Shown: positions 1 to 59,564 of the stretch, one piece after another
Layout of the letters: each line of letters opens with the position of its first letter
How positions within the stretch are numbered: the stretch's first letter is position 1
Source of the DNA: Thiohalobacter sp.
Lineage (GTDB): Bacteria > Pseudomonadota > Gammaproteobacteria > DSM-19610
Assembly (NCBI GenBank): GCA_026984515.1
Contig: JALSRZ010000078.1
Span: 1-59,564 of the forward strand
Reading direction: 5' to 3'
DNA length: 59,564 nucleotides
Notes under the pieces: generated by a model
Databases searched by the model: none
What the model saw: the letters and a program-made list of their open reading frames with translations, nothing else
Told to the model about the DNA's origin: nothing
Made by a program: the position numbers and the translations under genes

Positions 1-108
1 GGCGTAATTTTCGCCAGGAGAGCCGGAAAATATCTACCAGAATTACATATGGTTCTGTCTATCTCAGATACACGACCTTCTGTAGATCTAACTTAGGGCA
101 ATAAAATT
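1..108. other. AT-rich non-coding left edge
   Basis: No open frame with coding character is seen before the GIY-YIG gene. The stretch is AT-rich and probably holds the leader of that gene, and perhaps the end of a preceding cassette. I could not identify a complete attC-like structure here. Confidence 0.4.
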
Positions 109-525
109 ATGGCCAAAAGTGAACTTCGCCTAATTAAACGAGCACTAGAATATGTTCCACAAGAGGAAATAGGAAGAGTTCCAAAATCGACCAGAGGAAT
201 ATATGCGTTATACAAACGAAGAGGTCGAAAAGACGCATCAGCACATCACTATGATTTTGTATATGTTGGTATGGCTGCATCAGGAATACGCGGCAGATTG
301 ATTCAACATAAAAAATCAAAAGTAAAAGGCAATATGTGGACACATTTTTCATTTTTTGAAGTATGGGACAATATTAGTGACCAGGAAATAGAAGAACTGG
401 AAGGATTATTTAGACATTTGTACAAATTTGACAGCAAAGCTAATTCCTTAAACAAACAAAAATCATATCGTAAGCTTGGTAGGGTCAGAAGCAAAACTGA
501 AAAAGAGTTTAAGTACAAGCCCTAG
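109..525 (+). CDS. GIY-YIG nuclease domain protein (integron cassette gene)
   Basis: The 138-residue protein carries the elements of a GIY-YIG fold: GIY at residues 30-32, YVG at 52-54, arginines at 61 and 63, a histidine at 67, a glutamate in ELEG (about 98) and an asparagine near 112. The family cuts DNA with one metal ion. No second domain is visible, so this is a stand-alone catalytic module whose target cannot be predicted. The gene is AT-rich compared with the core genes to its right, pointing to horizontal origin. Its stop codon TAG (523-525) lies inside the first repeat box of an attC-like site, as is usual for integron cassette genes. The ATG at 109 follows an AT-rich leader without a strong ribosome site. 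Family assignment is by motif reading only. Confidence 0.7.
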   Translation: MAKSELRLIKRALEYVPQEEIGRVPKSTRGIYALYKRRGRKDASAHHYDFVYVGMAASGIRGRLIQHKKSKVKGNMWTHFSFFEVWDNISDQEIEELEGLFRHLYKFDSKANSLNKQKSYRKLGRVRSKTEKEFKYKP

Positions 526-607
526 CAATCGCATTAACGTTGTCCGTAAATACGCCGTTTCGCTTTGCTACACTCTGTATTTACGGCAAGTTATGCGGGC
601 GTTAGCG
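519..607 (+). other. attC-like integron recombination site 1
   Basis: An 89-bp imperfect palindrome joins the GIY-YIG gene to the next cassette ORF. The outer box GCCCTAGC (519-526) faces GCGTTAGC near 599-606, the form expected of an R' box with cleavage before TTAGC. Next inside, GCATTAAC (531-538) faces GTTATGC (590-596). The stem CCGTAAATAC (544-553) pairs perfectly with GTATTTACGG (577-586), and one extra T at 543 bulges out of the TTG/CAA extension. Paired boxes, extrahelical bases and a variable loop are the hallmarks of attC sites, and the GTTATGCGGGCGTTAG end resembles attC sites of environmental and Vibrio-type integrons. The R'' box is degenerate (TAGC instead of TAAC), so recombination activity is uncertain. 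Confidence 0.7.
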
Positions 608-622
608 ATAATAGAGCCAAGC

Positions 623-1145
623 ATGGGAATACATTACAAAGGGAGATTGTTGCACTGGAATTATTTTCTTGCGCTGGAGAGCGATCTTGATCGCGCATCT
701 CGTTTTATTGAATTCTCAGAATCAAACTTTAATGCCTACTCTATAGAGCTCGCGCATTTGCTACTTGCTACATGTTCAGAAATTGATGTTGTTTTAAAGG
801 CCCTTTGTCAAATCAAGAATACAAGAAGAAAACATTGGACAATTGATAATTACCAAGAGACGGTTGCCAAGCATTTCCCGCAACTCACGAATGAACAAAT
901 ACAAATTCCACGATTTGGTTTAAGTCTGCAGCCATTTGAAAACTGGACATTCAATAGAAACTACTTGGTGGCGCAGCCATAACAAACTTTCCTTCCACAT
1001 CTGTGCAGACGGAGAGATGACGCCGGATGAGCAGGAAAAGTGGTTTAATGAAAAAATTAAAGGGGTCGGTGATAAATGGAAATCAAAATCAGTTATCGCC
1101 GACCTCTTATTAATTTTTGGGATTGTTTGCGTGAAGCCCACCTAA
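623..1145 (+). pseudogene. frameshifted cassette ORF, hypothetical (HEPN-like helical protein)
   Basis: The frame from ATG 623 runs to a stop at 980-982. The neighbouring frame continues seamlessly from about 948 (tryptophan-rich TTWWRSHNK) to a TAA at 1143-1145. Reading across a one-base shift near 948-952 gives one product of about 170 residues. Its helical N-terminal half and WWRSHNK motif recall small uncharacterised HEPN-like proteins; that similarity is from memory and not firm. The rejoined frame ends exactly in the R'' box of the second attC-like site, as expected for a cassette gene, which supports treating the two pieces as one broken gene. The start at 623 is preferred because upstream in-frame ATGs lie inside attC 1. 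A programmed frameshift or a sequencing error are alternatives to true decay. Confidence 0.5.
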
Positions 1146-1182
1146 CGAGCACTCAGTTCGCCGCTGGTGCTCGACGTTATCC
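1140..1182 (+). other. compact attC-like integron site 2
   Basis: ACCTAAC (1140-1146) fits the R'' consensus RYYYAAC. It is followed by GAGCAC-T-CAG (1147-1156), which pairs with CTG-GTGCTC (1164-1172), leaving T1153 as a single extrahelical base and TTCGCCG as the loop. GTTATCC (1176-1182) stands where R' is expected and fits that consensus only partly. The stop codon of the upstream frame (TAA, 1143-1145) lies inside R''. At 43 bp this would be at the short end of known attC sites. Confidence 0.55.
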
Positions 1183-1412
1183 CTACAATGGGGAGAGAAT
1201 ATGCGTCCAGTCGCATCAGGATGATCAGAGCAGAGAGGGTCACGAGTGATTACCTTGATCGTCAACAACACGAAAAACGGTCCGGAAAAATTCCACGACA
1301 AGCACATATTATGCAGCAGTTTCTGAATCGCCTTTTTCTACAGACTCGCTGGATTTCAAATGACAACTTATGGCGTTTATACTTGCTGAGGGTGCACTGA
1401 GAGGTACATAAA
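1183..1412. other. non-coding stretch upstream of the first toxin-antitoxin pair
   Basis: No convincing gene is seen. The only long frame here starts inside the attC-like site and has no recognisable features. The segment presumably carries the promoter and operator of the toxin-antitoxin pair at 1413-1882. GAGAGG lies about 10 bases before the antitoxin ATG and can act as its ribosome site. Confidence 0.35.
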
Positions 1413-1598
1413 ATGTCTTCTGCTAAAGATGAAATAAAACAGGTGCTTGAGAGTCAGCCAGACGACAGTTCGTATGACGAACTTCTAAGAGAGCTGGCAT
1501 TCAAGCGCATGGTTGATAAAGGTTTAGCCGATGCCAGACAAGGGAATGTCGTGTCGAATGAGGAAATGCATAGTCGAATACTGTCATGGCGCAAATAA
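1413..1598 (+). CDS. type II antitoxin, small acidic protein
   Basis: The 61-residue acidic protein overlaps the start of a ParE-like toxin gene by 13 bases, the classic antitoxin-first arrangement. Its body resembles small antitoxin-like proteins with a YDELLRELAFKRMVDKGLAD core and a tail ending in HSRILSWRK that would wrap the toxin. Such antitoxins neutralise the toxin and repress their own promoter. Toxin-antitoxin pairs are common passengers of chromosomal integrons, where they stabilise the array. The exact family was not recognised; assignment rests mainly on the overlap with the toxin gene. Confidence 0.65.
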   Translation: MSSAKDEIKQVLESQPDDSSYDELLRELAFKRMVDKGLADARQGNVVSNEEMHSRILSWRK

Positions 1599-1882
1599 CA
1601 TGGACGAACGAAGCAGAAAGATGGCTAAAGGATATATTCGATTACATCGCGCAGGACAATCCAGCAGCTGCTGGCGGTGTAATCGAGGGCATTTATAACA
1701 AGGCGCAGGTTCTGAAAGATCACCCTGATATTGGTTATAGATATGAGCATCAATCAGGGGAAAACGTCCGCATCCTATTGTACGGTCACTACCGTATTAC
1801 CTATTTAAAACACGCTAACGATGATATAGATATTTTGGGAGTTTTTCATGGGGCGCTCGAAATTGAGAATTATCTTCTATAG
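1586..1882 (+). CDS. RelE/ParE family toxin
   Basis: The 98-residue protein has the compact ParE/RelE pattern: an N-terminal TNEAERWLKDIFDYIAQ helix, a central RILLYGHYRITYL strand pair, and a C-terminal strand DIDILGVFHGALEI. ParE toxins poison gyrase, whereas RelE types cleave mRNA at the ribosome. The sequence looks more ParE-like, but the target cannot be settled by eye. The reading frame is intact and full length for the family, so the pair may be functional. Its gene begins inside the antitoxin gene, implying translational coupling. Confidence 0.8.
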   Translation: MAQITWTNEAERWLKDIFDYIAQDNPAAAGGVIEGIYNKAQVLKDHPDIGYRYEHQSGENVRILLYGHYRITYLKHANDDIDILGVFHGALEIENYLL

Positions 1883-1965
1883 ATTGAAATCCTGCAGTTT
1901 ATAGGCCGTTGAAATTCTATGGAAAGGATTATAGTGTAGGTGCATATTTAGATGAGGAAGTCGCA

Positions 1966-2196
1966 ATGTCAGTTAAATTAGAAGACGTTGAAAATCAAGT
2001 GGCTCAGCTAACCGAGGATGATCGAGCTCGCCTTGTAGAGCAGCTAATCCGCTCTCTTGACTCTGGCGAGGATGTGGATGCTGAAAACGCCTGGCTGGAT
2101 GAAGCCGAAAAGCGGTACCAGGAATACCGAGCAGGGAAGCTCACTTCAAAAGCTGCAGACGCAGTATTTGAAGATGTGCTATCAAAACTTAAATGA
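1966..2196 (+). CDS. addiction-module component family antitoxin
   Basis: The 76-residue protein matches the pattern of putative addiction-module antitoxins: VENQVAQLTEDDRARLVEQL near the N terminus, then an acidic LDEAEKRYQEYRAGK segment. The ATG at 1966 is chosen because the family begins close to the LEDVENQVAQL motif; the frame is open further upstream to about 1909 but that part has no family resemblance. The stop overlaps the toxin start by four bases (ATGA at 2193-2196), a standard coupling. Confidence 0.75.
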   Translation: MSVKLEDVENQVAQLTEDDRARLVEQLIRSLDSGEDVDAENAWLDEAEKRYQEYRAGKLTSKAADAVFEDVLSKLK

Positions 2197-2483
2197 AAAT
2201 AACACGCTTTCTCTCTCCAGCGGAGAGGGAGATGGCACAAGCGGCACAATACTATAATTCGAAGGCACCAAATCTTGGTGCCGAGTTTCTGCATGAAGTA
2301 AAGAAAACGGTAAAGAGACTTGAGGCTGATCCTGAAGCAGCTCAAAAAGTGCGAGGGGATGTCAGGCGAAGACTGATACGGCGTTTCCCATTTGGTATTC
2401 TGTATCGTATAGATCCGGAAGAAATTGTAATTCTTGCGGTAATGCACCTGGCACGACACCCAGACTATTGGCATAGCAGATGA
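2193..2483 (+). CDS. RelE/ParE family toxin
   Basis: The 96-residue protein has the ParE-type layout: an AEREMAQAAQYYNSKAPNLG helix at the N terminus, a basic RGDVRRRLIRRFPFGILYRI strand region, and a C-terminal ILAVMHLARHPDYW motif common in this toxin group. It overlaps the upstream antitoxin gene by four bases and is intact. It is only distantly similar to the toxin at 1586-1882, so the two modules are independent acquisitions rather than a tandem duplication. Confidence 0.82.
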   Translation: MKITRFLSPAEREMAQAAQYYNSKAPNLGAEFLHEVKKTVKRLEADPEAAQKVRGDVRRRLIRRFPFGILYRIDPEEIVILAVMHLARHPDYWHSR

Positions 2484-2587
2484 TGACTTCCAAGCGTAAA
2501 TCATTAGCCTTCATCGCATCAGAAAAAAGGGATGATTAGCACGCATGATTGTCAGCTTGCAGGAATCGGCCGGTAACCCCTCCCCTG

Positions 2588-2713
2588 CTACCCATTAGTC
2601 AACGCGCGGGCAATCATTTGCTGAACCTGCCGGTTGGCATTCAGGTGAATCAATTCCATTTCCGGATGTTGTAGTTTAGGTACGCGGAAAATCTCATCGG
2701 CTGAATATTTTAA
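2588..2713 (-). pseudogene. unidentified C-terminal gene fragment
   Basis: On the minus strand a 41-codon frame ends at TAG (complement of 2588-2590). Its product contains HPEMELIHLNANRQVQQMI and looks like real protein, unlike the stop-rich surroundings. It has no start codon and is preceded by an in-frame stop, so it is probably the tail of a gene whose front was lost. I do not recognise the family. Confidence 0.3.
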
Positions 2714-2745
2714 TTATCCGTTTTTATTTATAGTTTTCAAATACC

Positions 2746-2945
2746 TGGGGAAAAGTGGCACTGTATAAGGGGGAAACAGACGGGAAAACAGGGCGTAGGT
2801 ATTAAATCTTAACCGGGCACTCGCGAGTGCATCGAGCGCTTCTATAACCGCAGCCGGAGGTATTCAGCGATTGGCTATATCAGCCGACATGAAGTTAAAC
2901 GGCAGTTCGAACCCTTAATCGTGTCCACTTTTCGTTGCCAAGACC
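2746..2945 (+). mobile_element. IS3-family remnant (internally deleted)
   Basis: From 2828 the plus strand encodes CIERFYNRSRRYSAIGYIS, the characteristic C-terminal end of an IS3-family OrfB transposase (rve/DDE integrase core). It runs to a TAG at 2966-2968. The segment GTGTCCACTTTTCGTTGCC (2921-2939) resembles the terminal repeat of such elements. AAAAGTGGCACT near 2751-2762 looks like the opposite terminus. Only about 200 bp are left, so most of the transposase is deleted and the copy cannot move by itself. It marks the boundary between the AT-rich cassette region and the core genes. Confidence 0.65.
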
Positions 2946-2951
2946 CGTTGT

Positions 2952-3422
2952 ATGAATAGTTTTGTGGTGGTAGTTACAGGCATTCTTTGCCTCTATGCAG
3001 TGTTTTCCATGATCGCAATAGCGAGGGATGTCATGACGAAGTCCTGGCCTTCATGCGATGGAAAACTCCTGCACGGGGATATCAGGAAACTCCAGGTGCC
3101 ACTTGCTAACGGCTTTGGTGGTGAGGACATTATACGAGCTGGAAATCTTCGCTATGAATATCAAACAGGGGATAAAACCTACACAGGCACTCGTATTTCC
3201 CGGAGCTTTCCAACAGATTCCTTCCTTGTTCATGCGAATGCCGCCTGGATCGTAGAGAAATACTACGACTGGCTGTTCAGGCGCGCTCCGACGATAACGG
3301 TCTTTTATCATCCCGCGAAGCCGTGGGTGTCTGTGTTGCTTCCCGGGTTCAGGACCTATCACTTCGTCCGACTGTTTCAGATCGCGTTATCATTATCGGT
3401 AGCGTGGATATTTATAAAATGA
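2952..3422 (+). CDS. DUF3592 family membrane protein, copy 1
   Basis: The 156-residue protein has one hydrophobic segment at the N terminus (about 3-24) and another at the C terminus (about 137-154). Between them lies an extracytoplasmic beta-rich part with RYEYQTGDKTYTGTRIS and ITVFYHPAKPWVSVLLPG, the pattern of DUF3592. The function of the family is unknown. It starts seven bases after the IS3 remnant and its leader overlaps that remnant, so its original promoter may have been lost or replaced. It is paralogous to the next gene. Confidence 0.7.
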   Translation: MNSFVVVVTGILCLYAVFSMIAIARDVMTKSWPSCDGKLLHGDIRKLQVPLANGFGGEDIIRAGNLRYEYQTGDKTYTGTRISRSFPTDSFLVHANAAWIVEKYYDWLFRRAPTITVFYHPAKPWVSVLLPGFRTYHFVRLFQIALSLSVAWIFIK

Positions 3423-3451
3423 CAACCGGGCGCGAGCCGGGGTGAGATGTT

Positions 3452-3922
3452 ATGGAACTGTATACGCTGCTACCAGTACTCTTGTTCGCCGGGCTATCCC
3501 TTTATGCATTGACTCAGGTCTATCGCGTAGTAAGAGACGTGCTCACTTCCTCGTGGGTGCGATGCACCGGCAAGATTGAAACGTACGATGTGAAGGAACG
3601 AGAGGTACACAGTACCTATTCGCTCGGAAGTTACACCGTAATCGTCCTGAACCGGTTTAAATACCGTTATTCCGTCCAGGGCAGGAATTATGAAGGCGTT
3701 CGCGTGTCGTGGGCGTTTCCTCGTTCCATGCTTCGCGAACTTGTGAAAAGTTCCTATGACGAGATATTCAGGAATGCACCGGATATCACGATATTTTACA
3801 ACCCCGGGAATCCGTCGCAGGCGGTCGTGCTCAGGGGCCTGCGGGCGTATCACCTGATGAATCTGTTGCCGGCATTATTTCTTGTTATTTTTGTTATCTG
3901 GTTCAGGTATTCCATTCCCTGA
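3452..3922 (+). CDS. DUF3592 family membrane protein, copy 2
   Basis: This protein has the same length (156 residues) and layout as the previous one: N- and C-terminal membrane segments around RFKYRYSVQGRNYEGVRVS and ITIFYNPGNPSQAVVLRG. Matching FYxP motifs and spacing show that the two genes arose by tandem duplication, with substantial divergence since. A GGGGTGAGATG stretch precedes the ATG. Function unknown; the pair may form a heteromer in the inner membrane. Confidence 0.72.
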   Translation: MELYTLLPVLLFAGLSLYALTQVYRVVRDVLTSSWVRCTGKIETYDVKEREVHSTYSLGSYTVIVLNRFKYRYSVQGRNYEGVRVSWAFPRSMLRELVKSSYDEIFRNAPDITIFYNPGNPSQAVVLRGLRAYHLMNLLPALFLVIFVIWFRYSIP

Positions 3923-3936
3923 GCTGCAAATGCCAC

Positions 3937-4314
3937 ATGACCGTAAAAACCATCCAGTGGATACTGTTTGCAGCGCTGACGGTTAGCTTCCCGACCCTGT
4001 GGTTCATATTCGCGGCTGATGGCATTCTGCCGCTGGGGATCTATTACTGGGGTATTGTCAGCAGCTTCACGCAGTACAATGATGTTTTTATCTGGCTGAT
4101 TTTTTCGCTCCTGTATACTCCGCTGCTGTATTTTCTGGCGATGTTCGCTGCGCGATTTATTGTACGGCGAGCCGGTGCCCACCGCACCGGCCTGCTATGG
4201 CTGGTGGTGGCCGGGATACTGGGGGCTGGTTTGTTCCCGATCTATGGTTCGGGGCACAGCGGCTACACGGGACGGAATGTCTACCACCTGTACGGGTCAT
4301 ACTTTCGCCGGTAG
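3937..4314 (+). CDS. small multi-pass membrane protein, unknown function
   Basis: The 125-residue protein is strongly hydrophobic, with segments near residues 6-27, 47-72 and 86-102, then a polar glycine- and tyrosine-rich tail ending in two arginines. It follows the DUF3592 pair by 14 bases on the same strand and is probably co-transcribed. I do not recognise a family. Regular codon use and membrane-protein character support a real gene. Confidence 0.55.
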   Translation: MTVKTIQWILFAALTVSFPTLWFIFAADGILPLGIYYWGIVSSFTQYNDVFIWLIFSLLYTPLLYFLAMFAARFIVRRAGAHRTGLLWLVVAGILGAGLFPIYGSGHSGYTGRNVYHLYGSYFRR

Positions 4315-4386
4315 TGGCGCTTGATCCTGCGCCGTTTTTGCGCGTTAATGCCCGCTTGCACCTGCCCGACACCGGGTGGGAGGCGT

Positions 4387-5070
4387 ATGATTACCTTCAT
4401 GCTCTCAGCTACCCGTCTGCACCCTCCTCTCCTTGTCTTCTGCCTGTTGACGGTATTCGGTCTGCTGCTGACATCCACACCCGGAAGCGCGGGCAAGCGC
4501 CGGGTGCAGGCGCATACCCTGGTGCTCGAGTGCCCGGACGGTTACGAATTCGTGGCCCGTATCGAGGGAGAAACGGCCTGGTTGTTCCTGCCGGGAGAAA
4601 CCCTGAGCCTGCCGCATATCCCGGCCGCTTCGGGGGCCAAATACGGCGATGCCCGTACGACCTTCTGGAGCAAGGGGGACGAGGCTTCGCTTGACTCGGG
4701 CGAACAACAGCACCGCGACTGCAGGAACAACCGCGCCAGGGCGATCTGGGAACATGCCAAACTGAGCGGTGTGGATTTCCGGGCCACGGGTAATGAACCG
4801 GGCTGGTACCTGGAACTGTCGGCCGGCAGAAAAACCGTTTTTGTCGGTGACTATGGCAACACCCGCTATACGTTTGATACACCGCCTCCCCTGACCGGAC
4901 AAACCGCGCGTATCACCCGCTACGAGTTGCAGAATGATGAACACCGCCTGATCCTGTTACTTGAAGGGCGTCCCTGTCATGACGACATGAACGGGGAAGC
5001 GTTTGAAACCACCGTCAAGCTGGTACTCGATGGCCGAGTCCTGCAGGGTTGCGGCCGGGCACTGCACTGA
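4387..5070 (+). CDS. periplasmic MliC-type lysozyme-inhibitor domain fused to COG3650-type domain
   Basis: After an N-terminal signal sequence (about 1-37, ending near TPGSAG) the protein has an MliC-like domain. VLECPDGYEFVARIEG starts the fold and LPHIPAASGAKYGDARTTFW with SKGDEASLD closes it; the Ser and Lys in that closing motif belong to the region MliC uses to plug the lysozyme active site. The second half, from ATGNEPGWYLEL onward, resembles the periplasmic COG3650 domain that often accompanies it. The likely role is protection of peptidoglycan from host or environmental C-type lysozymes. No lipobox is visible, so a soluble periplasmic protein is expected. ATG 4387 is chosen because GGGAGG lies four bases upstream and the signal peptide starts there; the frame remains open to 4321. 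Confidence 0.75.
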   Translation: MITFMLSATRLHPPLLVFCLLTVFGLLLTSTPGSAGKRRVQAHTLVLECPDGYEFVARIEGETAWLFLPGETLSLPHIPAASGAKYGDARTTFWSKGDEASLDSGEQQHRDCRNNRARAIWEHAKLSGVDFRATGNEPGWYLELSAGRKTVFVGDYGNTRYTFDTPPPLTGQTARITRYELQNDEHRLILLLEGRPCHDDMNGEAFETTVKLVLDGRVLQGCGRALH

Positions 5071-5304
5071 TTTCGGCCAGCAACCCCAGCCCATAAAAAC
5101 AGCTAATAATGTTTGCCTGCCCGCATAATCCACCCACTTATCATAGGGATATCGATGCACTGCCGCCTGCACGGTAAACGGCGCGATAAAAGTACTGGAT
5201 AACCGCTTCAGCGTCGCTGGTATTGCCTTTCAACTGTGGTAACCTCGAGCCATACAAATAAATATAAGTGATCAGCGTATTCCTGTCGCTGTCACAATAT
5301 CCAA

Positions 5305-6333
5305 ATGAGCGCCACCGGTAGCCCGCCCAGGGAGCATCAGGACGAACCAGCCACAGGGAACGATAAAGAGGCCTCAGCGGCAACGCTGATCAGGCATATA
5401 GATCAATACATCCGTCTTTTGCAGATCAACAATGATGCAATCGTATGTGCCGACGAAGATTGCTGCATCGTGGTTTTCAATCAGGGTGCGGAGCGGCTGT
5501 TCGGTTATGCTGCCGATGAAATCGTCGGGCAAGCGCTGGTCACCCTGGTGTGCCCGCGCTACCGGGCAGCGGAGAAACACCGCCTGGCGGCATTGACCCG
5601 CATCGCCCGGGAAAGCCGGATGGGATTCAGAATCGACCGGGTACTCGGGCGGCGCAGGAACGGCGAACGTTTCCCGGTGGAAGTCTCGGTATCCCAGACC
5701 GAAATCTCGGCCCACCGCCTGTACACCATCATCATTCATGATGCCACTGACCGCATCACCCGGGAACAGCACCTCACCTACCGGGCGGAACACGATGAAC
5801 TGACCGACCTGCCGAACCGCAACCTGCTGAATGAACGCCTCAACGCCGGTATCGCCCGTGCGGACCGGGATCACCGCAAGCTGGGGGTGGTCTTCCTGGA
5901 TCTGGATCAGTTCAAACCCATCAACGACCGCTACGGCCACGAAACCGGGGACTGTTTGCTACAGGCCATTGCCAAGCGGCTGGCAGATACCATGCGCCAG
6001 TCGGACACGGTCTCCCGTGTGGGTGGCGATGAATTCATCATCTGCCTGGAACAGATCAAGAGTGAACAGGACGCCGTGGCGGCGGCCCGGAAAATTTCCG
6101 ACGCTATGAAACAGCCCTTCCGGATCCTGGGTCAGACCATCGACGCGTCGGCCAGTATCGGTATCGCCCTTTACCCGGAACATGGTCGCGACCCGGTGAC
6201 GCTGTTGCGTCACGCCGACCAGGCCATGTACAGTGCCAAGGCGGAGCGGGACAGCCTGAAGGTCTATCACCCTAGCGACGCGCGGCCTGCATCAGCTGCT
6301 TCATTTCCCGGACCGCCGGAGCCAGCCCCGTAA
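5305..6333 (+). CDS. PAS-GGDEF diguanylate cyclase
   Basis: The 342-residue protein has a PAS sensor domain (about residues 36-150, with [20 protein letters not shown] and a HDATDRI exit) followed by a GGDEF domain starting at [10 protein letters not shown]. The active loop is RVGGDEF (GGDEF at 240-244), and RQSD at 231-234 is an RxxD inhibitory I-site at the standard five-residue spacing. It should therefore make cyclic-di-GMP from GTP with product feedback. No membrane segment or signal peptide is seen, so sensing is cytoplasmic. No EAL domain follows. No good ribosome site precedes ATG 5305, so the start is uncertain. The 3' end overlaps the convergent pdxJ gene by 62 bases. Confidence 0.9.
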
Positions 6334-7003
6334 AGACTGCTCGCGCCACGATGGCGTGCCCGATATTGAGTTCACGCACTTCCGGCAGCGCGGCAATGGT
6401 CTGTACATTGTGGTAGTGCAGGCCGTGCCCGGCGTTGACCTGCAGGCCCATTTCCGCCCCCAGCTGGACCGCGTTATGGATCCGCTCGAACTCGAGCTCG
6501 CGCGCGGGTGCGCTTTCTGCGTCGGCAAAGTGGCCAGTATGTATCTCGATGCAGGGTGCGCCGACCGTTTTTGCCGCCTCGACCTGGCGGGCATCGGCAT
6601 CGATGAACAGGGACACCCGCACCCCCGCTTCCGCCAGACGCCTGCAGGCGTCCTGCATACGCTCGAGCTGTCCTGCCACGTCCAGGCCACCCTCGGTGGT
6701 AAGCTCTTCCCGCCGTTCGGGGACCAGGCAGCAATCCGCGGGCTGGATGCGGCCGGCGATCGCCAGCATTTCTTCCGTCACCGCCATTTCCAGGTTCATA
6801 CGCGTCTGCAGGATGTCGTTCAACAGTTCGACATCCCGCTCCTGTATGTGCCGCCGGTCTTCGCGCAGGTGCAGCGTGATGGCATCGGCGCCGGCCTGTT
6901 CCGCCTCCATCGCGGCCTGGACCGGATCGGGATAACGCGTGCCGCGGGCCTGCCGCAGTGTGGCGACATGATCGATATTAACGCCGAGCAGAATGGAGTT
7001 CAT
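6272..7003 (-). CDS. pdxJ: pyridoxine 5'-phosphate synthase
   Basis: PdxJ condenses 1-deoxy-xylulose 5-phosphate with 3-amino-2-oxopropyl phosphate to give pyridoxine 5'-phosphate, the last ring-forming step of the DXP-dependent vitamin B6 route. The 243-residue product starts [21 protein letters not shown] and contains [34 protein letters not shown] and [12 protein letters not shown], all family signatures. The start at 7003 gives the normal N terminus; the frame is open 22 codons further upstream but that part has no family match. It is the last gene of the rpoE-to-pdxJ operon, the usual recO-pdxJ neighbourhood. Confidence 0.96.
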
Positions 7004-7102
7004 GAAGTTGCAATCCTGGTTGCTGATCGTATCCGGCACCATGTTACCGGGGATGGGCGCCCGGTGCACCGGGGTAACCAGGCCATGGGTCGCTGCTGCT
7101 GC

Positions 7103-7849
7103 TCACCGTTGCGGGTCGGCCGCGACTGAACGCCTGCGGGTAGCGCTGAACAGTTCACGCGATTTCAGCGGTTTGTTTCCCAGGTACAGGTTCAGTGCGG
7201 AACGCATCAGGCGCTTGGCATCCTGCAGCGCATCCCTGTCGTTCAGTTGACCGGAGGCCAGCGCCAGCAGGCTCGAACCCCTGAACACAAAGGCCCGCGC
7301 ATCCCGGTCCTGCAACAAGCCGGGCCCGGATTCCAGGTGATAGTCGTAGTAGCGGTCCGGCTGTACCGGCTCCCCGCTATCGGCATCCTGGTCCAGCAAC
7401 AGTCCGTAGCCGATTTCCTGCAGCAGGTTTTTCTCGAACAACCGCAGCAATGGCTCGATGTCGCCACCCTGCCGCAGGCGGTTCAGGCTCGCCTGGTAGT
7501 GCCGGTACAGGCGCGGGTGCGGATCGTTCCGTCCCAGCAGGCGCACCAGCAATTCATTGAGGTAAAAAGCACTGTACAACGCCGTTCCCTGCAGGCGCCC
7601 TGGCGGTGCATCGGCCTCGACCGCTGTCAGCGTACCCAGTTCGCCGCGCGTGCTCCAGGAAAGGCGCAGGGAACGAAACGGTTGCAGGTCACCCCGTTGC
7701 CGGGATTTTGGCGAGCGTATACCCCGCGCCACCAGCCCGACCCGGCCGTGCGCTTCGCTAAAGACTTCGAGCAATACGCTGCTTTCCCGGTAGGGCCGCT
7801 GGTGCAGCACGTATCCCGAAGCCAGCTGAATGCGGACGGTGGCGGTCAT
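7103..7849 (-). CDS. recO: DNA repair protein RecO
   Basis: RecO works with RecF and RecR to load RecA on SSB-coated single-stranded DNA and anneals complementary strands. The 248-residue product shows the N-terminal OB-fold region (YVLHQRPYRESSVLLEVFSE, then GLVARGIRSPKS) and the helical C-terminal part with LYSAFYLNELLVRLLGRND and LLRLFEKNLLQEIGYG. The zinc-binding cysteines found in some RecO proteins are absent, as in many gammaproteobacteria. It follows era by 13 bases, the conserved rnc-era-recO order. Confidence 0.95.
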   Translation of the reverse strand: MTATVRIQLASGYVLHQRPYRESSVLLEVFSEAHGRVGLVARGIRSPKSRQRGDLQPFRSLRLSWSTRGELGTLTAVEADAPPGRLQGTALYSAFYLNELLVRLLGRNDPHPRLYRHYQASLNRLRQGGDIEPLLRLFEKNLLQEIGYGLLLDQDADSGEPVQPDRYYDYHLESGPGLLQDRDARAFVFRGSSLLALASGQLNDRDALQDAKRLMRSALNLYLGNKPLKSRELFSATRRRSVAADPQR

Positions 7850-7862
7850 CGGGGCCCCGGAC

Positions 7863-8756
7863 TCAGTCCTCGTTATAACCCAGGCTGCGCAACGCCCGCT
7901 CGTCGTCCGCCCAGCCTTCCTTGACCTTGACCCACAGTTGCAGGAACACTTTCTGGCCGAAGGTCTTTTCCATGTCCTGGCGCGCCTCGCGGCCCACCTC
8001 TTTCAAACGCTCCCCCTTGCTGCCGATGACAATCGACTTGTGGCCTTTTTTCTCAACCCAGATGAGCGCGTGAATGTGCAGGGCTATTTTTTCAGCCTTG
8101 AAACGCTCGATCTCCACGGTCAGGCCGTAGGGAACTTCTTCACCCAGTTTACGGAACAGTTTTTCCCGCACCAGTTCAGCCGCCAGGAAGCGTTCGCTGC
8201 GATCCGTCACCTGGTCTTCGCCGTAAAACGGCGGTGATACCGGTAAATGTTTGCGCAGGGCCGCTTCCAGCCGGTCCAGGTTATCGCCGGTTTTTGCACA
8301 CACCGGGATCAGGTCGCTGAAAGCGTGTCTGGCCGACAGTGCCTGCAGGTGCGGCAACAGTTCAGCCTTGTCCGCCAGCCGGTCGATCTTGTTGATGGCC
8401 AGGATCACCGGGCAGGACACCGCTTTCAGCTTTTCCAGCACCCAGTCGTCGTCCTTCTTCCAGCGGGTACCTTCGACCACCAAGACCACTACGTCCACGT
8501 CACGCATACTGTCAGCGGCGGCACGGTTCAGGTAACGGTTCATGGCACGTGGCTGGGCCTGGTGCAGGCCGGGGGTATCGACAAAAATGATCTGCCCGTC
8601 GGCATCGGTCCTGATGCCGAGGATACGATGGCGGGTCGTCTGCGGCCGGTTCGAGGTGATACTGACCTTCTGTCCGACCAGGCGGTTCAGGATGGTGGAT
8701 TTGCCGACGTTGGGGCGGCCAACCAGGGCAACGAAGCCACAGTGGAACTCACTCAT
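7863..8756 (-). CDS. era: GTPase Era
   Basis: Era is an essential GTPase that binds 16S rRNA and assists maturation of the 30S subunit. The 297-residue product has the G1 motif GRPNVGKST, switch region TTRHRILG, G3 DTPGLH, G4 NKID and G5 SA near the middle. A C-terminal KH RNA-binding domain contains HALIWVEKKGHKSIVIGSKG. Its gene overlaps the end of rnc by eight bases, which implies translational coupling. Confidence 0.97.
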   Translation of the reverse strand: MSEFHCGFVALVGRPNVGKSTILNRLVGQKVSITSNRPQTTRHRILGIRTDADGQIIFVDTPGLHQAQPRAMNRYLNRAAADSMRDVDVVVLVVEGTRWKKDDDWVLEKLKAVSCPVILAINKIDRLADKAELLPHLQALSARHAFSDLIPVCAKTGDNLDRLEAALRKHLPVSPPFYGEDQVTDRSERFLAAELVREKLFRKLGEEVPYGLTVEIERFKAEKIALHIHALIWVEKKGHKSIVIGSKGERLKEVGREARQDMEKTFGQKVFLQLWVKVKEGWADDERALRSLGYNED

Positions 8757-9438
8757 GCAAGCCGCCCGCCTGCAACTGCGCCAGCATGGTCTCCGCCGCC
8801 GCCTGCTCCGCGCGCCGCCGGCTGCTGCCTGTACCCCGTGCCGGCTGCTGCACGTCCTTCACGCGGCATTCAACGACAAATCGCTGCCGGTGTGCCTGCC
8901 CGGACACTTCCACCACCTCGTACTCCGGCAGCGTCAGCTTGCGTGACTGCAGGTATTCCTGCAGGCGGGTTTTCGGATCCTTGAGCTCGTCGCCGGCGGA
9001 AAGCCGGCCGACGCGGTCGGCGAACAGGTGATGGATACTGTTACGGCAGGCCTCGAACCCGCTGTCCATGATGATGCCACCCAGGATGGCTTCCAGCGCG
9101 TCCGCCAGGATGGAGTCGCGGCGGAAACCACCGCTTTTCAGCTCGCCGGAACCGAGCTGGAGGTATTCGCCGATATTCAGTTCCCGCGCGATACCGGCCA
9201 GGGTTTCCTTTTTGACCAGGCTGGCGCGCAGGCGGCTCAGCTGTCCTTCACTGGCTTGCGGGAACAGTGTGTACAGCCATTCGGCGATGACAAAACCGAG
9301 CACCGCGTCGCCGAGGAACTCCAGCCGTTCGTTATTATCGCTGCCCGCGCTGCGGTGGGTAACGGCGGTCTTCAGCAGACCGGCATCCTGGAAGCGGTAG
9401 CCGAGTGAACGGCCCAGGCCCTCCAGGGAACGACTCAA
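8749..9438 (-). CDS. rnc: ribonuclease III
   Basis: RNase III cleaves double-stranded RNA, processing the rRNA precursor and some mRNAs. The 229-residue product has the signature ERLEFLGDAVLGFVIAEWLY with the catalytic acidic residues, the second metal site around DALEAILGGIIMDSG, and a C-terminal double-stranded-RNA-binding domain (PKTRLQEYLQSRK to EQAAAETMLAQL). It overlaps the upstream DUF4845 gene by four bases. Confidence 0.97.
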   Translation of the reverse strand: MSRSLEGLGRSLGYRFQDAGLLKTAVTHRSAGSDNNERLEFLGDAVLGFVIAEWLYTLFPQASEGQLSRLRASLVKKETLAGIARELNIGEYLQLGSGELKSGGFRRDSILADALEAILGGIIMDSGFEACRNSIHHLFADRVGRLSAGDELKDPKTRLQEYLQSRKLTLPEYEVVEVSGQAHRQRFVVECRVKDVQQPARGTGSSRRRAEQAAAETMLAQLQAGGLHE

Positions 9439-9809
9439 TTGGCGACCACCTCGACCTGTTTTTGAAAAGTGGTCACCACGTCTACGTTGCTGATCAGATG
9501 TTCGCGGCGCTCGTAATTGATAGCGACCTTCAGCACACCCTTGTCTTTGGTGATGGTAACCAGTTTCGGGTCTACCTGGTTGACATCGTTCACGTCGAAG
9601 CGCTTGCTGATCAGGCTAATAATCTCGCCCCTGGTCTTACGGGTTATACCGGGTTCGTGCTTCAGCGATTCCAGCACCGTATCCACCTTGGCGAATTCCA
9701 GGTAGGCCGGGACCAGCTTCAGGGTGATGAGGGTGAAAAACGCTATCAGGCCCAGCACCAGCAACCAGCCGATTGCCGTCATTCCTTTCTGGTGATGCCA
9801 TCTGTTCAT
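9435..9809 (-). CDS. DUF4845 family membrane-anchored protein
   Basis: The 124-residue protein has an N-terminal GMTAIGWLLVLGLIAFFTLI membrane segment reminiscent of type IV pilin-like N termini, followed by a small alpha/beta part. DUF4845 proteins are regularly encoded between lepB and rnc in gammaproteobacteria and have no assigned function. The stop overlaps rnc by four bases. The pilin-like N terminus is seen in the sequence; a role in secretion would be inference. Confidence 0.85.
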   Translation of the reverse strand: MNRWHHQKGMTAIGWLLVLGLIAFFTLITLKLVPAYLEFAKVDTVLESLKHEPGITRKTRGEIISLISKRFDVNDVNQVDPKLVTITKDKGVLKVAINYERREHLISNVDVVTTFQKQVEVVAN

Positions 9810-9825
9810 CGCTGTTCTCCGCAGG

Positions 9826-10656
9826 CTAGTTTATGGAATCCCCGATACGATCCCAGCCTACCCCACCGGCTGCGGAATCCCAGTTCATCCAGATCATAAA
9901 GGCACGTCCAACCAGGTTTTCATCCGGGACAAAGCCCCAGTAGCGGCTGTCATTGCTGTTGTCCCGGTTGTCACCCATGACGAAGTAGTGCCCTTCCGGC
10001 ACCACGGTATCCGTCTCTACACCGCGCACCCTGGGCACGACGAGAATATCATGTTTAACGTCGCCCAGCGCTTCGCGGTGTATCTCCGCCCCCGACATCG
10101 ACAAACCGGAACCGACGCCGATATAGCTGCCTTCCGGGATCTGGGGGATCTGCCGGTCGTTGATGTACAGGGTCTTGTCCCGGTACACCACGTGGTCACC
10201 GGGCACACCCACGACACGCTTTATATAATCAATACCCGGGTTTTTCGGGAAGCGGAATACGACCACGTCACCCCGCTGCGGGTCACCGATGTCAAACACC
10301 TTGCTGTTGATAACCGGCAGGCGGATGCCGTAGGCGTACTTGTTCACCAGGATAAAATCGCCCACCAGCAACGTCGGCATCATGGAGCCGGACGGGATCC
10401 GGAAAGGCTCGACGAGAAAGGAACGCAGCAACAGCACCGCCAGGATGACCGGGAAAAAGGACTTGGAATACTCGACCAGTGTTGGCTCCTTGAGCACCTC
10501 CTCCAGTTTGGCGCTGTTCACCCCGCCGCCGGCACCTGCGCCCAGCGCTGCCGCCTGTTGCTTGCGTTTTGGCGCCCACAGTAACGCGTCCATGGCCCAG
10601 ATCAGGCCTGTCACCAGCGTAGCCAGTACCAGTATGGCTGGAAAATCTATATTCAT
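9826..10656 (-). CDS. lepB: signal peptidase I
   Basis: LepB removes signal peptides from exported preproteins on the periplasmic face of the inner membrane. The 276-residue protein has two N-terminal hydrophobic segments (about 6-25 and 67-85), the catalytic serine in PSGSMMPTLLVGD, the catalytic lysine in YIKRVVGVPGD, and the C-terminal box GDNRDNSNDSRYWGFVP. It lies directly downstream of lepA with a two-base gap, as in Escherichia coli. Confidence 0.97.
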   Translation of the reverse strand: MNIDFPAILVLATLVTGLIWAMDALLWAPKRKQQAAALGAGAGGGVNSAKLEEVLKEPTLVEYSKSFFPVILAVLLLRSFLVEPFRIPSGSMMPTLLVGDFILVNKYAYGIRLPVINSKVFDIGDPQRGDVVVFRFPKNPGIDYIKRVVGVPGDHVVYRDKTLYINDRQIPQIPEGSYIGVGSGLSMSGAEIHREALGDVKHDILVVPRVRGVETDTVVPEGHYFVMGDNRDNSNDSRYWGFVPDENLVGRAFMIWMNWDSAAGGVGWDRIGDSIN

Positions 10657-10658
10657 GG

Positions 10659-12461
10659 TTACTTTTTCCCGACTTGCAACACCGCCAGGAAAGCTTCCTG
10701 GGGTATTTCCACTTTACCGAACTGCTTCATGCGTTTTTTACCTGCTTTCTGCTTTTCCAGCAACTTGCGTTTGCGTGTGATATCACCGCCGTAACACTTT
10801 GCGGTCACGTTCTTGCGCAGCGCCTTGACCGTGGTGCGCGCAATGATCTGCGAGCCGATGGCGGCCTGAATCGCCACATCGAACATCTGTCTCGGTATCA
10901 GCTCGCGCATGCGCTCAGCCAGGTCACGACCGCGGCTGTTGGCAAAGTCCCGGTGCACGATGGCCGACAGCGCGTCCACCCGTTCTCCGTTGATCAGCAC
11001 GTCGAGCTTAACCAGCGGGGCCGCCTCGAAACGCTCGAAGCTGTAGTCAAATGAGGCAAAGCCGCGGCTTACCGACTTTAGCCGGTCAAAAAAGTCCAGC
11101 ACCACTTCACTGAGCGGCAGTTCGTAACTGAGGGAAACCTGCTTCCCCAGGTACTGCATGGTGCGTTGCACGCCGCGCTTCTCCACACACAGGCCGATCA
11201 CTGCGCCGAGATAGTCCTGCGGCACCAGGATATTCGCGAGAATAATGGGCTCGCGCACTTCCTCGATCCGGTTGACCGGCGGCAGGCTCGCCGGGTTGTC
11301 GATCTGCAGCACTTCACCGCTGGTGTCGAGCACCTCGTACACAACCGTGGGCGCCGTGGTAATCAGGTCCAGGTTGTATTCCCGTTCCAGGCGTTCCTGG
11401 ATGATCTCCATGTGCAGCATGCCGAGAAAACCGCAACGGAAACCAAATCCCAGCGCCGTCGAGGTCTCGGGCTCGAAATGCAGTGAAGCATCGTTGAGCC
11501 TCAGTTTCTGCAAAGCCTCGCGCAGATTTTCGTAATCGTCCGAGACTACCGGGTAGAGACCGGCAAATACGCGCGGCTGCACCTTCTGGAAACCCGGCAG
11601 GGAGTGCCCGGCCGGCCGGCTGGTCAGGGTAATGGTATCACCTACCGGCGCGCCATCGATCTCCTTGATACCGGCGATGACGTAGCCCACGTCACCCGCT
11701 GTCAGGCAGTCACGGTCTTCGCGGCGCGGAGTGAAGATGCCTGTTTTTTCCACCAGGAAATCGTTGCCGGTGGACATCATGCGTATCTTCTGTTTGCGGC
11801 GCAATGTGCCGTGCATCACCCGCACCAGGGAAATGACACCCACGTAGTTGTCGAACCAGGAATCGATAATCAGCGCCTGCAACGGCTTTTCGGCATCGCC
11901 TTGCGGCGGCGGGATCTGCTCGATCAGCCGCTCCAGCAATGCCTCGATACCCAGCCCCGTCTTGGCACTCACCTCGACGGCATCGATAGCGTCGATACCG
12001 ATAATCTCCTCGATTTCCTGTTTTACCCGGTCCGGTTCCGCGGACGGCAGGTCAATCTTGTTCAGCACCGGCACCACTTCCAGCCCCTGTTCGATGGCCG
12101 TGTAACAGTTGGCGACGCTCTGCGCCTCGACCCCCTGGGCCGCATCGACGACCAGCAGGGCACCCTCGCAGGCCGACAGCGAGCGGGACACCTCGTAGGA
12201 AAAATCCACGTGCCCCGGGGTATCGATAAAGTTGAGGGTATAGACCTCACCGTTGGCCGCCGTGTACTTCAGCGAAACACTCTGGGCCTTGATGGTGATG
12301 CCGCGCTCACGCTCCAGATCCATGGAATCCAGCACCTGGGCCTCCATCTCGCGCTCGCTCAGGCCGCCACAAAGCTGGATAAAACGGTCTGCCAGCGTCG
12401 ACTTGCCATGATCGATGTGCGCGATTATGGAAAAATTACGGATATGAAGCAGATCAGACAA
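10659..12461 (-). CDS. lepA: elongation factor 4 (LepA)
   Basis: LepA is a ribosome-associated GTPase linked to translation initiation and back-translocation. The product shows [14 protein letters not shown] (G1), RGITIKAQ (switch), DTPGHVDF (G3), NKIDLP (G4), an EF-G-like C-terminal part and the LepA-specific end [14 protein letters not shown]. The start chosen is TTG at 12461, giving [16 protein letters not shown], the family N terminus (600 residues). AGG sits about 11 bases upstream. Another TTG four codons earlier is possible but lacks room for a ribosome site. A strong hairpin lies upstream at 12491-12513. Confidence 0.96.
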
Positions 12462-12490
12462 AGCGCGTAACAACCTGATTTACAAACCAT

Positions 12491-12513
12491 AATGGCGCCA
12501 ACGCGGCGCCATT
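12491..12513 (-). terminator. nine-bp perfect hairpin between the glutaredoxin gene and lepA
   Basis: AATGGCGCC (12491-12499) and GGCGCCATT (12505-12513) form a perfect nine-base-pair stem with a five-base loop. On the transcribed minus strand no U-run follows, so it is not a classic rho-independent terminator. It may cause pausing, partial termination or processing between the mucD part and the lepA part of the operon, or shape translation of lepA, which has a TTG start. Confidence 0.5.
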
Positions 12514-12532
12514 TCGAAACGCAGTATACACG

Positions 12533-12820
12533 CTATTGACGACGCAAGGCAGTTCTCAGCGCCTGCTCATCGAGCCGGTAGTGGCAGATTTCCTCTGCAC
12601 CGAGACAGAGCACCGGTACCCATTCGTCGTAACGCTGCGCCAGTTCGGGGTCCCGGTCTACATCCACCAGCTGTATCTCAAACCCCGGGAAAAGTGAATC
12701 GCCGCCAGGCGGAAGCGGGTGCCCCGGGGCAGACGATTGCAGGCCCCGCAGGGCCTGCAACATGGTTTCGCACAGGTGACAGCCTTCCCGGTAGTACAGG
12801 GTCAGCGTAGTCTCCGCCAC
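12533..12820 (-). CDS. glutaredoxin-family thioredoxin-fold protein (DUF836)
   Basis: The 95-residue protein starts TLTLYYREGCHLCETML, a thioredoxin-type beta strand leading into a CxxC redox motif (CHLC). It continues with IQLVDVDRDPELAQRYDEWVP, where the Val-Pro is the cis-proline turn of glutaredoxins. This is the DUF836 group, small cytoplasmic thiol-disulfide proteins of unknown partner. It lies two bases after mucD and before lepA in the same operon, a placement common in related gammaproteobacteria. Confidence 0.88.
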   Translation of the reverse strand: MAETTLTLYYREGCHLCETMLQALRGLQSSAPGHPLPPGGDSLFPGFEIQLVDVDRDPELAQRYDEWVPVLCLGAEEICHYRLDEQALRTALRRQ

Positions 12821-12822
12821 CG

Positions 12823-14241
12823 CTACTCCGTCTCGGGCACCTTCAGCGCGAGGAAAATAGGACCACCGCGCCGCTGCACCAGGACCGCGACGGATTTTCC
12901 GGCCGGCAGTTTCCTGATCATTTCCTTGAACTGACTGATGTCCTTGACCGGCTTGCCGTCCATGCGGAGAATGATGTCACCTTCACGGATGCCGGCATTG
13001 CTGGCCGCACCCTCACCTACCGATTCCACCAGCACACCGCCGTCGATCTCCAGCTCTTCGCGCTGATCTTTGGTCAGATCCGCGACCCGTACGTTGAGCC
13101 GGTTATCACTGGTGGTCTTGCTGGTCTCGGCCTTGGCGATGGTCTCTTCCTGCTCCGGCAACTCACCCAGCTTCACCCACAGGGTCTTGCTGCGCCCGTT
13201 GCGGATCACTTTTACCGGGACCTTTTTGCCGACCGGGGTGCTGCCGACCACCGGGGGCAGGCTGGAAGAGCGCACGATCTCCTTGCCGTTGAAGCTGACC
13301 ACGATATCGCCGACCTGCAGGTTGGCCTTCTCGGCCGGACTGTCCGGCATGACCCTGGCAATCAGGGCACCCTGCGGTTTGCTCATACCAAAGGATTCCG
13401 CCAGCTCGCGCGTGACGTCCTGGATCAGCACACCCAGCCAGCCACGGCTGACCTTGCCGTGTGCCTTGAGCTGGCTGGCCACGTCCATCGCCACTTCGAT
13501 GGGGATGGAAAAGGACAATCCCATGTAGCCGCCGGTACGGCTGTAGATCTGCGAGTTCACACCGACGACCTCGCCGTCGAGGTTGAACAGTGGCCCACCG
13601 GAGTTCCCCGGGTTGATGGCCACATCGGTCTGGATAAAGGGCACATAGTTTTCGCGTGGCAGGGCACGCCCCTTGGCACTGACGATGCCCGCCGTGGCTG
13701 AACGGTCGAAACCGAACGGTGATCCGATCGCCAGCACCCATTCACCCACCTTCAACGAATCGGACTTGCCGATCTGTGCAACCGGCAGGTTGTCTGCGTT
13801 GATTTTCAGCAGGGCGATATCACTGCGTGCATCCGTCCCGATAATCTCGGCCTTGAGTTCACGCCGGTCTTCCAGCCGCACGATCACCTCGTCCGCGTCC
13901 TTGACCACGTGGTTGTTGGTAAGGATGTAGCCGTCTTTGGAGATAATGAACCCGGAACCCAGTGACTTGGCTTCCTGCGGATGCGGTGCACCGCCGCCCT
14001 GCTCTCCAAAAAAATGTTTGAACAGGTCACCGAAGGGCGAACCCTCCGGCAGGTCCGGGATCTCGATACCCTCCGGCAGATTCATGCGCCCGGCCGTCAC
14101 TTTCTGTGTAGTACTGATATTCACCACGGCATCGCTGGTTTTCTCGACCAGTTTGGTGAAATCGGGCAACTGTGCCTGCACGTTTGCCGCCAGCACCAGC
14201 ATGGCTACCAACATCCACCCCATGTTTTTCAACGCTTTCAT
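12823..14241 (-). CDS. mucD: Do-family periplasmic serine protease (MucD/DegP-like)
   Basis: This HtrA-type protease degrades misfolded envelope proteins. The 472-residue protein has a signal peptide (about 1-23, ending at VQA), a trypsin-like domain with His in TNNHVV, Asp in SDIALLKI and Ser in NPGNSGGPLF, and two PDZ domains (from GWLGVLIQDV and again near the C terminus with GIREGDIILRMDG). It follows rseC in the sigma-E operon, where MucD helps keep RpoE activity in check by clearing activating signals. ATG 14241 is preferred over the GTG six bases upstream because a GGGAG ribosome site is spaced correctly. Confidence 0.95.
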   Translation of the reverse strand: MKALKNMGWMLVAMLVLAANVQAQLPDFTKLVEKTSDAVVNISTTQKVTAGRMNLPEGIEIPDLPEGSPFGDLFKHFFGEQGGGAPHPQEAKSLGSGFIISKDGYILTNNHVVKDADEVIVRLEDRRELKAEIIGTDARSDIALLKINADNLPVAQIGKSDSLKVGEWVLAIGSPFGFDRSATAGIVSAKGRALPRENYVPFIQTDVAINPGNSGGPLFNLDGEVVGVNSQIYSRTGGYMGLSFSIPIEVAMDVASQLKAHGKVSRGWLGVLIQDVTRELAESFGMSKPQGALIARVMPDSPAEKANLQVGDIVVSFNGKEIVRSSSLPPVVGSTPVGKKVPVKVIRNGRSKTLWVKLGELPEQEETIAKAETSKTTSDNRLNVRVADLTKDQREELEIDGGVLVESVGEGAASNAGIREGDIILRMDGKPVKDISQFKEMIRKLPAGKSVAVLVQRRGGPIFLALKVPETE

Positions 14242-14253
14242 AATCACTCCCGA

Positions 14254-14733
14254 TTACCTTGTCACCACAACCCCGGCTGCACCACCAACAAGTTTTCGAA
14301 GCACAAGAGGTTGATATTTATCATCAAATTCGATTCTACGGGTAAACTTCCTTAGCCAGACCAGCCCCGTGGCAAAGCCCGCAATACCCAGCAACACACT
14401 GGCAGGCTCGGCATTGTCCCAGAGAAAGCCCTGCGCGCCCAGTTCCCCGATGATCCCGCCCGCCAGCATCAACAGGATCGGCACGGCATAAACCGCCAGG
14501 GAACCACGCACCAGTGCCTGCTCGCGGATCCCGATCACCACCCGGTCACCGATCCGGAGTGGCTGCCTGGACAGCACCCGCACCAGTGTGCGGCGCTGAC
14601 CCAGTACTTTGGCCAGGGTAGCGGTGCCGCAGCCTTTTGCGGCCGCACAGGAACCGCAGGTCGACTGCCGCTGCGTCTCCACCCAGACCTGGTCGCCATC
14701 GATTCGAACCACCTGTGCAGTTTCTTTCAGCAT
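14254..14733 (-). CDS. rseC: SoxR-reducing system / RseC family membrane protein
   Basis: The 159-residue protein begins with an OB-like part containing the cysteine cluster STCGSCAAAKGCG, followed by two transmembrane segments (about 79-101 and 110-127). RseC proteins act in reduction of SoxR together with Rsx proteins and are positive modulators near the sigma-E system. The gene follows rseB by three bases, the canonical rpoE-rseA-rseB-rseC order. Confidence 0.92.
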   Translation of the reverse strand: MLKETAQVVRIDGDQVWVETQRQSTCGSCAAAKGCGTATLAKVLGQRRTLVRVLSRQPLRIGDRVVIGIREQALVRGSLAVYAVPILLMLAGGIIGELGAQGFLWDNAEPASVLLGIAGFATGLVWLRKFTRRIEFDDKYQPLVLRKLVGGAAGVVVTR

Positions 14734-14736
14734 GAG

Positions 14737-15708
14737 TTACTGGATACGGACAGACTTGCCAATCAGCTCGACGGTCTGGCGCGGAACCTCACCCACCACC
14801 GTCACGTAATAATCCGCCACCATGGTGCCAAAGGCATTCAGTGCGCCACGGTGGGATACCCCGCTGTAGACGTCGTGCTTTTTCTGCGATTTTTCGATAT
14901 AGACCGATACGCTCGCCAGGCCGTCACTGTAGACCCAGTGCTCGACACCCGCCTCGTGCGCACTCAACTGGTGCCAGTTGTGGTCGGTGAGCATGAATCC
15001 ATCGGGGACCTGCAGCACTTTCCAGCGCGAGTCGGGATTACTGTCCCCGGGTTCCGGTTGTTGCTCCGGCTCGCGCTGCCAGGTGAAACCGGCATCGTCG
15101 AGGTTCGGCAGCAGTGCCTGTGCGGAAATACGCTGTGGAAACTCCACGGAAGTAAACATCACCTGTTCAATAACGCGGCCTCTGGCATCGGTCAGCTCGG
15201 AACGTAACAACAGGTGACTCTGGTCGTGCACGCACAGGCGGCGACCGTAGCGGTATGCATCACGCGGCTGGACCGCGACTTCCCGGCACGCCAGGCCGGC
15301 AACCCGGTCTTCACCCATGACCTTGAAACGGTAATTTTTTTCCAGCTCTTCCAGCTCGCGTGGAAAACTGGCCGGGAAAGAAGTACGCGGCCGGCTTTTA
15401 TTCACCACAACGGCCTGGCTGTCGCCGAGGATACAGGTCACCACCTGGTTGTCGCGCAATACTTCACGCTTGGGACCGGTCAGCGAAAACAGCCGTTCAC
15501 GCTCGCCGCCCTCATCCATGGCATGCACAATCTGCATGGCTTCCAGGCTGTTCTGGTGCTGGTACACAAAAATCCCGGTGTAATTCAGGGACCGGGATGC
15601 CGTCGACATTCGCTCCAGCCATTGCTGCGCGCCGACCTCGGCGCGCGCGAGCGGCTGCATCGCAGCCGTGAGGACTACCAGTACTGTAGAAGCAAGAGCG
15701 TGCGTCAT
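14737..15708 (-). CDS. rseB: sigma-E regulatory protein RseB/MucB
   Basis: RseB is a periplasmic sensor that binds RseA and shields it from DegS; lipoprotein or LPS intermediates release it. The 323-residue protein has a signal peptide (about 1-23, ending LARA), the lipid-binding N domain with LNYTGIFVYQHQNSLEAMQIVH, and the C-terminal domain with WVYSDGLASVSVYIEK. Its start overlaps the end of rseA by four bases. Confidence 0.95.
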   Translation of the reverse strand: MTHALASTVLVVLTAAMQPLARAEVGAQQWLERMSTASRSLNYTGIFVYQHQNSLEAMQIVHAMDEGGERERLFSLTGPKREVLRDNQVVTCILGDSQAVVVNKSRPRTSFPASFPRELEELEKNYRFKVMGEDRVAGLACREVAVQPRDAYRYGRRLCVHDQSHLLLRSELTDARGRVIEQVMFTSVEFPQRISAQALLPNLDDAGFTWQREPEQQPEPGDSNPDSRWKVLQVPDGFMLTDHNWHQLSAHEAGVEHWVYSDGLASVSVYIEKSQKKHDVYSGVSHRGALNAFGTMVADYYVTVVGEVPRQTVELIGKSVRIQ

Positions 15709-16259
15709 CTCTCGTTGTTTTCGTAACCCACTATACGCACGTACGGCATGACACCCTGCACACCCCGGCTGGCGGCATACTCACTGTGGTTGACCAGGTA
15801 ACCGGCAAGGCGCTTGTCGATGCCGGGTTCAATCCGGTCCCACTGCTTGTCGTCACTGGCACGCGCCACGACCGTTGCACTCTCCTGGCTGGAGGCGAGT
15901 TCCGGAACGGCACTCGTCGCCGATTCACGCAGTGAACTGACCGTCAATACCGCCACCAGTGCAACGGAAGCCGCGACGGCGATACCCGCCAGCGGCTTCC
16001 ACCAGCGGGACGCCTGTCGCGGAACCGCCGGCAGTTCGCCGCAAGCCGTCTCCTGCAGCACCCGCTGCACGCGATCGGCAACACCCAGCGTGGAAGTGTC
16101 TGCGATACCTCGCATCACTTCGCCGATCAGCTGGTAGCGCCCCAGGCACTCGCGCAAGCCGGCGTCTCGCTGCAGGCGCCCCAGCAGCAGGGGCCGTTCC
16201 ACATCGCTGAGCTCGTCATCGGCCAGCGCAGACAATTGCTCGCGGATCTCGTCACTCAT
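15705..16259 (-). CDS. rseA: anti-sigma-E factor RseA/MucA
   Basis: RseA holds RpoE inactive at the inner membrane. The 184-residue protein has the N-terminal anti-sigma domain (IREQLSALADDELSDVERPL, then LGRYQLIGEVMRG), one transmembrane segment at about 90-110 (PLAGIAVAASVALVAVLTV) and a periplasmic tail that would be cut by the site-1 protease. It follows rpoE by two bases. Confidence 0.95.
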   Translation of the reverse strand: MSDEIREQLSALADDELSDVERPLLLGRLQRDAGLRECLGRYQLIGEVMRGIADTSTLGVADRVQRVLQETACGELPAVPRQASRWWKPLAGIAVAASVALVAVLTVSSLRESATSAVPELASSQESATVVARASDDKQWDRIEPGIDKRLAGYLVNHSEYAASRGVQGVMPYVRIVGYENNER

Positions 16260-16261
16260 TT

Positions 16262-16855
16262 CTATTCACCTGTATCCACTTCGTTCACCAGGGGACGAAT
16301 GCGTTTCTCGATGGCATCGCGCGCCCTGAAAATTCGTGACCGCACGGTGCCAATGGGACATTCCATGGCGGCGGCGATCTCTTCATAGCTCAGTCCTTCC
16401 AGCTCGCGCAGCACGATGGCCACTCGCAGCTCTTCAGGCAGCTCGTCAATCGCTCCCTGGATCGTAACAGCCAGCTCGTTGCTGAGCATCAAACGTTCCG
16501 GTGTTGCATATTCCTTGAGACCCGAACCCGATTCAAATTGTTCCGCTTCCTGGGCATCGATATCGTCTTTCGGTGGCCGTCGGCCGGCTGCGACCAGGTA
16601 GTTTTTCGCCGTATTGATGGCGATCCGGTACAGCCAGGTGTAAAACGCGCTGTCACCCCGGAAATTCGGCAACGCGCGGTAGGCCTTGATGAACGCTTCC
16701 TGCGATACATCGAGTACTTCGCTGGGGTCGCGGATGTAACGGCCGATGACATTGGCCAGTTTATGCTCGTACTTGCGGACCAGTATGTCGAACGCCCCTT
16801 TTTCGCCTTTCTGGACCCGTTCGACCAGCTCCTGATCCAGGTTCCTGTCGCCCAT
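16262..16855 (-). CDS. rpoE: RNA polymerase sigma-E factor (RpoE/AlgU)
   Basis: This ECF sigma factor drives the envelope stress response. The 197-residue product has region 2 (LVRKYEHKLANVIGRYI, then DVSQEAFIKAYRALPNF and FYTWLYRIAINTAKNYLV) and region 4 (LPEELRVAIVLRELEGLSYE with CPIGTVRSRIFRARDAI). The ATG at 16855 yields the conventional N terminus GDRNLDQELVERVQKGEKGA; the frame stays open upstream without family resemblance. A sigma-E-type promoter 44 bases upstream suggests autoregulation. Confidence 0.97.
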   Translation of the reverse strand: MGDRNLDQELVERVQKGEKGAFDILVRKYEHKLANVIGRYIRDPSEVLDVSQEAFIKAYRALPNFRGDSAFYTWLYRIAINTAKNYLVAAGRRPPKDDIDAQEAEQFESGSGLKEYATPERLMLSNELAVTIQGAIDELPEELRVAIVLRELEGLSYEEIAAAMECPIGTVRSRIFRARDAIEKRIRPLVNEVDTGE

Positions 16856-16898
16856 CCGGGCTACCTCTTCTTTTGTCCGGAGAGCTTGCATGCCTGAA

Positions 16899-16925
16899 AT
16901 AGACCGGAAAAACCGGCTGGAGTTC
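16899..16925 (-). promoter_or_regulatory. sigma-E-type promoter of rpoE (autoregulatory)
   Basis: On the minus strand GAACTC (16920-16925) is followed after exactly 16 bases by TCTAT (16899-16903). This matches the RpoE/AlgU consensus of GAACTT, a 16-17 base spacer and TCTGA closely. It would start transcription a few bases downstream, leaving a leader of roughly 35 bases before rpoE. Autoregulation of rpoE from such a promoter is well established in related bacteria. Confidence 0.65.
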
Positions 16926-16951
16926 GCCAGCGGCGACGGATTGGGGTACAG

Positions 16952-16963
16952 TTTGTATACAAA
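16952..16963. promoter_or_regulatory. perfect 12-bp palindrome in the rpoE-nadB divergent region
   Basis: TTTGTATACAAA is its own reverse complement and sits between the divergent rpoE and nadB genes, the position of an operator. TTGTAT at 16954-16959 could also be a -35 box for nadB, with a weak TAATGA 17 bases further on. No regulator is identified. Confidence 0.35.
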
Positions 16964-16988
16964 GCACTTGGATCTTAATGAGTTAACC

Positions 16989-17009
16989 GAATCAGACCAT
17001 ACCTGATTC
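16989..17009. repeat. 7-bp inverted repeat in the nadB leader
   Basis: GAATCAG (16989-16995) and CTGATTC (17003-17009) flank a seven-base loop, 21 bases before the nadB start. It may be a regulator site or a leader hairpin; nothing else supports either reading. Confidence 0.35.
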
Positions 17010-17030
17010 CGGCACGGGCGGCCAGCAGCG

Positions 17031-18701
17031 ATGCACACCCAACACCAATATGACGTTCTGGTTATCGGCAGCGGCGCCGCCGGTCTGACGCTGGCGCTCA
17101 GCCTGCCCGGACGGGCACGCATCGCCGTGCTGGCCAAGGGGCCGGTGCAGGAAGGCAACACCTACTACGCACAGGGCGGCATCTCGGCGGTACTGGACCG
17201 CGACGATTCCATCGAGTCCCACGTCACCGACACCATGGAGACCGGCGCCGGCCTGTGTGACCCCGAAGTGGTGCGTTACACGGTTGAAAACGGGCCACGG
17301 GCGGTCCAGTGGCTGATCGACCTGGGGGTGCCGTTCACCCGCCAGGAACCCGGCCACAGCAGCCGCTTCCACCTGACCCGCGAGGGCGGACACCAGCACC
17401 GGCGGGTCATTCATGCAGCCGATGCCACCGGCCGGGCGGTGGAAACCAGCCTGGTGGGTGCGGTGCGCAGCCGCGACAACATCGACCTGTTCGAACGGCA
17501 CATCGCCATCGACCTGATCACCGGCGAGCGCCTGCAACAGACGGGCAACCGCTGCCTGGGCGCCTATGTGCTCGACCGCGGCGTGGGTCGCGTGGAAGTG
17601 TTTCGGGCGAAATTCGTCATCCTGGCAACGGGCGGCGCCAGCAAGGTCTACCTGTATACCAGCAACCCCGACACCTCGACCGGTGACGGCATCGCCATGG
17701 CCTGGCGCGCGGGCTGCCGCGTCGCCAACATGGAGTTCAACCAGTTCCACCCGACCTGCCTGTACCACCCGCAGGCAAAATCCTTCCTGGTCACCGAGGC
17801 GGTGCGCGGCGAAGGCGGCAAGCTGCTGCTGCCGGACGGCAAACCCTTTATGCAGCGTTTCGATACCCGCTGCGAGCTGGCCCCGCGCGACGTCGTGGCG
17901 CGCGCTATCGACCACGAGATGAAACGCCTCGGCATCGACCACGTGCTGCTGGACATCTCGCACAAGCCGGCTGCATTTATAGAAGAGCACTTCCCCACAG
18001 TCTACCAGCGCTGCCTGAAGCTGGGTATCGACATGACCCGCGAGCCCATCCCGGTGGTGCCGGCCGCACACTATACCTGCGGCGGCGTGCGCACTGACCT
18101 CCAGGGCCACAGCGATGTCGACGGCCTGTACGTGGTCGGGGAGTCCGCCTGCACCGGGCTGCACGGTGCCAACCGTATGGCCAGCAACTCGCTGCTGGAA
18201 TGCCTGGTGTTTGCCGCGGCAGCGGCGGCCGATATCGAGCGCCGGCTGGACAGCACCAGCCTGCCGCCGCCCCTGCCGGAATGGGACGAATCACGCGTTA
18301 CCGATTCCGACGAGGAAGTGGTCGTCAGCCACAACTGGGACGAACTACGACGCTTCATGTGGGACTATGTCGGCATCGTGCGCACCGACAAGCGGCTGGA
18401 ACGTGCGCGCCGGCGCGTGGAACTGCTGCAGCACGAGATCCAGGAATACTACTGGAATTTCCGCGTCACCAACGACCTGCTGGAACTGCGCAACCTGGTA
18501 CAGGTGGCCGAACTGATTATCCGCTCGGCGCAGATGCGCAAGGAAAGCCGCGGCCTGCATTTCACCCTGGACTACCCCCGGCCTGACAACAGCAAACCGC
18601 CCGCCGATACCATCCTGGTCCCCGAAAAAGCCCGCTGCGGGAAAGTACACCACGTCGCGGTCGACAAGGTCGAACATTTACAGGTGCTGCCCGGGTCCTG
18701 A
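17031..18701 (+). CDS. nadB: L-aspartate oxidase
   Basis: NadB oxidises L-aspartate to iminoaspartate, the first step of de novo NAD synthesis, using FAD. The 556-residue protein has the dinucleotide motif [13 protein letters not shown] near the N terminus, [14 protein letters not shown], the fumarate-reductase-like active region HTTCGGV-type segment at [19 protein letters not shown], then [15 protein letters not shown], and a helical C-terminal domain with [17 protein letters not shown]. It is divergent from rpoE, as in Escherichia coli. Confidence 0.97.
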
Positions 18702-18719
18702 CAGGCATACCGGCCAGGC

Positions 18720-18992
18720 TCACCAGCGCGTGGTAAACGAGTCGGGTACCGGCCCTTCCAGGGATTCGCAACGCACGTCGCTGACCCGCGCGGCCGGCGG
18801 CCCCTGCCACAACCATTGCTGCAGCTGTTCGAGCGCCGACACTTCGCCACAGGCGAGCACTTCGACCGACCCGTCGGGCAGGTTCCTGGCGTAGCCGGTG
18901 ATACCGAGCCGCTGTGCTTCACGCTCGGTGGAGGTGCGAAAAAACACGCCTTGTACCCGGCCGGTGATGATACAGCGTACACAAGTCTGCAT
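18720..18992 (-). CDS. acyP: acylphosphatase
   Basis: The 90-residue protein hydrolyses acyl phosphates. It has the signature GRVQGVFFRTSTEREAQRLG, where the arginine in FFR is catalytic, and GYARNLPDGSVEVLACG with the catalytic asparagine. The length is standard. It is convergent with nadB, with 18 bases between the stops, and lies downstream of hisC on the minus strand. Confidence 0.95.
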   Translation of the reverse strand: MQTCVRCIITGRVQGVFFRTSTEREAQRLGITGYARNLPDGSVEVLACGEVSALEQLQQWLWQGPPAARVSDVRCESLEGPVPDSFTTRW

Positions 18993-19034
18993 GGGCCTCT
19001 ACCAGGGTATCCGTCAGTGCTTATTCTGCAGCGC

Positions 19035-20120
19035 TCAGGCCAGCACCTTCTGCAGGGCCGCCAGGAAGGCCTGGTTCTCTTCGGGACGGCCGACGGTAAC
19101 GCGCAGACAGTCCTGCAGGCGGCCGCCGGCGGGGTTCAGGTTCTTGATCAGTACCCCCTGCTCCTGCAGGCCGGCGAAGATTCGGTCCGCACGCCCCTGC
19201 GGCACCCGGAACAGGATAAAGTTGGCTTCGCTCGGGTATACCTGGATGCCATCCAGCGCCTGCAGCGCGGCACTGAGCCTGCCGCGGTCCGCGCGGATCT
19301 GTTGCGCCTGTTCATCCAGCACTGCCTTGTGCTGCAGGGCAAAGCGGGCACTGGCCTGGGTCAGCACGTTGATATTGTATGGCAGGCGGGTTTTGTCGAC
19401 CTCGCTCAGCCACTGCGCTGCACCGGCCAGCAAACCAAGGCGCAGGCCGGCCAGCCCCATCTTGGAAACGGTACGCAACACCAGCAGGTTGGAAAATTCA
19501 CCCAGGCGCGGCATAAAACTCGCATCGGTAAAGGGGGCATAGGCCTCGTCAACGACCACCAGCCCGGGCGCGCAACGGATCACGGCTTCCACGGCGCTAC
19601 TGTCGAACACCGTTCCGGTCGGGTTGTTCGGGTAGGACAGGAATACGATGGCCGGCTGGTGACGGTCGATCGCTGCCTGCATGACGGCAACATCCAGGGA
19701 AAAGTCCTCCGCCAGCGCAACGCCCTGGTACGTCATACCCGTAACCTCGGCAATCATGCGGTACATCACAAAGGTAGGATCCGGTGCCATGATCACACGC
19801 CCGGGTTGCGCTACCGCCAGCGCCAGCATCTGGATCAGTTCATCCGAACCGTTGCCCAGCAGCAGTTGCATGTCTTCCGGCACCTGCATGGTCTGTTTCA
19901 GCATCAGGGTCAGTGCCTGCGCACCCGGATCCGGGTAGCGGTTCAGCTCCACCTTGCGCAGCACCTCCAGCCACTGCTCGACCAGTTCGTCCGGCCAGCG
20001 GTAGGGGTTTTCCATGGCGTCCAGTTTGACCAGCCCGCCCGGGTCCGGCACATGGTAGGCACACAGCGCCTGTACCTCGGGACGTATCCAGCGTTGCGGG
20101 CTGTTGCCGGCCGTGCTCAT
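19035..20120 (-). CDS. hisC: histidinol-phosphate aminotransferase
   Basis: HisC is the PLP enzyme that transaminates imidazole-acetol phosphate with glutamate. The 361-residue protein shows [36 protein letters not shown] and the PLP lysine in [16 protein letters not shown]. The gene overlaps hisD by four bases and forms an operon hisG-hisD-hisC. Confidence 0.96.
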
Positions 20121-21427
20121 TTGGCGGGAATGCGGTACTCGGCCGACTGCGCGTGCGCCGTCAGGCCTTCACCGCGCGCCAGTACTGAAGCGGTTTCTCC
20201 CAGGTCGGCCGCGGCCGGCGCCGAACACTGGATCAGGCTGGAACGCTTCTGGAAATCGTACACCCCCAGCGGCGAGGAAAAGCGCGCCGTGCGCGAGGTC
20301 GGCAGGACGTGGTTGGGACCCGCACAGTAATCACCCAGCGCTTCCGCCGTGTAGCGGCCCATGAAGATAGCGCCGGCATGGCGGATGGATGCCGCCATGC
20401 GTTGCGGGTCTTCGACCGACAGTTCCAGGTGTTCGGGGGCAATGTGGTTGGCTACTTCGACCGCTTCGTCGAGATCGCGCACCTGCACCAGCGCGCCGCG
20501 GCCGGACAGCGCCGACTCGATGATCGCGGCGCGCTCCATCTGCGGCAGCTGCCGGTCGATGCTGTCGGCCACCCGGTCCAGGAAGTCCGCATCGGGGCTG
20601 ACCAGGATCGCCTGCGCGTCCTCGTCGTGTTCCGCCTGCGAAAACAGGTCCATGGCGATCCAGTCCGGGGCGGTCCGGCCGTCACACACCACCAGGATTT
20701 CTGATGGGCCGGCGATCATGTCGATACCGACCTTGCCGAACACCATGCGCTTGGCGGTCGCCACGTAGATATTGCCGGGCCCGACGATCTTGTCGACCGC
20801 CGGTACCGTCGCGGTGCCGAACGCCAGCGCCGCTACCGCCTGTGCGCCACCGACACAGAACACCCGGTCCACGCCGGCAATGGCGGCCGCCGCCAGCACC
20901 AGCTCGTTGCGCACGCCGTCCGGGGTCGGCACCACCATTACCAGTTCGCTGACACCGGCCACCTTCGCCGGGATGGCATTCATCAGCACCGACGAGGGAT
21001 ACGCCGCCTTGCCGCCGGGCACGTACAGACCGACCCGCTCCAGCGGCGCGACCTGCTGCCCCAGCAGCGTACCGTCCGCCTCCGTGTAGGACCAGGACTC
21101 CAGCTTCTGGTGTTCGGCATACGCCTGCACCCGCTGCGCCGCACGCTGCAGCGCTGCACGCTGCCCTGCCGGGATGCGCTCCAGCGCCTGCTGCAACCCC
21201 GCTTGCGGGATTTCCAGTTCTGCAACACTGGTGACCTGCAAGCGGTCGAAGCGCTGCGTATAGTCCAGCAGTGCCGCGTCACCGCGACTGCGCAGCGCCG
21301 CAATGATCTCGCGCACCGTGGCTTCAACCTGGCTGTCCGTGGATTCTTCCCAGGCCAGCAGCCGATCGAGCTGCGCGTAAAAATCGCGGTCGCTGCTGTC
21401 CAGGCGCTGCAACCCAACGACGCTCAC
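20117..21427 (-). CDS. hisD: histidinol dehydrogenase
   Basis: HisD oxidises histidinol to histidine in two NAD-dependent steps with a zinc ion. The 436-residue protein has [54 protein letters not shown], the signature [14 protein letters not shown] and [12 protein letters not shown]. The start overlaps the hisG stop by four bases. The C-terminal tail with [18 protein letters not shown] is complete. Confidence 0.97.
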
Positions 21428-22071
21428 GCGGCGTTCTCCTCGCGGCGCACCGCTTCGGCAATCTGGTCGATAAATGCCTGCACCCGGCGGTGCTTGCGTT
21501 TCATGGATGCCTTGTTGACGACCAGCCTGGAACTGATGTCCGCGATGCTTTCCAGCGGCATGAGGCCGTTGGCTTTGAGTGTATTGCCGGTGTCGACCAC
21601 GTCCACGATCAGGTCGGACAGGCCGACCAGTGGCGCCAGTTCCATCGAGCCGTACAGCTTGATGATCTCCACCTGTATACCCTGCTGCGCAAAATAGTCG
21701 CGCGCGCTGTTGACGTACTTGGTAGCGATACGCAGCCGCTGCGCCTGTTCCGACCAGGGGCCGCGCCCGGCCACCATCAGGCGACAGCGCGCGATGCCCA
21801 GGTCCAGGGGTTCGTACAACCCGGCGCCACCGTGTTCCATCAACACGTCCTTGCCCGCCACGCCCAGGTCGGCCGCGCCGTACTGGACATAGGTCGGCAC
21901 GTCGGAGGCGCGGATAATGACCAGCTTCACGTCGTCGTGGTTGGTGTCCAGGATCAGCTTGCGGCTGGTTTCCGGGTCATCGACCGCCTCGATACCGGCG
22001 TGCGCCAGCAACGGCAGGGTCTCCTTGAAGATACGCCCCTTGGATAGCGCAATGGTCAACTGTTCGGACAT
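21424..22071 (-). CDS. hisG: ATP phosphoribosyltransferase, short form
   Basis: HisG couples ATP to PRPP, the committed step of histidine synthesis. The product is 215 residues long and lacks the C-terminal regulatory domain, so it is the short form that needs the HisZ subunit. TIALSKGRI at the N terminus, [13 protein letters not shown] and the PRPP loop [17 protein letters not shown] are present. No hisZ is in the window. It heads the hisG-hisD-hisC group, downstream of the ibaG/mla genes. Confidence 0.96.
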
Positions 22072-22114
22072 GCTGTGTGCCTGAGAAAGTCGTGCGTGCG
22101 GCGACGCGACGGAA

Positions 22115-22354
22115 TTACTGTATCTGCCTGGCCATCTGTTCCGGGGTCAGGGTGCGGAACGACAGGGCGTGTACCGCGCCCTGCATGGCGTCACCCAGCG
22201 CCGCGTAGACCATCTGGTGCTGCTGCACGCGGGATTTGCCTTCGAAAGCAGCGCTCACGATGGTGGCCTCGAAGTGGTCTCCATCGCCCTGCACCACGAC
22301 CTCGGCCGAGGGAATACCTGCTTCTATACGTTTTTTGAGTTCATCTGCCTGCAT
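22115..22354 (-). CDS. ibaG: BolA family protein IbaG
   Basis: The 79-residue protein fits the BolA/IbaG fold: [20 protein letters not shown] at the N terminus, then [21 protein letters not shown] with the conserved histidine. BolA-type proteins pair with monothiol glutaredoxins and bind iron-sulfur clusters. It sits downstream of mlaB as in Escherichia coli. murA, which normally follows, is absent. Confidence 0.9.
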
Positions 22355-22414
22355 GTCCGGACCCGTTATCGGTTGGCGAAAACAGGAATCATACTATAAG
22401 CGAGCCATGCCCGT

Positions 22415-22726
22415 TCAATCACGCTGCAGCGGCAGCACCTGGTCCAGCGAACTGACCCGCGCCAGCGCCAGCATCTGCTCGGGCATATTGAAAAACCGGA
22501 CCTTCTTTCCGGATTGACGCGCCAGCCGCATGCAGGCCACCAGCAACGCCACCCCGGCACTGTCCGAGCGCCGCACCGCGCCCAGGTCCACATTCAGCAC
22601 CTCGCACTCACCGGACTGCGCCCGGCAACGCTCCCAGAGGGCAGCGACCGAATCGAAGTTCAGGTCCCCGCTGATTTCCAGTCGACCGTCCTTTCCCTGC
22701 TGGATGTCTGCGTTCAACATGGCCAA
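22415..22726 (-). CDS. mlaB: STAS-domain protein MlaB
   Basis: MlaB is the cytoplasmic STAS subunit that stabilises the MlaFE transporter. The 103-residue protein has the STAS fold, with RLEISGDLNFDSVAALWERC and the conserved loop LGAVRRSDSAGVALLVACMR that contacts MlaF. It starts six bases after the mlaD stop; the mlaC gene usually found between them is not there. Confidence 0.88.
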   Translation of the reverse strand: MAMLNADIQQGKDGRLEISGDLNFDSVAALWERCRAQSGECEVLNVDLGAVRRSDSAGVALLVACMRLARQSGKKVRFFNMPEQMLALARVSSLDQVLPLQRD

Positions 22727-22732
22727 CTGCGC

Positions 22733-23203
22733 CTACTTCTTCCCGCTCTCGGCACTGTTGAGCAAAAACTTGCCCACCAGCTTTTCCAGTACCAGCGCCG
22801 AGGAAGTGAATTCGATCTCGGAGCCGTCGACCAGAAAGTCTTCGGATCCACCCGGGTCCAGTGCCACGTACTGCTCACCCAGCAGGCCCGCAGTATAGAT
22901 ACTCGCAACCGTATCATCCGGGAACCGGTCATAGGACTGGTTCACTTTCATCGTCACTACCGCCTCGTAGCGATCATTATCATAATCGATGCCGGCCACC
23001 CGCCCGACCAGCACACCGCCGGCCATCACCGGCGAACGCACTTTCAGACCACCGACATTTTCAAAGCGTGCGATGACGTTGTAGCTGCTTTGCTCGGAAT
23101 AACTGCTCAGATTGCTCACTTTCATGGCCAGCACAAAGAGTGCAGCCAGGCCGGCGGCAATCAGCATCCCGACCATCAGTTCCGTGGTTTTGCTCTGTTT
23201 CAT
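22733..23203 (-). CDS. mlaD: phospholipid transport substrate-binding protein MlaD (MCE domain)
   Basis: MlaD is an inner-membrane-anchored MCE protein that forms a hexameric ring on MlaFE. The 156-residue product has one transmembrane segment (about 8-29), the MCE domain with NVGGLKVRSPVMAGGVLVGR and FPDDTVASIYTAGLLGEQYV, and a short C-terminal helix. The frame is complete and the length normal. It overlaps no neighbour but follows mlaE by one base. Confidence 0.95.
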   Translation of the reverse strand: MKQSKTTELMVGMLIAAGLAALFVLAMKVSNLSSYSEQSSYNVIARFENVGGLKVRSPVMAGGVLVGRVAGIDYDNDRYEAVVTMKVNQSYDRFPDDTVASIYTAGLLGEQYVALDPGGSEDFLVDGSEIEFTSSALVLEKLVGKFLLNSAESGKK

Positions 23204-23204
23204 G

Positions 23205-23984
23205 TCAGGCTCCGAACATCAATGCGGTCAAAACAAAATCCAGGCCGAGCACGGCGAACGCGGAATACACGACGGTTCGCGTTGTCGATCGACTGACACC
23301 CTCCGATGTCGGCACCGTATCATAGCCCTCGAATACTGCAATCCAGGTAACCACGAGCCCGAACACCAGGCTCTTGATGACGCCGTTATACACGTCATCG
23401 TAGAGATCGACCTGCGACTGCATCTGTGACCAGTAGGCGCCCTCGTCGACGCCCAGCAGGCCGACACCGACAAAGTACCCACCGTAAATACCCAGGGCGG
23501 CGAAGATGGCGGCCAGCAGTGGCATGGAGATAAACCCGGCCAGGAAACGCGGTGCAATCACGCGATGTATCGGGTCCACCGCCATCATTTCCATGCCCGC
23601 CAGCTGCTCGGTGGCTTTCATCAGGCCGATCTCGGCGGTCAGCGCCGAGCCCGCCCGGCCGGCAAACAGCAGGCCGGTCACCACCGGCCCCAGCTCGCGC
23701 ACAATCGACAGTGCTACCACCACGCCCAGGGATTCCTCGGCGCCGAAGTCCACCAGGGTATTGTAGCCCTGCAGGGCCAGCACCATGCCCACGAACACCC
23801 CGGAGAGGATAATGATCGGCAACGACAGCACGCCCACCGAAAACAGTTGCGCCACCAGCAGGCGCGGCCGGACCAGCACGGCCGGGATACCGACCAGGGT
23901 CTTCAGTGCAAACAGGTTGGCGCGCCCCAGTGTCTCGAAAAAGCGGAAACCACCGCGACCGAGTCCGCGTATCCAGTCAAGCAT
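23205..23984 (-). CDS. mlaE: phospholipid ABC transporter permease MlaE
   Basis: MlaE is the permease that moves phospholipid between the inner membrane and MlaD. The 259-residue protein has about five or six hydrophobic segments with the MlaE/YrbE signatures [40 protein letters not shown] and [20 protein letters not shown]. It overlaps the mlaF end by eight bases. Confidence 0.96.
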
Positions 23985-24807
23985 TCAGCAGGTCTTCCAT
24001 GTAGTCCCGGGCAGGATAGTGAAAGGGAACGGGGCCGTCCGGCAGGCCCTGCATGAACTGTTTGACCAGGGCCGAGTCCGAATTCCCCAGCGCCTCGGGG
24101 CTACCCTGGCCGATCACCTTGCCCTGGGAGATCACATAGACGTAATCCGAAATGGCAGCGGTTTCCTGCACATCGTGTGACACGATGATGCTGGTAAGGC
24201 CGAGCGCGTCGTTCAACAGGCGAATCAGCTGCACCAGCGCACCCATGGAAATCGGGTCCTGCCCGGTAAAGGGTTCATCGTACATGATCATCATCGGATC
24301 CAGGGCAATGGCACGCGCCAGCGCCACGCGTCGCGCCATGCCACCGGACAGTTCGCTGGGCTGCAGGTCACGTGCACCGCGCAGACCGACCGCCTGCAAT
24401 TTCATCAATACCAGGTCGCGAATCATCGCCTCGGGAAGGTTGGTGTGCTCGCGCAGCGGGAAGGCCACGTTGTCGAACACGTTCAGGTCGGTCAGCAATG
24501 CACCCGACTGGAACAGCATGCCCATGCGCCGTCGCAGGTCATACAGTGCCTTGCGGCCGAGTTCCTGCACCTGCAGGCCGTCCACCTCGATGCTGCCGCG
24601 GTCCGGCGTGAGCTGGCCGCCGATCAGGCGCAGCAGGGTGGTCTTGCCGGTGCCGCTGGGACCCATGATCGCAGTCAGCCTGCCGCGCGGGATATCCAGG
24701 TCCACACCGTCGAAAATCACCCGTTCACCGCGCGCAAAATGCAGGTCGCGGATTTTGACCAGGGTTTCAGAAGCGGCCGGGCCGGTTGTTTCAGCACTGC
24801 GCTGCAT
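23977..24807 (-). CDS. mlaF: phospholipid ABC transporter ATP-binding protein MlaF
   Basis: MlaF is the ATPase of the Mla complex. The product has Walker [13 protein letters not shown]-loop region [22 protein letters not shown] signature [15 protein letters not shown] and Walker B MIMYDEPF, then IVSHD. ATG 24807 is taken as the start (276 residues); the frame is open to an ATG at 24867 and no strong ribosome site separates the choices. The first gene of the mla operon here is mlaF, divergent from yrbG after the small zinc-ribbon gene. Confidence 0.93.
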
Positions 24808-24890
24808 GTAGTTTTTACTGACCGTCCATGAGAATCGTTGCCGCATTATACGGAAAGCGGCCGTCATGGGAGTAGCCCGGCCGGATTTCT

Positions 24891-25073
24891 TCAGCGCGCT
24901 TCGGTTTTCTCCGCCCCGCAGCGTTTACAGCGGTAGCGGGTCACCAGGCGCCCCTGGCGGCTGTCAAAAGGCGTATCCACCACGTACCACTTGTGAAATC
25001 CGCGCCGGCACAGGGTATTGCCACGCTGTTTCTTTGCCGCTGCCGGCTTTTTGAAATTCACCACATTGCTCAT
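24891..25073 (-). CDS. small predicted zinc-ribbon protein
   Basis: The 60-residue basic protein has CRRGFHKW near the middle and YRCKRCG near the C terminus, a two-knuckle pattern able to bind zinc with two cysteines plus a Cys/His pair. GGAG lies eight bases before the ATG at 25073, which supports this start. No family was recognised with certainty. It is divergent from yrbG with 66 bases between the starts, and about 84 bases upstream of mlaF. Confidence 0.6.
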   Translation of the reverse strand: MSNVVNFKKPAAAKKQRGNTLCRRGFHKWYVVDTPFDSRQGRLVTRYRCKRCGAEKTEAR

Positions 25074-25139
25074 GCGCCGGCTCCGCATTCCATCACTCAT
25101 TTGTCCCCGTGTGTTTGAACCCGCTACTATACGCCCCCT

Positions 25140-26111
25140 ATGTGGGTCGAGCTTGTCGCCGTTGTTGCTGGTTTCGCCTTGCTGGTCTGGGGGGCGGACC
25201 GCTTTGTCATGGGCGCCGCCGCAACCGCCCGCCTGCTGGGCGTCTCCCCCCTGCTGATCGGCCTGACGATTGTGGGCTTTGGCACCTCCGCGCCCGAAAT
25301 CCTGGTTTCCGCAGTCGCCTCCCTGCAGGGCAACCCCGGCCTGGCGATCGGTAATGCCATCGGTTCGAATATTACCAATGTTGCGCTGATTCTCGGCACC
25401 ACGGCGATGGTCGTACCGCTGGCGGTTAATTCCGGAACCATGCGTCGCGAACTCCCCATACTGATCGGCACTACGGTATTCGCCTACCTGTTGCTGAGCG
25501 ATGGCAAACTCGGCTTCGGCGACGGACTGGCCCTGCTGGCGGGCCTGCTGGTGATGCTCGGCTGGGTGATCCATGTAGGCCTTTCCTCGCGCGACAGCAA
25601 GGACCCCATGGCCACGGAATTCGCCGCCGAAATCCCTACTGACCTGACCCTGGGCCAGGCGCTGATGTGGCTACTGGCGGGCGGTATCGTGCTGATGGTC
25701 GGCTCGCGGATACTGGTGTGGGGGGCGGTGGATATTGCCCATCATTTCGGCGTCAGTGACCTGGTCATCGGGCTGACCATCGTGGCCCTCGGGACCAGCC
25801 TGCCGGAACTGGCTGCAGCGGTAGCCAGTGCGTTGAAAAACGAACCGGATATCGCCATCGGCAATGTCATCGGCTCCAATATGTTCAACCTGCTGGCGGT
25901 ACTCGGGATCCCGGGTATCATCAGCCCTTCGGTGGTCGATCCGGGCGTGCTGGGCCGGGACATGCCCATCATGGTGGCCCTCACGGTGGCCCTGTTGCTG
26001 ATGGCCTATGGCTTCCACGGCAAGGGCCGCATCAACCGGCTGGAAGCCGGCCTGCTGCTGGCCGCCTATGCGGGTTACCAGACCCTGTTATACTTCACGG
26101 CCGTTAAATAA
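25140..26111 (+). CDS. yrbG: calcium/sodium antiporter family protein YrbG
   Basis: The 323-residue inner-membrane protein has two repeated halves, each with the alpha-repeat motif of the Ca/cation exchanger superfamily: GFGTSAPEILVS with GNAIGSNITN, and ALGTSLPELAAAVAS with GNVIGSNMFNLL. About ten hydrophobic segments are seen. It precedes kdsD with 13 bases between them, the conserved yrbG-kdsD-kdsC-lptCAB order. Confidence 0.95.
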   Translation: MWVELVAVVAGFALLVWGADRFVMGAAATARLLGVSPLLIGLTIVGFGTSAPEILVSAVASLQGNPGLAIGNAIGSNITNVALILGTTAMVVPLAVNSGTMRRELPILIGTTVFAYLLLSDGKLGFGDGLALLAGLLVMLGWVIHVGLSSRDSKDPMATEFAAEIPTDLTLGQALMWLLAGGIVLMVGSRILVWGAVDIAHHFGVSDLVIGLTIVALGTSLPELAAAVASALKNEPDIAIGNVIGSNMFNLLAVLGIPGIISPSVVDPGVLGRDMPIMVALTVALLLMAYGFHGKGRINRLEAGLLLAAYAGYQTLLYFTAVK

Positions 26112-26124
26112 AAGCAGCTTCCCG

Positions 26125-27096
26125 ATGAACGATTCGACCCTGAAAAAGCTGGGCCTGGCGGTCCTGGAAACGGAATCCGCCGCCGTAAACGCACTGAAAT
26201 CGCGGATTGACGACGATTTTGTGCGCGCCTGCCACTACATGCTCGACTGCGAGGGTCGCGTGGTGGTGATCGGCATGGGCAAATCCGGCCACGTGGGCAG
26301 CAAGATCGCGGCCACGCTGGCCAGTACCGGCACACCGGCATTTTTTGTCCACCCCGGTGAAGCCAGCCACGGTGACCTGGGCATGATTACCGCCAAAGAC
26401 GTCGTGCTGGCGTTGTCCAACTCGGGCGCCACCGAGGAAATCCTGACCATACTGCCGATCATCAAGCGCCTGCACGTGCCGCTGATTGCGCTGACCGGCA
26501 ACCCGGACTCCGCGCTCGCCGAAGCCGCCAATGTCAACATCGATGTCGGCGTTGCCGAGGAAGCCTGCCCGCTTGGCCTGGCGCCAACGGCCAGCACCAC
26601 GGCCGCGCTGGCCATGGGCGACGCACTGGCCATTTCGCTGCTGGAAGTACGCGGCTTTACCTCTGATGACTTCGCCCGCTCACACCCGGGCGGCAAACTG
26701 GGGCGCCGCCTGCTGCTGTTAATCGACGACCTGATGCATACCGGGGAACGGGTACCCAAAGTACGATCCGGCACACTGATCTGTGACGCCCTGCTGGAAA
26801 TCACCCGCAAGGGCCTGGGTGCCACGGCCATTGTCGATGATCAGGGTATCGTGCAGGGCATCTTTACCGATGGCGACCTGCGCCGTACGCTGGACCACGC
26901 CGTCGACCTCAACGCCACCCCGATCGACGAACTGATGACCCGCGACTGTACGCTGGTCTCGCCAGGTCTGCTGGCAGCCGAAGCGCTGCAGATCATGGAA
27001 GACGGGAAATTCAACGCGCTGCTGGTGGTGGACGACCACAAACAACTGGTAGGAGCACTCAATATGCACGACCTGTTGCGTGCGGGTGTCGTATAG
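26125..27096 (+). CDS. kdsD: arabinose-5-phosphate isomerase
   Basis: KdsD converts ribulose 5-phosphate to arabinose 5-phosphate, the first step to Kdo for lipid A. The 323-residue protein has an SIS domain (VVVIGMGKSGHVGSKIAATL, ALSNSGATEEIL, GLAPTASTTAALAMGDALA) and two CBS domains after about residue 200. ATG 26125 gives the normal N terminus; the frame extends upstream into yrbG without family resemblance. Confidence 0.96.
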   Translation: MNDSTLKKLGLAVLETESAAVNALKSRIDDDFVRACHYMLDCEGRVVVIGMGKSGHVGSKIAATLASTGTPAFFVHPGEASHGDLGMITAKDVVLALSNSGATEEILTILPIIKRLHVPLIALTGNPDSALAEAANVNIDVGVAEEACPLGLAPTASTTAALAMGDALAISLLEVRGFTSDDFARSHPGGKLGRRLLLLIDDLMHTGERVPKVRSGTLICDALLEITRKGLGATAIVDDQGIVQGIFTDGDLRRTLDHAVDLNATPIDELMTRDCTLVSPGLLAAEALQIMEDGKFNALLVVDDHKQLVGALNMHDLLRAGVV

Positions 27097-27100
27097 GATC

Positions 27101-27622
27101 ATGCAGGATATTCTGGAAAAAGCCGCGCACATCAAACTGCTGATTTTCGACGTGGACGGCGTGCTGACCGATGGCAGCCTGTTCATCGACGACCAGGGAC
27201 AGGAATACAAGGCCTTTCATTCACAGGACGGACACGGCATCAAGATGCTGCAGAAGCACGGTGTGCGCTGCGCCATTATCACCGGCCGCACGTCAAGGCT
27301 GGTGGAACACCGCATGCGCAACCTCGGTATCGACCTGATCTACCAGGGCCAGCACAACAAGCTGGAAGGCTTCGCCGACCTGCTCGGGCGCGTAGACCTG
27401 GAGCCCCGACAGGTGGCCTACGTGGGCGATGACGTGGTCGACCTGCCGGTGATGCGCAAGGTCGGGCTGGCGATCGCCGTCCAGGATGCCCACCCCTGGG
27501 TTATCAAACATGCGCACTGGCAGACACCCCGCGCCGGCGGCCGCGGCGCAGCGCGCGACGTGTGTGAAATGCTGCTGGAGGCACAGGGCAACCTGCAGCG
27601 GGAGCTGGAAAGCTACCTGTGA
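27101..27622 (+). CDS. kdsC: KDO-8-phosphate phosphatase
   Basis: KdsC removes phosphate from Kdo 8-phosphate. The 173-residue HAD-family enzyme has the nucleophile motif FDVDGVLTDG, the threonine loop IITGRTS and GDDVVDLPVM with the metal-binding acidic pair. It lacks a cap domain, as is usual for this tetrameric C0 subfamily. It starts four bases after kdsD, and its stop overlaps the lptC GTG start. Confidence 0.96.
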   Translation: MQDILEKAAHIKLLIFDVDGVLTDGSLFIDDQGQEYKAFHSQDGHGIKMLQKHGVRCAIITGRTSRLVEHRMRNLGIDLIYQGQHNKLEGFADLLGRVDLEPRQVAYVGDDVVDLPVMRKVGLAIAVQDAHPWVIKHAHWQTPRAGGRGAARDVCEMLLEAQGNLQRELESYL

Positions 27623-28167
27623 CCCGTAACCGTCACTGGTGGATAGTCGCCTCCCTGGCCGGCCTGAGCATGGCCGCCCTGTGGCTGTACCTGTACACCG
27701 GCCGGCTGGAGCAACGTGAAGACGGTTCGCCGCAGCCCGACCTGACCATCATCCAGCCGCGCCTGACCAGCTTCAACCTGCAGGGACAGGTACGCAGTCA
27801 GCTGTACGCCGAGCGACTGGAACAGTGGCCGCACGAGGACGGTGCCCGACTGAGCGAACCAAGGCTCACCCTGCACGACCGGATGCAGCGCCGCTGGCTG
27901 GCAACGGCGCATCGCGGCCGTACCCGTTCCGGCGACCGCTCCCTGCTGCTGGAAGACAGTGTGGTGTTGAAACGGGAACCGGACAGGCATGGCCTGGTCA
28001 TAAAAACCGGGAAACTGCACATTGCGCAAAACGGAGATACCGTCGAAACCGACGACGCGGTTGTATTGACCTCCGGGAGCTGGCATTTTACCGCCATGGG
28101 AATGCGCACACGTCTGGACCGGCAGCGCCTGGAACTGCTCAACAAGGTACGAGGCAAACATGAGTAA
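27619..28167 (+). CDS. lptC: LPS export protein LptC
   Basis: LptC is a bitopic inner-membrane protein that passes LPS from LptB2FG to LptA. The 182-residue product has one N-terminal membrane segment (about 7-25) and a periplasmic beta-jellyroll with FNLQGQVRSQLYAERLEQWPH. It starts with GTG overlapping the kdsC stop (GTGA) and overlaps lptA by eight bases. Confidence 0.93.
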   Translation: MTRNRHWWIVASLAGLSMAALWLYLYTGRLEQREDGSPQPDLTIIQPRLTSFNLQGQVRSQLYAERLEQWPHEDGARLSEPRLTLHDRMQRRWLATAHRGRTRSGDRSLLLEDSVVLKREPDRHGLVIKTGKLHIAQNGDTVETDDAVVLTSGSWHFTAMGMRTRLDRQRLELLNKVRGKHE

Positions 28168-28681
28168 ACTGTGGAACCGGTGTGCGCTGCTGGCATTGAG
28201 CCTCATTCCGCCGGGTAGCTGGGCACTGTCCACTGATCGTGAGCAACCCATGCTGATCGAGGCCGACCGGGCCGAACTTGATGACACCAAAGGCGTCAGT
28301 ATCTATCGGGGCAACGTCAGGGTTACCCAGGGAACACTGTTGCTTACCGGCGAGCTTATGACTGTCTATAACAAGGGCAACGATGTCGAGAAGGTCATCA
28401 TGGAAGGCAAGCCGGCGACCTACAAGCAGCGACCCGACAACAAGGACAGAGATGTACGCGCAAGGGCGCAGCACATGGAATACTTCACCAGCCCGGAAAA
28501 AATCGTGCTGACCGGACAGGCCGAGGTCGACCAGGCGGGCGATGTGCTGCGCAGCGAGCGTATCGTGTACGATGTGCCCACGGACAAGGTACACGCCGGC
28601 ACTGACCAGCCGAACGAGCGGGTACACATCACCATTCAGCCCAGGCCCGGCAAGGACAAAAAGAAAACCGTCAAGCCATGA
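28160..28681 (+). CDS. lptA: LPS transport periplasmic protein LptA
   Basis: LptA forms the periplasmic bridge for LPS. The 173-residue product has a signal peptide (about 1-22, ending WALS) and an OstA-type jellyroll starting [20 protein letters not shown], with the [17 protein letters not shown] motif. The C-terminal tail is lysine-rich. It overlaps lptC and lptB at its ends (lptB ATG at 28678). Confidence 0.95.
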
Positions 28682-29403
28682 GCCGCCTGGAAGCCCGAGA
28701 GCTGAGCAAGACCTATTCAGGCCGTGCTGTCGTCGACGGTGTATCCCTGCACGTGGACAGCGGCGAGGTGGTTGGTCTGCTGGGCCCCAACGGCGCCGGC
28801 AAAACCACCTGTTTCTACATGATCGTGGGCCTGATACCCAGTGACGGCGGTTCGGTATGGCTGGACGACCTGGAGCTGACACGCTTTCCCATGCACGTCC
28901 GTGCCCGCAACGGCGTGGGGTACCTGCCACAGGAAGCCTCGGTATTCCGCAAGCTCAGCGTGGAGGACAACCTGCTCGCGGTGCTGGAAATGCGCAAGGG
29001 TTTAACTCCGCGGCATCGTGCCGATAAGCTGGAAGAGCTGTTGCAGGAACTGCATATCAGTCACCTGCGCGACCAGAAGGGCCTGAGCCTCTCGGGTGGC
29101 GAACGACGGCGCGTGGAGATTGCCCGGGCGCTGGCGATGGAACCCCGCTTTATCCTGCTGGATGAGCCCTTCGCCGGCGTCGACCCGATATCGGTGATCG
29201 ACATCCAGCGCATTGTGGAACACCTCACCGAGCGGAATATCGGGGTATTGATAACCGACCACAATGTGCGCGAAACACTGGGCATATGTAACCGCGCCTA
29301 TATTATTGGCAGTGGCCAGACACTGGCTGAGGGACCACCGGATGACATCCTGCAGAACCGGAAAGTGCGCGAAGTCTACCTCGGCGATCATTTCCGGATG
29401 TAA
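28678..29403 (+). CDS. lptB: LPS export ABC transporter ATP-binding protein LptB
   Basis: LptB powers LPS extraction with LptF and LptG. The 241-residue protein has Walker [15 protein letters not shown]-loop [13 protein letters not shown], signature [16 protein letters not shown], Walker [14 protein letters not shown] and the switch histidine in ITDHNVRE. LptFG are not in this window. It precedes rpoN, as in many gammaproteobacteria. Confidence 0.97.
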
Positions 29404-29433
29404 GCCGAAAAAATACAGTGATAAACTACCCAC

Positions 29434-29449
29434 TGGCACAATAAATGCA
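29434..29449 (+). promoter_or_regulatory. sigma-54-type promoter-like site upstream of rpoN
   Basis: TGGCAC (29434-29439), five bases, then ATGCA (29445-29449) gives the GG-N10-GC spacing of the -24/-12 promoter read by RpoN, with only small departures from TGGCAC-N5-TTGCA. It lies 70 bases before the rpoN start. No activator gene or upstream enhancer motif was identified. Confidence 0.45.
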
Positions 29450-29518
29450 GTAGACTCTGTACCTGCAACCGGAAGCCGTGGTTTCGTCAGCCGGGAAACA
29501 GAGATCCAGTAGCCCTTT

Positions 29519-31030
29519 ATGAAGCAGTCCATCCAGCTCAGGCTTGGTCAGCACCTGACCATGACACCGCAGTTACAACAGGCAATCCGCCTGCTGCAGC
29601 TGTCCACGGTGGAACTGCAGCTCGAGGTCCAGGGCGTCCTGGATTCCAACCTGATGCTCGAACCCGACGATGTCGAGGTTCCTACCAGCGCCGAAAGCAG
29701 CGCCGAGGCCGGGCAGGAAGCCCGCAACCAGGCGGAAATCGACAGCAGCGGGGAAACGGCTGCCAACTCCCCTGAAGCCGAAGTTTCCAGCACCACGGAG
29801 ACCATCCCGGAAGACCTGCCGGTCGACACCAGCTGGGAAGATACCTACGACATGGGGGCCACCAGCTTCAGCGCACCCGCCGACAGCGATGGCAGGGACT
29901 TTTTCGAGACCCACGGCGGCAGCGGTGAAAGCCTGCACGAACACCTCACCTGGCAGCTCGATCTGACCCGCTTCAGCGATGTCGACCGCACCATTGCGCA
30001 GACCATCGTGGATTCCATCAACGATGACGGCTACCTGAGCGCCACCCTGGAAGAACTGCTCGAGGGCCTGCGCCCGGACCCGGAATCAGAGCCGGAATCG
30101 GAAATTGGCATCGAGGAGATCGAGGCCGTATTACACCGTATACAGCACTTTGACCCGGTCGGTGTCGGTGCCCGCAACCCGGCCGAGTGCCTGGTCATCC
30201 AGCTGCAGGCCATGGACCCCGACACCCCGTATCACGCCCAGGCGCTGCAACTGGTGCGGGAACACGTCACACTGCTGGGAAATCGGGACTATAATCAACT
30301 CATGCGACGTATGAAGCTGTCCGAAACGGAGCTTCAAAACGTGCTGAAACTGATCCAGTCACTCAATCCGCGTCCCGGGTCACAGATCACCAGCGCCACG
30401 CCGCAGTATGTAGTACCGGATGTATTTGTCTTTAAAAACAAGAGCAAGTGGCAGGTGGACCTGAATATAGAAGCAGCGCCCCGGTTGCGTATCAACAGTC
30501 ACTACGCGAGCCTGGTGAAGCGCGCCGACAACAGCGAAGACAATACCTACCTGCGTAACCACCTGCAGGAAGCCCGCTGGTTCCTGAAAAGCCTGCAAAG
30601 CCGCCATGAAACCCTGCTCAAGGTGGCGCGCTGTATCGTCGACCGGCAGCGCAATTTCTTCGAATACGGCGAAGAAGCCATGAAACCGCTGGTGCTGCGC
30701 GACATCGCCGAGGCGGTGGAGATGCACGAGTCCACCATTTCCCGCGTCACCACGCAGAAATACATGCACACCCCGCGCGGCATCTACGAATTCAAGTATT
30801 TCTTTTCCAGCCACGTCGGCACCGAGGACGGCGGCGAATGTTCCGCAACCGCGATTCGCGCGATTGTCAAAAAGCTGATTTCCGCGGAAAAGCCGACCAA
30901 GCCCCTGAGCGACAGCAAGATTGCCGCCCTGCTGTCAGAGCAGGGCATCAACGTAGCCAGGCGGACCATTGCCAAGTACCGCGAGTCAATGGCCATCCCC
31001 CCTTCCAATGAACGTAAACGCCTCGCTTGA
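29519..31030 (+). CDS. rpoN: RNA polymerase sigma-54 factor
   Basis: RpoN directs transcription from -24/-12 promoters with enhancer-binding activators. The 503-residue product has region I (glutamine- and leucine-rich [21 protein letters not shown]), an acidic region II, the core-binding part, a helix-turn-helix around [22 protein letters not shown] and the RpoN box [12 protein letters not shown] near the end. It is followed by hpf and the pts genes, the standard context. Confidence 0.98.
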
Positions 31031-31053
31031 GGCCATGGACGAGGAGTATCTCC

Positions 31054-31386
31054 ATGCAAATAGATGTCACCGGGCACCACGTCGAACTGACCGACCCACT
31101 CAGAAACTACGTCAACGAAAAATTTGAACGTCTGGAGCGCCACTTTGACCATGTCACCGATGTGCACGTGGTGCTGAGCGTGGAAAAACTTCGTCACACC
31201 GCAGAGGCCACCATTCACATCAGTGGTGGCAAGCTGTTCGCGGACAGCACCGACGAGGACATGTACGCAGCCATTGACAGCCTGACGGACAAACTGGACC
31301 GGCAGATCAAGAAACACAAGGAAAAACTGACCGACCATCACCGCAGCGAAGGGGCCATGAAAAAGCAGGCACCCCCTCTGCCATAA
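31054..31386 (+). CDS. hpf: ribosome hibernation-promoting factor
   Basis: HPF binds idle ribosomes and favours dimers in stationary phase. The 110-residue protein is the short form with MQIDVTGHHVELTDPLRNYV at the N terminus and the conserved ISGGKLFADSTDEDMYAAID segment. The tail beyond about residue 95 is basic. GAGGAG sits just before ATG 31054, which decides the start. The start codon lies 23 bases after the rpoN stop. Confidence 0.95.
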   Translation: MQIDVTGHHVELTDPLRNYVNEKFERLERHFDHVTDVHVVLSVEKLRHTAEATIHISGGKLFADSTDEDMYAAIDSLTDKLDRQIKKHKEKLTDHHRSEGAMKKQAPPLP

Positions 31387-31393
31387 CAGGATA

Positions 31394-31418
31394 CGGGCAG
31401 CCCCGGCAAGGCTGCCCG
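31394..31418 (+). terminator. strong hairpin between hpf and ptsN
   Basis: CGGGCAGCC (31394-31402) pairs perfectly with GGCTGCCCG (31410-31418) around a seven-base loop. No T-run follows, so this is more likely an RNA-stability or attenuation element between hpf and ptsN than a full terminator. It begins eight bases after the hpf stop. Confidence 0.5.
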
Positions 31419-31438
31419 TCACAACCGGCCCCGATACC

Positions 31439-31912
31439 ATGTCTATAACCGAACTCCTGAATCCTGAACGCATCGCCTGCCAGCAGGACAGCTCCAGCAA
31501 GAAACGCAGCCTGGAAGTACTCAGCGATCTGCTGGCGGGGGCTGTGCCGGACTACACCCAGGCCGAAATTTTCGACAGCCTGGTCGCGCGCGAGCGTCTG
31601 GGCAGTACCGGCCTTGGCAACGGTGTAGCCCTGCCGCACGGGCGCCTGCGCAGCCTGAAACAACCGATTGCAGCCCTGCTCACCCTCAAACAGGGGATCG
31701 ATTTCGATGCCATCGACCGGAAACCCGTAGACCTGCTGTATGCCCTGCTGGTGCCCGAAAGCTCCGACGAGGAACACCTGAAAATCCTGGCGCAACTGGC
31801 CGCCCTGTTCAGCAACCCGGAGTTCTGCAGCCGCCTGCGCAATTGCAGCAGCAGCGAGCAGTGTCTTGAACTGATTCACAACCAGAGTAGTGACCAGCAA
31901 CTGACCGCATGA
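31439..31912 (+). CDS. ptsN: PTS IIA-like nitrogen regulatory protein PtsN
   Basis: PtsN (EIIA-Ntr) receives phosphate from the EI-NPr chain and regulates potassium and phosphate-related functions. The 157-residue product is a fructose-type IIA domain with the phosphorylated histidine in GNGVALPHGRL (His67). The C-terminal region LKILAQLAALFSNPEF is typical. It overlaps hprK by four bases. Confidence 0.95.
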   Translation: MSITELLNPERIACQQDSSSKKRSLEVLSDLLAGAVPDYTQAEIFDSLVARERLGSTGLGNGVALPHGRLRSLKQPIAALLTLKQGIDFDAIDRKPVDLLYALLVPESSDEEHLKILAQLAALFSNPEFCSRLRNCSSSEQCLELIHNQSSDQQLTA

Positions 31913-32850
31913 ACATCGATGCTTCAGTCGGCACCCTGTTTGAAAACCTGTGTGACAAACTGGAATTGCAGTGGCTGGGCAGCCGGCTGGGTGAAAGCCG
32001 CGTTATCCAGAACCCGGAAACCGACAGCGCCGGAACCGCCCTGGTAGGCCACCTGAACCTGATCCATCCCAACCAGGTGCAGGTGCTGGGTGCGACCGAA
32101 ATCGACTACCTCGACCGTCTCAGCGAGCATTCCCGCCAGGACCTGGTCAACCAGCTGTTTGACGGCACCACCGACCTCATCGTAATCGGGGACCGGCAGG
32201 CGGTACCCGATGATATCAAGCAGCGCAGTGAAGCCAGCTCCACGCCGCTGTTTACCTCCGTGCAATCCACCATACGACTGGTGAACTACCTGCAGTACTA
32301 CCTGACCAGCCTGTTTGCGGCGAAAATCACCCTGCACGGCGTGTTCATGGAAGTATTCAGCCTGGGACTGCTGATTACCGGCGACCCCAGCGTAGGCAAG
32401 AGCGAGCTGGCCCTGGAACTGGTAGCGCGCGGCCACCGGCTGGTCGCCGACGATGCACCGGAATTTTCCCGCACCTCTCCCGACACCCTGAGCGGCCATT
32501 GCCCGGAAGTGCTGCGGGATTTCCTGGAAGTCCGCGGCCTGGGTATTCTCAATATCCGCGCCATGTTCGGTGACAGCGCCATCAAGCAGAAACGCAACCT
32601 GCGCCTGATCCTGAAACTGGTGCCGATGACCGAAGAACAGATGCACAAGATCGACCGCCTGCACGGTGCGCGCGCAACCCAGACCATACTGGGTGTTGAG
32701 GTCCCGGAAATCACCCTGCCCGTCGCGCCGGGCCGCAACCTGGCCGTTCTGGCGGAAGCGGCTGCCCGTAACCACACCCTGCTGCTGAAAGGCTTCGATT
32801 CCGCCCGGCTGTTTATGGAACGTCAGACGCGTTTCATGGACAATAGCTGA
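31909..32850 (+). CDS. hprK: HPr kinase/phosphorylase
   Basis: HprK phosphorylates and dephosphorylates HPr at Ser46. The 313-residue product has the P-loop GDPSVGKS (158-165), the catalytic histidine at 143 (LHGVFMEV) and LEVRGLGILNIRAMFG with the HPr-binding region. In gammaproteobacteria without sugar PTS transporters such enzymes are thought to report on carbon state. A substrate HPr with Ser46 is encoded at 34148-34417. Confidence 0.94.
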   Translation: MNIDASVGTLFENLCDKLELQWLGSRLGESRVIQNPETDSAGTALVGHLNLIHPNQVQVLGATEIDYLDRLSEHSRQDLVNQLFDGTTDLIVIGDRQAVPDDIKQRSEASSTPLFTSVQSTIRLVNYLQYYLTSLFAAKITLHGVFMEVFSLGLLITGDPSVGKSELALELVARGHRLVADDAPEFSRTSPDTLSGHCPEVLRDFLEVRGLGILNIRAMFGDSAIKQKRNLRLILKLVPMTEEQMHKIDRLHGARATQTILGVEVPEITLPVAPGRNLAVLAEAAARNHTLLLKGFDSARLFMERQTRFMDNS

Positions 32851-32896
32851 ACCAGACAGCATCATTCCCAACCGTATTCAGGCAAACAGGTGCCCT

Positions 32897-33751
32897 GTGA
32901 AACTGGTTATAGTCAGCGGACATTCCGGCTCGGGTAAAAGTGTGGCGCTGCACACACTGGAGGACCTGGGCTACTACTGTATCGACAACCTGCCGGCCGG
33001 GTTGCTCGGTGCATTAACGCTGGAACTGAAGCAGGTTCCCAACCCGGTCGAGCTGGCCGCTGCCGGCATCGACGCCCGCAATCTTCCACATGCCCTGCAG
33101 CAGTTCAACGAACTGCTCGACCAGTTGCAGGAGCAGGGGATCAAAAGCGAGATCCTGTTCCTCACCTGTGATACTGATACGCTGATCAAACGTTTCAGCG
33201 AGACCCGCCGTCGCCACCCGCTCAGCAATGACAGCGTATCGCTGGCTGAAGCCGTGGAACAGGAAAAAGCACTGCTGGAACCGATTGCCAGCCGTGCCGA
33301 CCTGTTTATCGATACCAGCACAACCACGGTTCATCAGCTGCGCGCCCTGCTGCACCAGCGCCTGGGCCAGCGCCAGGACCACCGGCTTTCCTTGTCTTTC
33401 CAGTCGTTCGGTTACAAGCACGGCATCCCCACCGATGCGGATTTCGTATTCGATGCACGCTGCCTGCCCAACCCGCACTGGCTGCCGGAACTGCGCCCGC
33501 TGACAGGACGCGACCCGGAAGTCATCCGCTACCTTGAGAGCGAAACCCTGGCGAGCCGGATGTTCCAGGAACTTTGCACCTTCCTGGGCAACTGGATCCC
33601 GGCCTTCGAGGCGGACAACCGCAGCTACCTGACCATTGCCGTCGGCTGTACCGGCGGACAGCACCGTTCCGTGTACCTGACCGAGCAGCTGGCGCGCCAT
33701 TTCAGCGACCGCTATCCAGGGGTGACCGTCCGGCACCGGGAGCTGGCATGA
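32897..33751 (+). CDS. rapZ: RNase adapter protein RapZ
   Basis: RapZ binds small RNAs and steers RNase E in control of GlmS, and has a nucleotide-binding N domain. The 284-residue product starts LVIVSGHSGSGKSVALHTLE with the P-loop at residues 8-15, and has SFGYKHGIPTDADFVFDARC and CTGGQHRSVYL in the C-terminal RNA-binding half. It overlaps the EIIA gene by four bases (ATGA). Confidence 0.96.
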   Translation: MKLVIVSGHSGSGKSVALHTLEDLGYYCIDNLPAGLLGALTLELKQVPNPVELAAAGIDARNLPHALQQFNELLDQLQEQGIKSEILFLTCDTDTLIKRFSETRRRHPLSNDSVSLAEAVEQEKALLEPIASRADLFIDTSTTTVHQLRALLHQRLGQRQDHRLSLSFQSFGYKHGIPTDADFVFDARCLPNPHWLPELRPLTGRDPEVIRYLESETLASRMFQELCTFLGNWIPAFEADNRSYLTIAVGCTGGQHRSVYLTEQLARHFSDRYPGVTVRHRELA

Positions 33752-34158
33752 ACGTCGGCATCCTGATCATCACCCACGGTAACATCGGCGCAGTGCTGTT
33801 GCAGTCGGCGACCGATGTACTGGGGGTCTGCCCGCTGTCCACCACCACGATTGCGGCCGCGCCGGGCTGCAACCCCGACCAGGTGCTGGCCTGCGCCAGA
33901 CAGGCCGCACAGGAAATGGACCGTGGCGATGGCGTGCTGGTGCTGACCGACCTGTACGGCGCCACCCCGAGCAACATCGCCTGCCGCCTGCACGAACTGC
34001 ACGATGTACGCGTGGTATCCGGCATCAACCTGCCCATGCTGATCCGGGTGCTGAATTATCCTGACCTGGACCTGGACAGTCTCATGCACAAGGCGGTTAC
34101 CGGTGGCCGCGACGGTGTGCTGATCTGCAATACAGAGGGGGCTTCGGATGCTGGATAG
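33748..34158 (+). CDS. PTS EIIA-Man/fructose family protein
   Basis: The 136-residue protein has the EIIA-mannose fold with the phosphorylation histidine early in GILIITHGNIG (His10) and LTDLYGATPSNIACRL. No IIB or IIC subunit is encoded nearby, so the role should be regulatory, as for similar IIA proteins located between rapZ and HPr. It overlaps the HPr gene by 11 bases. Confidence 0.9.
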   Translation: MNVGILIITHGNIGAVLLQSATDVLGVCPLSTTTIAAAPGCNPDQVLACARQAAQEMDRGDGVLVLTDLYGATPSNIACRLHELHDVRVVSGINLPMLIRVLNYPDLDLDSLMHKAVTGGRDGVLICNTEGASDAG

Positions 34159-34417
34159 AAATGTCACCATCGTCAACAAACTCGGCCTGCATGCCCGTGC
34201 TGCGGCAAAATTTGTCACCCTCGCCTCCAGCTTCGCCAGCGATATAAAACTCGCGCGCAATGGTCAGCAGGTCAATGGCAAAAGCATTATGGGGGTAATG
34301 ATGCTGGCGGCATCCAGGGGCAGTGAAATCACCATCAGCGCCAGCGGCGATGATGAAAACGAAGCCGTTGACAGGCTGTCCGAGCTGGTCGCGCAGCGCT
34401 TTGGCGAAGACGAATGA
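34148..34417 (+). CDS. phosphocarrier protein HPr / NPr
   Basis: The 89-residue phosphocarrier has His15 in KLGLHARAAAKFV for phosphate from EI, and Ser46 in VNGKSIMGVMML, the residue targeted by HprK. Both sites are at their standard positions. The gene overlaps EIIA by 11 bases and EI by four, so the three should be made together. Confidence 0.96.
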   Translation: MLDRNVTIVNKLGLHARAAAKFVTLASSFASDIKLARNGQQVNGKSIMGVMMLAASRGSEITISASGDDENEAVDRLSELVAQRFGEDE

Positions 34418-36153
34418 GCATCTCCATTACCGGTATCGGCATTTCCCGCGGTATCGCCATCGGGCCCGTCTACCGGCTGGAACAGAGCGACATCGAAGTC
34501 TACGAGGCCGCCATACCGGTCGAGCTGGTTGAGAATGAGATCTCACGCTTCCGGCGTGCGGTACGCGCCGCCCGCCAGCAACTGAAAGATATTCGCAACA
34601 GCATACCGGAGACCACACCCGCCGATATTACCGATTTCATCGACACTCACCTGCTGATGCTGGAAGACAGCCTGCTGACGGCCGCGCCACTGGAACTGAT
34701 CCGTCAGCGCCAGTGCAATGCCGAGTGGGCACTGAAAATCCAGCGCGATGCGCTGGCGAAAGTATTCGATGAGATGGATGATCCCTACCTGCGTACCCGC
34801 AAGGACGACGTGGATCACGTTGTGACCCGTATCCTGCGCATCCTGACCGGCAAGGAATCGCACCCCGACCCGCAGGACAGTTCCCGCCTGCACGGTGCGA
34901 TTATACTGGCGCACGACCTGACGCCTGCCGAGACCGCCCTGCTGCGCCACCAGGGCATTGCCGGCTTTGTCACGGAATCCGGCGGACCGCTGTCGCACAC
35001 GGCCATCCTGGCACGCAGCCTCGGACTTCCCGCCATTGTCGGCACGCACATCACGCCGCACCAGATCCGCGATGACGACACCGTGATACTGGATGCCTCA
35101 CGGGGCGAGCTGCTTGCGGATGTCGACACGGCCATTCTCAGGGACTACCGCCGACAGCAGCGCCAGCAGAACAAACACCGCCTGGAACTCAAACGTCTCA
35201 AGGACGAGCCCGCGGTCACCGCCGATGGCAAGCGGATTCACCTGGCGGCCAACGTGGAGTTGCGCGAGGACGTGCTGGCGGCACGCCGCGCCGGCGCTGA
35301 CGGCATCGGACTGTACCGTACCGAGTTCCTGTTCATGAACCGCACGGATATTCCCGACGAGGAAGAACAGCTGAAACAGTACCTGAGTGTGGTAAAAACC
35401 CTGAAAGGACTACCGGTCACGATCCGTACCCTCGACATCGGCTCGGACAAGGAATGCGGTGCCGAGCCGCCCAGTGAACATGAATCTGTCAACCCCGCCC
35501 TTGGCCTGCGTGCCATCCGCCTGTGCCTGAAGCACGCCGACCTGTTCCGTCCGCAGCTGCGGGCCATACTGCGCGCCTCGGCAAAAGGGCCGGTGCGCAT
35601 GATGATCCCCATGTTGTCCAGTGCGCACGAACTCAACAAGGTGCTGGCGCTCATCGATGAGGTCAGGCAGGAACTACACCAGGAACGCCTGGCATTTGAC
35701 TGGAACATGCCGGTGGGCGGCATGATCGAGGTTCCCGCCGCCGCCCTTTCCGCCAGCCTGTTTGCCCGCAAGCTGGATTTCCTGTCGATCGGCACCAACG
35801 ACCTGATCCAGTACACCCTTGCCATCGACCGTGTAGACGAGGAGGTCACCTACCTGTACGACCCGCTGCACCCGGCGGTGCTGCGCCTGATCAGCATGGT
35901 CATCGACGCCGGACGGCAACAGGATGTGCCAGTCGCGATGTGCGGTGAAATGGCGGGCGACACACGTTATACGCGCCTGCTGCTGGGCATGGGGCTGACC
36001 GATTTTTCCGTCCATCCCACCGCCTTGCTCGAAGTAAAGGACGTCATACACCACAGCCGGGTCAGCGACCTTGCCGCCGCGGCAAGCCGGGTCCTGGAGC
36101 AGGACGACCCGGAGAACATCATCGAACAGCTGGAGCTGATCAATAAAATATAA
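34414..36153 (+). CDS. ptsI: phosphoenolpyruvate-protein phosphotransferase (EI)
   Basis: EI passes phosphate from PEP to HPr. The 579-residue product has the N-terminal HPr-binding region, the active histidine in GGPLSHTAILARSLGLPAIV (His195), and the C-terminal PEP-binding barrel with RTLDIGSDKE, FLSIGTNDLIQYTLAIDR and the cysteine in MCGEMAGD. No GAF domain is present, so it is not PtsP. It overlaps the HPr gene by four bases. Confidence 0.96.
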   Translation: MSISITGIGISRGIAIGPVYRLEQSDIEVYEAAIPVELVENEISRFRRAVRAARQQLKDIRNSIPETTPADITDFIDTHLLMLEDSLLTAAPLELIRQRQCNAEWALKIQRDALAKVFDEMDDPYLRTRKDDVDHVVTRILRILTGKESHPDPQDSSRLHGAIILAHDLTPAETALLRHQGIAGFVTESGGPLSHTAILARSLGLPAIVGTHITPHQIRDDDTVILDASRGELLADVDTAILRDYRRQQRQQNKHRLELKRLKDEPAVTADGKRIHLAANVELREDVLAARRAGADGIGLYRTEFLFMNRTDIPDEEEQLKQYLSVVKTLKGLPVTIRTLDIGSDKECGAEPPSEHESVNPALGLRAIRLCLKHADLFRPQLRAILRASAKGPVRMMIPMLSSAHELNKVLALIDEVRQELHQERLAFDWNMPVGGMIEVPAAALSASLFARKLDFLSIGTNDLIQYTLAIDRVDEEVTYLYDPLHPAVLRLISMVIDAGRQQDVPVAMCGEMAGDTRYTRLLLGMGLTDFSVHPTALLEVKDVIHHSRVSDLAAAASRVLEQDDPENIIEQLELINKI

Positions 36154-36239
36154 CAGCGCCCGGTTTTTTGCCCGCTGTCAGACTGCTACACTGCCGCAGT
36201 ACGTAACGAGTTCAATTCCCACCCAGCCCGGGGTTCGTC

Positions 36240-37598
36240 ATGGCAGAAACCGCCGAACAGAAAAATACGCAGCAGCGACTGGAAGTCCTGACCGCGGCCC
36301 TGCACAGCGGCACCGCTGACCAGGTTCGCCAGCTGCTGGCCAGCCTGCACCCCGCCGAAATCGGCGACCTGCTCGAATCCCTGCCGCACGGCCCACGCGA
36401 AATCCTGTGGGAACTGGTCGATGCCGAGGACAAGGGTGAAGCCCTGGTCGAGGTGAATGACGAGGTGCGTGCCGGCCTCATCGAGGAAATGGAAACCGAC
36501 CAGCTGGTGGCGATCACCGAAGGCCTGGATACGGATGATCTGGCTGACCTGCTGCACGACCTGCCCGGCGCCGTGATCCACGAACTGCTGTATTCCATGG
36601 ACAAGCAGAACCGCCACCGACTGGAAGCCGCCCTGTCCTACCCGGAGGATACCGCCGGCGGCCTGATGGACATGGACGTGGTGACGGTGCGCGCCAACGT
36701 CTCGCTCGACGTGGTACTGCGTTACCTGCGCCTGCGTGGCGGAATCCCGGACCTGACCGACAGTCTGGTCGTGGTGGACCGCTTCGATCACTACCAGGGA
36801 CTGCTGCCGCTGGCCACGCTGTTGACCAGTGACCCGGACGCCAGCGTTGCCGAGGTAATGGACGCCGAGGTCGAGGCCATTCCCGCCAGTATGAGAGACG
36901 ACGCAGTTGCACGCCTGTTCGAGGATCGCGACCTGGTATCGGCACCGGTGGTCGATGAAGACGGCAAACTGCTGGGACGCATCACCATCGACGATGTGGT
37001 CGACGTGATTCGTGACGAGGCCGATCACTCCCTGATGAGCATGGCCGGCCTGGACGAGGAAAGCGATATTTTCGCACCCGCTATCCTGAGCGCGCGACGC
37101 CGCTCGGTCTGGCTGGGGATCAACCTCGCCACCGCCTTCCTGGCTTCCTGGGTCATCGGCCTGTACGAAGGCACGCTGGAAAAAGTCGTGGCACTGGCGG
37201 TACTGATGCCCATTGTCGCCAGCATGGGCGGTATCGCCGGCAGCCAGACCCTGACCATCATGATCCGCGGCCTGGCCCTCGGGCAGGTCGGCCCAAGCAA
37301 CTCCAGGTTACTGATGTACAAGGAAATACTGGTAAGCCTGATGAACAGCCTGATCTGGTCCATGGTGGTGGCGGTAATCGCCATGAGCTGGTTCCAGAGC
37401 ACCCGGATCGGCCTGATCATCGCTGCAGCGCTGGCCATCAACCTGGTGTGTGCGGCGCTGGCCGGCTTCAGCATCCCGCTGGCCCTGAAACGCCTGGGCA
37501 TCGACCCGGCACTGGCCGGTACCGTGCTGCTGACCACCATCACCGACGTGGTCGGTTTCATGGCCTTCCTCAGCCTGGGAACCTGGTACCTGTTGTAG
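36240..37598 (+). CDS. mgtE: magnesium transporter MgtE
   Basis: The 452-residue protein has the cytosolic MgtE N domain (HPAEIGDLLESLP, LEAALSYPEDTAGGLMDMD), two CBS domains (about 135-255) and five transmembrane segments from about 285. The motif MPIVASMGGIAGSQTLTIMIRG lies in the pore region. MgtE is a Mg-gated channel. It is the last gene of the plus-strand block and its start follows ptsI by 86 bases. Confidence 0.95.
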   Translation: MAETAEQKNTQQRLEVLTAALHSGTADQVRQLLASLHPAEIGDLLESLPHGPREILWELVDAEDKGEALVEVNDEVRAGLIEEMETDQLVAITEGLDTDDLADLLHDLPGAVIHELLYSMDKQNRHRLEAALSYPEDTAGGLMDMDVVTVRANVSLDVVLRYLRLRGGIPDLTDSLVVVDRFDHYQGLLPLATLLTSDPDASVAEVMDAEVEAIPASMRDDAVARLFEDRDLVSAPVVDEDGKLLGRITIDDVVDVIRDEADHSLMSMAGLDEESDIFAPAILSARRRSVWLGINLATAFLASWVIGLYEGTLEKVVALAVLMPIVASMGGIAGSQTLTIMIRGLALGQVGPSNSRLLMYKEILVSLMNSLIWSMVVAVIAMSWFQSTRIGLIIAAALAINLVCAALAGFSIPLALKRLGIDPALAGTVLLTTITDVVGFMAFLSLGTWYLL

Positions 37599-37604
37599 AA
37601 CCGA

Positions 37605-37636
37605 CCCCGGGACCAGGATCGTTAACACACCCGGGG
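37605..37636. terminator. inverted repeat between convergent mgtE and a hypothetical gene
   Basis: CCCCGGG (37605-37611) and CCCGGGG (37630-37636) can pair around an 18-base loop between the two convergent genes. The large loop and absence of a T-run make it a weak candidate for a bidirectional terminator. Confidence 0.3.
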
Positions 37637-37647
37637 AAGCATCTGAT

Positions 37648-38046
37648 TCATTGAAAATTCCCGTCATCCTGTTTCAGCAACGTTTCCATCTGGCTATCCT
37701 GCACCGGGTACTGCAGCACCGCATACAGCGGGAACAGCGCCTCCAGTTTACCCACGTACTGGTATTCAGCGCGGTGCACCATGACAATGGTGCGTGCTGC
37801 CGGTGCGTACTTGCGCAGGCTGGCCAGCAGTACATCCAGGTTGCTGACATTGACACCGGCATAATTGTTACTGTAGCCATAGGAAAACTCGGCGACCAGG
37901 TAATCGGGTTGCTGTTTTTTCAGCCGGGCGATGGCCTTGCGCGCGGAATTGAATTTCAGTTCCCGGATAGCAAGGCGCCGGTAGAGCGCACTGAAATTTG
38001 GGTGGGTGGGCGACTCGATCACGGAAAACAGCGTACGCTCAGACAT
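37648..38046 (-). CDS. hypothetical protein paired with a 2OG-type oxygenase
   Basis: The 132-residue protein is soluble and lacks a signal peptide. Its alpha/beta pattern, with PDYLVAEFSYGYSNNY, DVLLASLRKYAPAARTIVMV and KLEALFPLYAVLQYPV, recalls a receiver-like or flavodoxin-like fold, but no phosphoacceptor site could be confirmed. I do not recognise the family. It overlaps the upstream oxygenase gene by eight bases, so the two are almost certainly co-transcribed and may act together. Confidence 0.65.
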   Translation of the reverse strand: MSERTLFSVIESPTHPNFSALYRRLAIRELKFNSARKAIARLKKQQPDYLVAEFSYGYSNNYAGVNVSNLDVLLASLRKYAPAARTIVMVHRAEYQYVGKLEALFPLYAVLQYPVQDSQMETLLKQDDGNFQ

Positions 38047-38590
38047 CGGCTTCAGGCGCCCGCACGCCGAAATTCATCCCCACGGAAAGACGCACGGCGT
38101 CGCTGTTGTTCCGGGTCACCTCGTGCATCACCTGCGGCGAAAAGAAGACCAGGCGACCTGCACGCGGAGTAATCCGCCGGCTGTCCCCGTCCTGCTGCAA
38201 CAGCAGATCCCCGGAATCCGGCGGCACCCTGACGTAGTAAACACCGGAGACCAGCTCATCCTCCTCCTCGTGGCAATGCGGCAGGGTCACGTGCCCGGGC
38301 CCCATTTCGTTCAGCCAGAAACCGGTCGTGAGCCCGGGAACCGGTCTGCCCAGGTACTGTTCAGCGCCCTGCTTCGCCACCTCCAGCACGGCAGCCAGTG
38401 CCGGCAGGCGCTGTACCGGGATATACACATTCTCGTAACGCCCGGCAAAATAATGGGTCCGTTGCAGCCCGGGATCATCCCGCAGCGCCTGGTATTGTTC
38501 CCATAGCCGGGCATTGACCGTGGCCGCATCGGGCAGCTCCATCAGGTGGACACGAATTCGGGAGGCTTCCTGGGCAGGCATGGATTTCAT
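38039..38590 (-). CDS. putative 2OG-Fe(II) oxygenase
   Basis: The 183-residue protein has the core of a 2-oxoglutarate/iron dioxygenase: HVTLPHCHEEEDELVSGVYY with the iron-binding HxE pattern, then PRAGRLVFFSPQVMHEV with the distal histidine, and VRLSVGMNF with the arginine for 2-oxoglutarate. Such small enzymes hydroxylate proteins or small molecules; the substrate is not known. ATG 38590 is preferred to an ATG nine codons upstream. The start remains uncertain. Confidence 0.75.
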   Translation of the reverse strand: MKSMPAQEASRIRVHLMELPDAATVNARLWEQYQALRDDPGLQRTHYFAGRYENVYIPVQRLPALAAVLEVAKQGAEQYLGRPVPGLTTGFWLNEMGPGHVTLPHCHEEEDELVSGVYYVRVPPDSGDLLLQQDGDSRRITPRAGRLVFFSPQVMHEVTRNNSDAVRLSVGMNFGVRAPEADV

Positions 38591-38712
38591 TGGTATACAC
38601 CGGTTCGGATACCGCATAATAACGCCGGATCCAGGGTATTACTAAAGAACCGCTGATTAATTCGTACATTATCAAAAACCGGTTTGCGCGGCTGACAGAG
38701 GACGGAACGGAC

Positions 38713-39210
38713 TTGAACGAAGAATTCGACCCCGGGCTGGCCCCACCGAGCAAATCCAGCCTGAAACGGGATGCGCATGCGCTGCAGCAGCTCGGCACAC
38801 AACTGGTCGACGTTCCGGAATCGGTGTGGGCCATGCTCGGACTCCCCGATTCGCTGGTTGCCGCGCTGCTGGAAGCCAGGCGCCTGCATGCGCGCGGCGG
38901 GCGCAAACGCCAGCTGCAGTTTATCGGCAAACTGATGCGGGATGTCGATCCCGAACCGATACGGCACTATTTTGAACAGGAACGACTCAGGGCAAGGAAA
39001 CTGGCACGGGCACACCATGACCTGGAAGCCTGGCGTGACCGCCTGATCGAAGAGGGTGACCCTGCCGTGGAAGTCTTCCTGAAACAGCACGCGCAGGCTG
39101 ACCGGCAACACCTGCGCCAGCTGATCCGCCAGGCCCGCAAGGAACAGGCACAGAACAGGCCACCGAAATCCAGCCGCGCCCTGTTTCGCTACATCCGGGA
39201 CCTGGAATAG
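38713..39210 (+). CDS. darP: ribosome-associated factor DarP (YjgA family)
   Basis: DarP promotes assembly of the 50S peptidyl-transferase region. The 165-residue helical, highly charged protein matches the YjgA family: KSSLKRDAHALQQLGTQLVD, ARRLHARGGRKRQLQFIGKLM and LRQLIRQARKEQAQNRPPKS with KSSRALFRYIRDLE at the end. A TTG start is assumed because no ATG precedes the conserved part; the frame continues open upstream. It is divergent from the oxygenase gene. Confidence 0.9.
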   Translation: MNEEFDPGLAPPSKSSLKRDAHALQQLGTQLVDVPESVWAMLGLPDSLVAALLEARRLHARGGRKRQLQFIGKLMRDVDPEPIRHYFEQERLRARKLARAHHDLEAWRDRLIEEGDPAVEVFLKQHAQADRQHLRQLIRQARKEQAQNRPPKSSRALFRYIRDLE

Positions 39211-39214
39211 GCGT

Positions 39215-39436
39215 TCAACGCACCTTGCGCCTGCGCGCGATCACAACCAGCGCCAGCACCACCAGGGCAACCGGTAACAGGACCTCCAGTGTGAGTGCAT
39301 CTGCCAGCAGGCTGTTGCTGTCATTGACCGGAAGCGTCGATCCGGGTTCGGTGCTCACTGCCACACCGGGCAACAAAAAGATCGCGCCGAGTGGCGCGAG
39401 CAGACGCCGGGCAATGCCCGGTGCGCATGATTGCAT
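39215..39436 (-). CDS. small secreted, C-terminally anchored protein
   Basis: The 73-residue protein has a signal peptide (about 1-27, ending VAVS), a short polar stretch, and a C-terminal hydrophobic segment followed by RRRKVR, giving a membrane-anchored topology like small sorting-signal proteins. No family was recognised. GAGGGA lies before ATG 39436. It is convergent with darP with four bases between the stops. Confidence 0.5.
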   Translation of the reverse strand: MQSCAPGIARRLLAPLGAIFLLPGVAVSTEPGSTLPVNDSNSLLADALTLEVLLPVALVVLALVVIARRRKVR

Positions 39437-39667
39437 GGATCCGCTTCCCTCATAAAAAAACGTAACGTCAGTACGTAGATTCAAACCGGGCTAACAAGCA
39501 AACGCTGTGCCAGTTACAGCCTGACAGGATAAAGTCAGTGCTATCAATGGCCCGCGCCTGGCCGGCTACCACTGCCGGTACGATTTCGGCCGCCAACTGT
39601 CGCCTGTTCCCGACAGTGGTTTTCGCGGCCGGATCGATACAGACAGTGGCAGGACAGTGCACTCACC

Positions 39668-40171
39668 ATGCTGCGCGCCCGGCTGGCACCGGTGGACCAC
39701 CGCACCAAACAGCTGTCATCGCTGAACGCACGCGTGGAAGAACTTTCCTCGGCATTTGCCGCGCTGGAAACCAGGCTGGCACAGGCCGCAGACCAATCCC
39801 CTGGCAGTGCTCCCGCGAACCACGCCGCAAAGAGCAGCTCGGCAAGTGTGTCCACCGGAAGCCGGGTGCAGGCAGACCGGCCGGTCATCAAAACCACCCT
39901 GGCAGCGAGACCGGCTGCAGCGCTTGTCGATCCCGCCGCACCCTGGGTCATCAACCTGGCATCCCTGTATGACCAGGCTGCCGCGGCACGATTCGCACAG
40001 CAAGCACAGGCGCAGGGCATTCCTGCCGATACCCGCCCGGTTTCCGTCAACCGGCGCAAGGTGTGGCGCGTACAGGTCGGCGGTTTTACCAACCGCGAAG
40101 AAGCCCTCGCCTACGCTGAGCGGCACAAGGGAAAACTGGGGCTGACCAAGGTCTGGATTTTCAGGAACTAA
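39668..40171 (+). CDS. SPOR domain protein
   Basis: The 167-residue protein ends in a SPOR domain (about 90-165: WVINLASLYDQAAAARFAQQ, VWRVQVGGFTNREEALAYAE), the fold that binds denuded peptidoglycan at the septum. The N-terminal 50 residues form a short coiled coil. No signal peptide or membrane segment is present, though SPOR proteins act in the periplasm, so the 5' end may be lost or frameshifted: the frame is open back to about 39533 but codes nothing membrane-like. The stop TAA lies in the flanking CTAA of a MITE-like element. Confidence 0.7.
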   Translation: MLRARLAPVDHRTKQLSSLNARVEELSSAFAALETRLAQAADQSPGSAPANHAAKSSSASVSTGSRVQADRPVIKTTLAARPAAALVDPAAPWVINLASLYDQAAAARFAQQAQAQGIPADTRPVSVNRRKVWRVQVGGFTNREEALAYAERHKGKLGLTKVWIFRN

Positions 40172-40347
40172 CCCGCATTTCTCACCGGGTTCCGTAGCGA
40201 GGCGGTGGCAGGTCGTGTGATCAGCGGCGTTCGCGACCGAGGGCCGCGCAGGCATAGTCGACACGATGTCGAGCAGCCCGACCGAGTGAACGCCGCTTAG
40301 CGCACGGCATGACGCCGCCGCAGCAGGAAGTCGGTGAGAAATGCGGG
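40172..40347. repeat. 176-bp MITE-like foldback element, copy 1
   Basis: The element begins CCCGCATTTCTCACCG (40172-40187) and ends with its exact reverse complement (40332-40347), a perfect 16-bp terminal inverted repeat. Inside, AGCGGCGTTC (40223-40232) faces GAACGCCGCT (40288-40297), and TCGACA (40258-40263) faces TGTCGA (40267-40272), so the whole element can fold on itself. The flanks are CTAA on the left (40168-40171) and CTAG on the right (40348-40351). A second copy at 59387-59562 differs at only four of 176 positions. No protein is encoded. This is the form of a miniature inverted-repeat transposable element, moved in trans by an unseen transposase. Confidence 0.8.
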
Positions 40348-40412
40348 CTAGCCTGTATTTTTATCGGCTGTACAACCGCCCGGGATACGCGCGTTGCCCG
40401 TGCCGCATGAAC

Positions 40413-41234
40413 TCAGACCTTGCAGACGATATTGCGGTGTTCCAGACAGGGGAAGGTACGACGGATGTTGTGCAATCGCTCGATATCCATGTCGGCACAC
40501 ACCAGACCCGATCCATTGGCCAGCTCGTTCATGACCTGACCCCAGGGATCAACAATCATGCTGTGACCGTAGGTCTCGCGACCGTTCACGTGATAGCCGC
40601 CCTGCCCCGCGGCCAGTACATAACACAGGTTCTCGATAGCCCGGGCGCGCACCAGTGTCTCCCAGTGCGCCCGGCCGGTGATCGCCGTGAACGCGGACGG
40701 AATCGCCAGGATTTCCACCCCCTGGTCCAGCAGGGTGCGGAACAGTTCCGGGAAACGCAGGTCGTAACAGACCGCCAGCCCCAGCTTGCCAAACGGCGTA
40801 TCCACGACGACGACCTGATCGCCGGGTTCGATCGTTTCCGACTCGGTGTAGCTTTCATCGCTGTCCATGACCGATACGTCGAACAGGTGTATCTTGTCAT
40901 AGCGCGCCACCAGCCGGCCCTGTTCGTCATACAGCATGCAGGCCGCGCGGATCTTCCGGTCTGATTCAGCCGCCATCGGCACGGTACCGCCCACCAGCCA
41001 TATCGCGTGCTTCAGTGCCTGCTGGGCGAGGAAATCCTGGATCGGGCCACTGCCATCCGCTTCACGTACGGCAATCTTGTCGCTTTCTTCCTTGCCCATG
41101 ATGGCAAAGTTTTCCGGCAACACAACCAGCCTGGCCCCCTTGTCCACTGCCATGCCGATGAGACGTTCGGCTTCCAGCAGGTTGGCGCCCACGTTGGGCC
41201 CGGAAGCCATTTGTATACAGGCTGCCGTTGTCAC
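40413..41234 (-). CDS. nitrilase-family amidase (Nit1/deaminated-glutathione amidase type)
   Basis: The 273-residue carbon-nitrogen hydrolase has the Glu-Lys-Cys triad: Glu41 in VLPENFA, Lys114 in RYDKIHLFD and Cys156 in GLAVCYDLRFPELFR. Nit1-type enzymes repair deaminated glutathione. It lies downstream of yhdP, as in many gammaproteobacteria where tldD usually follows; here the SPOR gene and the MITE-like element take that place. Its start overlaps the upstream small gene by four bases. Confidence 0.92.
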   Translation of the reverse strand: MTTAACIQMASGPNVGANLLEAERLIGMAVDKGARLVVLPENFAIMGKEESDKIAVREADGSGPIQDFLAQQALKHAIWLVGGTVPMAAESDRKIRAACMLYDEQGRLVARYDKIHLFDVSVMDSDESYTESETIEPGDQVVVVDTPFGKLGLAVCYDLRFPELFRTLLDQGVEILAIPSAFTAITGRAHWETLVRARAIENLCYVLAAGQGGYHVNGRETYGHSMIVDPWGQVMNELANGSGLVCADMDIERLHNIRRTFPCLEHRNIVCKV

Positions 41235-41569
41235 TTTTTCTCCTTCATCAATTCAAGTTCTATGCGGTCCGCACGGTGACTGCCCGCCACCAGTTCCTGC
41301 GCTTCCATGGGCACGCCCAGCGCCACCAGCCAGGAACGCAGCTCGTAGGCCCACAACAGACCTTCCTCGCCGCCGGGGTAACGAATCAGTAATCGCTGCC
41401 CGGTCTCCGCTGACCAGCCGGCCACCAGGTCCGGTAACGGCGCCATCTGCGCAATCGAGCGACCATCCCTGGGGCGTGCCCAGTCGTCGGCATTCAACAG
41501 CCATTGCCGTTCCCCCGCCTGCGCCGCCAGCGAAATCAGCAGCACCGCCGCCAATGCGATGATTTTCAT
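41231..41569 (-). CDS. small periplasmic protein, unknown function
   Basis: The 112-residue product has a clear signal peptide (about 1-18, ending AAQA) followed by a mature part with WLLNADDWARPRDGRSIAQM and a glycine-rich GGEEGLLWAYELRSWLV segment. The gene lies between yhdP and the amidase, overlapping the latter by four bases. ATG 41569 starts the signal peptide, so it is preferred over upstream in-frame starts. Family not recognised. Confidence 0.65.
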   Translation of the reverse strand: MKIIALAAVLLISLAAQAGERQWLLNADDWARPRDGRSIAQMAPLPDLVAGWSAETGQRLLIRYPGGEEGLLWAYELRSWLVALGVPMEAQELVAGSHRADRIELELMKEKK

Positions 41570-41628
41570 GCCGTCAGCATAGCACAGGGGAACCCGACTG
41601 CAGCGCCCCGCACACCACACCGGCTGAC

Positions 41629-44600
41629 TCACCGCGGCAGCTTCCTGTAAACCGGGTCGTCCCAGCTGCCGGTCACCTGATACTGTATCCGGGTCATGCG
41701 ATTGAACTTGTCGCCCACCAGCTTATCGGCCAGGAACACGGCAGCACCGACGGCCGGTCCACCGGCGATAGCACCCGCGATCGGCAACGTGGAACTGACC
41801 TGCGGGGTAACCGTCACCAACTGGTCATAGTCCCTGCTTACCAGGCCGGTACGTCCGGCAATATCGATGGTTGCCGATGAACCCTTGATGGAAAAATCAT
41901 TAGTGAAGGCATCGCCATCCATGACGACAAAATGCCCTTCCATCTTGTCGAAGGTAAAGCCTTCCTTGAACACATCGCTGAAATCCAGCGTCAGGCGGCG
42001 CTGCAGGGTATTCAGGCTGAACAGGCTTAACAACTTGCCGGCGCCACCTTCGTCTACACTCACCAGGCGCCCGTCCCTGGCACGCAAATCGAACTCGGCT
42101 TCCAGCGTCTGCAAGCTGAAATCCGCCGGGGAACCGGGCCAGTTCAACTGCACATTGCCATCCAGTTTGCCGCCTTTCACGGTGTTGCCGGTCTTCAGCA
42201 ACGCCGCCAGTTCTCCCAGCTCGCCACCCTCTACCCGGGCACTGAAACGGCACAGCTGCCGGCCGTCACGTTCCAGCCAGGCACCGCTCCCCCTGAGCAC
42301 CAGGGCGCTGGAATCCATATTGAGGGTTTCAAACCCGACACCCTGTTGCGAACGCTTTCCCACTACCCTGATACTACCGAGATCACGTTCCTCCCAGTTC
42401 AGATCCGCAACAGTGATATCCAGTTCAGGCAAGGCACGCGGATGCATGGTGCGCGCCGGCGTCCTGGTGCCGTTCTGTTCCCGCCTGTTGACCACCAGGT
42501 ATTGCAGGTTGGCCATGACACGCGCCGGCACCGCGCGATCGGCAAATACCCAGCGTACCCAGCCACTGGCACCTTCGCCGGCCACCTTGAAATACCAGGG
42601 ATCAGGCATGCTGCTGTTTACCTGGATATTCTTTGCATCAAAACCCGCCAGCCGAAAATCTTCCACCGACAGGTCCACCGTCAGTGGTGGCGACTTCGCT
42701 GCGCCAGCCGGCTTCGAGGCAAACACGTCTACCCACGGTAGCAGGTCCAGCTCGGCCACATGCCCGGAAAGGTGTACGACATCCTGCTCGGGCAACTCTG
42801 CTTTTCCCCCGTTAAAACGGATATGCAGTTTACGTACACCCTGCATGTTCTGTGCAAGCAATAGCGCTGCATCGGCCAGCCCCGCATACCTTATTGAAAG
42901 GGGGCGTTTGCTTTCCTGACCCGGCGTCCAGCGAATGCGCAGATCACGGCTGCTGTCGGCGGCTTTTGCAAACGGTGCGGGAAGATCGATGGCCACGCCT
43001 TTCAGGTCCGAGCGCAACTCAAGTGTGACCTGTGGCAAGCCGGGACTGGGCTGATTCTGTATATTGAGCAGGGCACGCCAGCGGGCTGCACCACTGAAAC
43101 GGGGACCGAATACCGCATTCTTTTTCTGCACCAACCTGACAAGTTTCAGCTTGCCGTCGATATCGACCACGGTCCTGGAGTGGCCGGATTTTCCCTTGCG
43201 GTACACCGCTACCCGCACCGGCTGACCGAGCAGCTGCGCGCTGGCCTTGTCCACGCTGATGCCTTGCCCGGTAAAATGGAGCACGCCGTGTATATCGGTG
43301 AGGCCGATACCGGAGCTGCCGGGCACCAGGTCATTGCCGTCCAGTGCCACGTCACCGCTGACCCTGATCTTGCCCAGCCCTCGCTTCAGCGGGATATCCA
43401 GTTCCAGCTGCAGCTGGGCGTCACCGCTGGACTCCAGGCCGTCGATCAGGCGACCGAAACGGGCACCCAGCGGGCTGCTGCGGGTATATTCAAGCATGCC
43501 GGCGAGCGTACCACCGGCGGTCCCGCGTATTTCCAGCAAGGGATGTTTCAGATCCCGGATACTGGCAACCACCCGCTGTACCGGCGACTCCAGTATGCGC
43601 CCGGTGGTACCGGTGATGTGCATGCTGCGGCCGGTAAACACAGCCGTGCCACCCAGTTCGTCCAGCTGCCCCCAGGTCGGGTGATAGTCCAGCACGGTAT
43701 CTTCAAAATCGAAGCGCGCTTCAAATCGACCACTGTGGCGGTCAAACGGCATCCGGTCCAGCCTGCCCTGTAACAGCATGCGGGCATTAGTCGCCGTACC
43801 GGATACCAGCGCCCGCTGCAGCCATGCCACCGCCTTGGCGGGCATGACTCTTTCCGGCAGGAAGCGTCTGACTTCGGCGATGGGCAGATCGTCCAGCGCA
43901 AGCTGCATATCGAGCCAGGGTGATGACTGCGCGTAGGGCCAGTCCAGCTGCCAGCGCGTCGACAGGCCCAGCGACGATGACTGCATGGTCAGCCGTTTGC
44001 TCTCGATACGGAACAGGTCCGCGTACCGTTGCCAGTGCACCACACCATCCAGCTGCTCAAGATCGAGCGCAGCCGGGAACAGTCCGGGTATGGACAGCGC
44101 AGCACGACTGGATTGCAGGTACAGGTTGCCGGACTGGAGGTTGCCCTCGATGCTCCCTGACAGGCCGCGCACACCCGGCAATCCGCCGTTGGCTGCAAAC
44201 TGCAGGTCCTCTATCCTGGCCCGGGCGGAAAACGCCGGCTGCTTGCCGCTGACCAGGCTGAACCTGAAACCCGCATCGCGCAAACGACCCTGCGGTTGCA
44301 GGCGGTCGATCATGGCCAGCGCGTCGGCATCGACCCACGGCACCAGCGGCAACAGCGCATTCAGTTCGTCCAGCACAACCAGTGTCATGCCACCCTCGAT
44401 GCGCAGGGCAGACCCGGTCTCGATGCTCAGTTGCACATCGGTCGCGGGCCAGCTGATCTTCTGTTCGCGTTGCATCTCCAGTCCGTTCAGGGCCGCCTTC
44501 CAGCCCTGCTCGACTGCCTGCCACTGAAAGCGACTGGACAGGCGTTCGGCGCTGATCTCCTGTGCATCCGCCGTGGCATTCCTGAAACGGGCCGCATGCA

Positions 44601-45399
44601 ATGCAAACGAACCGCTACCCCAGTTCACCTGCTGTTTATGGATACCCGCCCACAACTCGAGATCCAGGGCACCGCTGGCGACGATCGCCGGGTCGGGAAA
44701 GAGGTGCTGAACGGCAGCCAGTGCCAGACCTTCTGTTTTCAGGTACACCCGGCCGTTCCAGTTGCGCAGGTCAGCCCCCTTGCCATACAGGTCCGCAGCC
44801 GCCTTCAGCGAACTGCCCAGCGACGCCGGCAGTGCGGTCTGCAGCGCAAACTGGTGCCGGTCGTTTTCGTTCACCAGTTGCAGGGAGAGGTCGGTGAGCC
44901 GAACCGGCTCCGCAAACAATCCGGGGTCTGACCAGTCGAGTTGCACGTCCTCGATGGCAATGCTTTCCTGTAACAGCAGCCAGGCCAGCAAGCGGGAATC
45001 CTGCTGCGCCGTACTGCGTTCCAGCAGGTTCGTTTGCAGACGCAGGTGGATGCCGATCAGCCGTACGCCGGCCGTGATCCACTGGCGATTCCGGATTGAA
45101 TCCACGATGTCCAGGGCCACATGAACTTCGTCGATACCCAGTTCGCCTCCGGGGAGACGCGGATCCCTGATTACAACCTGGTTGAGCTTCAGTACCGGCG
45201 ACAGGCCACGCCAGGCGGCATCCAGCGAGCCGATACGGACCGGCTGCCCGAGCACCTTCTGTGCCACAGACTGTAACTGGGCCCGGTACTCGGACATACC
45301 AGGCAGCAGCAGGCGTGCCGCACTCAGCATAACGGCCAGGGTCACCACGACTGCCGCGGTGCTCCACCAGGCCCATGCAACCATACGCCGTGCAACCAT
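41629..45399 (-). CDS. yhdP: YhdP family AsmA-like lipid transport protein
   Basis: YhdP is a large inner-membrane-anchored protein that spans the periplasm and helps move phospholipids to the outer membrane. The 1256-residue product has an N-terminal membrane segment (about 11-33), then a long repetitive beta-rich region with the RBG-type pattern, and a C-terminal AsmA-like part with INTLQRRLTLDFSDVF-type sequence around LFSLNTLQRRLTLDFSDVFK. The length is normal for the family. It is encoded downstream of rng, as expected. Confidence 0.93.
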   Translation of the reverse strand: MVARRMVAWAWWSTAAVVVTLAVMLSAARLLLPGMSEYRAQLQSVAQKVLGQPVRIGSLDAAWRGLSPVLKLNQVVIRDPRLPGGELGIDEVHVALDIVDSIRNRQWITAGVRLIGIHLRLQTNLLERSTAQQDSRLLAWLLLQESIAIEDVQLDWSDPGLFAEPVRLTDLSLQLVNENDRHQFALQTALPASLGSSLKAAADLYGKGADLRNWNGRVYLKTEGLALAAVQHLFPDPAIVASGALDLELWAGIHKQQVNWGSGSFALHAARFRNATADAQEISAERLSSRFQWQAVEQGWKAALNGLEMQREQKISWPATDVQLSIETGSALRIEGGMTLVVLDELNALLPLVPWVDADALAMIDRLQPQGRLRDAGFRFSLVSGKQPAFSARARIEDLQFAANGGLPGVRGLSGSIEGNLQSGNLYLQSSRAALSIPGLFPAALDLEQLDGVVHWQRYADLFRIESKRLTMQSSSLGLSTRWQLDWPYAQSSPWLDMQLALDDLPIAEVRRFLPERVMPAKAVAWLQRALVSGTATNARMLLQGRLDRMPFDRHSGRFEARFDFEDTVLDYHPTWGQLDELGGTAVFTGRSMHITGTTGRILESPVQRVVASIRDLKHPLLEIRGTAGGTLAGMLEYTRSSPLGARFGRLIDGLESSGDAQLQLELDIPLKRGLGKIRVSGDVALDGNDLVPGSSGIGLTDIHGVLHFTGQGISVDKASAQLLGQPVRVAVYRKGKSGHSRTVVDIDGKLKLVRLVQKKNAVFGPRFSGAARWRALLNIQNQPSPGLPQVTLELRSDLKGVAIDLPAPFAKAADSSRDLRIRWTPGQESKRPLSIRYAGLADAALLLAQNMQGVRKLHIRFNGGKAELPEQDVVHLSGHVAELDLLPWVDVFASKPAGAAKSPPLTVDLSVEDFRLAGFDAKNIQVNSSMPDPWYFKVAGEGASGWVRWVFADRAVPARVMANLQYLVVNRREQNGTRTPARTMHPRALPELDITVADLNWEERDLGSIRVVGKRSQQGVGFETLNMDSSALVLRGSGAWLERDGRQLCRFSARVEGGELGELAALLKTGNTVKGGKLDGNVQLNWPGSPADFSLQTLEAEFDLRARDGRLVSVDEGGAGKLLSLFSLNTLQRRLTLDFSDVFKEGFTFDKMEGHFVVMDGDAFTNDFSIKGSSATIDIAGRTGLVSRDYDQLVTVTPQVSSTLPIAGAIAGGPAVGAAVFLADKLVGDKFNRMTRIQYQVTGSWDDPVYRKLPR

Positions 45400-45453
45400 G
45401 CCTGCTAGCCCCGGGAAACCCTGCAGGTGCGCTGACAGGGAAGTGCCGCGTAC

Positions 45454-46923
45454 CTACAGCAACACGACATCAAACTGTTCCTGGTTATACAGGGCCTCAA
45501 CCTGGAACTTGATGGGCTTGCCGATAAAAGACTCCAGCTCCGCTAGACTGGTGGACTCCTCGTCCAGCAGCATATCCACGACTTCCTGGGCAGCCAGCAC
45601 CAGCAACTGCTGGACATCGAACTGCCGGCTCTCGCGCAGGATTTCCCGGAATATTTCGTAGCACACGGTCTCCGCTGTCTTGATCGAGGCGCGGCCGCCA
45701 CAAGTGGGGCAGGTTTCACACAGGATGTGTTCGAGACTCTCGCGGGTACGTTTGCGGGTCATCTGCACCAGGCCGAGATTGGATATCTCGCTGATATGGC
45801 AATTGGCGTGATCGCGCTCGATATGCTTTTCCAGCGCGCGCAACACCTGGCGCTTGTGCTCCTCGGTCTGCATGTCGATGAAGTCGATAATAATCATACC
45901 GCCCAGGTTGCGCAGGCGTAACTGCCGCACAATTGCCTGCGCCGCTTCCAGGTTGGTCTTGAAAATGGTCTCTTCCAGGTTGCGATGCCCCACATAGGCG
46001 CCGGTATTCACGTCGATGGTGGTCATGGCCTCGGTCTGGTCGAGCACCAGGTGTCCGCCCGACTTGAGCTGCACCTTGCGATCCAGTGCCTTCTGGATCT
46101 CGTCATCGATACTGTACAGGTCGAAGATGGGTCGCTCGCCGGGGTAGTATTCCAGCTTGCCGGCCAGCTCGGGAGTAAACTGCTGTACAAATTTTTCCGT
46201 GCGCTGGAAGGTCTCCCGGGAGTCGATGCGCAGTTTCTCGACCTCGGTATCGGAGATATCGCGCAACACGCGCAGCACCAGCGGCAGGTCCTCGTGCACC
46301 ACCTCGCCCGGACCCGCCGTGGCAATGCGTTCCTGCACGGAAGACCACAGGCGTTGCAGGAACTTCAGGTCGTATACAATCGCTTCTTCGCTGACGTTCT
46401 CTGCAGCGGTCCGCAGGATAAAGCCCCCGCCCGCCTCCTTGCCGCGCGCGTCGAGCACCAGTTCACGCAGGCGCTGGCGCTCCGCTTCCTGTTCGATACG
46501 CTGGGATACGCCCACGTTGCCGGCTTCCGGCATGAACACCAGGTACCGTGAAGGAATGGTAATGTGCGTGGTCAGGCGCGCGCCCTTGGTGCCCAGCGGG
46601 TCCTTGATGACCTGCACCAGCACTTCCTGCCCTTCCTGCAGCAGGCGACTGATACTGTCACCGTTGGCGCCCTGTTCGACCCGCTCCTCGTCACTACCCT
46701 GCGCGATATCGGAAGCGTGCAGGAAAGCGGCTTTCTCCAGGCCGATATCAATAAATGCCGCCTGCATGCCCGGTAATACGCGACTTACCACGCCCTTGTA
46801 GATATTACCGACCAGGCCGCGCCGCCGGGCACGCTCGATAAAAACTTCCTGCAGCATGCCATTCTCGACAACCGCGACCCGGGTTTCCTGCGGGGTCACG
46901 TTCGCCAGCAGTTCAACTGTCAT
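45454..46923 (-). CDS. rng: ribonuclease G
   Basis: RNase G processes the 5' end of 16S rRNA. The 489-residue product has the S1 domain near the N terminus (RGLVGNIYKGVVSRVLPGMQ, FIDIGLEKAAFLHASDI), the catalytic part with HLVLDQTEAMTTIDVNTGAY and GGMIIIDFIDM, and the zinc-link cysteines in CETCPTCGG. ATG 46923 gives the standard start TVELLANVTPQETRVAVVEN. It overlaps maf by 11 bases. Confidence 0.96.
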   Translation of the reverse strand: MTVELLANVTPQETRVAVVENGMLQEVFIERARRRGLVGNIYKGVVSRVLPGMQAAFIDIGLEKAAFLHASDIAQGSDEERVEQGANGDSISRLLQEGQEVLVQVIKDPLGTKGARLTTHITIPSRYLVFMPEAGNVGVSQRIEQEAERQRLRELVLDARGKEAGGGFILRTAAENVSEEAIVYDLKFLQRLWSSVQERIATAGPGEVVHEDLPLVLRVLRDISDTEVEKLRIDSRETFQRTEKFVQQFTPELAGKLEYYPGERPIFDLYSIDDEIQKALDRKVQLKSGGHLVLDQTEAMTTIDVNTGAYVGHRNLEETIFKTNLEAAQAIVRQLRLRNLGGMIIIDFIDMQTEEHKRQVLRALEKHIERDHANCHISEISNLGLVQMTRKRTRESLEHILCETCPTCGGRASIKTAETVCYEIFREILRESRQFDVQQLLVLAAQEVVDMLLDEESTSLAELESFIGKPIKFQVEALYNQEQFDVVLL

Positions 46924-47506
46924 GAGTGTTGTCCAATACCTGAATACCAAATTCCTGCAACAACTGGCCGGTTTCATACAGGGGCAAACCCATCACACCG
47001 GTGTAACTGCCTTCCAGCCGTTCAATAAACAGTGCGCCAATCCCCTGGATGGCGTAGCCCCCGGCCTTGTCGCGTGGTTCACCGGTACGCCAGTAGGCGT
47101 CGATTTCCTCGGCCTCCAGCGGGCGAAACCACACCCGGCTGGTACTGAGCCGCACGGCTTCGCGCTCGCCTGCCAGGGCAACGGCGCTCAGCACCTGGTG
47201 CTCCCTGCCGGACAGGACCTGCAACATCTGTCTCGCCTGCTCCGGACTGCCCGGTTTTCCCAGCATCCGCCCGTCTGCCACCACGGTGGTGTCAGCCCCC
47301 AGAACCGGCAGGTCTTCTGCGCCTTCATGGTGCCGAACCGCTCGTGCTTTTTCCAGTGCCAGGCGCAGCACGCAGTCTTCGGCACTCTCATTGTGCAGCG
47401 GGGTTTCATCGATGGCTGCGACCCGCTGCCGGAAAATGATGCCGGCCTGCCGCAGCAACGCCTGGCGGCGGGGAGAGGCGGAGGCCAGAATCAGCTGCGC
47501 GTCCAT
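46913..47506 (-). CDS. maf: Maf family nucleotide pyrophosphatase
   Basis: Maf proteins hydrolyse non-canonical or canonical nucleoside triphosphates such as dTTP and UTP and have been linked to septum control. The 197-residue product has LILASASPRRQALLRQAG, DETPLHNESAEDCVLRLALE, VLGADTTVVADGRMLGKPG and KAGGYAIQGIGALFIERLEG, all family motifs. It overlaps the start of rng. Confidence 0.95.
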   Translation of the reverse strand: MDAQLILASASPRRQALLRQAGIIFRQRVAAIDETPLHNESAEDCVLRLALEKARAVRHHEGAEDLPVLGADTTVVADGRMLGKPGSPEQARQMLQVLSGREHQVLSAVALAGEREAVRLSTSRVWFRPLEAEEIDAYWRTGEPRDKAGGYAIQGIGALFIERLEGSYTGVMGLPLYETGQLLQEFGIQVLDNTHDS

Positions 47507-47508
47507 GC

Positions 47509-47979
47509 TCAGGCCCGGTGGTAGGGGTGGTGACGGATGACAGTCCAGGCCCGGTACAACTGCTCGGCCAGCAACACGCGCACCAGCGTATGCGGCAGGG
47601 TCAGCGCCGACAGCGACCAGCGTAACTCCGCCCGTTCCAGGCAGGTATCCGCCAGTCCGTCGGGTCCACCGATCAGCAGGCTGACATCGCGCCCGTCCTG
47701 CAACCAGGCAGCCAGCCTTTCGGCCAGCTGCCCGGTCGACCAGCTGCGGCCGGCCACGTCCATGGCAATCACCAGCTGCCGGGGATCGGTGGCGGCAAGC
47801 ATGCGTTTACCTTCCTCGCTGACCGCCCGCTGTGTCGATGCGGACCTGCCACGCTGACCGAGCGGTATTTCCACCAGTTGCAAACGGCATTCGTGCGGCA
47901 GGCGGCGCGCATATTCCCGGTATCCTTCGTTCACCCAGGCGGGCATCCGGGTTCCGGCGGCGATGAGGGTGATATCCAT
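47509..47979 (-). CDS. rlmH: 23S rRNA pseudouridine-1915 N3-methyltransferase RlmH
   Basis: RlmH methylates pseudouridine 1915 of 23S rRNA. The 156-residue SPOUT enzyme has WVNEGYREYARRLPHECRLQ, the SAM-binding knot motif FLIGGPDG-type SLLIGGPDGLADTC and the tail TLPHTLVRVLLAEQLYRAW. It is followed two bases later by maf and preceded by rsfS with a 37-base gap. Confidence 0.97.
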   Translation of the reverse strand: MDITLIAAGTRMPAWVNEGYREYARRLPHECRLQLVEIPLGQRGRSASTQRAVSEEGKRMLAATDPRQLVIAMDVAGRSWSTGQLAERLAAWLQDGRDVSLLIGGPDGLADTCLERAELRWSLSALTLPHTLVRVLLAEQLYRAWTVIRHHPYHRA

Positions 47980-48016
47980 ACGCCTGAATCAACGGACCGG
48001 AACTGCCACACAAGGG

Positions 48017-48370
48017 TCAGCCCTGTTCACTTTTGCCACGATTCTCCTCGGTGACGGACCAGAGTTTCTCCAGCGCGTAGAATTCGCGAATACGCGGCTG
48101 CATGACGTGTACCACGACATCCCCGAGGTCGACCAGCACCCACTCACCCTCGCGCTCGCCTTCCACACCCAGCGGTGCGACACCCGCCTGTTTGCAAGCC
48201 TGTACCACGGCGCCGGCCAGCGACTTTACGTGGCGGTCCGAGGTGCCGCTGGCAACAATCATGTAGTCGGTTACCGAGGTCAGCTCGCGAACGTCGAAGG
48301 CATCGATATCAACCCCCTTGAGGCCATCCAGCGCTTTCAGCGCAACCTGTTTCAGTGCTTCAGTCTGCAT
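48017..48370 (-). CDS. rsfS: ribosome silencing factor RsfS
   Basis: RsfS binds uL14 and blocks subunit joining under starvation. The 117-residue product has [40 protein letters not shown] and [20 protein letters not shown]. It overlaps the end of nadD by 11 bases. Confidence 0.96.
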
Positions 48371-48989
48371 ACCACTTCTCTTGTGTAATCCGCCTGAGTA
48401 CGGAATCCGGCAGCAGGTAGCGAGGACTCTTTCCCGCCGCCAGCAGTTCCCGGATCTGTGTAGATGAAACCGACAGTTGCGTAACCGGGATATCGATCAC
48501 GCAACCGGCGGAGCGTTCCTGCAGCACCCGGCTGTCCGTCACCCGCGTGCTGTTCAGGCGCTCGGCCAGTGCCCGCGGTTGCGGCACACGGGCACCGGGT
48601 CTCTGCATCACCACCAGGTGGCACAGCGCAGGGAGATCCTGCCAGCGGTGCCAGCGCTCCAGCCCCGGCAACGCATCTGCGCCCAGCACCAGGCACAGCG
48701 GCGTTTCACCCTGTTCCGCACGTATCGATTCCAGGGTATCCACCATATAGGAAGGACCCTCGCGCTGCAGCTCGCGCACGTCGATCTCCAGTGCCGGTTC
48801 GTCCGCCACGGCCAGCTGCAGCAGTTCCAGCCGTTGCGCCGCACTGGCCCGGGGTGCCGGACGGTGCGGCGGCACGCGGCAGGGCAGCAGGTGAACAGCG
48901 GGAACATCCAGTGCCTGCTGCACCTCCAGGGCCGGGCGCAGGTGACCAAAGTGGACGGGATCGAAGGTACCACCAAGAATGCAGATCAT
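48360..48989 (-). CDS. nadD: nicotinate-nucleotide adenylyltransferase
   Basis: NadD adenylates nicotinate mononucleotide, the penultimate step to NAD, so it complements nadB in this window. The 209-residue product has the [16 protein letters not shown] nucleotidyl-transferase motif, [13 protein letters not shown], and the C-terminal [20 protein letters not shown]. Its ATG is at 48989, 27 bases downstream of the proA stop. Confidence 0.97.
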
Positions 48990-49016
48990 GAGGTCCGGAA
49001 AAGACGCAGGCCGGTT

Positions 49017-50300
49017 TCAGGAACGGATGTGCCCATCGCCGAGCACGATGAACTTCAGGGTGGTGAGGCCTTCCAGACCAACCGGGCCGCGTGCGTGCAG
49101 CTTGTCGGTGCTGATACCGATTTCGGCACCCAGCCCGTATTCAAAACCGTCGGCAAAGCGGGACGAGGCGTTGACCATGACCGAACTGGAATCCACTTCA
49201 CGCAGGAAACGCCGTGCACGCGTGAAACTTTCGGTAATAATGACATCGGTATGCTGCGAACCATGCCGGTCAATGTGCTCCATGGCGGCATCCATGTCGT
49301 CGACGATGCGCAGCGCCAGGATGGGCGCCAGGTACTCTTCGTCCCAGTCTGCATCCTGTGCGGCGCGTATATCCGGCAGAATACGGCGGCTGCGTTCGCA
49401 ACCGCGCAACTCCACGCCCGCGTCCTGGTACTGCCTGCCCAGCAGCGGCAGAACCTGTGCTGCGATACCCTCGGCAACCAGCAGGGTTTCCATGGTATTG
49501 CAGGTGCCGTAGCGCTGGGTCTTGGCGTTAAACGCCACCTTGACGGCCTTGTCGATATCGGCCTGGTCATCGATATAGGTGTGACAGACACCGTGCAGGT
49601 GTTTGATGACCGGTATCCGGGATTCCGAGGTCACCCGTTCAATCAGCCCCTTGCCACCGCGCGGCACGATGACATCGACATAGTCCTGCAGCCGCAATAA
49701 TTCGCCAACCGCCGCGCGATCGGTGGTTGCGACCACCTGCACCGCATTGGCGGGCAGGCCGGCCTGCTCCAGGCCCTGTTCGATACAGCGCGCCACTGCC
49801 TGGTTGGAATGCAGCGCTTCCGAACCGCCGCGCAGGATACAGGCGTTGCCGGACTTGAGGCAAAGCGCCGCAGCGTCTGCAGTCACATTGGGGCGCGACT
49901 CGTAAATTATGCCGATGACGCCCAGCGGTACGCGCATGCGTCCAACCTGTATACCGGAAGGCCGGTAGTCCAGATCGCTGATCGCTCCCACCGGGTCGGC
50001 CAGCGCGGCAATCTGGCGCAGGCCTTCCGCCATTGCCTCGATGCGCGCATCGGTCAGTTCCAGCCGGTCCAGCAGGGCGGCATCCAGGCCGTGCTGCCGA
50101 CCGGCTTCCAGATCCTTCTGGTTCTCGCCCTTCAGCCGCGCCCTGTCCGCCAGGATGGCGGCGGCTATGGCCTCCAGCGCGGCATTTTTTGCGCCGCTTT
50201 CCGCGCGGCTGACCAACCGTGCGGCGGCGCGCGCTTTCTGTCCCAGCTCAAGCATGTAGGCAGAGACATCGAATTGGATGGATGGTGCTGATTTAGTCAT
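49017..50300 (-). CDS. proA: glutamate-5-semialdehyde dehydrogenase
   Basis: ProA reduces gamma-glutamyl phosphate in proline synthesis. The 427-residue product has [40 protein letters not shown], the catalytic cysteine in [12 protein letters not shown] and [23 protein letters not shown] 50300 gives the expected N terminus; the frame is open 17 codons further upstream without family resemblance. proB is not in view. Confidence 0.97.
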
Positions 50301-50316
50301 ACCCTGGCCGTCGTGT

Positions 50317-51345
50317 TCAGGCGGAATTTCGCAGCGGCGCCGTACCGGCAAGCCGCAGCGTCAATTGTAACAGCTCATCCCAGGCACTGCCCGGCGCACG
50401 CCCCTTGATGACCCGGTCCAGGCGCGCGCAGTGCTGCAACAGGGCCCACCACTGGCGTCCACGAATACGCGCTAATACACCACTGATCAGGGGTTTGCGC
50501 TTGTCCCACACGCGCCACATGCCCATCACCCCGGCCAGTGACTTGCCAGCCTGCAACTCCCGCGCCATGCTGCCGAGCATGCGTATTTCGCGGTTCAGTG
50601 CCCACAGCACTAGCACCGGCTCCACCGCTTCAGCACGCAAACCGGCCAGGATACGCTGAACGTGCAGCGCCTCCCCGGCCAGGGCGGCATCCACCAGGCC
50701 GAAAATATCGTAGCGGGCGCTGTCCGTAACCAGCTCCGTAACCGTCTCCGCCTGTAGCGGACCCGGGCCGTTCAGCAGGTAGAGTTTCTCGATCTCCTGT
50801 GCCGCAGCCAGCAGGTTGCCCTCCACGCGTTCGGCAATCAGTTGCAGGGCATCGCGTTCCGGCTGCATACCGTGCGCGCGCATACGCTGCTCGATCCAGG
50901 CCGGAAGCTGCGCGGTTTCCACCGGCCACACCGGCACACTGATACCCGCCGCCTCCAGCGCCTTTGCCCATTTGCTTTTGCGCGCGGCGGGTTCGAGTTT
51001 TGCCGAAACGACCAGCAACAGGGTGTCTTCGGGGGGCCTTGCCACGTACTCAGCCAGTGCCTTTGCACCCTCCTTGCCCGGCTTGCCGGTCGGCAGGTGC
51101 AATTCGAGTATACGGCGCTCGGCAAACAGCGACAGGCTGTCGCAGGCCGCCGCGAGGCGCTGCCAGTCGAACCCGGGCTCGACGCTGAATACCTCCCGCT
51201 CGCTGTACCCTTGCTCGCGGGCGGCAGCTCGCACGGCGTCGGCACATTCGTTTACCAGCAGGGTCTCGTTGCCGTGGATAAAGTAGACCGGTGCCAGCCC
51301 GGCCGCAAGCTGCCCGGTCAGCTGTTTTGCGTGCAGCTGTGTCAC
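50317..51345 (-). CDS. holA: DNA polymerase III subunit delta
   Basis: HolA opens the beta clamp during loading. The 342-residue product has the AAA-like N domain with [40 protein letters not shown]-type part around [20 protein letters not shown], then the C-terminal collar helices. It starts with GTG at 51345, overlapping the lptE stop by four bases (GTGA). Confidence 0.95.
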
Positions 51346-51869
51346 GGGTGTTTGAGTCTCGCGTTGATGCGGGTGAGGATCTGCCGGGCCAGGCTGCTGC
51401 GCATCTGCACATGCAGTTGTTCTGCTTCCGATACCTTGCCGAGCAGTTCGTTTTCATCAAAGACCAGGTCACGGATCATGCGCAGGTTCTGCGCCTTGAC
51501 CAGCACCTGGCCCTCCCGGTCCGTCAGTTGGAACGTAACGGCGTCGTATAATTCGTATTCGCTGGCCTTGCCGGTACTGCCTACCGACAGGATGCGGTTC
51601 TCCGACTGTTCGTCGGTGATTCTCAGTACCGCGGTTGCCTGTTCGCGACTGTCCACTACCCTGGCCCCGGAGGCTTCCAGTTCATTGCGCAGTGAGCGGG
51701 CCATGCCGGTGAACGGGCTGTTCGATTCGATGTAGGTTTGCTGCAACTGCGCCGGCAATTCCACATCGCCACGCAAACGGAAGCCGCAGGCCGACAATAC
51801 CATCAGCGACAGGAGCATCAGCCCGGTAACACTATAGCGGGAAAAAGCCGCGCGGAAACTGGATATCAT
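51342..51869 (-). CDS. lptE: LPS-assembly lipoprotein LptE
   Basis: LptE plugs the LptD barrel in the outer membrane. The 175-residue product has a lipoprotein signal peptide with lipobox LSAC near residues 25-28, followed by GFRLRGDVELPAQLQQTYIE and the family core to DLVFDENELLGKVSEAEQLH. ATG 51869 with AGGAGAACC just upstream is the start. It follows leuS by 16 bases, the conserved leuS-lptE-holA order. Confidence 0.95.
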   Translation of the reverse strand: MISSFRAAFSRYSVTGLMLLSLMVLSACGFRLRGDVELPAQLQQTYIESNSPFTGMARSLRNELEASGARVVDSREQATAVLRITDEQSENRILSVGSTGKASEYELYDAVTFQLTDREGQVLVKAQNLRMIRDLVFDENELLGKVSEAEQLHVQMRSSLARQILTRINARLKHP

Positions 51870-51885
51870 GTCGGTTCTCCTGTGC

Positions 51886-54426
<2,541 letters not shown>

Positions 54427-54465
54427 CTAAACTTGTAACTGAGCTGCCCGGTATAACAGGAGTGC

Positions 54466-54984
54466 ATGGTGACCAGCCCCGTCTCTGACAAACTCGTACA
54501 GGCCTATAACCGCATGATGGAGCGCCTTCGCCATGCGCTGGAAGAGGCCGGTACGAACGCGCCGCCCGGCATCCGCCACGGCATCGAAAAAGCCCGTAAA
54601 ACCGCCGTGGAGCTGGAAGAACTGACCCACGACGAGGCCGAAAAGGTCGCCGGGTACCTGAAGCGGGATCTCCAGGACGCCGGCCGGCACCTGGCGGAAA
54701 CCAGCCATGAACTGGGCGACTGGCTGCGTTTTGACATCGAGCAGATCGAAAGCCGCCTGCTGGAAATATTCAGCCGCGTCGCGGACCGGACCAGGGTCGA
54801 GTGGACAGAACTGCAGGAAGAACTGGAAAAAGACCCGCCCTATCACAGTGGGGAAGTCACCGGGCCCGGCACACTGTACTGCTCGGCGTGCGGCGAAGCC
54901 CTGCATTTTCACCACACGGCGCGCATCCCCCCCTGCCCGAAATGCAGGAACGGGACGTTCAGACGCTGGCCGGTGGAAACCTGA
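54466..54984 (+). CDS. zinc-ribbon protein, DUF1451/YbeL family
   Basis: The 172-residue protein has a long helical, charged N-terminal region (about 1-125) and a C-terminal zinc ribbon with CSAC (about 143-146) and CPKC (159-162). It matches the YbeL/DUF1451 family encoded next to leuS in many gammaproteobacteria. AGGAGTGC precedes ATG 54466. Function unknown. Confidence 0.88.
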   Translation: MVTSPVSDKLVQAYNRMMERLRHALEEAGTNAPPGIRHGIEKARKTAVELEELTHDEAEKVAGYLKRDLQDAGRHLAETSHELGDWLRFDIEQIESRLLEIFSRVADRTRVEWTELQEELEKDPPYHSGEVTGPGTLYCSACGEALHFHHTARIPPCPKCRNGTFRRWPVET

Positions 54985-54998
54985 AGGCCGGCAGGTCT

Positions 54999-55847
54999 TT
55001 ATTCCGGTGCCCGCTGACCCCGGAAGTCGATCAACAGGCGTGCACGCAGTTTTTTTATCAAATGGCGTACAAATAACACCAGCAACAGCGAAATTGCCAC
55101 CATCTCGAGGAATTCCTCCAGCGATTTGGCAAAATGCCGGACGGTATAGGCACTCAGACCGAACGCTTCCCGGATCCAGACCTGGATATTCCATGCGTGC
55201 TCATCGTCCAGCCCTTCGATAAAATCGAGCCCGACCGCCACCGCCATGAAAACCGGTGCAAGCAACAACAGTAAGCGCCCCTGCCGGTCGCGGATTTCCC
55301 GCAGCAGGAACACCACCATAAACAGTCCCGCCGCAGCCAGCAGCGGCAGCATCACCAGTTGCCATTCATAGCTGGGGAACAGTTCCTGCAGGCGCGCGGC
55401 CAGGCCCGACGCATCACCGGGGTCCACGGACTCGCTCAGCTCGGAGAACACCGAACCCATGCGTTCATGTATTTTCGCACCGTCGTCTGCCGACATGTAC
55501 GTAAAAAACCCGGCCAGAAAACCCCATGCCAGCTGTACACCACGCCTCTCACCCCGGCTGCGGCTGACCAGGAAAATCACCCAGAGCACCAGGCCTGCGA
55601 CCAGCGTCTGGGAAACCATGAACCAGGTCGCCAGACCATCCTCGCGCGTGATATTGAACAGCCGTTGCAGCGGCCCCAGTTGCGTCAGCTCCGCGTAGTT
55701 CACCACGGCATCCAGCACGACAAACGCCAGTTCCACGCCAAGGCAAAAAACGAGAATGCGCCCGGGCAGATGCTCGCCGTTGAAAATGATCCGGGCTATA
55801 CCCGAACCATCCCCCGGCGCAGACTCGCCATGGTGCCGGCCATTCAT
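54999..55847 (-). CDS. multi-pass membrane protein, unknown function
   Basis: The 282-residue protein has about six hydrophobic segments (roughly residues 30-52, 77-97, 106-124, 162-182, 190-210 and 248-268). Conserved-looking polar stretches lie between them, including SADDGAKIHER and HFAKSLEEFLEM, which carry acidic residues next to or inside membrane segments. I do not recognise the family. ATG 55847 is chosen because the upstream extension is basic and atypical. It is convergent with the DUF1451 gene, 14 bases apart. Confidence 0.7.
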   Translation of the reverse strand: MNGRHHGESAPGDGSGIARIIFNGEHLPGRILVFCLGVELAFVVLDAVVNYAELTQLGPLQRLFNITREDGLATWFMVSQTLVAGLVLWVIFLVSRSRGERRGVQLAWGFLAGFFTYMSADDGAKIHERMGSVFSELSESVDPGDASGLAARLQELFPSYEWQLVMLPLLAAAGLFMVVFLLREIRDRQGRLLLLLAPVFMAVAVGLDFIEGLDDEHAWNIQVWIREAFGLSAYTVRHFAKSLEEFLEMVAISLLLVLFVRHLIKKLRARLLIDFRGQRAPE

Positions 55848-56052
55848 CTCCCCTTTGCTCCTCCGCCCGCTACGCTGACATGAATTCTGCCACAAAGCCG
55901 CCGACGGATCATCGCAGCCTGCCGCCGGCTTGCGGCTGAAATATCGCCCGTATCCGGAACGCTGCTTGCCCCGTGCCCGCGATCGTTATACCATCGGCTG
56001 GCTATTTATGTGCGCCCAATAGCTTAAATAACAACCTCGAGGAGATTTACGG

Positions 56053-56535
56053 ATGAAAAAATGTTTGGCGGGTACAGTTCTTCTGATCGCATCATCGGCT
56101 GTTTTTGCAGAAGCACCCGGTGGCCCGGATTGCGGCTGGGGCAACATGCTGTTTGACGGCCAGTCCGGTGGCGGCCCACACTTTCTTGCCAGTACCACCA
56201 ATGGCACTTCCGGCAACAAGACCTTCGGCATGACCAGCGGCACCAACGGTTGCTCTACCGATGGCACGCTGACGTATGGCGGTAATGCCATGATCAATAC
56301 AGCGGCCATCATGGACGAATTTTCCGAAGACGTGGCACGCGGGCACGGTGACGCGCTGAATGCCGTGGCGGTCATGATCGGCGTTGAACAGCAGGACCGG
56401 GACACCTTCGCCCGGGTCATGCATGAAAACTTCACCACTATATTCCCGAGTGAGAACGTTACCGCCGAACAGGCGCTTTACTCGGTCAACGAGATCATGA
56501 AAAACGACCCGCTGCTGGCAAAATACGCGGTCTAG
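56053..56535 (+). CDS. DUF3015 family periplasmic protein
   Basis: The 160-residue protein has a signal peptide (about 1-19, ending VFA) and the DUF3015 body: GPDCGWGNMLFDGQSG, TTNGTSGNKTFGMTSGTNGC and LDEFSEDVARGHGDAL-type MDEFSEDVARGHGDALNAVA. The family is secreted and of unknown function; two cysteines (27 and about 67) could form a disulfide. GAGGAGA precedes the ATG. The gene ends in a clear intrinsic terminator. Confidence 0.9.
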   Translation: MKKCLAGTVLLIASSAVFAEAPGGPDCGWGNMLFDGQSGGGPHFLASTTNGTSGNKTFGMTSGTNGCSTDGTLTYGGNAMINTAAIMDEFSEDVARGHGDALNAVAVMIGVEQQDRDTFARVMHENFTTIFPSENVTAEQALYSVNEIMKNDPLLAKYAV

Positions 56536-56561
56536 TCTATCCGCACATCAAGCCGCAGGTG

Positions 56562-56597
56562 TGCCCTGCATCATTCCTGATGCGGGGCATTTTTTAT
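56562..56597 (+). terminator. intrinsic terminator after the DUF3015 gene
   Basis: TGCCCTGCATC (56562-56572) pairs with GATGCGGGGCA (56579-56589) around ATTCCT, 11 base pairs including one G-U, followed by a run of seven T. It is a classic rho-independent terminator. It ends only a few bases before the DUF4105 start at 56602. Confidence 0.85.
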
Positions 56598-56601
56598 TCC
56601 A

Positions 56602-58494
56602 ATGCAGACACTCCTCCCTGTTTTCCTGGTTCTCACCTGTGCACTCTGCACACCGGTACCGGCGCACGCCGGGCGGCAGGGCTATGTTGCGGATCTTCAG
56701 CAACGCTCTTTCGATAAAGACCTTTGGCAACAGGCGGAGTGGCTGAACCTGCTGCACTACAAACCGACCGGTTACATGCACAGGGGATTCATCAGCTCCG
56801 TTGACGATGCGAATTTCTTTTATGCCGCCGACGGGAAAACCAGTCCGCGACACGAGCTTATGGCAACGCTGGCGGCATTTTTCGTGGAACAACCCAACGG
56901 TAACGGACATGCACTATGCCGGTACCCGGCGCGCTTCAACTGGCTGGCGAAACAGCTTGAGATTGACGCAGCGCGGCTTCCGGCGGTTACCTGCAGCGAC
57001 TATACCGAATGGCGGGGACTGATACACGCCGGAAGCGTCACCATGGTGTTCCCCACCTACCAGCTCAACAGCCCGTCCTCCATGTTCGGTCATACCCTGC
57101 TGCGACTGGACCCCGCCAATGATGAAAACTGGTCTGACTGGCTTTCCTACGCGGTGAACTTCGGGGCCAACATCACCGACGACGATAACTCCGTGGCCTA
57201 CGCGTGGAAAGGACTTACCGGCGGTTACCCGGGGCTGTTTATCGTCACCCCCTACTTCAGGAAAATACAGGAATACAACCAGATCGAAAAACGCGATATC
57301 CAGGAGTACAAACTGAACCTGCGACCCGAAGAAGTCGAAACCCTGGTGACACACCTGTGGGAGCTGAAGGAAGTCAATTTTGACTATTACTTCTTTACCG
57401 AAAACTGTTCCTACCGGCTGCTGGAACTGCTCGAGGTCGCGCGACCGGGTACCGAGTTAACCGATGAATTCGTGGTAACCGCCATACCGGTGGATACGGT
57501 ACGCGCAGTGGAACGCGCGGGTTTTGTGGAAGGAACCTTTTTCCGGCCATCGCAGCAGACCATCGTAAAGCAGATGATCCGGGACCTGCCTGAGAGCGAT
57601 CAGGCTCGCCTGGAAAAACTGCTCGAGCAGCCCATTGACGAGCAGGACCCTGATTTTCACTCGCTGCCGGCCGCAAGGCAGCGGGTTTTGCTCGAAACCG
57701 CCTACAAGCTGCTACGGCTGCGCCAGACGCGCAAGGCACGCGATCCGCTGATTGCGAAAAAGAGCTACCGCTTACTGGCCATGATGAACCGCTACCCGCC
57801 CGGGAAAGCAGTGGAAATCGCGGCACCGGTCAGACCCGAAAACGGACATCACTCCAAACGTGTGACATTCGGCGCCCTGGAACGGCGCGGCAAATCCTGG
57901 ACCGAACTGGGGTTCAGGATGTCCTATCACAGCCTGGAGGACAACGAATCCGGTTACCTGCGCGGCGCACAGATCAATATCGCCAACATCGTGCTGCGCC
58001 GGAAAAACTCGTCCGGCACTGTCGTGGTCCAGCAGGCCGATTTTGCCGACATCTTTTCCCTGACGCCACGCAGCCGATTCTTCAAACCGATATCCTGGCG
58101 TGTACGCGGTGGACTGGAGCGCGTCTATTCGGACGACCAGGATCGGCCGGTCGCACATGTCTCCGGCGGCGGCGGCTATTCCTGGTCACTGCCTGGCGAT
58201 GGCATGGTCTATGCCCTGTTGACCGGGCGCCTTGAAGCCAATTCCACCTTCGATACCTGGGTCGAGCCTGCACTGGGCGCAGCAGCGGGTGGTCTTTACC
58301 ACAGTAAAATCGGAACCGGCCATGCAGAGTTCCATGCCGAACAGTTTGCCGGTGGAGAATATCGTCTCAAGTTCACCTTCATCCAGAACCTGGTGTTATC
58401 GAGGGATAACGCACTGCGCTTCAATTTCCGGCGTGAATGGCATGACGACCGGGATTTCAATGAAGTCGGACTGAGTTACCAGCACTTCTTCTAG
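56602..58494 (+). CDS. DUF4105 protein with likely outer-membrane barrel
   Basis: The 630-residue protein has a signal peptide (about 1-23, ending AHA). The central part contains LNSPSSMFGHTLLRL (His164) and FTENCSYRLLELL (Cys269). A histidine before the cysteine is the order seen in permuted papain/NlpC-like folds, which is my inference. From about residue 415 to the end the sequence alternates polar and aromatic residues in short strands and finishes in YQHFF. A terminal phenylalanine is the signal recognised by the BAM complex, so I predict an outer-membrane barrel bearing the enzyme-like domain. The start has no ribosome site because an intrinsic terminator lies in its place. It is followed after two bases by the lipoprotein hydrolase. 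Confidence 0.8.
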   Translation: MQTLLPVFLVLTCALCTPVPAHAGRQGYVADLQQRSFDKDLWQQAEWLNLLHYKPTGYMHRGFISSVDDANFFYAADGKTSPRHELMATLAAFFVEQPNGNGHALCRYPARFNWLAKQLEIDAARLPAVTCSDYTEWRGLIHAGSVTMVFPTYQLNSPSSMFGHTLLRLDPANDENWSDWLSYAVNFGANITDDDNSVAYAWKGLTGGYPGLFIVTPYFRKIQEYNQIEKRDIQEYKLNLRPEEVETLVTHLWELKEVNFDYYFFTENCSYRLLELLEVARPGTELTDEFVVTAIPVDTVRAVERAGFVEGTFFRPSQQTIVKQMIRDLPESDQARLEKLLEQPIDEQDPDFHSLPAARQRVLLETAYKLLRLRQTRKARDPLIAKKSYRLLAMMNRYPPGKAVEIAAPVRPENGHHSKRVTFGALERRGKSWTELGFRMSYHSLEDNESGYLRGAQINIANIVLRRKNSSGTVVVQQADFADIFSLTPRSRFFKPISWRVRGGLERVYSDDQDRPVAHVSGGGGYSWSLPGDGMVYALLTGRLEANSTFDTWVEPALGAAAGGLYHSKIGTGHAEFHAEQFAGGEYRLKFTFIQNLVLSRDNALRFNFRREWHDDRDFNEVGLSYQHFF

Positions 58495-58496
58495 TC

Positions 58497-59345
58497 ATGC
58501 GCATACTGCCCGCCATAACCGCCTTCCTCATGCTGCACGGCCTCAGCGGCTGCTCAGGTATTTTTTTCTTCCCGCAGAAAACCCTGGTACAGACACCGGA
58601 GCGGCTGCATCTTGACTACGAGGATGTCTACCTTGAATCCAGGGACAATCTCACCCTGCACGGCTGGTGGCTGAAAGCAAAGGCGCCGCTGCGCGGCACC
58701 GTCTATTTCCTGCACGGCAATGCCGAAAACATCAGCACACATATCCATAACGTGGCCTGGTTGCCTGACTGCGGCTACCAGGTCTTCCTGCTGGACTACC
58801 GCGGATTTGGCCATTCGCAGGGAAAAGCCACGCTGCCGGGCGCATTGCAGGATATCGCCACCGGATTTCAGTTTGTACTGGATAAGAACACCGGGCGGAA
58901 AAAACCGGTCTACCTGCTGGGCCAGAGCCTGGGCGCCAGCATGGCGATCTATTTTGCGGCCACCGACCCTGCGGCGAGGAAAAACCTGAGCGCTGTAATA
59001 AGCGATGCTGCCTTCACCCGCTACAGCGCCATTGCCCGTTACGCCACCTCGCAAAGCTGGCTGACCTGGCTGCTGCAGTACCCGGTATCCTGGAGTGTCA
59101 TACGCGGCTATGACCCGATCGACTATATCGCGGACATTGCACCGCTCCCGCTATTGCTGATCCACAGCAAAGACGACCAGGTCATACCTTATGCCTTTAG
59201 CCAGGAACTGCTGCAGGCTGCACAACCACCGAAAACCTTTCTGGCCACCAGCGGGCCACATACCGCCACCTTCAACGATCGCAAGAACCGGGAATTCCTT
59301 CTGCAGTTTCTTGCCAACACCGGGAAACAACCGCAGCCGCGGTAA
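58497..59345 (+). CDS. lipoprotein alpha/beta hydrolase
   Basis: The 282-residue protein starts with a lipoprotein signal, lipobox LSGC at residues 16-19, with Ser at +2, which favours the outer membrane. The alpha/beta hydrolase core has the nucleophile in LLGQSLGASMA (Ser144), an acid in HSKDDQVIP (Asp227) and His255 in GPHTATF. It looks like the Bem46/YfhR group. Substrate unknown; esterase or amidase activity on envelope material is plausible. It starts two bases after the DUF4105 stop, so the two are translated together. Confidence 0.88.
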   Translation: MRILPAITAFLMLHGLSGCSGIFFFPQKTLVQTPERLHLDYEDVYLESRDNLTLHGWWLKAKAPLRGTVYFLHGNAENISTHIHNVAWLPDCGYQVFLLDYRGFGHSQGKATLPGALQDIATGFQFVLDKNTGRKKPVYLLGQSLGASMAIYFAATDPAARKNLSAVISDAAFTRYSAIARYATSQSWLTWLLQYPVSWSVIRGYDPIDYIADIAPLPLLLIHSKDDQVIPYAFSQELLQAAQPPKTFLATSGPHTATFNDRKNREFLLQFLANTGKQPQPR

Positions 59346-59386
59346 CCTGCCGGCCGCCTCGCCGCGGAACCCGGTGAGCAGGCTAG
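59345..59386 (-). repeat. degenerate inverted partial copy of the 176-bp element
   Basis: The reverse complement of this stretch runs CTAGCC, CTCACCGGGTTCCG, CGAGGCGG, GGCAGGT in the same order as the first 50 bases of the 176-bp element, with a seven-base deletion and a few changes. It lies directly beside copy 2 in opposite orientation, so the two arms can pair into a large hairpin immediately after the hydrolase stop codon. Confidence 0.6.
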
Positions 59387-59562
59387 CCCGGATTTCTCAC
59401 CGGGTTCCGTAACGAGGCGGTGGCAGGTCGTGTGATCAGCGGCGTTCGCGACCAAGGGCCGCGCAGGCATAGTCGACACGATGTCGAGCAGCCCGACCGA
59501 GTGAACGCCGCTTAGCGCGCGGCATGACGCCGCCGCAGCAGGAAGTCGGTGAGAAATGCGGG
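59387..59562. repeat. 176-bp MITE-like foldback element, copy 2
   Basis: This copy has the same length and internal palindromes as the one at 40172-40347, differing at four positions (including CCCGG for CCCGC near its left end). Its left flank is CTAG (59383-59386); on the right the window ends after CT, which fits the same CTAR flank. The near identity shows recent spread within this genome. Confidence 0.8.
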
Positions 59563-59564
59563 CT

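Follow-up and report, generated by a model that had tools for sequence, protein, structure and literature searches.

The window analyzed here is the whole 59,564-nt stretch of contig JALSRZ010000078.1 (forward strand) from Thiohalobacter sp., assembly GCA_026984515.1. It holds two copies of a 176-bp foldback element, the first of which directly follows a 167-amino-acid ORF with a C terminus that looks SPOR-like by eye. The features are given below, with the evidence in parentheses.

39668 to 40171, + strand: 167-amino-acid ORF, its stop codon within the target duplicate (ORF list)
40168 to 40171, no strand: left target duplicate CTAA of copy 1; its TAA is the stop codon of gene 39668 to 40171 (sequence, ORF)
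40172 to 40347, + strand: foldback element (MITE) copy 1, 176 bp (sequence, genome search, fold)
40172 to 40187, + strand: left terminal inverted repeat CCCGCATTTCTCACCG, identical to an IS end in the same genome (sequence comparison)
40193 to 40201, + strand: CGTAGCGAG, which holds core motif CGTNGCGAG, part of a conserved internal loop (alignment of relatives)
40235 to 40240, + strand: GACCGA, 5′ side of a conserved 6x6 internal loop (alignment, fold)
40280 to 40285, + strand: GACCGA, 3′ side of the 6x6 loop, a direct and not an inverted repeat (alignment, fold)
40319 to 40326, + strand: CGCAGCAG, core motif CGCAGYAG facing CGTNGCGAG (alignment)
40332 to 40347, + strand: right terminal inverted repeat (sequence)
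40348 to 40351, no strand: right target duplicate CTAG of copy 1 (sequence)
59345 to 59378, − strand: 34-bp relic of the end of another element, directly beside copy 2 (search)
59383 to 59386, no strand: left target duplicate CTAG of copy 2 (sequence)
59387 to 59562, + strand: foldback element copy 2, 176 bp (sequence, genome search)

A sequence-only reading of this DNA had described two 176-bp copies 19 kb apart with 172 bases in common, a perfect or near-perfect 16-bp terminal repeat, and CTAA/CTAG flanks. Indeed, the copies lie 19,215 bp apart in direct orientation and differ at 4 of 176 positions (5, 26, 68, and 133). Copy 1 has perfect 16-bp terminal repeats (CCCGCATTTCTCACCG and CGGTGAGAAATGCGGG), the left repeat of copy 2 has one substitution, at position 5, and the flanks are present at 40168 to 40171, 40348 to 40351, and 59383. 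The contig ends 2 bases past copy 2, inside the second duplicate (CTAG/CT..), because the assembly breaks at these repeats.

Searching the whole genome, we found at least 40 full copies at 97 to 100% identity, well beyond the two in the window. Right-hand ends of the element number 84 in the 3.37-Mb genome, about 0.4% of it, and the copy number is roughly 80 to 90, far above chance. Many contigs terminate within an element copy or its duplicate, as expected from short-read assembly; the copies thus disrupt such assemblies, including the window's own contig. The element is short, free of a transposase gene, and present in many copies, as MITEs are; together with the stable hairpin described below, these counts bear out the proposal of a MITE-like foldback family. 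Separately, we noted miniatures of 47 to 53 bp (L075 at G000:C93, L046, L047, L052, and L294) that are hardly more than two facing ends, with CTAG or similar flanks.

The element is flanked by CTAG or other YTAR tetranucleotides, which are duplicated on insertion. In 31 of the 47 full copies having both flanks, the two 4-bp flanks are identical; under permutation, 20.4 are expected, and the maximum in 10,000 permutations was 29. Identical flank pairs other than CTAG also occur (four TTAG/TTAG and one each of CTGG/CTGG, TTAA/TTAA, and CTAT/CTAT), so this is true duplication and not just a fixed target. The other 16 of the 47 copies have unequal flanks, in most cases CTAG opposite a close variant of it, and this exceeds what the divergence among host-genome copies (3 substitutions per 176) would predict. 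We considered that such flanks may arise by carry-over of a piggyBac-like 4-nt overhang. Another repeat abuts in 4 of the 16 cases, and the TTAG pairs match without exception.

CTAG is depleted about 3.4-fold in the window, with 9 sites outside the elements versus 31 expected from trinucleotides. Other repeats sit at the same sites. Repeats with ends that we take to be IS5-like (GAGCCTGTCGGG... and GGGCCTGTTAACACTATGCGAACAGGCCC) lie directly at the same CTAG at L003, L009, L014, L016, L020, L023, L025, L092, and L222. Several element types therefore share, and nest in, a few CTAGs. Five element copies in the host genome (L010, L013, L074, L189, and L226) are abutted on one side by ...TTGACAGGTCAAAACATATCAG, and the same sequence abuts one side of L055, an IS1380 of genome G011 that has different ends. 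The abutting sequence probably belongs to a different IS, whose insertions lie next to CCCGCAT ends, and forms the terminus of that IS.

For an empty-site comparison, we removed the element and one duplicate and compared 12 sites with relatives. Filled and empty pairs do exist, a sister species being empty at some orthologous sites. G007, a genome of the same genus at about 90% identity, has one clean CTAG between intact flanks at the L019 site, and the filled and empty sequences (L019/L258) align at 93% identity over 481 = 481 bp. The L200 site in G007 is likewise without the element, and an rpoS-like site in G006 has an empty CTAG stop codon. At the L029 site, G007 has a copy (L262, G007:C325) at the same stop-codon CTAG but oppositely oriented, suggesting that one CTAG was used independently or that an inversion took place. 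At the window locus, neither G007 nor G016 carries the element, and diverged downstream sequence hides the join.

The sequence-only reading had also placed copies at gene ends, and they are often there. Among the 87 junctions with CTAG and enough flank, a frame ≥200 codons long terminates precisely inside the duplicate at 33 (38%), versus 6 of 71 CTAG sites without an element (8%; p = 1.4e-5), the frames being stop-to-stop frames rather than curated gene calls. When all 120 junctions are taken, 38 frames of at least 200 codons are in the stop frame and 0 in either of the others. One or more frames of 100 codons are terminated by 23 of 36 fully flanked copies, three of which terminate two convergent frames. 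The insertion at 40172 is an example, the TAA stop of gene 39668 to 40171 lying within the CTAA duplicate; others lie 3′ of genes whose translations read as rpoS-like and pnp-like. Insertions at stop codons are likely tolerated because the duplication restores the stop. The enrichment is less marked across the wider family, at 18 frames versus 9 and 5 in the other frames.

The partner IS was found by reading, singly, those element ends that have no partner 176 bp away. Two contig ends, C87 and C102, read ctag followed by CCCGCATTTCTCACCGATAGAATTG..., with the terminal 16 of 16 bp identical to the element repeat, and in C102 the sequence goes on to open a reading frame, MKTECTPDQMEFHGLGRRLVVGQFDGGKISS, with 31 readable residues. 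This sequence matches 486-codon frames elsewhere in Gammaproteobacteria that begin behind the same repeat. The full-length proteins match PF13701 with E values of 1e-156 to 1e-158 and NCBIfam NF033539 with 405.8 and 393.2 bits, against a cut-off of 180. Complete elements with both ends measure 1.71 to 1.76 kb, and their flanks are mostly CTAG. Complete IS1380 elements with CCCGNATTTCTCACC ends occur in Gammaproteobacteria, Acidobacteria, Armatimonadota, and Neomarinimicrobiota records; an annotated IS1380 on the P. putida plasmid pKF715A has the same CCCGNATTTCTCACC ends with CTAG on both sides, and among 62 of these IS ends from GTDB genomes, 45 have YTAR in front of them. Judged from the 31 residues of its own copy, the co-resident partner transposase would be of the IS1380 family. 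Furthermore, of 10 sampled genomes with the IS, the own genome left out, 3 also carry the foldback element versus 0.6 expected (p = 0.02), a rough figure in that the IS was sought by its N terminus only.

An IS with matching ends had thus been rightly anticipated; the anticipated mover, however, was an IS5-group transposase, which is also a YTAR/CTAG user. In favor of such an enzyme, other host-genome sequences with presumably IS5-like ends (GAGCCTGTCGGG and GGGCCTGTTAACA) abut the same CTAG sites. Against it, the host genome's IS5-like ends are different sequences, CCCGNATTTCTCACC ends were found on IS1380-family elements only, and the complete elements with matching ends that we tested all carry IS1380 transposases. 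A precedent exists in MITEPsy1 of Pseudomonas syringae, a 100-bp element with ends nearly identical to those of ISPsy2 and tabled as 'IS5?' (PMC3189936). Like our element, it is short and noncoding and has a 4-bp CTAG or YTAA duplication; unlike ours, it is 100 bp long with a narrow host range (PMC3189936). We regard mobilization by an IS5-group transposase as very improbable.

Some observations count against mobilization by IS1380 as well. The 16 unequal flank pairs are one, and the MITE has only its 16-bp ends in common with the IS. From the co-resident IS, the assembly yields only the left end and the 31 residues, the full transposase and the right end, expected to be CCCGCATTTCTCACC, not being recovered, and a PF13701 profile search of the own genome returned only a degenerate fragment of a different IS1380-like gene. 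Even so, we put at about 0.9 the probability that the element is a nonautonomous MITE mobilized by an IS1380-family DDE transposase acting in trans.

Several neighboring sequences were recorded along the way. At L031/L099 (G000:C154:9-227), a degenerate second IS1380-like transposase fragment is followed by an inverted-repeat element with ACTGCTGTCCCGTTAAC ends. The IS1380 of G011 was rejected as a partner; its ends differ (CCCGCATATTGCA). At L115 (end of G074:C44), a genome of another family has an IS end nearly identical to that of the own genome, which suggests recent transfer of the IS.

The element is not a simple internal-deletion derivative of the IS: only 16 bp are common to both, and in nine complete IS copies the terminal 120 bp at either end lack the core motifs. 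Nor is the fold a by-product of a decayed IS, given its conservation in relatives, described next. The + strand RNA is predicted to form one long hairpin at −114.1 kcal/mol (z = −9.3 against dinucleotide shuffles, 0 of 200 being as stable), in agreement with the structured RNA that had been supposed; the DNA fold is at −63.7 (z = −9.1), and the + strand folds better than the other strand. We aligned copies from five relatives (three genera, two families) with four own copies. Compensatory double changes are present in 26 of 63 base pairs, and 94% of cells pair versus 32 to 46% with the partner slid. When 369 gammaproteobacterial genomes were searched with a covariance model, 24 of them, spread over many families, gave matches; these keep a length of 175 to 182 nt, with few exceptions, at 62 to 78% identity. 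In an independent set of 18 relatives from genomes outside the model, aligned separately, compensatory changes occur at 34 of the 48 predicted pairs.

The internal loops are conserved too. Core motif CGTNGCGAG is found in 18 of 18 independent relatives aligned; with its partner CGCAGYAG it forms internal loops and is nearly invariant, as is the partner, and C22-G23-T24 and G28 are invariant in the first set. The 6x6 loop GACCGA/GACCGA is nearly invariant in closer relatives and kept in 18 of 20. The same core also occurs inside entirely different terminal repeats: CCTGGACGATTCATGA in L285, a near copy of it in L311, CCTGCATTATTCATGG in L310, and CACTCCTTGTTCATTG in L288. In L285, L310, and L311, one or both flanks are YTAR. 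Since core, length, and base pairs are kept while the ends can change, selection appears to act on the core itself.

Replication can homogenize long inverted repeats, and many MITEs fold back, so the palindrome might be kept solely by intrahairpin gene conversion or template switching, not selection. However, the mismatched loops stay mismatched (GACCGA/GACCGA and CGTNGCGAG/CGCAGYAG), and G-T wobble pairs are kept over A-C mismatches, at 176:41 across the full pairing register (with positions unpaired in the energy model counted) and at 50:14 in six divergent representatives. Conversion would erase both, and we consider it an improbable explanation. The G-T excess instead points to selection on the + strand, as RNA or single-stranded DNA.

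The 176-nt core could then have a function of its own, chiefly as a structured RNA or as a single-stranded DNA hairpin specific to one strand, with IS1380-type ends as its vehicle. The compensatory changes in both alignments, the length kept despite divergence, the invariant loop motifs, the four relatives with foreign ends, the G-T preference, and the better folding of the + strand all argue for it. Against it, recent substitutions in the host genome show no strand bias (about 24 of A-C type versus 18 of G-T type); selection would therefore act on long-lived source copies and not on each insertion. Nor do copies favor one orientation with respect to the preceding gene (19/46 versus 27/73), which argues against a host function tied to one mRNA strand. 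A consensus scan of the element found no internal promoter or intrinsic terminator, and Rfam has no family at gathering score, only low-scoring generic hairpin (miRNA) matches. We found no copy of the foldback element in phages, plasmids, or viral contigs. A core with primarily its own function is an alternative that we judge unlikely, although credible.

MITEs, foldback MITEs, and YTAR targets are already known. IS1380 insertion sequences (PF13701, NF033539; the pKF715A copy) have the CCCGNATTTCTCACC repeat and the CTAG/YTAR duplication, as the element does, but they are 1.7 kb long with a transposase and no foldback core, so that only the ends are common. ERIC, Correia/NEMIS, and QMITE2 are likewise palindromic many-copy MITEs, often in 3′ regions, with a stable RNA hairpin (about −113 for QMITE2), and ERIC is spread over several families; they differ from our element in their ends and target duplications (PMC10969869). 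In a comparison by flanks, the element has YTAR where ERIC has a TA duplication. REP/REPIN elements, moved by RAYT (a Y1 transposase, no target duplication), were rejected as a match, the element having a duplication and a DDE-type IS partner. IS1380 has been used as an outgroup to piggyBac (PMC10813416). Like the element, piggyBac has CCC-starting ends and a 4-bp TTAA-type target; unlike it, piggyBac is eukaryotic. Excision of piggyBac is seamless and proceeds via 4-nt hairpins (PMC7351741). The MITE review PMC10969869 ties no MITE to IS1380, a term absent from it. The literature we searched, which covers few subscription papers, contains no description of an IS1380-type MITE, and a text search with the element end sequence returned no paper on it. 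What is unusual is that a MITE core combines a covarying fold kept class-wide with a fixed length and exchanged ends.

We propose that an IS1380 transposase would bind the terminal repeats, cut at CTAG, and insert the element. The 4-bp duplication would restore a TAG or TAA stop, and such insertions would be nearly harmless and survive. Source copies may depend on the long hairpin, which would explain why it is kept: in transposition, a folded single strand could bring the ends together, or the hairpin could serve as RNA, with G-T pairs favoring one strand. Taken further, the family may be a class-wide, structure-conserved 176-nt hairpin with a one-strand function, with terminal repeats swapped to suit different IS1380 transposases and stop-codon CTAGs as a safe harbor. 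We offer this broader picture tentatively, at somewhat less than even odds. If true, the one-strand hairpin would act as RNA or, in strand-specific form, as DNA on which transposition depends, and it would be placed directly behind stop codons, for example, those of genes read as rpoS and pnp.

Bacterial MITEs are usually viewed as short-lived, lineage-bound IS debris; here, a core is kept across many gammaproteobacterial families. The finding links MITEs to the IS1380 family, and a CTAG target allows the element to build up on stop codons without breaking genes. The conserved core provides a concrete, testable case for the purpose of MITE hairpins.
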